Below the pieces are notes generated by a model. It was given only the letters and a program-made list of their open reading frames with translations, searched no databases and had not been told where the DNA came from. A DNA stretch of 64,000 nt from Paramecium tetraurelia (taxonomy: Eukaryota; Ciliophora; Oligohymenophorea; Peniculida; Parameciidae): NCBI RefSeq assembly GCF_000165425.1, contig NW_001799001.1:124001-188000 (forward strand), written 5' to 3'. Shown here piece by piece: positions 1-64,000 of the stretch. The position numbers were made by a program, and so were the translations under genes. The stretch's first letter is position 1; each line of letters begins with the position of its first letter.

Positions 1-803
1 ACCAATATAATCAGAAGCATAATTCATAATTTAATTTGTGTCGAAGTTTTATCTAAATCAATTGTTACTTCTGATAAGTAACAATTTGATATAATAAGTT
101 ATTTCATTATTTTAAAATATTTATTGATGATCTTTATTAAGTCAAGATTCTAAAGTTCAATATTTAATTTTCTATTACTTAAGAAATTCGGTTTTTAAGA
201 AATAAATAAGTATTATATACTTATTCTAAATTTAATAGATAATTTTTTTATTGTGCTATCCTTTCTTAAAACGATAATATTTTTATTTATTTATTCTTAG
301 AATGATTATTCTATATATTTATTTATTTATTCATGATATTGATTCACTTCTTCAATAACCATCTCAAATCTTCTTATTTAAGTATGAGATCAGATTTCTT
401 ATCTGAATTTGCCAACTGCTATCTTATTTCTAACATTATTTTTAATTGACAAATATCTACTTAATTCAATTTATATATAAGACTTCACAACTCAATAGTT
501 CATTGACTAATTATCTATACTTCCTAAAACAGTCATATTGAAAAGATAAAGTATTTATAACTTTCAAATTATTTACAATTATGAATTTTACGAAGCTTAA
601 GATTTAAATTTCCCCGCATTTTACAACTTAAAAATATTACTATTAGATTAAACATTCCAGTAATTGTTATTAAGAGTATTATTTGAGTTTAGCGAGCTGT
701 TAATAATTTATATTTATAAATTATGAAATATCTAGATCTTGTAAATCATAAATATATTGGCAATATAAAACCAATCTTAATTTTTTTTTCTTTATTATTT
801 AAA
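1..803. other. AT-rich gene-free left edge
   Basis: No convincing coding frame was seen on either strand even with TGA as the only stop. The sequence is very AT-rich with short TATTT/ATTT runs. It lies upstream of the pseudokinase-MORN gene and presumably holds its promoter. No C4A2/C3A3-type telomeric repeat is visible, so nothing suggests a chromosome end here. Confidence 0.5.
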
Positions 804-3010
804 ATGAATAATCAACAAAAATTCCACCAATAAACTAAACACAACAAACATATAAAAACTAATTAATTACTAATAAGGATAAAATTGAAAAGAAGTTTAT
901 AGCAGAATCTAATATTTAATTAGAATGCCAAAAAGAATTAGCTTAATTGTAGGAAGAACGTGGAAAGAAGTATGGTAATTATGTTTTGGGCATTTAAACA
1001 ATTCGTGATAACTAGAAGACTAAAACTTTTACAGTTACCTATGGTTGTGACAAATCTGCTATACCTTTATCAAATATTAGATTCTCTTCGCCAAAGCATA
1101 AAATTTAGATATTCAAACATTTGTACTTAATTTATGGGTTTTTGAACAAAGAACAAATGTTACATAGAAATCTTAAACCCAATAATATAATTTTGTATAA
1201 TCGATAATTATTACTTACAGATTTTGGTTTTAAATTAGGTAATTGGATGATTGATAAAATCAATTTTTTAGATAAAATTGATAGTATTCAACAGGATAAT
1301 ATGTATCCATATCTATCTCCAGAGATTGTAAACATTCTTGTCAGCTAAAATAGTTTTGGTCATAAAAGAGATGCTCTTAAAAACAGGCATTAATTATCTG
1401 TGAAAAAGCAGGATTAATTTGCAATCGCAATTATGATGTTAGAGGTCTTTATTCCTTTAAAGGATAGAAAATTAGCTACTGCTAAGGAAAGATAAGAGCA
1501 GATTAATGATATGAACTTATCCGACGATTTTTCAAATGAAGATGAAAAATTCATAAAAGCAACAATTTTAAGTCTCATATACTATAAAGATTTTAATGAA
1601 AATGATTTCTAAAATACATTAAAGGTTATTAATGAAATTGAATAATAGAGTGAAAATTACAAAATAAATAAATAGGAATTAATGACATAAGAGTATGATG
1701 AATAGGTCAAAAAAGTCTTAGCAAATAAAGATACTTAATTTAATTTAAAGCTACTTTATCATTTTAACATCAAAAACCTTATCGATTGCTAAAGTATTGC
1801 AAACAATCAAGAAAATAAAGAACTAATAGAAGAGATTACAAGATTTTAACTTCTCTATTCCTAAATTGATGACTTAAGTCTAGATACAACTGAGGAACAT
1901 ATTAATTAATTTACAAATGAAGATTTATTCATTTTATTAGTTTATTTGGATGAAAAAATAGAAAATTTACAAGATTCTTAAAATAAATTACCGCATCTGA
2001 TTATGTCAGAAGAAGAATAGCGATATCGTAATTTAAAATAATCTCTAAAGAAATAATATTAAAGATTGAATAGTTTAAGCAAAAACTAATTTACATTTAA
2101 TAAAATCTTAGAAAAAGAAGAAATAAAAGTTAATAGGAATAGTGTTGAAAATAATTCTCATTTAAATACTGATGATATATAACATGGGGTTGTTATTCAT
2201 TAACCCATTGAGTATGAATAAGACCAATGCTTTACTCCTATTTATCAAATAGATGATTAATCTAGTAAATAAAATCTTTTAGAAACAGTTAGAAGCACTT
2301 TCAATAATTCCACACTGCAAATTTATTTTGAAATTAACAAATGCTTGTAATAAAGATAAAAAAAAGCCTGGATTTATATGCATATAGATCATCCTAATGT
2401 TATTTATTTTGGTGAAAAAAAGGATAATGTTTTTGAAGGAGAAGTGATGTAGTTCCAAGAAGTGAAAAAAATTAAAATGATATCTCACTATGTTCATGTT
2501 AAAATACAATTAGACAGTTGGAATATATAAGACATTGAAAAAAAGTCATCAATTTATTATTACATAGAAAATAGAACCCCATAAAAGTTCTAAAAAGTTA
2601 AAGAATACTCAGGTTAAATTAAAAATGGGAAGAATGATGGAGAAGGAAAAGAAAAAGATTTTATTGAAAATATGGTTTATATTGGATAGTGGAGGGACGG
2701 ATAAATGTTCAATTAGGGAATTAAGTAGTTAATAAATACTGATTAAATATTATAAAATGCTCCCTATAAATGGGAAGGAAATTTCGAAAAAAATAAATTA
2801 CATGGGTAAAACATTAAGACCTACTTATTGAATTACAATAATAAAGAAGTTTGGTTAGAAGGAAGCTATTAAGATGGTTAAAAAAGTGGATTACATGTCT
2901 GTTACATGAAAAGGGGGATTAATTAATAAGTGTAACCATTTACACTTTACAGATCTCTGTTCTTTGTATTTTTAAATAAGGAACGCGAGCTTAAGTTAAC
3001 TTGCTATTGA
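804..3010 (+). CDS. Pseudokinase-like protein with C-terminal MORN repeats
   Basis: With TAA/TAG as Gln and a 29-nt intron at 895-923 (GTTTA...TTTAG) the gene gives 725 aa starting at ATG 804. The first third holds a kinase C-lobe signature: HRNLKPNNIIL where kinases have HRDxKxxN, then DFG in LLLTDFGFKLG, then YLSPEI in place of APE. The N-lobe is very short, with no glycine loop or VAIK lysine that I can see. The catalytic Asp is Asn, so it is probably a pseudokinase. The middle is Gln/Asn-rich and helical. The C-terminus has MORN-like units such as YIGQWRDGQ, YKWEGNFEKNKLHGQ and VWLEGSYQDGQKSG, a repeat that in other proteins often mediates membrane or cortex attachment. The role is inferred to be scaffolding or signalling; the binding partner is unknown. 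Confidence 0.7.
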
Positions 3011-3443
3011 TATTAATTATCATCATCCTTATCATCTAATATTTATTCATTTATATAATAATATTTGATTTATTTCTTATTCATTTTGATAAAATGATTC
3101 CATTTAACATAAGAATTTTTTTATATCCTCCATTGTCTTTAGAAAATACTCTATGTAAATGTTAATTATCTGTTTTCTAACAATTCAAGATAGAAAACTG
3201 TTTTACTATTAAGTTATTTAGATTAATTTCTGAGAAAATTTGAGGAATTTTTGAAGCGAGCATAAATACCAATGAATTTGAAGGAAGAATTCAACTTCAA
3301 CTACAGATTTCATAAGCAATAATTGAAATTTACTAAATTCAATGATTTTAAATGATTTCTTTATGATTAAGACCAATTAGGAAGAATAGATTGAAATTTT
3401 GGATAAATTGTATACTAATTTTTATTATATTGCACAAAATATT

Positions 3444-6400
3444 ATGCCTAATTTTATTTTTCCTTTACTTTACAGGAATAGGACACTTCAGAGTCATATT
3501 GTCGAGAATGTAATTGGGAATGATGATATTTTGGTGACAGCTGGTTAGAATGGGGAATTAGTAATTTGGAAATAGAGTCTAAATCCAAGAATAGTTATCT
3601 ATCCGAACTTGTCAAATGCATATGGAAAATTACTGACTATGAATTTAGTTCGTTTGCCTTTCCTTAACATTTTAGATAGAGCAGAATAATGTGTACTCGC
3701 AATCCATGAGGATAGGAGAATTAGAATATTTGATTGTCATGATGGACGCTGCGTTGGAATATCAGCACACGATAGTGCAGGACCAGTACAATACTGTGTT
3801 CCTTTAAGTTCCAATAATTGTAGATTTTTGATATTGGGGATGTAGAATGGTTTGAGTCTTTTCGATCTTTGGAAAATGAAGAGTGTAAAGCAATATGAAT
3901 GCAAAGTGCGTTCATTATGTTAACTCGATATTAATACAGTTTGTGTGTTGGATCAGGAAAACTACTTGCATCTTATCAATCTGTCCCCTCTAAACAATGA
4001 GAGATATTTGAATTTTAAGGAATTCAAGAGGAAGAGAGAGTAGATAAAATAAGATTTTAAAGAGCTTAAGTTGTGTGATGGATTAAAGAAACTCAAAATC
4101 GAAGGTATTTCAAGTAATCGTATCAGACATATGAGCTTTAATTAAGAATATCAACATTTGACTATCTTGATGCATCGATAACTTTACTTGGTTTTTGATA
4201 TCTTTGAAAGTCCATGGATATTATGTGTGAGTTAATCCAAGAACAACTAAAAGTTTGATAAAGTGTATTATTCGAAAGAGTGTCTCTACATAACAACCAG
4301 AAATGGAAGTGTCCTTGGTTTGGAATACAAAGACATTATATACCTGCTATCCATTTTGAAAGAACAATCTGATTTTGTATATGGATTTAAGGAGTTTTAA
4401 TTCACAAAAATTGCAGATTCCTAGTTCAGTAGATTGTAAGTCAATTTTTAAGAATTGATCACAGGCTCTGAAGATTAGAAAGTGCAAAACGGTATTTTTA
4501 TTCTGAAGACTCAGGTGTATTAATATAAAAACCAATGTTTATGTAAGTATAATTTAAAAGATGTGAACTTGGATATGTCATTGATTCGTATAAATTAACC
4601 GGATTCAGACATCAAATTCAATGGGTTTAAATGGTCCTTCAATACTTTTAGTGATTTGATTAAGATTGAAACGTTGAAGCAAGGATGCAAATAGGTTGAG
4701 GCATTTAATTTCAAAGAATTTGGTTAAGATGATTTGCTGTGGAATTTAGGTCAAATGACTACCAAGGAATTTTAGACTAAATATTTACCATATATTAATA
4801 TCGACACTTAAATTACATGTGCTTTTATTAGTGTAAATGAAGACAGTTAAATTTATTGGTTTGGTTGTAGTAATGGGATCATACTTGGATTTCCTACTAT
4901 ATATAGCAGTAAATCATACTTTATTTACAGAATCAAAATGGATGAAAAAGCAGTCACCTTTATATATTAAAAGGGAAAGTATTTAATTGCCAGTTCTGAG
5001 AGTGGATAATTTATAATAATGGATTACAGTCTAGTGTTTAATGAGAGAATGGGGGAACAATAAGTGGAATTCTTAGATTTGGAGCCAACATAGAGAATTT
5101 ACTTCCCAAGTTATGCAAAGAAAACAATAAGAATCCATAAATTGGAGAATGAATCTTATGAAGAAGTGTAGTCAAATAATTAGTAGTAAAAATTCTAAAA
5201 GATTGCCATTTTGATGGAGAATAATGTCATAATAATAATAAATTTTATAAGTTGGAGGAGTATAATTGAAATTGCATGGAATTAATCAATAGGTTTTGGG
5301 GTTGTATTATGAAGATCAAGGAGATTAGTGGTTTGTAGTAGTTTAAGGAGGGGAATCCTTGGTATTTGATTATAAGGGAAGATATTTGAGAACATTGATG
5401 ATAGAGTAGTACCATTCTCTATTTTAAGTGGAAAAGAAGTTGACTAAAGTTAAAGATAAAGTGATCAGCCATCATTACATAAGTGAGTTCAAGAGAGAAT
5501 TCAATAAGTCAATCAGCAAAGTCTATCGATTATTGGAGTTCCAATAAAGGAATAATTATATTAAGATGCAATCTCCTTATCCCAGTTTGTATGAAGTAGG
5601 AGGCTAGTTTAAACATTGGCAGTTTGAGGCTGAATAAGCAGCCAAGATGTTGTATTTGATAGATCACAACTCAGTAAAAAGCAATATGAGAATGTGCAAG
5701 TTTGTGGAAAACAGCATAGGAGAAATGGAATGGTGGGATTTGAAGAAATAAGGAGATAACAATAATTAGAATAGGTTATTTTTAATGCTCCATCCTTGGG
5801 AGGCTGATGGCTCAATTAAGTACATAGTTAGACTAGATATTGAATTATTAGAAACCTACATTCTCTCCTTTGATAGGTGTGCAATCAATGGGTTATTGTG
5901 TTAGTTTTGCATTCTCTCGTGGATGGGATGTGTCACCTTATTTCACTTCATAAAGAGCGATGTCATTGATGCATTTCTATCTGTCTTGTTTATCCAAGGA
6001 GGCTCAAGTATTCAATTAATTAATGATACAAACTGTTGAGTTGCTGACAAAGAAAAAGCAATTGTTGGATTAGAATTTTAAACCAATGGATTTATTTTTG
6101 TTAGCATAATACACTATAGATGAATCTAATGAAGTTATGAATGCCGCATGTAATTTAATACTGTCATAAATTAGAAAGTCTGATTAAGATATGCAAGAAT
6201 AGCATAAATTAATTAGAGAGCTGCTGGAACTCAATAAGGAGCAGCAAGGACACACCTTTTCAAATGTGGAGGTGATACTTCTTATGCTAGAATCCTATTT
6301 GACAGGGATGTGTTAGACTCTCTAATAGAGTGAAGATTTAAAGCGAAGAGTGATTCAAGGATTAAATCTCAAGAATTGCATAGTAAATCCCCACCTTTGT

Positions 6401-7295
6401 GCACCACTTCTTAAAGTCTTTGTAGATGTCCAATAACACTTTCGAAATACCTACAATCCATCAGACATATTTAGAAATCTATTCTTCATCTTCTTTCAAT
6501 ACAACACTGTAATAGAATACTCAGAGATTCTCACTTAGGGTGGTCAACAAATACAATCAGTTAATCTATTAAAAGAAATTAGTAAGCAGTCAGATGATAT
6601 GAAAAAAAGAATGAGACAACTTACAGCCAAAAGCATCATTCAAGTTGCCATTGCAGCCCCAGTTGATTTTACTAAAATATTAAACAAGGATATTGTCAAT
6701 TTGGAAACTCATTTATTTTATCCTTCGTCTATCATTGAAATCATAAGAAACTACATCAAATCATAACATAACAACATCCATAAACAATTACCCATCCTTA
6801 TGGATATAATTCTAAAAAGTCTTGATCCAAACAATCCCAATCTACGTAAAGTGTGTCATAGATCAGCTACGTATGCCTTATAAACTATTTGTAAAACCTT
6901 TAAGTGTGTCTGTTTCCATCAATAGACTTAAAAGATAGCAATTGGAGATACTCAAATCATAATCTATGACCTAAGAACTGCTGTCAAATGGAGAGTATTG
7001 GATGGACACAGTGGTTAAGTTAATTGTCTAGAATTCGATCATACAGGTAAACAATTGGCTAGTTTCAGTGACACTGATTGGAAGATTAAAATTTGGAAAG
7101 TCGGATCAACAGGGTATGGATATTAAATACATCATTAGATTCTTTGGAGCCATCATCGGAATACAAGGAAAACCAGCTAAAGATATGACTGTTAGATAAT
7201 AGCCTTTAGACCATCCCTAAATTTAATGGTCGCAAGACGATAGTAAAGTATACTTAATGTCAAATGGGCAATCAGTTGGACAATGTCAGCTATGA
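3444..7295 (+). CDS. WDR7 / rabconnectin-3-like WD40 protein
   Basis: The reading gives about 1255 aa, close to the size of animal WDR7. The start at 3444 gives MPNFIFPLLY followed by a first WD blade ending LVIWK, as in WDR7; an in-frame ATG at 3363 would add 27 aa. There are N-terminal WD blades, a long helical middle (RGWDVSPYFTSQRA, then AQVFNQLMIQ), and a last WD pair (KIAIGDTQIIIYDLRTA, then GHSGQVNCLEFDHTGKQLAS). The tail IQWSQDDSKVYLMSNGQ matches the family C-terminus. Clear introns lie at 7114-7138 (25 nt) and about 5829-5853 (GTTAG...TTAG). A frame change between 5180 and 5290 is best bridged by a 34-nt candidate intron at 5186-5219 ending GGAG, which is less certain. WDR7 works with DMXL proteins on V-ATPase assembly and vesicle acidification; that role is inferred here. 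Confidence 0.8.
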
Positions 7296-7530
7296 TTTAA
7301 AATAATTAACGTATTAGATATATATATATAATAAAATCTAATATTGCTCAATATTGTTATTATATTTATTATGAATATTGATTCCTAATACATGGTACTT
7401 CTTTCATCACGAAATCTTTTTTAGTTGTGCTCACAAATTGTTTCTCAAAAGCAGGTATTGTTTAGATCGGCTATATTAAATTTTCTATTGATTACTTCTT
7501 AAAAGTTCTTCACTTAGTAACATTTCTCCG

Positions 7531-8704
7531 TCATTTTTAAATCATGTGCTAATTTATTTTATGATTATCCTAAAAATAGATCTATCGTTGGAAATGGTCT
7601 TCCATTTGGGGGTTTTTGACTCTCTAATAACATATTTATCAATTACAGTGGTGTCAGCTTATTTGGGTGATCTGAATTCGCTACCATACGTAGTTGACGA
7701 ATTAAATTTTAATTCTGGGATCACAGTTTTATAATGACTCTATTTAAATTGTTCATGATGTAAGTCTCCGTAATCCATATAGAATTTCTAATTATTATCA
7801 TTATTTACATTATACGAAGTCATTGGAGTAGATCCATATGTAGCTTAGTATTTTTACTTTTCTTTAATGGTGTTTGGGAAGGCATCAAATTATTTATAAT
7901 CTGATGCCATTGTTGTTTTAAATTCATTCAAATCCAAAGATTGATAACGGCCAATGGAATCCAGATTCATTTTTAGTTCTTAATCCTTGATAGGTGCTTG
8001 CTTGAACTCTTGATTATAATGAGATTTCCATGAGATATTTGGTTTAATTGGCTAATACTCAAATTTGCATTTGCATTTTCCACAAGGGCATTAAACGCAA
8101 ATGCATTTCCCTATCTTTTATCATTTAATCATATACCTGCCAAATGCATGACAAATGCTTGATAATCAGATAAGTGTTGCTCAACCATACATTGAATGTG
8201 ATCATTATTATTTTCTTCAGATAGTTGCATCTGCATAGGATCTATTTATTCTGTTAACATATTTTAATCTTGGGGTTCAAGTTGATTAAGCATATCATGC
8301 TAAGTATTCATATGATGTTCTGGCTGTTTTCTTAGAGTCTAATTGCTTTCAGATTCTAATCGGGGCAATTATTATGATTACGATTAGTGGTGTTTTCGAG
8401 CAATGTTAGACGTTGGTGTGGGGATGGGAGTAGGAATGGATTATTAATATTATTCTAGTGGAATGGCTTGGTTGCTAGATCCTTTAGTTCTTATCATAAT
8501 TCTTTTGCCTGGCTTGGATAACGTGGAGCTTGATGAAGAAAATGTTTATCTGAACAGTTGCATTTCTTTGTGCTTTTTTTGAAGAGTGGTCTGTCTTTCA
8601 ATTTCACTTAAACGACGTTGCTTATCTATGAAGGATTCCTTAACATCAATTGAATAATGCCCTTGTTTTGTTTTGAGTTTTTAGATTATATGTTCAGGAA
8701 TCAT
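7531..8704 (-). CDS. SAXO-like axonemal microtubule-stabilising protein
   Basis: The product is 374 aa after removing introns at 8111-8136 (26 nt) and 7624-7646 (23 nt). The N-terminal half is Gln/Ser/Pro-rich and low in complexity. Around residue 190 there is a dense cysteine motif, CICVQCPCGKCKC, like the CxxCxCGxHxC element of SAXO/FAM154 proteins. It is followed by spaced Y/F-centred modules (WKSHYNQEF, MASDYKQFDAFP, YQATYGSTPM, FYMDYGDLHHEQF, TTYGSEFRSP) that resemble the family's Mn microtubule-binding repeats. In SAXO proteins the Cys motif normally sits at the extreme N-terminus, so the long leader is unusual. The call rests on motif recognition only. The start codon is 52 bp from that of uS8 on the other strand. 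Confidence 0.55.
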
Positions 8705-8756
8705 TGTTTTAATAATAAAAAATTAAAATAATCTTTTATTTCTTGATTTTTAAGCA
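8705..8756. promoter_or_regulatory. Divergent intergenic spacer, SAXO-like / uS8
   Basis: These 52 bp separate two start codons on opposite strands and must hold both 5' leaders and any shared promoter. The spacer is almost pure A/T. No specific element could be recognised. Confidence 0.4.
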
Positions 8757-9204
8757 ATGGTGAAGATGAATGTTTTGAATGATTGTTTACGATCAATCGT
8801 AAATGCTGAAAGGTTTATAATGCATCTAAATATGATTTTAGATAAGGAAGAAAGCAAGTGTTGATCAGACCTACATCAAAATTGGTAGTGAAATTCTTGT
8901 AAGTGATGCAAAGACATGGCTATATTGGAGAATTTGAAATCGTTGATGACCACAGAAGTGGCAAAATAGTTGTTGAACTATTAGGTAATTGCATAGCCTA
9001 ATCAAAACAGGTCGTATCAACAAATGCGGAGTGATCTCTCCTCGTTATGATGTTACCTTGGGAGAATTCGAAAGATGGGCTAATAACATTCTTCCCGCTA
9101 GATAATTTGGATGTGTAGTCCTCACAACCAATGTTGGCATCCTCACCCACGAAGAAGCAAGATAAAGACACATAGGAGGTAAAATCCTTGGTTTCTTTTA
9201 TTGA
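8757..9204 (+). CDS. RPS15A: Small-subunit ribosomal protein uS8 (S15A)
   Basis: The spliced product is 130 aa, the same as the eukaryotic family. Recognisable blocks are [66 protein letters not shown] and GGKILGFFY at the C-terminus. Intron 1 is 8813-8841 (29 nt, GTTTA...TTTAG). Intron 2 is 8985-9010 (26 nt) and ends in ACAG, not TAG; both are fixed by protein conservation. It is a structural component of the 40S subunit that contacts 18S rRNA. It is divergent from the SAXO-like gene just upstream. Confidence 0.97.
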
Positions 9205-10152
9205 CACATTTGCATCAGTACATTATAAATTTAATACGCCTTCAATGAATAAAAGAAATACTCATAATCCTATTCTTAAAGAAATAAATTGGTATTTGCA
9301 TACTAGATTCCCTTGGATCAACTATGGCTATCTTTTCTCTTTATATCAAAAAGATTTCTCCTTTAGTTGCATTTAGAAATTTAACCTCTATATCAAATAA
9401 ACAATTCTAAAAACTATTATTCGGTTGATTGATTAGATTTGAAATCAACACCTTCATTCTCTAATTATCTTCAAATACATTTACTTACACTTCTCTACTC
9501 AAATTATTATTTGATTTTGGTTCATTAATAATATTCAAACTATATTTAATATTTTCTGAAAGTAACCATAATATTTTATCACACATCTATTTAATTATTG
9601 GGAACCATAATCTAATTCAGCAAAATTCTGAAAAATTGCTTATCTCCCATACATTATTATTTCAGTTCAAGTTTTTGGATGAATCCTAAAAATTTAATTA
9701 TTGCACAACCCTTTCTATATAGCTTAAGTGTCTTCCATTTTTAGGATTAGCTTCCACTTATCCTGAAAAACTCATAGATTTCTTATTCTGGAATCCCTAA
9801 AATATTTTTCATGAGGGAATTTTCTACTAAATTAGAAATCCAATAAATTCGCATAATTTTAAAATCTATATTTTTTCATACTGAAATTGGATTAACAAAA
9901 TTAATTTCGAATGTTAAATAATTTATATTCTCAATAAATTATGTTATAAAATATGAAATATGTCATTGACATTCTTTTCTGTATATTTCAATAAAAAAGT
10001 TGAGGACTATCAGAAACTTTTATAATAACTAGACTCGGGCTAAGAATTTATGATATATTACTGATAATTTATCATCAAAAATCTTTTGTGATAATTTACT
10101 TGAAATCAATAGTTTATTTATTTTTAAATATATTTATTTTAAGTATTGATAA
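9205..10152. other. About 950 bp without a recognisable gene
   Basis: Both strands were read with TGA-only stops and no frame stays open with protein-like composition. Short pieces look faintly coding but are interrupted repeatedly. It may be intergenic sequence plus an old decayed gene; I cannot tell which. Confidence 0.4.
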
Positions 10153-13100
10153 ATGTTGAGAATAATATTAACTTTATTTTTAGAAGTATCATTATCTTAT
10201 CAATAAGAATAAAAACGATATTGTCACAATGATGAAAATTTCTATTTAGGATAATAATTCATCCCTTTTTCCTTTGAAAATGGAACTAAATTTGAAAACA
10301 AATTAGAATAAGATCAAGAGATTTTATAATTAATTGCGAAGGTATCAATCTCTAATTTAAATGATAAAAGAGAATTAGTCTTAAAATAGTTTTAATAAAA
10401 CTAATTAGAGTTAATCTTTAGGGATGAAGATCATTATCTATGTAAATAAATTGCTTTTGTGTTTAATTTACAAAACAACAGGTTGACACACTATGAAGAA
10501 ATAATAATAGGCTAAATAACATTCTAGTTACCTCTTTGCACTAAATTTATAAGAATGTATGAAATTAATCAATAAATATTTATTTTTTGTGAAGAGGAAC
10601 TCTATATTTAGCTCTTCGTTTTAGAAAGAGATAAAGAGAATAATAGTTAACATCTCTCAATAACATCAACTTCTATAATGAATAAAAAATAAAATTGCGA
10701 TTACTAGTTATAATACCAATCCAATATTTATTTAGCTATTATAAATTGCTAGGATTGGATTATTTATGTAGTACAAAATAATAATTTTGAAATATTTATT
10801 TAATCCGATAATTTACATAACAAAACTCTAAAGTCATTTTCAGTTCAGGAAGAAATTTTACTTTAATTTGAGTTTGATATTTATAAAATTCATGGGTAAA
10901 GTAAAAGATGGCTTTATACGAGCTAGTCACAATAAATCTAATCGTTTTTTAGTCAAAATAAATAATATGTAATTTTTTTCGAAGGAGAAAATAAAATAGA
11001 GTTAAAGCAAGGTAATTTTGATTATATTTTATTAATTACGAATGAATAAATTCCTAAACAAGTCTTACATTTAGGTGATAAAATAATTATCAATTATGGT
11101 GCTTATTTATAAGTGCTAGAGAGAATTGATGCCTCATATATTCTACATCTTTCTATAGATAATTTAATCAATGATCTATTAAATTATCCATTTTTTTATG
11201 CTTTTGATAAAAATGAAATAATTTTATTAAAAAAAGGCATTCCAAATCCAACTCTTTCATGCAAAGAAATGATAAAATCTGATTCAATTTTCTTCATAAT
11301 TAACGATTTATTTTCACCAAGCAAAGTTTTTAAATTTTAAATCACAAATGAGAATAAATTTATTTAGAATCTATAGATTAATACTTATTTGAGAAATTCC
11401 ACTTTTTCATTCCAGTTATACAAACCTTTGATTGCTAAAAGATATTTTACTTCTAAAATTTATACTTTTGATGAAACTAAACTTAATTGTCAACAATAAC
11501 AAATAGAGGAATAATTCAATTGTAAGGATATTTTTATTAGCAATATAAATTGGTACAAAATAAAGTATTATAAGGAATTATATATTCTAGTTTAGGATTT
11601 TAATTAGAAATTATATATAAAAAATTGTAATTAAAATCTATTAATGGAACTAGGAAGATTTGAAAATTTTGAAATAAATAATGTATATGAAATTAGAAAT
11701 CAGTTCTTTATCATTTTTTCTAATTAATCTAAGATATTAGTGATTAATTGTTAATTTAATTCTTTCAATTTAACAATAATAGAATCTAAAATACAAATTA
11801 CAAATATTATTTAGGAGAATCTAGAAGTATATCTAATTTCAAACACTTGTGTTAAGTACGTCCTAATAAACAAACAACTGTCTTTGTATTAATTTAATTA
11901 GTATGTACCATTAGATGGAACATGCATCAAAACTTAATTCTTCAATGACTTTTTAGGTTATGTTCACAATGGAGTATTTATTTTGAGGAAGAATTATATT
12001 ACTAACATAATAAAGTTTGAAAATGTTTCTATAGTTAATATCATCAAGATAAGTACACTTTAATATCCTTTTATAATTCATTTTAAAAATTAGGATGGTG
12101 AATATTTCAGTAAATACATTTTCATACATAGTCAATTTATAAAGCTCTATGATATTCCAAAGCTAAATTACTAATATTCATCTCCTTTGATTTATAAAAT
12201 CTATAAATTCTTTATAATTGTGGCTGCATATCATAATTTAGGTAACCATGTACTTTTAGTTTATTATATTGATACGGATTATTTAAATATATTGATTGAT
12301 GTTATTTAAGTTGATAATTTTAATTTCTATATGTCTGAAGAGGATATACTGATTTATAATTTTGAGAAATAAATTAAAATGATAGATATAAAATTTGATC
12401 AATTTATTTGTGAGTAAAGTTTATTTCCTGAATTTACTAAGAAAATAGAATTTTCTTTAAATTTAACTTCTAGCTTCAATGAATCTAAATATTAAATATC
12501 AACAGCATATTTAAACCTTTATAATTTAAATAAGAATTTATCACCTAAAAGATCTAAAGCACATTCACTTTAATTGGAGATGAAAGAGTCAGAATTCCCT
12601 TTGGATCCTAATTTGTATATAGTTGGACCTATTGATAAAATTGTTTCCTTTGATACTGATTTAATAATAATTGATCCAATTTAAAAATTAGATCAACTTT
12701 CGGCTTAATAATGTCAAGAACTCAGAAATTAAATCTGTATTAATTCAAATCGCAAGCAATTAATCTTAAATCCATTCTCAACTTAATAAATATTGACTCT
12801 AGCATTAGAAAATAATTATGAAATAAAGCATGTCATAAAATTTTAAGATCTTATTTTCATTTTATAAAAATACTAGGTGTTACAATTTAATATTTTAGTT
12901 TATAATACTCGAGATAATACTTATTTTAATTTTTAGATCCCTGGGCAATGTCTTGAATTTATAAATATGTAAATTCATCTAAATTTGTACATTATTCTAT
13001 GCCCCTTCCATATTTTTTTTTATAAAATACATGAAGATTCTTTGGAACCATTTTCATCTCTTAAAACAGAATGTAATAATTGTATTATAATGGAAATCAC

Positions 13101-13872
13101 CAATTCAGAATAAGCATTTTTATATTTAGAAAACAGAAATGTGGTAGATTCAATTTCTCTTATAACATTTTATGATGACATTTATCATGATTATTTGAAT
13201 AGAACTAAAGAACAGATATATAAATTTGTTACAGAAGAATACTCAACATATACAATTTAAAATATGACTTTAGTTAATGATAGTTATTATGAGCTTCTAG
13301 TCATGAAATAGGATATATAAGGATTTTTGTAATATTATATAGCCGTTTTGGATGATATAGATGGCATAGTCAAATTAAAGAACGAATACGTTCTTATTAG
13401 ACATTTCCAGTATCAATTTAATGTAAAAAATATACTCTTTTTAGGCTCTGACATTATTCTAATTCATTTAATTGATTTTTCTTAGAATAAAGTTTATTTA
13501 TATAATGTCTCTGATGCATTAAATTTAAAATAAATAGATTATTTCTTTAGTTTTAATTTAGATTTTTCATAATAAATGTTACCTTATGATGATTAACATT
13601 TTGTTATCTATTCCACTGTATAAAAAGATTACTGTTTGTATAAAATAGTCCCTTACGAATTGAGGTTAAAAGGAGAAAAATAAAATAACATGATTATTGA
13701 ATTTTAAAATTCAGTATCATCACTACAATTCTAAATAAGAAAGAAGCCGCATATTAAATACTACATTTAAAGTATTGTGATTGGATTTACAATGTTAATT
13801 TTGTTCCTTTTAAAATGCTTGAAAAGGAACAAACGCCTAAATTTGAATAAATCAAATGAAATAAATTTATGA
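10153..13872 (+). CDS. Large type I membrane protein, intronless
   Basis: One uninterrupted frame of 1239 aa with TAA/TAG as Gln. Residues 1-16 form a signal peptide (MLRIILTLFLEVSLS). The long ectodomain is beta-rich, with many Tyr/Ile/Asn and scattered cysteines and no domain I can name. Near the C-terminus a single hydrophobic helix (SIVIGFTMLILFLLKC) is followed by a short basic tail (LKRNKRLNLNK). Topology is inferred as secreted ectodomain, one membrane span and a cytosolic tail. Two other genes in this window (31614-35961 and 53454-54867) share this architecture. The function is unknown; a surface, vacuolar or trichocyst-membrane receptor-like role is possible. Confidence 0.75.
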
Positions 13873-14132
13873 TAACTATTCTCAAGGGATTAAAATAAAA
13901 ATAAGTAACACAAAATTGAAATATAATAAAAGTTAATTCTATTTTTATTAAAGGGTTCAATAATATACGAAATAAATATATATGCTATGTGCATATACTT
14001 AGTATTGTATAATCTAGAATATCTTCACATCTATGGATATATGAGTATTCACTTCAAGTCTGCAATTTCTTCATATTATAATTGATTCAAAATAGTGCAA
14101 CAATTATATTTGTATTTTATTATTAATATTAA

Positions 14133-15644
14133 ATGAGTAGTTAAGAGGAGGATAATCAATTCGATCAAGAATATGAGCAAAATAATTAACAAATAGATGA
14201 ATTCGAATAAAGGTACAAATAGAATCAGACATCTTCTGAGGATGAAGAACATTATTAACAAAGAAGCCTTTAGTAAAACAGTAAGGTTGAATAGTTACCG
14301 TAAATACAGTATTAATGATCATATCGCAGTAGACCATAAAATAAAATCGAAGCCATTTAAAAACAATTAGAATTTTATAAGAAGCAGCCTCCCAAGACTT
14401 TGGCAGAAGAATGTGAGGATGTGATAAATTCAAAAAATGAAACTTTAAAAGATCGAAAGATTCGGGAATTAGTTCAGAAGAATAGACAATTGTTGCTCAG
14501 TTACGAGAAGGAAAAACAATCAAGAAAGAAACTTGAAGAACAAGTGAATAAAGCACTTAAAGAAACTGATGAAGGAATCAAAGCTTTGGATAAAAGCATA
14601 CCAAAAGCTCCGATTCCTAAAGCAGATCCATTGGCAAAAGCATTGAAAGGATCTGAATCATAGAAAGAAGATCTTGGAGTGGCTGATGATTTTAAGAATA
14701 AATTTAAAGAAGCAGACAAAAAAGTGTAGGAATAGCGAGTTAAATTATAATAGGTGAAAACAGAGTTGAATAAAGCAATGAGAATAATATAAAGGGAAGT
14801 AGGAGAGAATGCAAATTTAGATCAATTATTAATGGATGAAAATGGATGGAAGGGTAGGGCTTAATAGATAGAAATCTTGAAATCAAAAGTGAAAGATCTA
14901 AATTCCAAACTAGGATCATCATCTTAATATTCTGATGTTTCTTAAATGTCCAAGCAATCTAAATCAGAAGCCAAGAATAATTCTGATAAATAATAATACG
15001 AGCTATTAAAATCGTAGTATGAAGCAGTTAGAGTAGAGAATGAGAATTTATAACAGAAGATAAAAGCAGTATCAAGTAGGAGATAAATATTGGAAGATCA
15101 AATAAAAGATGTTAAGGTGGAATATGAAAAGAATAAAAAGGTAATTTCAATTTATATCAAATTTAGATTTTATTAGAGAAGAGCGAGAATGATGACAAGT
15201 ACATATTTGCTTTGAAATCTGAATTAGACAAATTGAAAAAGAATTAACCACAATCAGAAACTAAAATAGTTTATAAGCCAGCTGATGATGAGGAGACCAG
15301 AAAATTAAGATAAGAGCTGAAGTATTGTAAAGAGGAAATTGGTCGTAATGAGTAGATGATCAAAGAATTAATAGCAGAAGTATTTATACAAATGAATTTA
15401 GAAAGTCAATAGGAGTAAATAGGAATTGCCTTAATAATAATAGTAGGAGAAAGCTCAGACTAAGCCAGTTCAAACTGATGAGAGAGTGAAGAAGTTGGAA
15501 GAGGAAATAAAAGCGTTAAAGAGAGAGAGGGATGAGTTCTTTAAGACGTTAACTAAGGATGTAGAAACTTAGAAGATGATAAAAGATTTAACTATGCAAA
15601 ATGTAAAATTGAGAAATAAGATTGATGATTTAACCAAAAAATGA
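14133..15644 (+). CDS. CCDC13-like coiled-coil protein
   Basis: The spliced product is 476 aa after introns at 14300-14332 (33 nt), 15141-15166 (26 nt) and 15380-15401 (22 nt). The protein is acidic and Gln-rich at the N-terminus, then almost all heptad-like coiled coil. The block REVGENANLDQLLMDENGW followed by KGRAQQIEILKSKVKDL resembles the conserved core of CCDC13, a centriolar-satellite protein needed for ciliogenesis in animals. I recognise it from that block plus overall architecture; no enzymatic motif is present. Its stop codon lies 26 bp from the convergent stop of the P5B ATPase gene. Confidence 0.65.
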
Positions 15645-15670
15645 ATTCTGTTCTTTATTTATTAATATTT

Positions 15671-18600
15671 TCAAGAAACATAACTTTACATACTTGGTCT
15701 AACTCTAGACTTTTTTATTTAATTCTAATTGTTAGGGAACACTCTCTTTATGAAATATTCATCACCTATGAGCATGACCAATCCTACGATAATAGTTAAG
15801 AGAAATTGTATAAAATTATAGGATCTCCCATGTTATGTATTTGTGTTATAGAGTTTAAATACCGTGTATTGCCATTCTTAATAAGTGAAGAAGATCCATA
15901 AAGTAAAGCTTAAACTTATGCAGATGAAGATTAACATAATTTTGTGAGTAACGAGTTTTTATTTGAATGGTCTTGAGGTGTAAATAGCAATAACTGCCAT
16001 GATAAAGTAGATTTAAATACTTTTGAAAAGAGTAGTTTGTATTGTTCCTTCCTTAGAGAATTTACCATTGACTACACTTGGTTCATTGTCCCATTCAAAA
16101 CTATTCCAATACAGAAAGTTAATGATCAGACCGAATGAAGCCACTATGATTTAGAAACTTAAGACGGCTGCATTCGAAATAGCCATCATGCTTTCATTTG
16201 GAAGATCCTTAGTCAAAAGGATTGAAGGTTTGGATAGGGATATTGATTTTAGATAAGGCAAAGATCCAATGTAATTGATGGCAATATATTGCAAATCTGC
16301 AAAGTTTTATCCAAAAGACATATTTATCATGGCTGCTATGTATTTTATGACACTGGCTCCAACATAATATTAGAATACTTCTAGAGCATTCTAGAGTGCA
16401 CATCTTCCATCTAAGAGAACCTATCTCACACAATCAATGCTGTCATCTGCACTTGAATAAGGAGCTGAAAAGGCAGCATCACTTTAAGCAAATGAAACTC
16501 CAACATTTGCTTATTTGATGGCTGCACAATCATTAGCTCCATCTCCAATCATTAGTACCATTTTATTTAACTACTGAAGCTTTTCGATGACCATTGATTT
16601 TTGTTCAGGTCTCATTCTCGCAAAGACTTTTGCCTTTAAACATATAGAAGCAAATAATTTATTATGAAGTTCTTCATCAGTTAATCCTTGTATTTTTATT
16701 TATTCTACATTATCAATTGGCTGTTCAAATCCAGCAAAGGATTACCTTTTGTGTTTTTTGATTTCTTCATGAGGTAATTAATCCCAAAAATAATCAAATG
16801 CCTTGCCACTCATTGCAAAACAATGACCAGCACTAAGATTATCATTTTCTGAGATAATAGATCTTTTGATATTCTAAGCAGTTAATAAATGTTGAACTAA
16901 TTTATTCATTATCTATTGATGATCTAAAGATGATTCATTTACATCTTCAACTTCATCGAAGAGTATGTCAATTTCACTGTTTAATTTTGATTGATTGTTA
17001 TTCAAGTTATCTTCAAAAACACCTATTTCATCTAAGGACAATTATTGCTATTTTAATTATTAATATCAATACTTCTTTTTCATTATAATCTAACAATAAG
17101 ACTGGCTTACCAAGAGGGATTATTCCACATTCTCGAGCACATTGTACAGTGGTTAAAGGATTATCGCCTGAAATGATCTTGAGATCAACACATGCATTAT
17201 TTAATAAATTAATAACCTAGGGAGTATCATGTTTTAATTTGTTTTCCATGGCCAACAATCCTAAAAACTGAATATCTGATTCGCATTCTTATCTACTTGC
17301 ATTCATCAATCTTTCACATTCCTCCTAGGTTATTTATTTGTATCCAAATCCTAAGATTCTAAGACCTTTCATTGTTAATACATTAAGGTTCTTCTTAAAG
17401 TCTGTCGGAATAGTATTTTGCATAGATAATTCAGCCATCTTTTCAGGAGAACCTTTAACAAAAACATAATAATCATCTGTGTCTTTTACTATTACACTCA
17501 TTCTCTGTAATGCAGATTCAAATTCATAAAGTTTTAGCACATCCAAAACAATACCCTCTCTATTTACAACTCTGGATTTCGCATTTTGAGGTGGATTCTT
17601 ATCAATTTTAAAGTCTGTAAACTTAAATAACTCTACATCGAGACTATCACCCATCAAATCGCCTTCAATCTCATAGGTTCCATTACAAGTAGCAAATAAT
17701 TTAAATTCTAAACTATTTTTTGATTTCACTTGATTTTTCAGGATGAACTTTGCAAATTTCTATTAATTTCTTAATTGATATCCAAACATGTCAATCCCTA
17801 TGGTAGTCAAAGTTCCTGTCTTATCAAAGCAAACAGTATTGATTTTACCGGATACAAGTGATTTTGTTGGGTCAATTCCGAAAATACCTTTTTGTCTTAA
17901 CCTAATCAATGAATACGTTTGACACATTGAAACAAAAATAGGCAAGGCTGGAGGTACAATCCAAGTCAAAGCATCCCAAAATCTTAAGAATATGATCATG
18001 AAACTGAATCCAACGGTAATCATTCTATGTAGCAATGCAAAATAAACAATCAAAACACATATAGCCAAGCAAATTAGATATTTGATTCCTTAACTGTAAA
18101 AAGCGAATGGTTAAACTTTTGGATATAACACACTCCTAAAAATCTACCCCTTAAAAGAGCTAAATCCTGTTCTACCAACAATGGCTACCACGTGTTGATA
18201 TTTGGGTCTTGCAAGTAGAACCTTTGTGCCTTCGTATAAACAATGTCTTTTATCAGTCATGAATGAAACTGGCTGATCCAAATCTTCGACTGGAATTTTG
18301 GGAATAGGAATTGATTCCCCTGTCAACGAGGCTTCATTCATCAGTAGATCTCCAGAAACTAGAACGCAATCACAAGGCAAAGTCATTTTGTTCTCAATTG
18401 CAATCACATCTCCTGGCACTAAATCTTTGCTATCAATCTTTCTAAATTGAATTGCTTGTTAATTGCAGGGTTACAATCCTCTGTAGACTTAGACCTAAGC
18501 TAAACTCTTAGCCATGTTTCTCAATTTTTTGGCTGAATTCTGAAGAAGCAAAAAGTTGATTGTTGTGAATATTAATGAAACAGATATCATTATTATCGAC

Positions 18601-19221
18601 AATATTGCCAAGTCTGTTTTATTTACTCAATAATTACCTTCTAGAACCCAGAGAAAACAGGACAAGTATTGTAAGATGTAGAATGGGGCTGTTAATTCTT
18701 TGAGCAAATACACAAACAAATTAGGCTTTGGGATGTCAATCAAGCATTTGCCGTACTTCTCTTGGAATAGAATAGGCTCTAAGTTGATTAATCTTTGGCT
18801 TACATTGTATGCCAGGGGCTTATAGCAATTCTCTTTTGGTTTTCAGATCATACTCGAGTGCTTTGAATGCATTCATAGAAGTATTATAGATGTAGTTTAG
18901 TTTTCGATTGATGAAATAGATTTCGTTTTGCTTATTCATTAACTTGGATATGTTATTTGAATTGTCATTGTTAATGATCCACATGTGTGTTGCCATCTCC
19001 ATTTGCGATTCCTTGAAGAAGAACTTTCTCACAAGTTTCTTTGACCAACTGCAAGCTAGTGTGAACAAGAAGCTTGTGATGACAGAGAGGAGCACTCCGA
19101 GTACTACTCTCCGCTTTTGTAATCTAATTGGTTCTATATAGGTGATTTTGGTTGTGCCTTCTATTTCGGAATCTACAACCACTGGATTCTGAGCTTTGGA
19201 TAGGAGACTCGAAGGATCCAT
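15671..19221 (-). CDS. P5B-type (ATP13A2-like) cation/polyamine ATPase
   Basis: About 1149 aa with at least four introns (for example about 17060-17084). In order: cytosolic N-terminus MDPSSLLSKAQNP; first hydrophobic segment; actuator loop with SLTGESIPIPK; M4 motif TWIVPPALPIF, whose PPALP is typical of P5B; phosphorylation site VCFDKTGTLT; nucleotide-binding KGSPEKMAEL; hinge GDGANDCAAIKQ; then hydrophobic C-terminal spans. P5B pumps move polyamines or related cations across lysosome or vacuole membranes; the substrate here is inferred from family. Two introns end in CAG (one near 15988-16014). An ATG at 19246-19248 would add nine residues. The gene converges on the CCDC13-like gene. Confidence 0.93.
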
Positions 19222-19374
19222 TAAAGATATTATTAATATTTTATGCATAAGTGATGATTGATATGTTCAAAACTGGTGTAACATTTGATTTTAGAGCAAT
19301 TGAAATTGCATATTAATAAAGAGATAATAAATGAATAACAATCATAAGGCAAGAAGATTTTATTTAATAAATTA

Positions 19375-19869
19375 ATGTACATCAGTCTTTCCTAAGGCAA
19401 CAAAACTTGGTGGACTCACACCTCTCTTGTACCCGCTGAGACTCAGAATAAGGTGGCCTCATTGGTGGATGGAGTGGGCAGCTTTTAGAATAAGGCATCT
19501 CTGATTTCAACATATTTGAGTTTGGAGGCAGTCAATCGTATCCCAGTCGCTAAGAAGTTGGCAATCTACTTCAAGGCTGGAATTGTGGGGGCAGTGTTTT
19601 TGGGATCAAGGTAATTTGATCACAATTCAAATTAGAATAGCAGCAGCATCGATTTATTAGAGAAATGTGCAAGGAGAGATTGGAAAGGTCCTTGATGGTG
19701 CACCTGTTTGGGAGAATAAGTTCGACGTTCCCGAGTTGGACAAGAAGTTCTTCTTCATTGATGATGATAATAATTTCGAACCCTCATTATGGCATCATGG
19801 AATGTATGCATTCATAAATAGAAAAGCAACTCAATTGAGAAGCCAAAGGTATTCTACAAACATGAGTGA
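19375..19869 (+). CDS. Small single-span protein, unrecognised
   Basis: The model gives 148 aa with introns at about 19612-19636 (GTAATTT...TTAG, 25 nt) and 19804-19826 (23 nt, ending AAAAG). The second intron is needed to reach a TGA; without it the frame would run straight into the uS15 gene. A hydrophobic stretch around residues 70-95 (IYFKAGIVGAVFLGSRIAAA) may be one membrane span. It is followed by charged segments FDVPELDKKFFFIDDDN and EPSLWHHG. The basic, Thr/Ser-containing N-terminus and single span would fit a ciliate mitochondrial inner-membrane subunit, but this is a guess. The exact start is not certain. Confidence 0.6.
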
Positions 19870-19924
19870 ATTTTAATCATTTAATGGATAAAATTTAAAA
19901 TAAAATTAAATCTTTAAATTATTA

Positions 19925-20464
19925 ATGGGACGTATGTAAGCCAAGGGAAAGGGAAAGGGTATCTCTGGATCGGCCCTTCCATACAAGAGAAAAGCTCCAA
20001 AATGGTTGACTCTTTCATCAAAGTCAATTGTTGATCAAATCGTCAATTTGGCCAAGAAGGGTAGCGAAATCATAGTAATTTGAGGTTTGAATGGATCACA
20101 AATTGGTGTTTACTTGAGAGATCAACAAGGAATCCCATAAACCAGATTCTTGACTGGACAAAAGATCCTCAGAATCCTGAAAAAGAGAGGTATTCATAGG
20201 TAGAATAACCGAAAGGCTGTGCCCCAAAGATTCCAGAGGACTTATACGCTTTAATCAAGAAGGCTGTGCAAATTAGAAAGCATTTGGAAAAGAATAGAGG
20301 TGATATTACAAGCAAATTCAGATTGATTTTGGTTGAGAGCAGAATTCACAGATTGAGTAGATACTACAGAAGAACTTAAAAATTGCCATCAAACTGGAAA
20401 TAGTAAGCAATATTAATAAATGTTTAGTGTCTCAAAGACAGCATCAGCCTTAATTGGTCAATGA
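19925..20464 (+). CDS. RPS13: Small-subunit ribosomal protein uS15 (S13)
   Basis: The spliced product is 154 aa. Family blocks: [125 protein letters not shown]. Introns lie at 20061-20084 (24 nt, ending TTTGAG), 20190-20215 (26 nt, ending GAAAG) and 20403-20427 (25 nt, ending TTTAG). Conservation on both sides fixes the boundaries, so two of the three acceptors are not TAG. It is a 40S structural protein. It starts 55 bp after the preceding gene's TGA on the same strand. Confidence 0.95.
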
Positions 20465-20550
20465 ACAATATTTTACACATATAGTACATTATATAATAAT
20501 TATATAAATGATTAATAATGTTGTCCCTTATTAATATTTATGATAAAATC

Positions 20551-21720
20551 TCAGAATCTGCCACCAAGATATTGGGAGGTAGCGGTTAATTTTTCAGTTA
20601 AATGTTCCAAGATTCTATCAACAACTTCTTATTGTCTTTATCTTTCGGTGGTTTAAGTTTCATAAGTGGATTCTTGGAGAGCACACCATTCATGTTCAGC
20701 ATCAAGAGTCTCTTAAGCTTATTCTAATTCCAACTATTTAAGACATAAATAATAAAACTTACTTGATGGACTTCGTAGAAATGAGTGGCAGTGTCAATGT
20801 TGGTCTTGAAAGTTTGGATGGATTATTCCAATTGATTCTTTCTATCGACCAATCTATTGTGTTCATTGCTCAAGTGAGTGGAGAATTCAGCCCATCTTTA
20901 AGCTTATCTGTTTTCAGTATCCTAGAATATTATATAAAATTTAATAGTTACTTCTAAGACTGATCTGGCTTCAACTAATTGTTATCTGAGTTATGAAAGC
21001 AATTGAAGAATTCTTTAGATGGGCTTTTTGATCGACTTTAGTAGCTAATTCAGTCAAGGGCGGTGACAATTGGTTAAAAAGAGAGCACCGTGACTTTCAT
21101 TTTCAATCAATCTCTTTTAAACAGCTTCAAATTTTGGTTTAAGTTCAGCAAAAGTAGCACCAAGAGAAAGATGTTACACTAATTTGGTTGCTTCATCAAC
21201 AGCAGCAATAGCATCATCATGCTCTCCATTCTTTCTAACCCATGTTTCGTGAGCCTTGTTTCTGTTGGCTTCTTCTTAAGCGAATGTTCTTTCATTACTT
21301 TCGATATCCTAATTGATTACTTTATATGCATATATTTACTTGGATTGTTTATCTTACGTCAGTTTCAGCTTCTGCCAATGCCTTTTCGTTGTCTTCTCTC
21401 ATTTGAGCATTAGCAGCTACTTAGGCTGTGTGATAGGCAATTGAGTTTTCTAAATCTGTGACTATACGAGTGCAAGCAGATCTATCAACTCTGATAACAT
21501 TATCATGTTTGTATTAATCATCAACCAAACCAGCCAAAACTTAATTCAATAAAACCAATATCTCTTCTGCATTTCCTTTTGCTTGTAAATACATTTGAAC
21601 TGTTGATAGAATTGTGTTTCCGAAGTTGTCAGCATCAATCTCTGCCAACACTGTCTTTGTATCCTTCTGAACACCCATTGCACATGAAACAATCAAGGCC
21701 AAAGCGATGAATTTGTACAT
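20551..21720 (-). CDS. Trichocyst matrix protein, with a damaged frame
   Basis: Signal peptide MYKFIALALIVSCAMG, then the TMP pattern: short repeats ending with an acidic helical region, an Arg-Ser-Ala-Cys motif (VDRSACTRIV), heptad-rich helices (IESNERTFAQEEANRN, HDDAIAAVDEATKLV), a second half (LSQLRQQLVEARSVL), and the terminal SQYLGGRF typical of TMPs. Introns of 31, 30 and 29 nt are clear. Between about 21020 and 21110 the expected sequence (LFNQLSPPLTELATKV) lies in a different frame from both flanks, and the flanking frame has an in-frame TGA. The two shifts cancel, so total length still fits (about 359 aa). TMPs are proprotein-processed and crystallise in the trichocyst core. Confidence 0.8.
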
Positions 21721-21764
21721 TATTAAAAAATTAACGAAAACGGATTACTAAATTAATATATTAA

Positions 21765-22314
21765 TCAAAGGTATCTGTAGCCGTAGCCCGTTGCTCCTGG
21801 ACGATATCCACTCACTCTACTTGGACTGTATCTATAATTTGAATATGATGTAGGAGCAGGTGGTGGTGGTGGTAAATATTATGATTAATATCCATAGCCA
21901 GCTCTGCTTTATGGTCCTTTCACTACATGGCTATTCTATACGGGAACATAATCCACATGTTCATCGTAGCGGTCTACTGGAATATATTCCACTCTTTTTT
22001 CCAATCTTGGAACTGGTACGTAATCTGTCTCATGTTTAACTAAACATCCTTAATTTATATTTTAAACCTTCGATGTAATCTGTGTATGATTTCTCGACTG
22101 GTCTATATTCAACCTTTGTTTCTGGCACATAATCTGTGTATCTCTACTCCACAGGGATATATTCAGACCATTATTCGCCTCTCGTTGGAGCTCTTGATTG
22201 ATATGAGTATGGACGATCGTAAGGACCGTAGTATGCTGGACCATATTAACTTGGTGGATAAACTGGAGCTGTGCGGTCATAGGCACTTTGGTAAAAGGGT
22301 TTGTAGTATGACAT
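21765..22314 (-). CDS. Alveolin-like VPV-repeat cortical protein
   Basis: The product is 173 aa with one intron at 22040-22067 (28 nt, GTTTA...TTTAG). N- and C-termini are Tyr/Pro/Gly-rich (YGPAYYGPYDRPYSYQS; LPPPPPAP). The middle repeats short units of the form (E/D)Y-(V/I)-P-V: SEYIPVEQRYTDYVPE, VEYRPVEKSYTDYI, TDYVPVPRLEKRVEYIPV, HVDYVPV. Such charged VPV repeats define alveolins and IMC-like proteins of the alveolate cortex, and related ciliate epiplasm and cortical proteins. The role is inferred as part of the membrane skeleton under the alveolar sacs. The stop lies 45 bp from the start of the neighbouring trichocyst gene on the same strand. Confidence 0.7.
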
Positions 22315-23172
22315 GTAAATCACTTAAAATTATTTATTTTTATTTCTTCTAACAGAACTTTATTTTAATGTTAAATTTATTTTTTTATATAATGCATTTA
22401 AAAAATTCCTATGCCAATTGACATAACATAAGCAGAATATCATATATAGATTAAGGCTTAGACTTCCCTCATCCTAATATATCTCTTTTTTCTCATTCTA
22501 GTAACAAGTTTAACTATATATATGTTTTAAATTATTATCTATAACATAACACACAATTATAATTAAAGTTGTTTGAGGAATCAGCTTAAAAACATAATAT
22601 TTGTTAATAATGATCATGATTAAGTTTATATAAAATAAGAAATAAAAAGTTGCCAGATTTATTTGATTATTTACACATAAACTTATACAAATGAGAAATA
22701 GAATTAATTAAATGATGGAAATTTCAAGTTTAAATAAATTTAACTAGGTTTCTGGGTTTGTATTTTATAGGATCTATACAATCTATTTTGCTTCTTGTTA
22801 ATTTATAGGCATATGGTTTTCTATTTAAATAGCTTTCATATATTTATTTTGAATAAATTAATAAAATAAAATTTTTAATTATTATCATATTATAAAGAAT
22901 GCTCATGTGTATATGGCCACTTATAATATATGAAATAAATATTTCATTACCCTTATAAAATTAACATGAAGATATATTATTTTCCTCAATCAATTCTCAT
23001 AATTTTAAAAAGAAGAATAAATAATAAAATAGATAGTTCATAAAAAATAGTAAATATTAATTATATTCAATTTAATTATTATAATTCTTAAATTAATACA
23101 TAAATGTTCAAATGTGTATAAATAATTTCTTAATTATACAATTTATTATATATATTATTGAACGATTATAAA
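22315..23172. other. About 860 bp AT-rich intergenic region
   Basis: No open frame with protein-like content was seen on either strand. It lies between two divergent start codons and presumably contains both promoters. Nothing specific was recognised. Confidence 0.5.
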
Positions 23173-24279
23173 ATGATTTTACTTTTTATAATAATAGGGA
23201 TAACAAAATCAAATGCTCCAGGAACGCTTAGCTGCCTCACTTTTTTATCAGAGTTTTTATGTGAAGAACCCGGGTATTGTATTTGGGATGGAACGAAATG
23301 TTTAGACTATACTTAGAATCAGGATTGCTATAGAATTAACGAGATTGGAGCATGTCGAGATAATGGGATCTATTCCTCAGTAGGGGGATCGAGTTTATGC
23401 GAACCTTTGAGCAAATTGGAAAATGAATACAAAAATGTTTGCGGCATAACAAATATCGTCGATTACAATTACGTAAGATATCCTATAATAACAACTGGAT
23501 TCTCTACTCATTCGTTATCAGGCTTAACAGTTGCCTAATTGAAAATATCAGCACCTTAGTAGAATTACATATACTAAGTGTTAAGTGTAAATATATAGAT
23601 AGCTAAAAACCCAGATTTATAACTAATTTTAGATTTGTATAAGACATATGAGGGAGAATTAGTAAAGCCTTACATTCATTGTCCCTATTAAATTGAGAAG
23701 GCCCTGGTTCAGACATTGCAAAATTTAAGAGATGATACAACTTCACTTTCATCTGGAGATAAACAGGCTACGATGATGAAATTTTGGAGTATAGTGGATG
23801 TCTATCTCAAGAGATTGCAGATCCATAAGAAGAACTATTAATCTTACAATTATTTTCTAAATTTCCTATAATGCTCTTTTTCAAGGCTGTTTATGACTTT
23901 AAAAGGACAAGGTCATACGATAACAATCAGTTGGTCTAAATATAAGAAGAATGGATTGATTTAATTAATATCGTATTCTCCAAAAATGTTTGGTATAACA
24001 ACTGCCTTGAGCGATGTTATTTATGTAAATATACTAGGGGAGGATGCCATGGCATATACAGATATTGAAAATATGAAGATATCCTATATATAAGAGAGTG
24101 GTACATTGACAAATGTAGTGAGGAAATTGAAGTTTATAACTGATAAAATATAGATTCCTCACTAAGTTATGACATATACCATCAACTCTGCAGCATGCGA
24201 TTCAACTGAGAGAGAATGTGAATTTAGTTTTCCCTCTCCTCTCACAAATAGCACATTCACTTTTTACGTGGAATAATGA
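23173..24279 (+). CDS. Secreted cysteine-containing protein, unrecognised
   Basis: One open frame of 368 aa without introns. The N-terminus is a signal peptide (MILLFIIIGITKSNAPG). The next 100 residues hold most of the cysteines (SCLTFL, EFLCEEPGYCIWDGTKC, DCYRINEIGACR, SLCEPL, NVCGITN). The rest is mixed alpha/beta with another cluster near the end (SAACDSTERECEFSF). There is no transmembrane helix after the signal, so secretion or vacuolar delivery is likely. No family was recognised. A degenerate gene lies just downstream on the same strand, but I see no clear similarity between the two. Confidence 0.7.
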
Positions 24280-24561
24280 TGTAGATGTTATTATTTTTAC
24301 ATTTTGAATTAATTATTAACGCGTATTGCTTAAAATTCAATCTTAATGAGTCTGACAAATAGAGAAATGAAGAAAATTAATAAAAATGAGAATAATAATA
24401 ATAATTACAACATCAAGAATTTAAATATTACATTTGTCTTATATTAATAGTTAAATGACATGATATAATTTTCATTAATAAATGATTAGTAGTAAGTTTA
24501 GGTTGTATTGCAGAATAAGCTTGTGCATAACTTAGTATAGTGAATGATTGAGAGTAAATGA

Positions 24562-25493
24562 ATTAGCTTGTAGTTCAAAGCCTTTAGGAAGAGGGTTATA
24601 AACTGGAGCCTTATCATTGATATATGAAGCATTTGAGCAGTTTAATTTACAATCCAATAATGTTTATGTGGCTAAAGGTGATGGTTAATGCAAATTTGCT
24701 TCTGTTCTTTGCAATAAAACTACAGAGGGTTCAGTATTTTTAAAAAGTAACATTACATCTACACTTTCCTTTTGTATCGGCTAAAGCAAGGCAAAGTGCA
24801 GCTAATTTTGAAATCAAAGTTAGCAGCAATATTGGCTAGACACATTTTAATTTATAAAGTATTGATTGGTAAATAGCTCTTTTTAGATTTGTTAAGTTTT
24901 CGCCAGGCTATTATCAAACTAATTATTATTTTCTTAATTTTGCAAATAGTCCATATTCCAGAAGAGAATTAAAAGATTATAGGTAACTACATAAAGTAGG
25001 ATATAATTTAGCTACCTATTCAGATGGATTTATGCAAGTTTATTCTTATGCTGCTAAATAGTTTGGAGCTTTAAAGACATCTTTGCTAAGAGATCAACCC
25101 ACTTCTATCATAACTGCTTGAAGTATTAATTTAGATAGTAGATTTACAGATATTTTCATTGAATAGATTTGGACTGACAGAATGACATGGACTTAGTTTT
25201 TGTTAAAAAGGACTTCAATTATTGTCTAATTTGATGAAATTATTGCCAAAGCAACTGATGCTATTAAATTGATCAGTATAATAAATCACCTATACCACTA
25301 TAGCTACCAAAACAACTAAAATAGCTCATCATACTCCACCAGTAACTTAACAACTAATATAATCAATTATTATTTCAGTTATAGTCCTGGAAAGAGTGTT
25401 CATAAAATTAATGTTCAATATAAATTGTCAATTGAATTAGGGACACCATGTCCTTATACATCATAAAAAACTACTGATTATAAATGCTTCTGA
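24562..25493 (+). pseudogene. Degenerate secreted-type protein gene
   Basis: Protein-like stretches run on but no single spliced frame works. The first (ACSSKPLGRGLQTG through SNNVYVAKGDGQCKFASVLC) changes frame near 24790. The next (NFEIKVSSNIGQTHFNLQ onward) carries an in-frame TGA near 25120, and the frame continues to a TGA at 25491-25493. Cysteine spacing (CKFASVLC, GTPCPYT) suggests an extracellular protein. No ATG fits upstream, where the frame contains TGA. I cannot exclude an intact gene with unplaced introns. Confidence 0.45.
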
Positions 25494-27178
25494 TTAAAAT
25501 TATTAATTAATATAAAATATTTCATGATAAGCTTTCAGGATCGATTTAAAGGAAAAATGTCATACATCTCAAAATATGGAATTAACTAATCTCCTGATAT
25601 TAAATAAAATAGCTAAATTCTGGTATTCTTTTGATGACTATTAAGTAATAAGATTAATCAAACAATAAAAGTCTTTAAAAAATTATTAATCTAAACTCCA
25701 AATCACCTATCAAAAATTCTTATTTTTATAAGTTACCTCCACTAAAAAATAAAATTGTAGATAGAACTTTAAATTTTAATTAACAGAAATAATAAATATA
25801 AACGAAGAAAATGTATTAATCTACAAATATTTCAGTTATTCAGCTGACCATTCAAAGATTAGTTTGAAGAAATATGATAGTGATGTTGAACAAATCTAAA
25901 TGAAGCACTTGCAATATTTAAATAAGATTGAACAATTATATATGCTTTAAAAAAATTGATTAAAATATAATTAAAGGAATTCTTCGTAATTATTATAATC
26001 TTGTGTACTTCTTATAACACAATCAAAATTAATTTCAAATTTTATTTTATACTTACTTCCTCTTTGAGAAAATCAAAAAGTATTCAAAATAAAATTCCTA
26101 ATTTCATTTAGTAATAACTCTCAAGAATAGATGTTCAATCAATTTTAAACTCAAAATTGAATAAAGACACAAATTGGCTTGCTATAATATAATATAAATA
26201 AAAGATTATTAAGATTTAATGATCTAATTTATAAGATATGCTTGAAAAATTAATAAAAACACTTCGGTAATATTTAATGTATCATCGTTTCATAAAGAAA
26301 TTAATAGAAATTTCAAGAAATTATTATTTAGCCATTCAAAGGAGTTATGTTATGTTTTATCAGATAATATTGATAAATTGTTTTAGTCTAAATATATATG
26401 GTTGTATTCTTAAACCTTAATAAAAGGCTTCTAAAATATCATCCTAAAGGGTCACAATTATTATTATTTTTCATTTAATTCTTTAATCAGTTCCAAATCA
26501 GTTTTATTAAGGCCTCTTGATGAATAATAATAATACTTCGATTACTAATTTCGTTAGGAAAATATGTTTTAAATCAGAAACTTTCAAAGTTGATGAGCAG
26601 TTCTATATATTATAACTAGATTAGCTAATAAAATCAAATACTATTTTTATCAATATAAATAGTCATATTTGATATAGAATTAATGAACTAGTATGAATTA
26701 TTACAATAAGCTTAATATTCAGAGAATTCAATATTTTAGAATTTTATACAAAAATGAATTATGATTAATTAGAATCTAATAAAAATATCTATTTTAAGAA
26801 GAAATTGAGTGTCAGCAATAACGGGAATAATTAATTATCCATAATTACAGCAATTTTAATCCTAATTTTTTAAAATCAAATGGTAATTTTGGCTGTCAAT
26901 ATAATTGATGAATACTTTTAAGCCTCAAATTTCTCGGTAAGCTACATTTTACATAATGATTAATTGATAATCCTCATTCTACAAAATATTAAGTGATTTT
27001 ATGAAAACTTACTCATATGAATATAAAATAATCTTTTTATCCAATAAAATTGGCTTGATAGATAATAATTTGTTATTTAGAGCTATCAATCATATTTTGA
27101 ATTAAGGATGGTAGAAAAGATGCGAAATGATTTTAGTTAATTTATAGATGTTTAACGTTATATAATTTAAATATAAAA
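25494..27178. other. AT-rich, mostly non-coding stretch
   Basis: The only frame of note is on + at 25576-25959 (127 aa, MELTNLLILNKIAKFWYS...), which has no recognisable domain and may be a decayed gene end. The rest is poly-A/T-rich with TGA in every frame at short intervals. It is one of the largest gene-poor stretches in the window. Confidence 0.4.
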
Positions 27179-28333
27179 ATGAAATTGTAAAATATTCGAA
27201 CTATTGATTTCAGCAAGGCTAACAAATAGATTAAGGATCTATCTCATAAATTTTTATAGAGCAAGATGCTTAGAAAGAACAAGGAGAATTTCAATCCAAA
27301 TACTAGTCATTAGGATGCTGCAGCAAAATTATTATTGGAAGCCTTGCAAAAACCAATACTGAGACATCTTAGGGATTTGATAAGGATTAAGGAGTCAGTT
27401 GTTTGTGAGAGGAATATTTTCGACGAGGTTTGTTCGATGGGCGTAAGTGAGAACAGTGACATTGGAGAAGGATTCAAGATTTCCTTTGCCAATCTGAGAA
27501 TCAAATAAGAGAGCATAGTGGATTGCGAGAGTATTCAGCCTACGAATGCACCGATATTGTTGTTTATGGTGATTCAGAACATAAGGAAGAAGAAGATGAT
27601 AATCTCATTCTAAGAAATCAAATTTTTTATACTGCAAAGAAGCTTGAGCTCTGTGAACAAAAGACTGGAATATGCGAAACACGAATAATTGCGTAAGATT
27701 ATTGTTAACAAAACAAAGTAGGAATAATTGTTACTTTAAGTATACTTGAAGTATTGGTCACAACAAACACAGCTGCTCATATTTTTTGATCATTTTGGTT
27801 CAAAAATAAGGAAAATATACAAAAATAAATTGAATGAATATTTAATTGCATTGAAGTAGCAAATCGCAAAGAGAGAGGCAGCCTAACATTTGGTTAAGAT
27901 TATAAATGGGAAATTATTTGAATATGGACAAAATTTGAATAGAGTGAAAAACAATTTGCATTTGTAAAATTGTTTAAAGAGGGTGTGGATAAGACAATTG
28001 AGAAGTTCATTTTAATAATTGTAATCTAAAAGACACAGATCTCCTGTCATTTTTGAATTGATGAATAGATTTCAAAATAATTTATTGAGATAGAGTTTAA
28101 AGATCTTCTAATTGCATGTGTTGAGATAGAAGAGGAGGATCAAATCATTTTCATATGGCTTCGAAGATCTCAATAAAATAATGAATAAATTAGATTATAA
28201 ATTGGGTTTTGTTAAGCTCCAAAATAAAAACTAAAAATAATAAAGGATGTTGCCAACTAAATATTTAATAATGATCCTCAAAAGAATACAGGATAGGCAA
28301 AAACATTGGGTTTTGCGAAAATTAAATTAATGA
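27179..28333 (+). CDS. Basic helical protein, unrecognised
   Basis: One intronless frame of 384 aa. The protein is strongly basic and helical throughout. Several spaced segments have a hydrophobic-aromatic core flanked by Lys/Arg/Gln (LLLQVYLKYWSQQTQLL, LKRVWIRQLRSSFQQL, SLKIFQLHVLRQKRRI, KRIQDRQKHWVLRKL). These weakly resemble the Trp-containing centrin-binding repeats of Sfi1-like proteins, which Paramecium uses in its infraciliary lattice. That similarity is impressionistic and the spacing is irregular. The N-terminal third (SKMLRKNKENFNPNTS, LRHLRDLIRIKE) has no known motif. Confidence 0.6.
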
Positions 28334-28498
28334 AATATAATAATTAAAATTATTGTCAATTTAACTATTGTGAGAGTGAGTTCAAATGTGAGGTAACTGG
28401 ATTTGAATTTCCTTTAATAGTCGGAATTCTGAATTGTATTAAGTGTCTCTTTATCCATTAATTAATAAATATATATATAAAAGATTTAATTTGCATCA

Positions 28499-29561
28499 AT
28501 GGTTCGACTTGAGAAACTTGTCTATGAACAATTAGTCAATATCCGTGCTTTGAAAAGAGAGAGAATTATAGGATCACCAAGAAAATGGTACTCTGAACCT
28601 CGTACTCCAGCAATGACTCTTTAAGCAGTCAAATTATTCACATCAGGATGGACTGGATTAATCTACAAATTCGTTGAGCCTCTGTTTGCAAGGTAAAGGG
28701 ATTTGGAATACAACCAATAGATTCTTGTACCGATGGATGAGAAATATCGGATTAGATCGAGGAGTGGCCATGGAAGACTTAGTGTTATTCTAAGATAGAG
28801 AATTGAGAAGAGACCCCTTATTTGAACACATTTAGAGAGAGGGATTCCATCCATACACTTGGATTTTGTTCAATAAGAGAAGAGCAAGATTTTCAAAAGT
28901 AGAAAGAGGTGTAAGAGGATCCACTGCACCTGAATGGTTATAAGCTGAAGCAAGAGAACGTACATTGGCTGATAGTGTTGAAAATATTTATGAATGGGAC
29001 AATTACGTATATCAAAATTACATGAGTGACATGACATCCAACTGCAAGAGGAACTATATTGTAGAAGTTATTACCATTGGAATGGTTCCTCTTTTTCGGT
29101 CTTTTGAGAGTTGATTCATGGGATAGATACTTCTATAATGAAGTCATGTACAAGGGATTGGAATACTCAAAAGAATAATTGGCTAACATTCCTAAACCAT
29201 TCAAGGCTTAATTAAGTACTTATTCAATATTAATCAATTTCTATAGCCACTGAGGAAGGCAGAAGACAATTTGAAGTCAATGTCAACAGATTTATTGATC
29301 TCTATCCAGGAGCAATCGTTAGAGAGGGGTAATACTATTACATTAAGATTTTAGTGAAAAAATTTTGATTTCTAAAGATTCTATGCTCTTGAAGCAATCA
29401 ATAATAATAGAGACCTCAGCAAATTTGATTCATCTTTGATTGCCCAATTGAAATCAGAACTCACTCAATAGGTTGCTTTGAAGACAAGCACTAAAGTTAA
29501 GAAACAAAGAGCCTCCTTCCCAAGTTGGTTATAGTAAGATGGAAAGGGACTCTTAGCATGA
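28499..29561 (+). CDS. Unrecognised protein, possibly mitochondrial membrane
   Basis: The model is about 309 aa. Clear introns lie at about 28692-28719 (28 nt) and 29216-29246 (31 nt). A 25-nt GTGAC...AAGAG intron near 29026-29050 best restores the frame. A fourth gap, 29329-29377 (49 nt, GTAATA...AAAG), is unusually long and could hide two splicing events. The sequence begins MVRLEKLVYEQLVNIRALKR, has WYSEPRTPAMTLQAVKL, and a hydrophobic segment LLPLEWFLFFGLL. The C-terminus is Lys/Gln-rich (QLKSELTQQVALKTSTKV). The basic start with hydrophobic patches would suit a ciliate-specific respiratory-chain or ATP synthase subunit, but no family was recognised. Confidence 0.6.
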
Positions 29562-29687
29562 TCTATTACATAACATATATAATAAAAATAATATTTTACA
29601 ATAATAACATATTAATAATAATAGGATTCAAATTTTTGTACCATTAATTGAAGAAAGTCTATCTAATTTTTAGCAATCATAATAAAA

Positions 29688-31505
29688 ATGAAAAAATGTG
29701 AAGCTAAACAACATCAAAAATTAGCATAATTTCATTCGCTTTTAGAAATTGATAGTGTAAAAGATTAGATGTTGGTGTCCTATCAATAAGACTTTTAATA
29801 ATTAAAACGCTTTTACGCAAACTTTGATCCTAATTATATACAATGGTTAAATGAAGTCTATAGAATGTCATTTGAACCTATTTATAATACTGAGGAAATT
29901 CTAAGGAATGTTAAAAATGGATTAAGGAATTTTGAGGACACCTTAAAATAGAATATTAGGAAAAATCTCATTTAATTATTGTACCTTCAAAGGCCAGTGC
30001 CTGCTATATTCGTATTTCTCAAGATCTCATCAACTTCATTTGAAATTGTATATAAAGAGGATTTCTTAGTAATTTTACATACAATGTTGCAAAAAGCCAA
30101 TTTTGATTCTCAATCTGATCTCTACTAAAAACTGTATAATAGTTTGATTGAAACTAATGATGAAGAAATCATCTTGTAAAGTATTAAACTTTTAAATAAG
30201 AAATTTGAACTTGCAAGTTAATTGAATCAGAAGTAATTCGAAGTCTTTGATAAGATATCCAATCAATTCAATAAAATCGATTTCTCAGAATCTAAAGAAG
30301 TTATTATTTAAATCGTAAAGAATTTCTAGGAATTCCAGGAAAAATTAAAAAACAAAAGGGCAAGTTTGGATTAGGTGAAATCTGAGAAATTCCCTTAATT
30401 TGTACTTAAAGTTGTGCTGATGTTACTGAAAGAATAAGAAATCGTTGTTCCAGAACTCCTTTTATTTTTATGCTTTAAAGAATCTCAGAAAAAAAAGAAA
30501 TCCATTGCAATCAAAGCACAAGTTAAGGAAATTTTAAGGTTTTTTGCCCTTCCTCGTTTGAAACCATGTTTGGATCACTTGAAAATAGATGATAGCATAT
30601 TTACCAAAGGAGCTAGTGGGTATGACAGGTTGTATTAATTATGTGAGAAAGAATACCCCATTTTTCTTAATATCAAACTTGCTGGAGCATTAGTATCCTA
30701 TATTGAATACCTGCATTAGACTACCCATATAAACACTTAATAGTTTTTAAATGTATTTGATAATCCTGAGTTTAACAATTTCTTATAATAAATTTGGAAT
30801 ATTTGTGGGAAAGAAATCCAATAATTGTTATAGAATATCCTAATAGAAGATTTGGAGTACACAAAGTATGGTTCAAATATCCTTCGAATAGGAACATTTT
30901 TGTATCGAACCAAATTCAAATTGGAGAAAAGGAAAGTGAACATAATGGAGAAGGGATATGATGTGGAGGAGCAATCGTTGGAGAAACGAACATATGGAGT
31001 AACCGAAAGAAGTATGAATCCCTTATTCAAGACATTCATCACTGATTTAGTGCATAGGAGAAAACCATTCCCATTATTGCTCAAAACATTGAAAATGGAT
31101 TTATATAACTTGAAGGTTGGATATAGGGTTACTGAGATGAGGGAATTGGTGGGGGATCCTAAATTCAAAAAGCATATGAAAGAAAAACATGGGCTAGTTT
31201 GGAATAGGGAAGATCCCGAGGAGAATCTGGATCACATCATTGCCAGACAATAGCCAATTAAGGTAAGTAACAACGGTAAGAAATACGAACTGAATTGGCC
31301 TAGATTAATCAAGAAATAGGCTAAACTAATTTATGATAGTAGAGAACAATTAAAGGCTTAATTATTGGATGTTTATGGGAATTAGAATTTCAATAAGGTT
31401 TACAATGAATTGATTAAATTAAATGATAATAATAAAAAAAAAATGTAAACAAAAGAAATCTTAATGAACTTGGTTGCATATATTAAATCTATAAAAGTGG
31501 AGTGA
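29688..31505 (+). CDS. Helical protein of 605 aa, unrecognised
   Basis: A single frame without introns. The protein is Lys/Leu/Gln-rich and appears all-helical, with coiled-coil-like parts (KKFELASQLNQKQFEVFDK, NFQEFQEKLKNKRASLDQV) and helical-repeat-like parts (VLKVVLMLLKEQEIVVPELL). The C-terminal third is more globular and charged (RVTEMRELVGDPKFKKHMK, EKHGLVWNREDPEENLDHII). No signal peptide, membrane span or catalytic motif is seen. The next gene on the same strand begins 109 bp downstream. Confidence 0.65.
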
Positions 31506-31613
31506 TTGAATTTTTTTATTAATTTTATAATTGTATCGTACAAGGATATCTTCAACTATTATGATTGCAATTATAATATTAAATTATAAAAAGGTTCTCT
31601 GTAAGCAACCTTT

Positions 31614-34600
31614 ATGTATTTGATTATCTACTTGCTTTTCCACCATATTTAGGGCTAATGCTATTAGAAGTATAAGGATTAGACCATATATTTATCTCCT
31701 GGAGAGACATTAAAATTGGATTTGTAAAATTACATATACGGTAAGCAACTTCAGTATTCATCCTCTAATGATTGTCTGGAGAACAAATTGAACTAGAAAA
31801 ACATAACCATAGCCAATATATAATTATCGGATTACTCCGAATATAGTTTGTGCTATGATCCTAAAAGTGGAGTTTGTAATATACAAGACATTTATTATTA
31901 TTATAGAGTTTGGATAAACAGTGCATATGTATGTTAGAGATTACTAAGTGACTATAGCATTTTACAATATCACTGACACTCTGTAGAAACCCACCTATAA
32001 AACCAACTTTAAAATCGATCGAGTATTTCAATTGATTATGTGTGTAGAACAGTGAGTGCACCAATGTGTTATGCATGAGATTAAATTTGGGGTTGATCGA
32101 ATGCAACCATAAAACCAAAGAGCAATCAACCATCTATTTGATCGATGCACTATTGCAGTAAACTTAAATCTTTTTTCTATAAACTAATCAATTGGGCCCT
32201 ATCTAGTAATTGATATCATAATAAATAGGGCAGGAATGACCAATTACAACAACGAGGACGTCGTGACTTACTATAAGATGGTCAATTTCATCAACAACAG
32301 TAGAATTGACATGTATAGTATAAATGTTACATCCAAAGAACTTACCACCTTCACCATAATAGACAAATTAATTTTCAAGTTGTAATCGTTGAACATATAC
32401 AATTTCTTGATTTACAATTCAGCCATCTACGTTTTATCAAAAGAACTGGGAGTCTGTTATATTAGGAATCAACCATACAATTATTGTTGGAAGTTTAATG
32501 ACGTCTTCAATGTCTTCAGTGTCTACATCCAATAAAATGGATTTCACAATATACTTTTGGGATCTACTACAACTTCTGATATCTTTAAAGCGTATTTGTT
32601 GGATGACGATACCTACAAAATCAATCAGATTTACAAGTTATCAAAAAATATGACCTTTTCATAAATATTCCACAACGATAAATACAGTTTCATTATTGGA
32701 CACAAAAATAACAACACTAGGAGGTATTTCATTGAAATTTACAGTCAAATGGACGACTTCACATCCAATTTGTATAAGACTATTGAAATCGCTTCCTCCA
32801 AAGAGTTATTCTATTTTGATAGTCTAAACAGTATGATGAAATTATTAATTTAGATAATGCCTATGCAATTAACAATAAGTCCATCTTCATTATCACCCCA
32901 TAAGTCTCATATCTCACTATTGATGATGGTCAATGCTTTGATGAAACCATTGAAATCAAAGCATAGGTTCCTTCTATGGAGTTGGATACCATCTGCAATT
33001 TCATATTCCATGTTATCAAACTGGAGGAAGGCAGCCAAGATATTTATGACAAATCAGAATTGGAACACTCACTAATAGTCCTAAATCAGAGTATTAATAA
33101 TTTTTATTTGAATAATTTTGTGATCGGTCCCAACGTCAACTATTATTTATACAATACATCATTAGAGAATTCAAATGAAAATGATTTTGAGAAAATCAAA
33201 TTCAAAGAGCAATTTACAATTTCATATGCCCAAACAATGGAAATCACTTCTATTATCTACAATCGTGCATTTAAGTCTGTGATTGGAGATCAATACATTC
33301 AAATAATCTAATGGAGAGACTTAACTCTCCAAATATTTAATTGCGTTATCCCTGGAAGTGAGAAGGACATCAATTGCGTTTATAAATAAAACTTCAAACT
33401 GTTAGATTCAGTCTTGTAAATTGTCAGCGGATTGTAGTGTTCAACTGAATGCTTCGTTATCAGACAGCAAAAAAGAGCAGATCTTTACATTGAGTATAAT
33501 AATAAGTTTATATTTACCAATTGTTTCATTGAATCACAATACAATATCCAGACAATTAAATTGCATTTAGAAAAGTATTTAGTAGAATTAGAAAACAATA
33601 AGATTCAAGTATGAATTCATATTAAATAGATATTCTTGCCAACTTATAGATAAACAATGACTTGCAATTTCGAAAAGGTTTTCGAGATTGATTCTCTTTA
33701 ATTAGAGGAACTTATAAATACAACAAGGACAATCAATATATTTAATGTTAAAACTAATATCAACATTTACAACATCTACATTTCAACTAATTTAGGTCTA
33801 ATCATCATAGATCCAGGCTTGTTGAGGTTCCAACAAGTTCAGTTAATTGCATTCGTTTAATTTAATTAATAATTTGACACAGTACTATAAGTGATTAGAG
33901 ATCGTATCATCACATTATAGTATAAATAGATAACGATTATCAATCTAGTCTAATAAAATTTCTATTACACTGAAAAAACATTGCCTAATTTCAATTTTAC
34001 GATCACAAATATAACAAATTCATAAGTGGCTTTTTCTCAAAATTATTTGTATTTGCAAGCAAAAGATGCTAATTACACTGATGTTATAATAGTTTACAAA
34101 GTGGATGAACCTGAAATTTCATCTTTTCATACATACTTTATTAAAAATAATAATTTAGATTTTAGCTTAATATAAAAATAAGATGACGAAGTATTTTTAA
34201 TACAGTTGTTCGAGGCCCAAAAATTATACAGTTAAGTTAATTTATAGTTCAAATCATCTTAGTCAAAAATAATTAAGGTTGTGTTTTAAGGGTTTAAAAG
34301 TTATGCAAAATTAATGGATATAAATGTCAATGTGAAAACTGCAGAGAAGCAATATAATCTTTCACTACTAATCAATGAAACATAAAGCATAATTTATGAT
34401 GATTCGATTTCAGACTTCATCAAATTAGATGGATATAATGACTTCATTGATGGAAGTGTAAGTGAATGGTCAATCAAGTGTTTTTCTTGCTAAAAAGAAT
34501 TAGAACTCATCAATAACATCAACTATAACCAATATTTAACATAAATCCCAAATGCGACTTAAATTAAACATACTGTTGATTACGTGCTTATCTAATAGGA

Positions 34601-35961
34601 GTAGAGCATAATTGCAATTGATAATTTTGGAATGGTCAAATTTTACATTCCATTACCTGTGTCTGAATACTCAACAAAGTGTACTTCCATAACTGCCAAT
34701 ACTTGGGAAAACAAAACCAAGTTAGTCGTATCTGTGTGTAATACAAAATCATAAGCTTAATTTTATATTACATCATTTCTAAGTTCGTTACCTGTCCCTA
34801 TGGGTCCTTTCTATTCCCCTTTAGTAATTAACCAAATCACTCATATAAGAATGTTAAATGAAATATTGTTTATTTTAGATGTAGTGACAGAATACGTCTA
34901 CTTGTTTAATCTAACAATTGATGAAAATTAGGCGGATTCTTTGAGAGTGATGAACAGATTAAATGCTAGAGAATTCACTGCTGACAAAGGCCAAGTTTTT
35001 ATAAGTTTTGATGTAGCCTATAATGAAGAGACTTACCTACTATTTTTGCTCACAAATTCATCATGTAAAGCATACAAATTACAATAGAATTTATCATTTA
35101 TACCTATCCTCAAGATTTTGCTTATACTCTAGATTTGATATTCTTCTTATCTGAATAAGGATTTACAGACTTACCATCCAACATAGTACCGTAATCTTTG
35201 ATAGTAGCGGAGACAGCACAGAAGGATGAATTACAATATTACAGAATCATAGTGGCTAATCAAAATTTTCATCATTACGAATTAGAGATTTCAATTGGAT
35301 ATCCAGACAATTCAATTAAATTCAAATTCGTAAGGGCTTACATGTAATATGGATATTTCTACGCTAACGGAAAGATTCGAGTCTCAGAAGAGACTCAGGG
35401 ATTCTTCGGTTTGATTTACCAAAATCCTTTAGATGAAAAATAGAAGCTATTGATTGTGTATGATAGGTTTAGTAAAAGCTAAGAAAAACTTCGTAAGATT
35501 CTTGGAGGATATAAGATATGTTCAAATAATTAAATGTAAATATTATAATGATTGTTAAGACTGTTTGATTTTTTGCATTTTAAGAAGAGGAACGATGAGT
35601 TTTCATATGGTATCATCTTGTAAGATGGGCCTGTCTTGAGTTCTTTGACTTTATCGAGATATTTGGCTATTAAAGTAAATTTCAAGGAATTTCAAACTCA
35701 AAACATTACCTTCAATGCTTCGAATGACTTTGGAAAATGGGTTAGTTTTAAAGCAGATATTTATAATAGAGCAGGATAAGTAAGAGATGATAAAATATAA
35801 ATTAGGCAAATTTACTTTTGATAATGTTGTCTTTGGCGATTGTTGTATTTATAGTGATATTCTCATCTTGGTTATATGTAATGAACAAACTGAAAAAACT
35901 CTAAGTTAAAGAGTTGGATGCGATAATGGAAGAGGAGGAAATAGTTAAAGAAAGTCAATGA
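31614..35961 (+). CDS. Giant type I membrane protein
   Basis: The spliced product is 1383 aa after eight introns of 31, 25, 23, 23, 21, 23, 24 and 26 nt; the exons sum to a whole number of codons. Signal peptide MYLIIYLLFHHIQGQ, then a very long Tyr/Asn/Ile-rich beta-type ectodomain. One transmembrane helix near the end (MLSLAIVVFIVIFSSWLYV) is followed by an acidic tail (ELDAIMEEEEIVKESQ). The intron with donor near 35544 ends in TTAAG; the others end in TAG. The layout matches the genes at 10153-13872 and 53454-54867, hinting at one ciliate family. No domain was named; function unknown. Confidence 0.75.
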
Positions 35962-36023
35962 TTTTTATTTATAAATATTTTATTTAAGAATAATGATCTA
36001 ATTGAATATATGCTAGATGAATA

Positions 36024-37046
36024 TCAATTTTTTGGCTTTGGAGGATTCCACATTTAAGTTAATGTATCTTGGACCAAAAGTGTAATCATGGCATGAGGTC
36101 CCACTCTGGTGTAGAAGACTGGCAACCCAACCCATAATCCTGTCACGCCTTCTCTTGAAATAGTCTAGAGTTTGTAAATGGGACATAAATACTTTGAGGA
36201 AGCAATCTCCAATGTTTTTGTAAGGGAATTGTCCTGTTGTTGGATCTTTTTTCATTCTTTAAAGTTTGGTTTTGAGATTGTCTGGAGGCAAGGAAGCAAT
36301 GGCACATCCGATACCAGCTGCAGCAGAGGACCTATGAGAATATGGGGAGAAATTTACAGGAGTTTATCTGAGTAGTCTTCCTTTCCTTTTCCATGAAGTG
36401 AGACAATAATGTCTTTGATCTGATCGTAGGTTGTTAACATGCCTAAAAATAAATCAGTTGTTGGATTACTTAAGTTCATGGCGATGGCTCTGATTACTGT
36501 GGGCAAGGATCCTCTCCAGAGAGTGATGAGTCCCTCCTCACTAACGATTCTGTAGAGAGCGTCAAACACGTTTTTATAATTTCTTCTTTATGCCTCTGGT
36601 AAGAGGGTGTCGGCTTGAAATCTAACCAAACATAAATCAGCTGGATTTCCTACTATGGATCCAACAAAGCCAGAAAATGAAGATGCTAAACATCTTTCCC
36701 AGAAGATCATGCTTCTACCATGTGTTCTTTTATAATGATCATCTATGGCTCTATATAATCCCAAACGAGTGGTAGCATAAGTGACTTATCTAAGAAGAGC
36801 TGCTCCAATTCTAATAATATATATTATTTCTAACCCTTTGTAAAATCCGAAGGGTCCTTCTGTTTTGACGATGTCTTTGATAATTTCAAGAGTGTTGACA
36901 TTCACAGCCTATCCTTGTCCTTTGAGTTCGCTTCTGACTTGAATACGCACTTTAACAGTATCCATAGGTTGGACGAAGGTTGTGGCTGTACATCCTGACA
37001 TACCTCCGATTAAAAAAGGAGATATTAATTCAAACCATGTTGGCAT
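36024..37046 (-). CDS. Mitochondrial carrier, oxoglutarate/malate type
   Basis: The spliced product is 314 aa, normal for SLC25 carriers. Three repeats carry the PxD/E-x-x-K/R signature: FVQPMDTVKVRIQV, VGNPADLCLVRFQAD, LPPDNLKTKLQRM. Other family features are GFYKGIGAALLRQVTYATTR after repeat 1, LWRGSLPTVIRAIAMN after repeat 2 and LWVGLPVFYTRVGPHAMIT in repeat 3. The LLRQVTYATTRLG block is typical of the oxoglutarate/malate and dicarboxylate group, so exchange of dicarboxylates across the inner mitochondrial membrane is inferred. Introns: 36811-36834 (24 nt, GTTAG donor), 36332-36357 (26 nt), 36165-36192 (28 nt). Its stop lies 62 bp from the convergent giant membrane protein gene. Confidence 0.93.
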
Positions 37047-37545
37047 ATCTAATTTTATTTATATTAAATAATTCTTAAGGTGCTGCAGGATAAATCAGAA
37101 AATAACATTAAGCATAAATTATCATACGCATTATTGAAGATAGAGAAAATCAAAATTATGGAGTGATTTGAAAATTTATTTAAAAATTACCTAAAAATCG
37201 AAAATTAACAATCACTTTTGAACACAATAACAACATCTACTCTTATAAATGCACTTCTGCTACTCTTTAAGATTATCCATGTTGAGAGTTTTGAATTATA
37301 TTAATGTTTAATTTAAAAAGGGGATTGTTTAAACATTGATACTTTTGAAATTAAGTATCTCAAGTGATAAATTATAGATTCTTGAAACCATATAAGTGTT
37401 CAATAGACAGAACATCAACCTCTGAGAATTAACCTCTATTTCCTTCTTATTATTTATAGGTGTTAGCATTCTTATATTAAAATTAATCAAATGCTCGTTT
37501 TATTATCTATTTAAATTAATATATAATGCATATTATATGTATAAA
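37047..37545. other. About 500 bp intergenic, AT-rich
   Basis: No open frame of interest on either strand. The region separates the start of the mitochondrial carrier gene from the stop of the trichocyst matrix protein gene, both on the minus strand, and presumably holds the carrier promoter. Confidence 0.5.
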
Positions 37546-38687
37546 TCATTCCGATAGTTTTTGGTTAATATATTCTATCAATCTATCAACGATGTCAATT
37601 TCAGTTTATCTAGTTATTCATTACAATATTATACCTGCTAACTTTTTAATTGCTATATTCTTGATCTTCTAATTCATTGATTCTGGTGGCATCTTGAATA
37701 TTTAGTTAAGTCACTTCGACTATGGCATTTGAAATATTTATTAATCCATCCAATTCATTTAATCTTGATTGGATCTCCTTCAATCTATTATTAGCAGTTG
37801 CCAAGGACACTTATAAGGTTTGCTTCTCATTTCTCAAATCATCCCCTAATCTACTAAGATTATCCACTTGAGTCTTGTGATTGGATTCCAATTGATCTTA
37901 GCCTTCTTGTAATGCAGTAATCAATCTTGCAACAAGACTAAGAACATTGTTCAAAGTTTCAGGATTAACCTTAGTAGTCATTTCTGCTAATCCTTCAATG
38001 ATTGGTTAAAACAAGGTGAGAGAACTCTTCTTGGTGTGAGCTTCAAGAATCTCCTTGATTTTCTAGAAGTTCTCTTTGGTTTAAATTAAATTGGATTTAG
38101 TGTCTTGTCTAAGTTGATAATCACATTAATTACGTCAATTAAATGAGGGAAGCTCCTTCTCCTCTTAAATTGAGTAACAATCTCTAAGCTTCTTTGCATG
38201 CTAATATGGCATCACTGTAATCTTAGAATTTCGTAGCGAAATCTGCATTTTCTGAGTCTAATCTAGCCTAAGCATCATTGGAGCCTCTGCCATTTCTGTC
38301 GAGTGCAGCCTAATCTTCTTTAACTCTAATTTAGAGTGTAGTTAATTCATTAGTGAGACTGGCTTATTCTTGTCTCTAATTATCAAGATCTGATTGTGCT
38401 TATTCTAAAGTGGCTTAGAGTTTGGCTAAATCAACTTATGATCTTCTGGTGAAGGTGGCATTCTCTTGGTCTTACAATTAGGTAAGTGCAATTAATTCAT
38501 CTTTAATTTGCTATAACAGTTGTTTGAGTTCATTGAGAGATCCGCCGGTCTTCATGTTGACACTCACTAAATTGATCATTGAAGATCCAAAGGGATGATC
38601 AGCATAATTTGATAATCTCTATGTGATATCTGCAACTGTTGATGCAGAGGCCACAACTATAAGTAGAACAACTAATGTTGATTTCAT
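37546..38687 (-). CDS. Trichocyst matrix protein, intact
   Basis: The spliced product is 363 aa with two introns of 25 nt. Signal peptide MKSTLVVLLIVVASASTVA, then the conserved TMP start RLSNYADHPFGSSMINLV. Long heptad-rich helices follow (VDLAKLQATLEQAQSDLD, LTTLQIRVKEDQAALDR), then an Ala-Cys motif (DAILACKEAQRLLL) and a second helical half (PIIEGLAEMTTKV, LQVSLATANNRLKEIQSRL) ending DIVDRLIEYINQKLSE. TMPs are made as precursors, cleaved, and packed as the crystalline core of trichocysts. This copy is open throughout, unlike the paralogue at 20551-21720. Confidence 0.9.
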
Positions 38688-39765
38688 TTATATAATTAAA
38701 ACAAAAAACGAATTGTTATTCAAGTAAACTATATTAGACTTAACACAAACATGAAAAGACATATGATACTTTTAGTTCTAGATCATGATATCTCATTTTC
38801 AAATTGTATTTTTTCAATAAGTTATGAATTAATATTTTGCAATTGAGTGTTTTCAAAAAGTAATTCTAATTTCTCGTTTCCAACCAAAAAACTAATTAGA
38901 CTGTTAGCACATCTAACTCTTTATTCAACTTTATTGTTTTTTTAATTTTCCTTCACTTTAGGATTAATTAGTATTAAATGTTTTATTACTGTATTTTAAT
39001 AACTAAATTATCAGAATTAACAATTATGAAAATTAACTCTTTTATATAATTCTTTTAATCATTTCACTCTCAGTTATACATAACTTGTTATGACAGCTTA
39101 AAAAATATACAGGTAATTACTGTATTTTTACCTAAATTATCAACAACTTTTCTGATTGCAGGATTATCATTTAACTTTGCTTAATAGAGAACATTATCCC
39201 TCGTTACTGCTTGATAAATCTATACATCTTTTAAATTTAAATACAAATTCCCCAAACTATTTATATCATGTATTTAATTATAACCTATATGGATTGATTA
39301 TACTACTTATAAAATATCTATATTCTTATCTACTTATATTATTCACATAATCAATTGATTTATATGACAAAGATAAGTGGCATACCTCAATTTTACATAT
39401 TCAATCCTTGATAAATAGTCTACAAAATATCTCATGATTTTTTTTCTATATTACACTTGTAAAATATATAATTTCGTTTAAATTCTTCCTCTTGATAATC
39501 CATAGTGTTCAAATACATACTAATTGGTCCCTAATGCAAGTAGAATCTTAGCTCATATATTATTTTCTTAAAGTGAATTGATTAAATTGACATTAAAATT
39601 TGATGATTGTACTGCTTTAGTCATGTTGATAAGAAAGAATGGTTAAATATCATTGATTTGAATTTCAAACATCATAATCCATTTCCATTATGAAGACGTA
39701 CAAGCATTTAATGTAATACGACTAATTGGGGTTTAGGTTGCGTTTAATTATATAATAAATTATAA
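38688..39765. other. About 1.1 kb without a recognisable gene
   Basis: Very AT-rich. Near 39480-39760 the minus strand has short coding-like pieces downstream of the ULK-like kinase stop, but they are broken by TGA codons and I could not assign them. The rest shows no open frames of note. It contains the upstream region of the trichocyst matrix protein gene. Confidence 0.4.
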
Positions 39766-41149
39766 TCACTTGACATTGAATTAATTTTATATTAACACTG
39801 AACAATTTTCAATGGCTTGTTTATCGGCATTATCAAAAACCAGTGATCCACTCTGATAATTGCTAATCATAATCTTACGATAAGTTTTAAATAGTAAAAT
39901 CATAATTTATACACCAAAATTTATTGAATATTATTATAATATCTTTTACTATTAAATTAATTCTCTTTCATCTTCCTTATTATAAATTTATTCAATATTA
40001 GCACATACCAATCTCGATCTCTATCCTTACAAATATTATTTGCATTAATCTAATTTCAAACTCTCCAATTTCTCCAGTTGTCTCTCCATTAAATCAAATA
40101 TCTTATACAAAAACTATTTCTTTTTGATTAGCTCAGTCATAACATTGCTTTCATTTGTTCCAGTTTTCAATCTATTTGTGCTGATTGATCTAATTGGAGA
40201 CGCTTAAGTGCTAGTAGTCTTGCAATGCTCTGCCAAATTTTACTATGAGTATTGCTTCTGCATTTGGGTTTTCTTTACACTTATAGGTATACCCTTTAAA
40301 TCTGATTTCTACTGTTAACATCCCAATATTGTCTAAAATAGCTAATCCCAACCCCATCTGTCCTTCTCTTCTTTACCCAAACAACCAATCAAAATTTGCT
40401 TCGTTCTTATGTCAATCTTTGGCAAGAGTGGAAATTTCAGAGATTCATTGTCTAAACGATTTAGCAATTCAACAACATTCGAAGAATGCCATGGAGTAGT
40501 CCTATATATCATTTCATATAATATAAGGCCCAGCGACCATATGTCAGATTTGCTTGTGTAAGGCAATCTTCTTAAAATCTAAGGGGCCATATACAGTGGT
40601 GTTCCAACCAATGATGACATTGTAGAATCCACTTAGACTCTCTTTGCGAATCCGAAATCAGTTATCTTGAATATGCCATCCTATAAGAGAATGTTGGCTG
40701 GTTTCAAGTCCCTATGCACTATGCCATTCCTAAGCAATTCTTATAATCCATTTAAAATTTGTTTAAATATTTCCATGGCTCTCTCCTCCGATAGTTGACG
40801 GGGTATCAAATAGGCCTTCAAGTCCCCTCCATTACAATACTCTGTCACTATATAAATATTGTTTGTGCTATGAAATACATCCAATAATTTCACTATGTTC
40901 TAATGATTGAGTGATTTCATTATCTCCACCTCTTAGTTTATTTATTAAGAAGTGTAATCGCTTTTAATAAGATTGTTACTTATAATTTTAATAGCCACAG
41001 CTAGTAAATTAATTGTAATTATTACTTTGATCATTAGTAGTGTCTCTGGCCATATAAACATTGGCATAAGCACCTGAACCGATTTTTGCGTCATAAAGGA
41101 ATTCATAATGCTTGACTTTCTTTTTTTATTTAATTCTCTCACTTTACAT
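39766..41149 (-). CDS. ULK/Atg1-like Ser/Thr protein kinase
   Basis: The product is 452 aa with one 25-nt intron in the N-lobe. A full catalytic domain is visible: glycine loop KIGSGAYANVYMA, lysine in VAIKII, αC Glu in NQEVEIMKSL, hinge VTEYCNGGDLKAYL, HRDLKPANILL, DFGFAKRV, activation loop then GTPLYMAPQIL, DIWSLGLILYEM, and a terminal Arg in EKDRWGWDQL. The GGDL hinge motif and short HRDLKPANILL fit the ULK/Atg1 group common in ciliates. The C-terminal 170 residues are Gln-rich with a helical part (FDLMERQLEKLESLKLDQ). Autophagy or ciliary signalling roles of the group are possible; the specific role is unknown. Confidence 0.9.
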
Positions 41150-41280
41150 TAATAATAAATATTAATCTGTCCCTTCTTTTTATTATTCCTAAACTTATAA
41201 AAGAGTGTGATTCAAAATATTTTTACATTTTTATAAAAGATATAAGAATTATAATTTGTTTAATCACAATTTAAATTACC

Positions 41281-41605
41281 TCAAGTTCGTACTTGTTCTT
41301 TCTCATATTTCGCCATTCCAATAAAATTGACAATTCTAATGGTCCATGCTCTCTAAAGATTATTTTTAATATTAAAACTGTTTTGTTGTAAAATCAAACA
41401 TAACATATTCAAATATCCATAAATTGATGTCGTAATATCAAAGAAGTATTCTCCATAGACCATATACTCTTTTTGATACGCAATCAAATATATTATTATT
41501 TTATTAAGAAGTTATAAAACTGTTCTGATTAGAATTCAACTTCGAATGTTTTCAATTAAAACCATATACATCTAGTGTAGATAACATAGATTGTTTATCA
41601 CTCAT
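41281..41605 (-). other. Possible small gene or remnant
   Basis: An ATG at 41605 opens MSDKQSMLSTLD, and a separate frame ends with NLQRAWTIRIVNFIGMAKYE before a TGA at 41281-41283. The pieces can be joined only by introns I cannot place with confidence. It might be a small gene, an unrecognised end of the myosin gene, or a decayed fragment. Confidence 0.25.
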
Positions 41606-41698
41606 GGGAATATTATTTCGAATTTCGTATAGTGTTACTGTCGAATGAATATAATGATTGATGTTTTTAATGTTAAAAAAGAAAGTAGTAAAATATAC

Positions 41699-44600
41699 TC
41701 AAAAATTCTCATCTTCATCGGTTTCTTCCTCGATCAAACACAAGAATTTTTTCGTTTGCTAAGTTCTCTAGGCTTAGTTTCTAAAAGCCTAAATTTTTTA
41801 AAGCACTAAGATTGACATCTAATCCTAAGAAGTATCAAGTTAAGGATTAGACCAATTAAGTATCACTTCTTTCAAGTATGACTTCTCCTCATCACTAACT
41901 AATCCCAAAGAATGGAAATTTGAAAGTGTCTGGAATGCTAACTTGTAAAATGATTGCATTGCAATATAATTAATCATTAAATCTAATTGATATTGGTAAT
42001 AAATCCACAACGCATGGTTTCTTAGGATATTTTTTAATGAATTTTTTTATAATAACTTGCCAAATCAAATTATTCTAAATTCTCAAATACCTTCCAAAAT
42101 TCGATTACCATCCATTGTTATTATCATTAACAATATATTTATAAAAAAGAATGTTCGACATATTTATAATGACTATAATATAGTTTTATCAATAAATTTA
42201 TCCAAATTCACTAATGCTTCAATTTGCTTACAATTTTTTCAAATCACTCATTAATCGATCATTATTTTGGAAATTTTTCTACAATATTGCCTTTAATCGT
42301 ATATTAGATTGTTCTAAATTTTTTTCTCTCTATTTTAATTCATCTATTTCTTTATCCCTTTTTTACATATCTGACTTAATTTATAGACATTTTCTATTTT
42401 AATCTTCATTGATTTCCTTTACTTTCTAAACGTAATAATCGTAGTTTTGCGAATTATGTAAACACATTAAATCATTATTATATTTATCAGCAAGACTGTT
42501 TTTTAAATGTTCTTTTATCAAAACACTATTTGATCCAAAATAATATAGCTCTTTATCTATATTGTAGTAATGAATATAATATTTTAACTACTCTTCAGTT
42601 TTAATAGTTTGAAATATATTAACATATCTAGCAACAAATTCTTATCTAGGTATGCTTACAAAATAGGACTAACATAATAACAAAGCACTTTATTCTATTC
42701 CACTTTACATTAATTCAGTATTTATGACATTATTATCAGATGAAATTGCTTACTCATAATTTGTTGAGAAACATTTGACAAAAAATGTATACTATACCCC
42801 AAATAATCCAATCAACCTATTGATGGCTTATTAAGTTTCATCTGTTATTTTTTGATCTTTAGGTTGAAGAATAAATGATTTAATTATTGAGTTTTAGCTA
42901 AACGTGTTAATCTTTTGTATAATATCGCTTTCTGTTTAATTATTCTTAATTACAGCCTCAATCTCGTAATGTATTTCATTTCCTGTATGTTTGATGCCAA
43001 TTACACTTTATTTCTAATAGCAAGACCACTGACTTTGTGTTAAATTTTCCCCCATTTTTGGTTCAGCTATGAATACATTTTCAACTCCAGCATTTTAAGC
43101 TTATTCTTTAATCATGTCCTTTATTGATTTACCCTATTTTCTATCGAAATTCCTTAAACAATAGAATATGACATTTTCGAATAATGAAATTATTTCATCA
43201 TTTTTTTTAATAGTATCATGTTATTGATTCAAGTTTTCTGATTGAAATAAATCTAGTGATTAATATATAACTTTTACTATATGCATTATATTATATCTGA
43301 TTATAAAAAGTGTTTAACAATTTTTCATAGACATAATTTTACATTAACTATTCCAGCTTATTTTCTTACATTCCTAATTCATTTTCTACAATATCTAATC
43401 CAAAACTATCAAAAATATTTAATGTATATTATTGATTTTAATCGAATCCTGAAGAGAGATTTTAATTTATTTTATTTTGAATCCACTAAAATAGATTAAA
43501 ATAGAAATCAACAATTATATTACTGACGATAGACTCTAATTAAAGCTTTTTGCTTTAAATAGAGTCTTGGATTTTTTAATTAATAGTGGTTTCAAGAACT
43601 TGAATTTTCAACAATTCTTACGCCTAAGTAAAATTATATTCATATAAATGAATAAGGCCAGCAACACATTAGATTATATCTAGAATGTGTTATAAACTGA
43701 AATTGAGATCCCTAAAAGCTAAGAGAAGTTTCTTAAAATTTTCAAAGTCCTTCTCAATTTGCTAATCTGAGTCGGAATCCCTATGAGATTCTAAAATGGC
43801 AAAGTCAGAATTAAGTTGCAATTTTTCGATCTCCTCAACTATCTTAACTATATCTGGAAAATAGTCCTTATTCTATTACGCAAAACTTTCTAGAAATATA
43901 TAATTAATTTACTTAAGTCTTAAATTCTCTTATAAGCAATATATAATTGATAGAATATATGAAAATTTCTTTCCATTTTTCGTTTTTATATGACTCGACT
44001 TCCTTAAAACAGGATTGTAATAACTTTTGCACCTCTGATTTTCTTTTAATTGTCAAAGTGAATTTATAAATTGAAACCATATCTGGATGAGTCAGGATTA
44101 TTTATTGTCTTTGCATTTCCGAAAGCATCAAGTATGACTCTAGTAGATAAAATACTTTTTTCTATGCTTGGAGTATTATATTTTAATAATTCACTATTAG
44201 ACTTTATTGTAATGTATTTTAGGATATTATAACAAGCTTAAGTTTTACCTGATCCACTAATTCCTTAAATTATTATAGATGATGTTTTTTAAATGTTGTT
44301 TTGAGATAAGCACGCTTATATTGCCTTTTCTGCTAATTTTAAGATATGAGGTAGAGGATTTTGATTATCTATTTAATTTAACTATTGTTACCTATATTCT
44401 GATGGGTGCTTATAAAATCATGGTTATTTTTATTGTTAGTTTAAGAAATATCTTAAAAAAGGTTAAGTAATATAATATTGTTGTGCCCTAAACCTATATA
44501 GCTCCACTTCTTCGAGTAAGAGTACTTTAAAACCTTTAGAATATTGTCTAATGAAGGGTTGGGAATATCCTAATTTATAATAATGATGATTTACAGCTAT

Positions 44601-44750
44601 ATTATAGGGCATGTTTTGATTCCATTGGCAAATGTTTTCTTCAACTAGAGGAGTTTCAAGTTAATTCGAATTATTGATCTGTTAGTTCGAATTATTAGTG
44701 TAATACTAACTTGATGAAATTAATTAAGCTTCATTGTCCTCTGATTACAT
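41699..44750 (-). CDS. Divergent myosin heavy chain
   Basis: The motor is recognisable by ordered motifs: a Gln/Asn-rich leader, YIGLGHNNIILL, PLPHILKLAEKAIQACLS, P-loop GISGSGKTQ, VILDAFGNAKTINNPDSSR (switch I region), GSRVIQ, ERNFHIFYQLYIAYKR, the switch II region NIFDSFGLDIVENELGMQE and NYVYEKLLNTFYNQIQYNA. The tail has coiled coil (DMQKRDKEIDELKQREKNL) and an acidic end (CLIEEETDEDENF). Departures from consensus are notable: the usual Glu of the P-loop is Ile, and the switch II GFE reads GLD. Introns of 23, 23 and 25 nt are clear. The join near 44500 and the exons between 41,700 and 42,220 are unresolved, so the C-terminal part and end are tentative. Confidence 0.75.
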
Positions 44751-44805
44751 GAAAATCTATTAAACTTAAATTATTATGTAGCAGATTAATTTAAATTATA
44801 AAATA

Positions 44806-47800
44806 TCAATCTTGTTATTATTTCTAGTGATGGCTCATCAATTTATTGAAAAATCCTCCTTCAATTTTGATCAGTTCTTAATACTCTCCTTCTTCAACTA
44901 TTTCTCCTTACTCCATAACAACTATTTTGTCATAGATTTTAATGTTTTCTAATCTATGAGTAATCACTAATAAAGTTCTATTTTCAGCAAACTTAAAGAG
45001 CAAATCATGTAGCAACTAGAAATTGTTAATAATAATATGATACTTAATCTGTTTTAGGATCCATGTTTGAAGTGGCCTCGTCTAAACAAATAATCTCTTT
45101 GTTCATAAGAACAATTCTTAAAAAGTTCAGTACTTATTTCTCTCCATTCGATAGATTAGATCCATTTTAAGATATAACAAAATCTGCGTTGCAAGAATTG
45201 TTATTTGTATTATTAATGCCTCTTAATTAAAATCCTGTGTCAACAAACAACTTCTCAATGGCTTCTTTGGTGGTTTTATTTTAAGGATCTAAATTTTCTT
45301 TGACACTTGCATTATATAGGAATCCAAATTGAGGTACCACAGATAATTAAGATCTCAATTCTCTCAAAGTCAATTTTGAAGACTAATTGATAAATAGAAA
45401 CTATTACATCCATTCCATTTATAAAGATCTATCCATATTAATGATGGTAGAGTCCAAATAAGATATTTAAGATCGAAGTTTTTCCAGATCCTGTTCTTCC
45501 AACAAAGGCTATTTTCTACCCTTTCTTGATTGTTAAGGAGAAGTTTTTTAATGCGAATTTAGCCTCAGCGGAAACATTCTCATAAGTCAGAAAGATGTTC
45601 TTAAATGTAACAGCATTTTCTATTCTGTAATCAGTAAATTCTTTAACATCCTTCCAGATTTCCAATTCAACCTTTGGGAGTATTTGAACCTTGTCAATAT
45701 TTTCAGTTTCATTGCTAAAATACTATTTGACTCTCTCCACAGAAACTATTGCTGATTCCATTCTTAAATATAAAGAAAATAAATCATAGAAACTGTCTAA
45801 TACAACCATTGAATAAGTAATTGCCAAGGCTTGGACTGAGTAATCATCATTAAAATCAAGTATTATAGTAAGGATGGCAAAACTTGATACGCAAATAAGA
45901 ATTAAATTGCTCATCAAATTTAATCTGACTCCAAACCATAGTTTCGATCTTTCTCCACATTGATCTGTTATTACCCAATTTTACAATTTGTTCTAGAAGG
46001 TTTGGCAGAATAAAGAATTTTTATCAAAGGCTCTTATCACTTTGATTCCAGTGAGAGTTTCATTGACTGTTTGAAGTAGAGACCCTTAATTGACTGATTT
46101 TAATCTCTTGATTTCTCTATTTGATTTAATGTAGGTCTTACTGACCTAATAATAAAGAGCCACAACTCCTATTAATATTAATACGAAAATGGGTTCCAAT
46201 ATAACCAACCCTACAGATAACCCAGTCACTCTGCTAACATTCTCTAAAAAGCAATGAAAGGTCCAACTTAAATCATCATCAATCATTTGTGTATCATCTT
46301 ATATTCTGTTTATTATTCTTCCAGCATTTGTTTTATCGTAAAACTTCATCACAGATTCCATTAGAACCTTGTTCAATCTAAAATTATCTACAATAATTAT
46401 ACTTAACAAAAAGCACCCAAGCTGATCTTAATGCAGTTGAAACATATAAAGCAGCTCTAACAAAAGTAATTGATAAGGCGAATAAAGTGAGATAGAGTAA
46501 GGTATCAGTGAATGAATTATTAAAATGAATTGTAATTTAATGCAACCATGAGTCACTATCTCCCTTCAATTCTGATTTCAACCAGAAATCAATTAAAGAC
46601 ATTGATCCTTACATAAAGAAATTCACAATAACCCATCCTATCAAAAGGAACCAACTCATACTGCTAAAGTAAGTTATCCAAGTATTCATATTTATCTTTC
46701 CTTGTTCTCTTTGTTCCTGGTTCTTTGAATCGTCATCTTCCTCTTTATGTTAAAATTACTCCTTCTCAGATTTCTTAGAACTTTTCTATTTAATCAATCC
46801 TGGCAATGCTTCCTCTATTTCCTCCTCAATATTTGGCTTGTCCTCCTCTGGTTATTATTCCTTCTCCAAGTATTCATTGATGATATTTCTATCATTGATG
46901 ATCTATCCATTTTCTAAATATATTATCCTTGATTTCACAGTTGGAGGCACTTAATTCAAATATCTATAATGGGAAGTGATCAATATTACAGTTTTCCCAT
47001 TTTTGATTAAGAAGTCCAACACAGTCTTCTAAAATATTTGATCTGCGATGTGAATGTCCAAAGATGAGAATATATCATCAAATAAATAGATATCGCAGTT
47101 TTAATAGAGAGCCCTGGCCAATGTGATTCTTTGCTTCTATCCTCCACTCAAATTCTTACCATCAGGTCCGATCTCATGAAAATCTTATTTCTCAAAAGTC
47201 ATAATGTCCTTCCTTATCTCACAAACATCAATTACTTCATTGTATAATTTCTAATTAAAAGGTAATCCAAATAGTATGTTGTCCCTAATGCTCATATTCT
47301 ACACCCAAGATGTCTAAGAACAATAACCGATATTTCCTTTAATTATTATTTGATCACTAATTGTCAGCATTCTTTCTCCTGAGATTAATGAATCTGATCT
47401 TATTGAAATGCTGTTGTACATTCCTTCGTATTAGTTATACTTCTATAACTCATTCAAAATTGCATTGAACAACGCACTCTTCCCTGATCCAATCTTGCCT
47501 ATTACAAAATTCAAAGTGTTTCTCTCTATCTTTAATTCATCAATCCTTAATAAGAATTACGAATTTTCATTCACTTAATCGAATACAATTACGTCGTCAC
47601 TAATTTAGTTCTTTTTCAATGCTCTATTTTATTGTTCATTTTTTTCAATTGGCCATTCACATAGTAACCCTTCAATCAATATGACATCTCCCTCTTTGGC
47701 ATAAGGTAACTAGAAACGATCATCGGGATCGATCTCCTGTTACTGAAGGAATTTCGAGATTCTACTAAAGGAAACATATGCCATTAATCCAGAATTAATG

Positions 47801-48946
47801 CACCAAGGTAAAATACCCAAGGGGAATATCATCATATTGAAAACAGCGATTAAAGAAAAGATATTCAAGTCAGAGAGTGATTTGCCATTGTTCACGGATG
47901 AAATTATATAGGTGCACAATAGTACATAGCTAACATTATTCCAAAATATTGAGCATAATCCATCAAATCCTTTTAATAAACTAAGCATAAAGAACTCCCA
48001 GTTTCTGAATCCCATAATCTTTTTGCTAAAGGTTTCTTCCCATGAGAGGTACTTGATTTATTTCATTCCTTCAATCACATCAGTTGACAACCCTACTCTC
48101 ATATCCTTGTATTCTAACATCTTCTTTTCGGATCTCATCATGACTGCAGTAACAATAAGATTGAAAACTTGGGCACAAAGCATTGTAACTACAACTATTG
48201 TACCTGCATGAGAATCTAGGTGATATAAAAATATTAAGCATCCAGTTATTAACAGGATTGCTTCCCATGTATCTCTAATGGTAAAGTTGATTAACATAAT
48301 TTGATCCAAATCTGCAGTTAGGAGTGTCTAAAAATATATTTCAATTTACATTGATATTGGCTGAATGACTGTCACTCTCACCTTTGCTGCTGATGCACTG
48401 GACTCTCAAAGCTTTATCGTATATCAAATATTCAGATATCAATCTAAGTCGAAGCACAAAGAGATTCACGAACTGATCTGTTTTGGCATTGAGGTATGTT
48501 CTTAATAATAAAATCCTTTATATACTTGAGAAGAGAGAGACAAATAATACCGCAAATTGCCAATATAGGTTGATACAACAATTCTCTATTTAAATTTATT
48601 AAGGAATCTGTGGCATAATTTAACATTAGTAAATTTCCTAGCATAATAATGTCCGTGGCTGTCTGTATTCCAAGCAACTAGCAGATTCTAACCAAGAAAA
48701 AATGTCGAAAGATTTTTCTGTATAAATCTTTAGGCTTAGATTGTAAAATACTAATAATCTCGATGAAATTTACTCCTTTAATTCCTGGAGGATTTGCTCG
48801 CAATCTGACTCTTTAATAACAAAATTCCTCAAATCACTGTTTTGTATTTGTCCATCCATACCATTGATCATGTTGATCAAGGGTGTGATTTCACTAAATA
48901 ACCAGTTGTCTGATTTTACTTATTTGGTCAAGAATGATTATTCCAT
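44806..48946 (-). CDS. ABCC/MRP-type full ABC transporter
   Basis: About 1330 aa with at least six introns of 22-28 nt; the exons sum to whole codons. Two TMD-NBD halves are present. NBD1: Walker A IGKIGSGKSALF, Q-loop IGYCSQTSWVQNMSIRDN, signature LSGGQKQRITLARALY, Walker B IYLFDDIFSSLD. TMD2 is followed by NBD2: VGRTGSGKTSILN, SVVPQFGFLYNASV, signature-like NGSNLSNGEKQVLNF, Walker B IICLDEATSNMD, LVITHRL. The NBD1 Walker B is followed by FSSLD where a Glu is usual, as in many ABCC NBD1 sites. The N-terminus (NWLFSEITPLIN) lacks the extra TMD0. It probably exports organic anions or conjugates at the plasma or vacuolar membrane; the substrate is unknown. One intron ends in TTAAG. Confidence 0.93.
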
Positions 48947-49218
48947 AAATATATTATATAATTTAGCTGATGTGGCAATTTTATGTATTATAAAAATTCT
49001 TTAATATTAATTTATTAGGAATCCCATTAATCAGAAACATAAATTCAATGATATCAACTGAAATTTCATTGTGAATCTAATAAGTTTCAAAATAATAAAA
49101 GAATAATTAAATTATTTATTCTATATTCCTTATTCGCAAATTAATAATATGGAAACAATATTGAATTATTAATATAATCCATATTTAATTAATTAATTGT
49201 TATTCGAAATATATACAC

Positions 49219-52200
49219 TCATTAATTTATAATGACATAAAGCAGTTCAACTCTTGACAATTGATTGTTGTGTTTCGCTATTTCAAGCTCCTACAAAAAG
49301 TTATTTCTTGTCTTATTGCACAGTTCCTTAATCATGATCTTATATAGATCTTAGAACTAGAGATCTTTCTCCTTGGTTCATAGACATAAATTAATACTTC
49401 AATGCATAACCGCAATAATTGTTGGAGGTATTTCTAGTAGTTCTCAATCACATGTGCATCTCCCAAATAAGTTTCCTAAACAGGTATAAATTGATTGATG
49501 TATGACAAAATGGAAAAAAGATGCTTTCTAGTTTCTTAATTCTATTCCCCTCCATTTTGATCGATTGCATCAAAGCAAAAGAGCTGTAAGTTCGGCAATA
49601 AAAACTTCTGATTTTTACTATCCAATAGATGCTATTAAAATATCATAAATCAAGTCTTACCTTTGATGAGGGGTATGGCAAAAACAAATTACAAAATTCA
49701 CTTACGCAAACAACAATCATATTGTACTGCTTTCTGTAAAATTTCTAATAACAACTACATAATGCTATGACAGTCCTAGTGTAATAGTCAAGGGACAGCT
49801 AGTCTTTGCTCATAGCTTTTCCGATATCTCTCTTCTTGCCTAAATATCCAGATATTGTCTTGAAGGTCACCAGCAAATTATCAAGCAATTTTTAAGTGAA
49901 TTACTTTTATTATAGAGAATTTAACCATTGTCCTGCTATTGCACTCAACTTTAGAATAATCTAAATATATAATTAGGAGTGCTGTTATTCAAATGATTAC
50001 AACAAAAGCTATGTAAGTTTGAGAATAAAGTCACATGGTTCAGGTAATGAATTTGGGAGTATAAAATCATAAAGTAAATCAGTTAATTGATATGCTTAAG
50101 TAGACCCATGATGTAATTAATGAATAAGTTCTGAAATCACATTCTTCCATCCTGAATCTCCAAATAAAAAGTCATTCTTCAAATTATCAACTTTCAATAA
50201 TCTTACTCTCTCACTGTACTACAGTTTTTATGTTTATTAAATTTATTGATTCAACAATATGGCATTGAAATTTTATATATAGTTGATTACATTATCTAGT
50301 AAGTTTAATTAATATTAATATTTCTCGTTGAAGGCCATCACTTCATCTTGAGTGCCCATCTTTTCAATTGACTTTTTAACTGTATTGAGTAACTAATGAT
50401 ATGAATACTTTAAAATACATCCTAAATTTCTAGATGATTGATAGTTGAAATGCTCTCTATCATGCTATTTTCGCATAAAAGATCTACTATATTGCTCAAC
50501 AATTCCATTTTAGTTCCAATTCCCTCGAAAGTTGCTTCAATAGCTCCTTGACAAAGCCAACTTAGAGCTTAAGTAGCACTTCTCATATATTGTTCATCCC
50601 TTATATATTTACCCCTCATACTTGAGAAGATAATAAATGAATAAGAAGTATAATCGCAGAATCTTCCCAACAATTAATAAGTTTTTTATAACTAAACATT
50701 AGTAATAGATAATTTACATTTAATTGAACATTCTTCTCTATTTTAGTTTAACCTGGTTTAATGGCCATGATTGTATTGGGTATAAAGTTATCCAAAAACT
50801 AGGTCATGTAATCCTCACTAAATAAAACCCCTAAAGTCATGAGATGGCTAGCTCTTAATCTATTTTCTTCATTGTTATCCACTATCTCTTTATAAATAGC
50901 TGGCCACATTTTTCTCACTTAATTTTTAATGAATCCTCTCATTCCCAATTTAGGTCTTTCCTTAAAAGGAGGAGGCAGTGGCAATTATGATAATTTTCCA
51001 TCTAATATCCAAGCAGGTTCTATTCCTAATTGTCTCACATTTTTGATATCCTTCTCCTTTTCAATCTCCCACTCTTTACCAACATCTTCAATTATCTATA
51101 AGGCTGCCTCTTGAATTGATGGATCAATGTCGAAGAGTCCAGATAAAAGATAAGGAACAAGTCTTGGGTGATGATCCCACCTATCTGCCAATCCTCTCAA
51201 CCAAAACCCAATTTCCTTGATGAAGGCTTACCTTACTTATTATTTTGGATCAATGATTAATGTAGCCTAATTGTATATTAACAATCATCTTTACAAAATA
51301 ATTGATATGATGCATAGGTTCAAAGAAGGCTTTTATCGGAACTGAGTTGGGATCTTTAAAGCCTGTCAATATTTCAAAGACAAATGCATTATTTTTCCAT
51401 ACTCCGCATAAGAGAACAGCTGATAGAGCCTCCAAAGCTGCTATCCTAACTGGACTCTTCTTATTCACGAGTGGATGGAGAATTGCTCTTCCCATCTTCT
51501 CTGTAAAATGCAAGAGCATTTAATGGTTGACCTTGCAAAATTTACTCAAACTCTTGCAAGCTTCCTTTTGGACTTCTCCAAAGGGATCCATTAAAAATGC
51601 TCGATGAATATCTACTATGTCATCAATATATTCATGTAAGTTATCACTATCATTTTTACACATAATCGAATATAAGAATTATATCAACAGTAATCGAATC
51701 TTGAGATAGAATCACAGATTTACCTCTTCTGATTCTTCAATAAATTTCATTAGTCTTGTGGGCAGTTATGAGGGAGGTGGTCTCATTACCTCAGGTAGAT
51801 GACTGATTCCTTCTAAGTCCTAGCAATTGCTTCTTTCTATCAAGACTGAAAAAACATAACTCAATATGGGTTCATTATCCTCTGAATTTGTTATCAATCT
51901 AGCCGATATGACTTAATTGATACTCGATCATTGATTTTATGGACATTTCTCGAACCTTTTCATTGGTATCTGAGAAAGCCTTCAAAAGTACTTTGCCGTA
52001 TTTTAAAAGTATTTGTTATGACAATGCTAATGGTATTGATTTTTCGTTTACAATCTGATTGAGCAATATTTGGATCTGTAACTTTTTAATATATCTAAGT
52101 GATTGCTGTTTTCCTCAAAGTTGGATTTTATTCATGTATGGCATTCGTATTCTATTTGAAAAAGGATTCCAATTCCTAAATTTGTATATATATTCATACT

Positions 52201-52229
52201 AGATTGTCTCCAATTATGAAATCGTTCAT
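49219..52229 (-). CDS. DNAAF5/HEATR2-like dynein arm assembly factor
   Basis: HEAT-repeat protein with many tiny introns. Diagnostic blocks are NPTLRKTAITQIYQK at the N-terminus, EKVREMSIKSMIE, MDPFGEVQKEACKSLSKF, AILHPLVNKKSPVRIAALEA, VRQAFIKEIGFWLRGLADRW followed by LVPYLLSGLFDIDPSIQEAA, and PPPFKERPKLGMRGFI, which parallels the family's PPHERRPVLG segment. Two splice sites fixed by this homology are unusual: GTTACA...TCAG (28 nt) near 52060 and GTAAAT...TCAAG (24 nt) near 51700. HEATR2 helps preassemble axonemal dynein arms in the cytoplasm. The part below about 50,300 (MGTQDEVMAFNEKY, YLGDAHVIENYQKYL) reads as a helical continuation to the TGA at 49219 but could be a separate gene. Confidence 0.82.
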
Positions 52230-52419
52230 TTAATTAAAAAATATATATAATAAATTGATTATCCATTTTTTAGAAATAATAATAAGAAAGTAAGGATTTA
52301 TTGATATATACTGATTATTAACTATCTTCTAGATTTAAGAGATGTTGGTGAAAATCCTATCTATTATGTAATTATAAAAGTCGTGTTAAGCCTGTATTTC
52401 TCAGTTTAATTATAATAAT

Positions 52420-53368
52420 ATGTTAAACAAAATAACTCAAGTTTATCGACTTTCGAATCTTAAGTTGCATTATCCAAAAGGATTCGCTAAGATTTTTAAG
52501 ATACCTCATCATGCCACTACAAGTGACATCGTTTAATTAATCAAACAAGAGGAGCAAAGTTTCTAAAGTGTTAAAATTACAATGGGGGACAAAGATATGA
52601 CTGATCAATAATTGCCTTTCGTTGACTTAGTATTGCACAACACTCCTTCAATTAATATTGACGATGTGAATTTCTCATTTGAATTAGATTTAAATGGTTG
52701 CGCACCATATTACATGAATTCTGAATTAGAAACAGCTTTTGGACAACTTGAGATTCCATATTTCGATGCCTTGGTGATTGCTAGATTCCATGAATTGATG
52801 GTTTAGCAACTGAATCCAAATAAGCAATCCCACAGTCCGGTTGAAATTGAAAGTGCAATTCAAAAGGCTTTGGCAAAATTTGCAGAAGAAAATGCCACTA
52901 GTTCTCAATTCTGGTAATTGTAGTCGACAGTGTTGCAGAACTTGGATTAGGTCATTGTGTACTACGAGAAAATAGTGGCTGAAGTAACCGATGAAGCAAC
53001 TAAAGTATTTACAACATCTCAATATTTTATAGCAAGGTCACAAATTGTTGAAATAACTCATAGTGTTCGCTCTGATTTAGTATTTCTTTCTGCTTTATTT
53101 GACTTATGGAATTTACGATTGGGGAGTGTCAGAACCAATATCATATTTGATGGCCTAGGTGATGGAAACAGTTGCCTTGTTCTACTTCATCAAGAAGGGA
53201 AGGGCGTTTAAGCAGACTCATTTATTTAAAAACAAATTCGATAAGACGTTCTATGAACTCATCAATAAGAAAACCAATTCTACGTATTTCATGAAAGACC
53301 TTGAATTTGCAAAACTAAAGGCTGACCTCATTCAAGCTAAGGTAGTGTATGGAACAACATCAGTTTGA
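52420..53368 (+). CDS. Mitochondrial calcium uniporter family protein (MCU-like)
   Basis: The spliced product is 306 aa with one 28-nt intron at 53005-53032. The N-terminal domain is MCU-like (HHATTSDIVQLIKQEEQ, SVKITMGDKDMTDQQLPFVD, LVLHNTPSINIDD). A helical region follows (QKALAKFAEENATSSQFWQL), then TM1 (VFALIQYFFLLYLTYGI), a short pore loop, TM2 (SYLMAQVMETVALFYFI) and the matrix coiled coil (KADLIQAKVVYG). The pore loop reads YDWGVSEPISY, against WDxxEPxxY in canonical MCU: Trp, Glu and Pro are kept but the filter Asp is Gly. MCU forms the inner-membrane Ca2+ channel; this one may be altered, regulatory, or paired with another subunit. Confidence 0.88.
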
Positions 53369-53453
53369 AAGGGCACAACAGGATTGTCATTTTACAAATA
53401 TAACAATAAATATAAATATAATTATTGGGAATTCATTCCATTGATAGAACATT

Positions 53454-54867
53454 ATGTAAATTATTCTTCTCCAATCACTGTTCCTCTTTGCATTTGCTAC
53501 TAATTATAATGAATTCAACCACACCTTAACACTCAAAGATATCAAGAGAAATATCTCATTCTAATCGTAATACATTTTTAACCTTTAGATAGTAATACTT
53601 GGGCATGGAAGTACTTCCGAATGAACCTGAGAACATCTAACAAATATAACCCTTAACTTATTCGGAGACGAGAGCAATCTTTTATTTCAAGCACGCCATC
53701 AATGGTTCGTATATTGGTTTGAGGAATAAGGATTCGACAATTTATGCTCTACAGAAAAATTGCACATTGGTATTCATTTCTTTAGAGAACGACTCTCGTT
53801 CTCAAGAGTTTAAACCGAATTGTCTCTAATTATTAATTGACAAAGATCAGAGTCATCTTGCCATCCTTTACCCAGACTCTATAATTCTGTACAACACCGA
53901 ATCAGATTAGGTTGAAACTGTGGAGTACAACTATACTGATGCAGTTACTGACATCAGACTCACTTAGAAGTACATCCTGATATCTAAGGGGTTGCAAGGC
54001 ATGGATATGTTGAGTTTTCAGGGAGAGCTTATCTTAAATAATTTTATGGCCAATAAAAATATTTTGCAAGCCTCCATTCATGCCAACAGATTGGTATTAC
54101 TTTTTGATGGAGGTTTGCTCATTTTTAACTTTAAGTTAAGTCCTCGATTAATTAATGAAATTTAAATAGATGAATGTGTAAGGTTTGAACATAACAATAA
54201 ACTTTTCATTATTTAAACTAAAACTAAGATTTTAGAATATTTCTGGAAAAATCTTCTAGTCAATCAAGAAATTATTACTAATTCTGAGGTCACTAGCATT
54301 TCACTCCATTAGGAGTACCTATAATTTATATCCAATGGACGTCTTTATTAGAAGTTGGTTGGTATTATTAAGGACGATTTCAATCTCAGTAAAATTAATG
54401 TGACGGCATATGAAACTAAATCTACTCGCATTGTAGGGTATTAAGAGAAGAATTAGTTGATTTTGTAGAATGATTAATAATTTGAGATAGTATTTTGGCA
54501 TTTCCAACCAGCCTTTTTAATTTTTAAACCTAAAACTACAGGGTTGTTGACCTGTCTAGTCGATCTGTATTAGAAGGACACCAGAAGTTTTAATTCAACT
54601 GTGGAAATCGTTCACTATAAAATCTACATTGAGGTTATAGAGGAAGAAATTACAACGTTCGAAATTTTAATCATAATGGTAGTTATATTATCTTTAATAA
54701 TACTATTTTATATTATCAGGAGGATTGTGTTGATCTAAATTTTGAAGAAAAAAACATAAAAAGAGAAAAAAGATGACCCAGAAAACGAAAGTAAAACAGA
54801 TTCTGAATTTAAAGTGGTTTCTGAAAGTTAGCCTTAAGAGGAAGTTTAAGCTTTGAATACCAAATGA
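53454..54867 (+). CDS. Type I membrane protein with propeller-like ectodomain
   Basis: The spliced product is 463 aa with a 22-nt intron at 53567-53588. Signal peptide MQIILLQSLFLFAFATNY, then beta-strand-rich repeats that look like propeller blades (HLAILYPDSIILYNTESD, LVLLFDGGLLIFNF, YLQFISNGRLYQKLVG). A single membrane helix (FEILIIMVVILSLIILFYI) is followed by a basic then acidic tail (KKKTQKEKKDDPENESKTD). It is shorter than the two other type I proteins in the window but has the same plan. No family was named. It lies 85 bp after the MCU-like gene, same strand. Confidence 0.75.
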
Positions 54868-54979
54868 GATTATTTTTATCAATCTTTTATTAGGTTCAAT
54901 CCAAAACTATAAGCTTCAATCTATCTATAAAAGAATATTTTTTCTTATTTTAATATAGATATTCAATTAAAACACATAA

Positions 54980-56629
54980 ATGTCATACTAAGAGAAAAAG
55001 GATGTAACGGATTATTTAGTTAATGTGCTGCGATGGACGAGAGATCAAGTCGAAGATTTTGGGCCTTAGTGTTAATGGAATAAGGAAAAAATGATACAAA
55101 CTTATAACAACTTTTATGTCCCTAATATTCAATAAGGAAGACCTTAGGCCCAAAAATTATATGCAGTAAATTTACATCAATCATTGTTTAGCAAGATATT
55201 CAGTAGGAAATGCTCAATCAAAATGATATCGATGATTAGGAATAATTGAAAATTGGACTAATGGCTTCTTAATTTTAATAAGACAATACACCTATCAGAG
55301 ACAGACTAAAACATGATTACTATCCTGTAGGCATATAGAACTTGGGGAACACCTGCTATTTTAATTGTCTATTATAGATAATTTTTTATAATCCTAATTT
55401 GGTTGAATCGATTTTGTAATACAAACAATAAGAGAATAACCAACCTGGAGATACTCTTCAGCAGCTCAGCCAGAATTTTATGACCCAACTTCAGCATGTA
55501 TTTGCTTAATAAATGCTTTGGAATTAGAAGTATTTGAAGCCGTCGGAATTCTATGATGCTGTGATGAAGTTTGAGATGCAAAAACAAAATTACAAGATAG
55601 TTCAAAATAACGAGTTTAGAGATTTAAGCGAATACTTTAATTGCTTTATGGAATTAATCGATTAAACTCTCAGCAGGAATTTCAATAAGCTCAATGATCA
55701 AATCAACTTCTTCTATAATGAAGACTTGGAAAAGCAATATATTATAAAGCAAGACAAGTAGCCTTAATTGTAATGGCATATAGGCATATAGAATAAGCAA
55801 ATCTATAATTTTTTGTATAAAGAAATCATTGAAAACAAAAATTTTATAAAATAGCTGCCCCACAACCTTATTTTCACTATAGGGAGGACAGATCATTTAA
55901 ATAAAAAAATAGAGGAGGAGTTTCATTTTCCTTAGGAATTGCATTTAGATTTCGTTTTACGCGATTAATAGGCTACTGAACATGTTTAAAAATATATCAA
56001 TTAATAACTCTAAACCTATAAGGATTATCAATAATGTAAACTAATCAACTATATTTATAGTAAAAAAGCAAGTAGATGCCTTTGAGAAAGTTGTCAAGCA
56101 TTATGAATCACTCCCCACTTTTGATACGTTTATTCTAAATAGTTTGAAGTTCGAGCACAAACAGAAGATTTAAGAAATGAAACAATACTTTCCCTTGAAT
56201 TACCACCTCTTGAATTAGGAGCTACAAAAGAATTCTAAGCATCTCTATCAATTGGCTCAAATAGTTGCTCACACAGGTAGTATTAATTAGGGTCATTACT
56301 ATTTGTATTAATACAATTTTCATATGAAGAAATGGTTTAAATACAATGACACAGTCGTTGTAATCTAATAAGAATAAGAAGTAATCAGTGATTCCATTAA
56401 ATAAGGAAATATTCTGATTTACATAAATTAGGAACAAAAAAAGAAAGTGGAACAATATTAAAAATAACTATATGATATTGAGACCATTAAAAAAGCAAGG
56501 GGTGTATAATTGCTCTAATATGATAATCACCCATATGAATACTTGTCCAAGATTCCATTAAAAATACGCAAGGAAGTAATTACAAGTAACGAAACCTTTC
56601 AAAATCGATATAACGAATAACATAAATGA
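54980..56629 (+). CDS. USP-family ubiquitin-specific protease
   Basis: The spliced product is 532 aa with introns at 55166-55191 (26 nt) and 56036-56060 (25 nt). The Cys box reads VGIQNLGNTCYFNCLLQIIF with the catalytic Cys. The His box reads GSINQGHYYLYQYN with the catalytic His, followed by KKWFKYNDTVV, which supplies the acidic third residue. The domain spans roughly residues 95-450. Before it are an N-terminal TRDQVEDF region and a Gln-rich linker. It cleaves ubiquitin from substrates. The Cys-box context resembles the USP25/28 group, but assignment within the USPs is uncertain. Confidence 0.9.
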
Positions 56630-56765
56630 AAATAAATGATTTTGTCATGATATATATATATTTTTAAAGAGTCATTCATCATAGTAAATACATGAACCAA
56701 TTAAATAAAAAGATCAAATTTATTATAAATCCTAAATTTTATTGTACGATTATAGATAATAAATC

Positions 56766-57621
56766 TCATTTTTTTGCTTATTATGCTGCTAAATCTTCGT
56801 CCATTTGTTTGAGTTAAGCACCACCTCTAAGAAGACCTGATCTTCTGGCAGCAACCAAACCGACCTTTTGTCCTGGTGGGGCATATCTGGAAAGAGTTGA
56901 TGGATGACCAATATGTTATTAGTTACCACCACCATGAGGATGGTCGACTGGATTCATAGCCACACCTCTAACCTTGGGCCAGCATTTTCTGAGTCTTCTG
57001 TACTTGTGGAATTGTCTTCCTGCCTTGAGGATAGGCTTTTCAGTTCTACCTCCACCAGCAATCAATCCTAATTTATAGAATTCTCATATACCTACTGTGG
57101 CTCTGCAGAGGGCACTGAGAGTTTTTCTTGTTCCAGATGGTAATCTGACTCTAGTAGTTGTGCCATCATCTGAATGACCAATAATGGTAGCATAGCAACC
57201 AGTGGCTCTTCCCAAGGCTCCTTTGTCTCCTGGATGTTCTTCCAAGTTGCAGACGACTGTACCTTCAGGGATTTGACCAATTGGAAGTACATTTCCTGTG
57301 GCTAATTGAGCTATTAAGGGTATACAAAATCAAAGTACCTTTAGCTCCGCAGTAAATATATTAACCAGTGTATGATCCTTCAGGAGCAATGAAGAGTTTG
57401 GTGACCTTCTTGTATTTGTATGGATCATTGAATTCAACCTTGGCCAATGGAGCACCTCTTCCTGGATCGTGGATGATTTCTGAAATCACACCTCTGACAT
57501 AGCCGTGTCTCTCAGCATAATCAAGATGTCTGTATTATGGGCTACCAACTCTTTAGTTTTGATGAGCCTTGAAGACACTGTTGGACTTTCCTTTTCTCTA
57601 TGCTCTAATTCTCTTGCCCAT
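56766..57621 (-). CDS. RPL8: Large-subunit ribosomal protein uL2 (L8)
   Basis: The spliced product is 267 aa with introns at 57311-57338 (28 nt) and 57068-57091 (24 nt). Family blocks: [113 protein letters not shown] (the catalytic-centre loop) and [18 protein letters not shown]. It binds 28S rRNA near the peptidyl transferase centre. The coding sequence is less AT-rich than its surroundings, as expected for a highly expressed gene. Its start lies 155 bp from the stop of the SAPS gene on the same strand. Confidence 0.97.
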
Positions 57622-57775
57622 ATTTAAAAGATTTTAAATTTTGTTTTCCGAGTGTAAATATTTTGAATAACATGATTAATTCTGGAAGTTAATAAACAAT
57701 CACATGCCATCCAATCATTATTGTTTTTAGATTTTAAATAGAAACTTTAATCCCAAAATACACATAATCAAATGA

Positions 57776-59356
57776 TCATATAGTTTCTTAATTTGAATTT
57801 CCACTCTATTCCTTATTCTACTCTATCAGCTCAATTTTCGTATCACCCTCAAGCTGAAACTCTTTCCATTTATACAATTGGTCGATCCCATCTTATCCTA
57901 ACTCAAAATTATTGATTTTTTAGGCTTTTTCGATATACTGAGTTTTGAATTGTTGCCATGATTCATTTTACAGGTACTATTATAAGTACTCATAATTCTC
58001 AGCCTTCTCCACTATGAAGATTCCCAAGAGCGTAATAAAGCCCAACTATCCCTTCCTTTGTTTTTCTTGATTGTCCACTTTATTAGTGCATTGTATCAAT
58101 AATTAAATAAACTAGTTTTCTTCAAACAACTAAATTCAATTTAAATATTATACATTCTTAATGAGGATATCGATTTAGTTTTCAATCGTCTAAGAAATCA
58201 AATTGAAATATTAGAAATGCAGTATGTCATGCTATTCGTAAGTGAGAAATAGTTAATTGTACACTTTGAATATGTTACATTAATAAAGCCTATTAATAAA
58301 TTACTAATTATTTAAGGAAACTCCAACTCCAATTATTTCAAGTAGTTTTAATTTTTATTGGCCCAAAATGGTAGATTTCTGATTTAATAGATACTCAATC
58401 CAATCAGTGCAATATGGTTCTATTCTAGAAAATACCATATTCACATCTATTTCTGGGCCCTTAACTTTAGACCCATATTATTTTTAATAGGTGTTTTTTA
58501 AGAATTAAAGTAAATTAAAAAGTATGGTGCTTGAGGATAAAGAAATAAAATTATCCTTGAATAAAATAGTTTGACAAAGTTTATTGATGAATTCTCCAAA
58601 AATGATGTCCATATACCATTGTTAGTAATCCTCCACTTTAATCAACTCCTAGATGATGTATGAAACGTTAGACGATATCTCAAATAAATAAATCAATTAC
58701 TTCAAAATTAGTGGAATCATCTATTCTTTTCAGAATAGACTAAAGTAGATTTACTTTTTCATTTTAGTATTATTATGATTAAACCTGTAATAAATAAAGT
58801 AGAAAGTCAGAGACTGAGCGGGATTACAATTATCTGATCATCCCCTCTTAAATTTATGGATTCTGAAAACATTCCCCTACCAATAGTTCCTCTTAAATAT
58901 TTTGGAGTACGTTTATGACAAACCCAGCAAGAACTGAATTAACATCCTGATCCTAAGAAAAAAAATTGAGCAACTTATAAAGAAGCCGTCTTGAAACCTT
59001 AGATATGTGATTTACTTATCATTCTCAATGAAATACTATGGCTTTCCTTTTACAATGAAACACAGGAGGGCACTTGAATAATATGGATATCTATATGCTC
59101 TCTTCGAATTTGAATCATCTTCAGGCATTTCCGTTATATATTTGATCAATTCAAGCACTTGGTCTTCTTGAACACTATTAATCTACTGATTATATTACAA
59201 ATCTAAAATTTTTTCATTCTAAGATTGAGCCTCGGTTATCAGGTTGTCATCGTCCAATAAAGTGGTCAATTATAAATCTTCATTGTTGAAATGAAGGTCA
59301 AATGTAGGGCTTCGTTAGAAAAACCAATGAAAACTACTTTGATGTACTAAATACAT
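57776..59356 (-). CDS. SAPS-domain PP6 regulatory subunit (PPP6R/SIT4-associated)
   Basis: The N-terminus FHWFFQRSPTFDLHFNNEDL corresponds to the family's MFWKF...DxxL start. It is followed by TTLLDDDNLITEAQSQNEKI (family: LLDEEDVLQECKAQN), a tyrosine block YRYPYYSSALLCFIVKG, LLYKLLNFF and QDVNSVLAGFVINVLQ, in the order of the SAPS domain. The C-terminus is acidic (KWKEFQLEGDTKIELIEQ). A 26-nt intron near 58998-59023 ends in TCAAG and restores the frame; others are present but were not all placed. SAPS proteins scaffold the PP6/Sit4 phosphatase catalytic subunit. The start I chose is ATG 59356, only 30 bp from the divergent start of the TPR gene. Confidence 0.78.
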
Positions 59357-59386
59357 ACTTTTCAAACATGAGAATTTATTATAATA
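59357..59386. promoter_or_regulatory. 30-bp spacer between divergent start codons
   Basis: If both start choices are right, these 30 bp are all that separates the ATG of the SAPS gene (-) from that of the TPR gene (+). The two 5' leaders must be extremely short or the transcripts overlap. No element was recognised. Confidence 0.35.
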
Positions 59387-60423
59387 ATGGAATAATTGGC
59401 TGATTAATTGATCAATTAGAATTAATATGAAGAAGCATTCGATCTTTATCAGTAATGTGAATAAACATCTCCAGTACTGATAAAACAAGCCCAACTGGCA
59501 ACCAAGATTGGACTTTTTAAATAGGCGATTAACTTTTATTAATTGGCATATCAAAAAGGAGAGAAGAAGAATGAACTGCTAATCAAGATAGGTAAAAATT
59601 ACAGAATACAGCACATAAGGGAAATTGTAAACTCAAATAGCCAATTATAATGAGGCAATTTAAACCTATAACCATATCTTGAATGTTGATGAAAACAATC
59701 CCATAGCTATGGGTGAATTAGGTTTATACTTTAACTATGATAGGATATACTCTTTACTGCATGGAAGATCATATATAAGCTATTTCTCAATTTACAAAAT
59801 GCTCCAAATATATTTCCATAATCCCTAAATTCCTTAGTAAATTAGGAGATGAACTTAAAAGTGAATACAAATATCATACTGCTAAACTCTACTATTTGAC
59901 AGCCTATTAGATAAAAGCGGACTTTAAAGATTCTATATTTGGATTGATCGAAACTTGTATTCAACTAGAAGAGTATGAGTAGTCATTATAATATTGTCAA
60001 ATTCTTTTGTAAATGGATCCTAATTGTATATAAGCAAATTTAAGAAAATGTATTTAATTTATTAATCTATAAGTGAAAGTAAAGATCCTTACTAATAAAA
60101 TTGAAGAAGCTGAACAAATAGTTAAGTAATTAGATGGAATTTCCCTTAATTATTAGACTGAATATAAATTGATTGATTTGAAAAGCTTAATACTGTTTAA
60201 AAAATAATAATACATCGATTGCATAATTTACCTAAAAGATTTCATAGAATAAGACCAATATTAAATAAAATTGATAGTCACTGTGGCTAAATGCTATTAC
60301 AAGCTTGAAAGTTATGAAGAGGCATTGAATCAATTGGAGATGGTATTTGATGTTTATCAACATTATTACCCAGCATTATAATTGTAGTGTAATTATACAT
60401 TATTAGTTTAGATGAAATACTGA
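59387..60423 (+). CDS. TPR-repeat protein
   Basis: The spliced product is 328 aa with introns of 28 nt (ending ATAAG, near 59591) and 22 nt (GTTTA...ATAG, near 59732). TPR-like helical pairs are visible along the length: NQYEEAFDLYQQCEQTSP, GLFKQAINFYQLAYQKG, ANYNEAIQTYNHILNVDENN, EEYEQSLQYCQILLQMDPN, QQYIDCIIYLKDFIEQD and ESYEEALNQLEMVFDVYQ. The Y/F-x-x-A/C-x-x-x-Y/L-x-x-x-L spacing and DPN/DEN turns are typical. It is likely a protein-interaction scaffold; several TPR proteins serve intraflagellar transport or ciliary trafficking, but nothing here proves that. Confidence 0.8.
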
Positions 60424-60475
60424 TTCATACTAATAAATTAAAGGAGGCAGAAATAATTAAATAAACAATTGATAT

Positions 60476-61669
60476 TCAATATCTATGATTTTATTTAGAA
60501 TCAGAAATTTATGGGAGTAAATGGGCATAGTCGTTGATTAGAACATTTTTAATATGTATTCTAAGATTCTCCATCATCTTTTTGGTAGTTTGGTAATCGA
60601 TCTCATTAACATTTTTATCACAGTATTTGTATTATAATAGAGTATTGTAAACAGCATGAATTCCACAATCAAAAGAATTTTGTTATTGTGTAACTTCTAC
60701 AATTTTTAGTTTTTCTGAATGGTTTTGTGCTTTGTTAATGGTAGGGATAATCTTCACAACTTTCTGTAAGATAATTTAATCTTGATCATTATTCAATGAA
60801 TTAAGAAGGAAGAGTTATTAATTTTAGCATACCAAAACTAAAAAGTGTCCTCTATCAACATTCATTATAAAAATCAATTTCTTGATATCAGAGATTAGAC
60901 AATTAATTTCTAGGAGTTTAGGTAGAATCAGTGGTTTCTAATCCTTTTAAGTTATATAACTTGAAAAGATGTCCTGGCATTCGATAGTATTAAGATGATA
61001 GATTGATTCTGCAAGGAAATCTTTGTAGTAGTCAATGACCAATTGCAGATAATAATCTATAATCAATTGATTGAGCCATTCTTTATAATTGAGACCTTTG
61101 AAAGTGAAGTTATTAATTGAATAGTCCTAATGATTGAACAGATAACGAGTAGTCGTACCAAGTTTCCTTTATTGATTGTTGTAATTTGATTCGTCTACAA
61201 TTTACTTGACTCCATTTTTGTAGTATTTACGTTCTTGTTTGTCAGTGCTTTTCTATTTCTCAGTGAACAACCCTTATTTCAAATCATTTTCAAAAAAACC
61301 TTCAATAATTAAGTTGTTGTTTTCCTCTTCGTATTTGCCATGTTTCTATCCCCATGAGTAATAGCATTTAATTTTAGAACTGTTTTATGTCCTTTCTAAG
61401 GTGCAAAGTTCAGAAGCAAACCCATCTGCGAAATAGCCTTCAAATCTGTCGGCCTTGTTTTTAAATACCCCTTTTCCATAGGGTAAAAAATGAAATCCAT
61501 CGATACCTCCTTCATAAACAGTCCAATCAGAGTATTCAAAGTCTTTGGGAATAGAAATAAAGTTCTGACAATTTACAAATAGTTTAGAGTCCCTTAAGAT
61601 TACGAATTCTCCTTGATCTACATTATTAATAATACTACAAGGTTTACAATTTATTTTACATATTTCCAT
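60476..61669 (-). CDS. MORN-repeat protein fused to a Ulp1/SENP-type cysteine protease
   Basis: One intronless frame of 397 aa. The N-terminal half has MORN-like units: TVYEGGIDGFHFLPYGKGVF, DRFEGYFADGF, GQKHGKYEEENNNLIIEGFF. The C-terminal half reads as a Ulp1 (C48) peptidase: entry motif LNYKEWLNQLIIDYYLQLV (family: WLNDxxIxxYL), the His in VDRGHFLVLV, an Asn position in LFLLNSLNND, and QQQNSFDCGIHAVYN, giving the oxyanion Gln and catalytic Cys. All catalytic positions look present, with Asn or Asp as third residue. Ulp1 enzymes remove SUMO or NEDD8. The fusion suggests a protease held at membranes or the cortex. The stop is 52 bp from that of the TPR gene. Confidence 0.78.
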
Positions 61670-61858
61670 TCGGTCTCAATAGTAATCTTTTGCATTGCTA
61701 GTCAGGATGAACGCGTTTAATAATTTTAAACAATGGCTTTCGAATTTAACTCGGCCTGCCATATATTTTTGCCTAAATGTTAATACCTTCATCAATCATT
61801 TTGCTCTTATTTTCTAACTATTAATTAATTAATTTGTTTATATATACTATAATAAAAT

Positions 61859-62465
61859 TCAATTACTTTATTCAGAATCACTTGAATCTTATTGATTTAT
61901 AGAGTATTCAGTTACTAGATCGAAAATCTCATCTTGAGTCTCCTTATCTAAAAGCTATAGATCAAATTCTATCTAAAGTTGTAATTAAAATAATTACTTA
62001 ATATTTCCCTCTCTCTAAATCCACGATATTGACAGGATTGTCTTATTCTAGGAAGTCTTCCAGTCCCGTACTTTTGCTCTACTGAATATAGACATCTTCT
62101 TCTGCTTCCAATTCTCCAATGAAACAACGCAACTTGTTACCCTGTAAACCATGAGATAATAATCGAGGATAAATGAACATAAAAGATTTGCCATTCAAAT
62201 TCAATGATTACCACAATTCCTTCTTTTATCCATGCTTAACTTGAATGGCTTCAACTAGTTATCTCTCTTAAGGAGATAATTCTTCCATCTTTTTCGGGAA
62301 GTTGAACCAACATATTCTAATATTCGTGATAAAAAGGGATCCAGGAATAGGCTCCAATGAAATTTAAGCGTCGTTTTATCCATAAATTTTGGCTTTGATG
62401 TTTTAAAACAAATGAAGTTTTTCCTCATTCTAAAGCAAATCGAAAGGGTATGCAATACCATTCAT
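61859..62465 (-). CDS. Small PH-like domain protein
   Basis: The spliced product is 193 aa with one intron at 61973-61997 (25 nt). The pattern NIKAKIYGQNDAQISLEP, PGSLFITNIRICWFNF resembles the first strands of PH-like folds in BBS5, GRAM and ICln proteins, where a turn motif leads to TNxRIxW. The middle (GKSFMFIYPRLLSHGLQG) and acidic C-terminus (EIFDLVTEYSINQQDSSDS) would suit ICln, whose tail is acidic, but the match is weak. A lipid-binding or complex-assembly role is possible. Divergent from the last gene, 33 bp between start codons. Confidence 0.6.
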
Positions 62466-62498
62466 ATTCTGTTATAAAAAATAAATATAATTGTAAAT
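62466..62498. promoter_or_regulatory. 33-bp spacer between divergent start codons
   Basis: An A/T-only stretch between two ATGs on opposite strands. It implies very short leaders or overlapping transcripts, and any shared promoter must be here or inside the coding regions. Confidence 0.35.
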
Positions 62499-63952
62499 AT
62501 GTTCTGCCTTTGTGGATCAAAATAGGAAAACAAAGAATAAGAACATGCTTAAAGCACAAATAGAACTACTCTTCAATCCAAAATGAGATTAAATAATTCT
62601 GCCAGTCCAAATAGTATTAGCATTGCTCAAGACTGCAATAGAGTCAGTCAAGAATACACAGATTTCTTGTGTGAGTACGAGAAAAGTTAATAAGAAAAGT
62701 CTTACTTCTTTGACGAATATGAATGTTCCCCTTACTAGAAACTGGAAGTAGCATATTTTATGTTTAAATTAAGGAATCAAAAACCGATTATGAAGAATCT
62801 ATGCTGATGCACTAAGGAGATGGATTATTAGTGAAATCAATCAAAGTCAATCAATAATCCATTGCAAAATTGAAAGATACATTTACAGCATTTATAATGA
62901 GAATTCTCTATGATATTAAGTCGTTCTTTGATGTACTAAAATTCCAATTATATTAAAATAGATCACTCCTCTTTAGGAAGTCAAATTTGTAAAATCGCTT
63001 GTGCCCAACATCCTGACCGAGTTGACCTATCGAAGAGTCAAAAATGATAAGCTATTGATTGCTCATGATCCTACAGGAAGCTTCTTGCTTAAACACCTTT
63101 CCTCCAGTCAATAGATCTATTTCATAGAAGAAACTCAAGTGTTTAGACCAATCTTAGAAAAAGGAATTGAAGTTTTGAATTGCTAGAATAAGTTACATTT
63201 CATAGCTAAATCTAATATTACGGCCAAATTAGACACTGCCATTGTGAGTAAATAAGCTATTTATACTTTTAGATTTGTTGTTTCTTCATGATATTCCTAT
63301 ATATAGTGTAATTTGGGAGTACTTGGATTTGGCACATGATCTAATACTAATCCTCTCTCCAAAGTTAGAGTATCATGAAATGATATCACAATTGAGGTAA
63401 GGAATAAAGAATAGTGCACAGTCGCATATCTACTGCAGTGTAGAAATTCAGTCTGTTTATGAATACAATAAGCTCATAGCCTTTATTGTTTATTATGGCG
63501 ATATATCAGAGATTAAACAAAATTAACAATTGCATTTTCTGTATAAATGCATATCCAAGACAGTTCAGAAAACATTTAAATACAAGGAGTTTCTGAAAAA
63601 TTTGAGGAGTCAGATTGGAGTGATGAAACTGGTCGATTTGTTTTCTCTCTACGGACTATTATTCGATAGTTCGGATGAGAATTTCAAACGATTCTACAAG
63701 CAAGTTAAGAAAGAATACTTTCCGACAATAAAATCTCAAAAGTTCATATAAGTTGATAGCATCAAATCATCCACTGAATCTGAGAGCGAAGGGATTCAAG
63801 AGATATCATCTGTAAACTCCCTTGAAACTGAATTCAAATCTTATAGTAAAAGTGTATCCATACATAAGTCCAATTATGTTTACGTTCACTTCCATTCATA
63901 AAACAGTTAGAAATCAACACAACAGGAAGAACAAATTTAAATCAGTCAATGA
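62499..63952 (+). CDS. Unrecognised 457-aa protein
   Basis: Spliced with introns of 26 nt (near 62749, ending TTAAG), 29 nt (near 62932) and 25 nt (near 63247). Sequence in order: a Cys-containing start (MFCLCGSKQENKEQEHAQS), an acidic helical part (EYTDFLCEYEKSQQEKSYFF), a globular middle (VPNILTELTYRRVKNDKLL, GSFLLKHLSSSQQIYFIEE), a hydrophobic mixed region (VIWEYLDLAHDLILILSPK), and a Ser/Glu/Gln-rich tail. The MxCxC start could be lipid-modified, but this is speculation. No domain family was recognised. It ends 48 bp before the right edge of the window. Confidence 0.65.
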
Positions 63953-64000
63953 TGTTTATTTATTATTATTTATAACTAAAAGTACTTTAGGAGATAAATT

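Follow-up and report, generated by a model that had tools for sequence, protein, structure and literature searches.

What does a subunit of the mitochondrial Ca2+ uniporter (MCU) contribute to its channel once the outer aspartate of the pore is gone? The question is raised by one gene in the window, the 64,000-nucleotide stretch of Paramecium tetraurelia DNA that was analysed here, whose predicted product has Gly226 where canonical MCU has its outer filter Asp (WD). A sequence-only reading had placed the pore motif WGVSEP at 53120..53137, and the motif is encoded exactly there, in exon 2 of what we call the WG gene.

Gene structure and family assignment

The WG gene, the window's MCU-family gene, lies on the + strand, and its coding sequence (52420-53004 joined to 53033-53368) predicts a protein of 306 amino acids under the ciliate code (table 6). 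The frame reads through TAA and TAG codons, both of which stand for Gln under this table; this and the very short intron are traits that fit Paramecium. An in-frame ATG upstream, at 52342, offers an alternative start. The features are the following:

52420..53004, + strand: exon 1, 195 amino acids (open reading frame and table 6 translation), with a basic N-terminal stretch, a possible beta-rich N-terminal region and the beginning of the PF04678 region
53005..53032, + strand: predicted intron, 28 nt, GTA...TAG, GTATTTACAACATCTCAATATTTTATAG
53033..53368, + strand: exon 2, 111 amino acids and TGA, with TM1, pore motif, TM2 and C-terminal region
53045..53113, + strand: TM1 (approximate), hydrophobic by eye, placed by the human MCU alignment and a helix in a low-confidence model
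53117..53119, + strand: Asp224 codon GAT, opposite human Ser259, which precedes the filter Asp by two residues
53120..53137, + strand: pore motif W-G-V-S-E-P, residues 225-230, codons TGG GGA GTG TCA GAA CCA
53123..53125, + strand: Gly226 codon GGA, at the outer-ring Asp position (human D261)
53138..53197, + strand: TM2 (approximate), from helix 36-55 of the exon 2 model (low confidence) and the human MCU alignment

The predicted 28-nt intron joins both frames without a stop, and a single PF04678 match spans both exons. The basic N-terminal stretch is a possible matrix-targeting signal. A six-frame scan of the window found the W...EP pattern three times, and in the whole-genome PF04678 search the WG gene was the sole marked place within the window.

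Judged by profile, the gene product is a member of the MCU family: it matches Pfam PF04678 with 47.7 bits (cut-off 30.8, E 2.4e-12) over residues 136-275. Each of the nine PDB sequences that phmmer reported at E <= 10 is named calcium uniporter; the weakest stands at E 0.23, and the other eight score 0.0066 or lower. A profile built from the six paralogues described below matched 13 PDB sequences at E <= 0.01, again all named as calcium uniporters (best E 2.2e-12). The two membrane helices that had been claimed for the protein agree with the human MCU alignment, in which the motif opens the second, and with a single-sequence AlphaFold2 model of exon 2 that predicts helices at 2-30 and 36-55 at low confidence (pLDDT 58.1). 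The claimed MCU N-terminal domain was not confirmed: the Pfam match starts only at residue 136, the corresponding model of exon 1 is poor (pLDDT 52.5) with a beta-alpha-beta-beta order, and a Foldseek search with it gave 262 matches at E <= 10 and none at E <= 0.001.

Transcribed divergently from the WG gene is a neighbour at 49643-52172 (minus strand), with a match to dynein axonemal assembly factor 5 (PF25757, PF24573) in its piece 50619-51284 and none at E <= 0.01 in the piece 49646-50476. Downstream, on the + strand, lie a 500-amino-acid open frame (53365-54867), in which inspection by eye shows a hydrophobic stretch close to the C-terminus and for which no Pfam match above cut-off and no significant PDB match was found, and a ubiquitin carboxyl-terminal hydrolase (55033-56085; PF00443, 65 bits). 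A check for a duplicated block found no second copy of either flanking gene (49643-52172 and 53365-54867) in the genome, and genome protein searches with the pore region and exon 1 found no duplicate of the WG gene itself.

As a single-copy, diverged gene that has also lost the Met of DVME, the WG gene might be a decaying paralogue or pseudogene. We regard this as quite improbable, given a frame of 306 codons with one clean short intron and the retention of the domain and of W, E, P and the Tyr three places past Pro. GC content by codon position (0.41/0.26/0.38, versus 0.20 in the 246 bases upstream) speaks mildly against decay as well.

Register of the pore

In the five best of the nine PDB alignments, the pore region aligns to the uniporters without a gap, YDWGVSEPISYL over YSWDIMEPVTYF, pairing YDWGVSEPISY with YSWDIMEPVTY. 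We take the aligned PDB uniporters to be human MCU, with the numbering D261, S259 and E264. This numbering agrees with PMC6347451, where residue 259 is Ser. The gap-free alignment therefore puts Gly226 at D261, E229 at E264 and Asp224 at S259, so that the claimed change of Asp to Gly with Trp, Glu and Pro kept is in the right register. E229 and P230, the inner Glu and the Pro that follows it, are invariant in all six aligned paralogues, the WG protein included; the Tyr three places past Pro is kept in the WG pore, and the Met of DVME is replaced by Ser.

The reading would have been mistaken if the upstream Asp of YDWG occupied the filter position, which the sequence does not bear out: a register with Asp224 as the filter Asp was rejected because the W...EP spacing is identical in the human alignment and in six of six paralogues. 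The side chain of Asp224 might still conceivably make up for the lost filter Asp. That the glycine comes from an Asp codon misread in sequencing or assembly is scarcely credible, since GGA is two substitutions away from GAT and GAC, that is, from any Asp codon, which led us to reject a one-base error, and the Met of DVME is Ser in the same motif.

Six paralogues with three kinds of pore motif

A PF04678 profile search of the genome contigs (231 contigs, 69 Mb) gave six matches, four above the cut-off and two (L005, 25.8 bits; L006, 25.0 bits) below it. At the protein level, in a scan covering all but L001 and L005, the WG protein (47.7 bits), L002 (60.2), a piece of L003 (59.3) and L006 (33.4) all scored above 30.8. 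A WDxxEP motif, the hallmark of the second MCU gene that the sequence-only reading had proposed to look for, was found in three of the genes (L001, L002 and L003, each WDVMEP), two others read WNVCEP (L005 and L006) and the WG gene reads WGVSEP. Subunits lacking the outer Asp thus occur together with canonical MCU in one organism (three WD, two WN and one WG gene of six). In both kinds that lack it the Met of DVME is replaced too, by Cys (WN) or Ser (WG).

Protein searches with the pore regions of the WG protein, L003, L002 and L006 and with exon 1 yielded no further convincing MCU members, although such searches score the best candidates only and more diverged members could escape them. Two weak matches were rejected as MCU genes: L009 (E 0.05), whose match holds a TGA and whose sole W...EP lies on the strand opposite that match, and L010 (E 0.1), which has no W...EP in six frames. 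Outside this genome, a strict WD-x-MEP-x-TY pattern had no match in prokaryote genomes, the L002 pore region gave 29 pattern matches there, none of them confirmed, and viral contigs gave one pattern match, likewise not confirmed. EMRE (PF10161) had no match in the genome, the control genomes giving none either, and a MICU1 query, run without a positive control, found nothing in the genome at E <= 0.001.

The L001/L002 pair has a dS of 0.67 and a dN/dS of 0.025 (313 codons). The WN genes form a near-identical WNVCEP pair (L005:1501-1803 on contig C200 and L006:1501-1803 on contig C14; 97.6% identical, dS 0.14, 253 codons) with two additional residues in the loop preceding the motif. Their dN/dS of 0.073 shows that purifying selection acts in this genome on an MCU-family protein without the outer Asp, although the pair's sequence makes it a weak member of the family. 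It is linked to the family by Pfam, the L006 protein lying barely above the cut-off (33.4 versus 30.8), and by a match to L001 at E 6.9e-5. Its pore region had no significant PDB match (best E 0.21); the 11 matches comprised four MCU, six complex I subunit and one cytochrome bo3 sequence.

The WG gene shares 18-22% pore-region identity with its paralogues. A tree of the six pore regions separates the WD trio from WG and WN (0.74), whereas the full-length tree groups the WG gene with L001/L002 (0.82). With the two trees in conflict, the Asp may have been lost once or twice. As far as sequence tells, the genes lacking it are two diverged lineages, WG and WN.

Published mutants and the probable role of the WG subunit

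In human MCU, where D261 was exchanged for every other residue, Ca2+ transport was reported with Asp, Glu and Ala alone (PMC6347451); Gly is covered there by the phrase 'all other 18 amino-acids' and not by name. The same paper describes the D ring as the MICU1 docking and Ru360 site and S259 as helping to form the MICU1/Ru360 surface: D261A, which transports 3.8-fold more slowly, no longer binds MICU1 and is no longer blocked by Ru360, D261Q also fails to bind MICU1 but can still oligomerise, and S259A binds MICU1 less well and is blocked less strongly by Ru360 (PMC6347451). These replacements were made in a pore with Ser at position 259, where the WG pore has Asp. Work on Tribolium MCU-EMRE describes the Glu ring as the selectivity filter and finds that changing D to A leaves selectivity almost unchanged (PMC9757755). 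Since only D, E or A at human position 261 supports transport, a tetramer of WG subunits alone should conduct poorly or, as we expect, not at all. The suggestion that the subunit is active only when mixed with a canonical paralogue is accordingly better founded than before, WDVMEP paralogues being present in the genome. Altered ion choice, also suggested, is unlikely: selectivity depends on the Glu ring, and in the Tribolium channel the change of D to A barely affects it (PMC9757755); mixed pores would stay selective.

On balance, we therefore think it probable that the WG protein is an auxiliary subunit of a mitochondrial Ca2+ uniporter that it forms together with WDVMEP subunits, a hetero-oligomer with an incomplete outer ring. 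The WG subunit would give its inner Glu (E229) to the selectivity ring and bring Gly instead of the outer Asp, leaving the outer carboxylate ring of mixed pores incomplete. Mixed WG/WD pores would be expected to capture and pass less Ca2+ at unchanged Ca2+ selectivity, and a MICU1-like gatekeeper and Ru360 would bind them less strongly. We infer mitochondrial location, hetero-assembly and all of these functional effects as the most likely ones; assembly with the paralogues is not assured at so low a pore identity.

The closest published likeness is found in trypanosomatids, whose MCUc and MCUd are reported to carry WNxxEP in almost all species examined, to bind MCU in a hetero-oligomer and to be required for Ca2+ uptake, which falls on RNAi and rises on overexpression (PMC6143741). 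All four T. cruzi subunits are termed Ca2+-conducting (PMC7730205), and the trypanosomatid paralogues are termed necessary for transport (PMC7078472). Like the WG protein, MCUc and MCUd are PF04678 members that occur alongside canonical MCU, with W, E and P retained and the outer Asp missing (PMC6143741). They differ in having Asn instead of Gly and are described as trypanosomatid-only, and their function has been demonstrated, whereas that of the WG protein is read from its sequence. The WN pair has the same residue as MCUc and MCUd, a likeness for which we claim no orthology. The trypanosomatid precedent and the WN pair together make an auxiliary subunit more likely than a dominant negative. 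The trypanosomatid members also mean that the outer Asp does not define the whole MCU family, and the statement in PMC9757755 that both pore acids are perfectly conserved among identified MCU proteins is already contradicted by the trypanosomatid WN subunits.

A subunit of low conductance, or a dominant negative, could instead mix with canonical subunits and damp uptake, resembling vertebrate MCUb in effect as the sequence-only reading had suggested. The transport of human MCU with only D, E or A at 261 (PMC6347451) is consistent with damping, as is MCUb itself, an MCU paralogue that hetero-oligomerises with canonical subunits and inhibits (PMC10107711), a mixing that the WG protein may share. 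MCUb, however, keeps the DIME Asp (Asp246) where the WG protein has Gly (PMC10107711), and it is thus no model for the change of Asp to Gly; the inhibition by MCUb would have to come from other differences. With MCUc and MCUd, which lack the Asp, supporting uptake (PMC6143741), we hold damping to be possible and yet unlikely, though the sequence of the WG subunit is compatible with either a promoting or a damping effect on uptake. Fungal MCUP resembles the WG protein as an MCU-family paralogue described as having no shown uniporter activity by itself, but it retains DXXE (PMC7423614).

Distinctly unlikely, in our view, is a WG channel that conducts alone, its outer carboxylate displaced two residues outward to Asp224, ungated by MICU1 and insensitive to Ru360. 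Canonical human MCU shares with the WG protein the helical region, two helices, W..xEP, the inner-ring Glu and the Tyr three residues past Pro; in the WG protein Gly replaces the outer Asp, Ser the Met and Asp the residue S259. This last acid would sit at a position of the MICU1/Ru360 surface, and pores with Ala in place of the filter Asp do conduct, in Tribolium MCU-EMRE with selectivity close to normal (PMC6347451, PMC9757755). Yet the register is fixed by W and EP and does not align Asp224 to D261, Gly at 261 is among the failing replacements in human MCU (PMC6347451), and trypanosomatid MCU paralogues are reported to carry D or G at the position of S259 (PMC6143741), so the acid is not special to the WG pore.

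Implications for the uniporter family

Ciliate MCU paralogues as such are already known, and the MCU duplications of ciliates and kinetoplastids are described as independent (PMC7423614), which suggests that subunits without the outer Asp may have arisen in both lineages. Among open-licence PMC papers found by full-text search and judged by their titles and abstract openings, we found none on a ciliate MCU lacking it. Extended further, and as a speculation that we consider rather doubtful, the uniporter of one ciliate might combine three types of pore subunit that differ stepwise at the outer ring (Asp, Asn and Gly), the Gly kind with its acid displaced two residues outward; their mixing would tune the outer-ring charge, and hence gatekeeper block and Ru360 sensitivity, at a constant Glu filter. 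Normal, WN and WG paralogues side by side in one genome would amount to a set of natural mutants of the D ring, the site of MICU1 docking and Ru360 binding.
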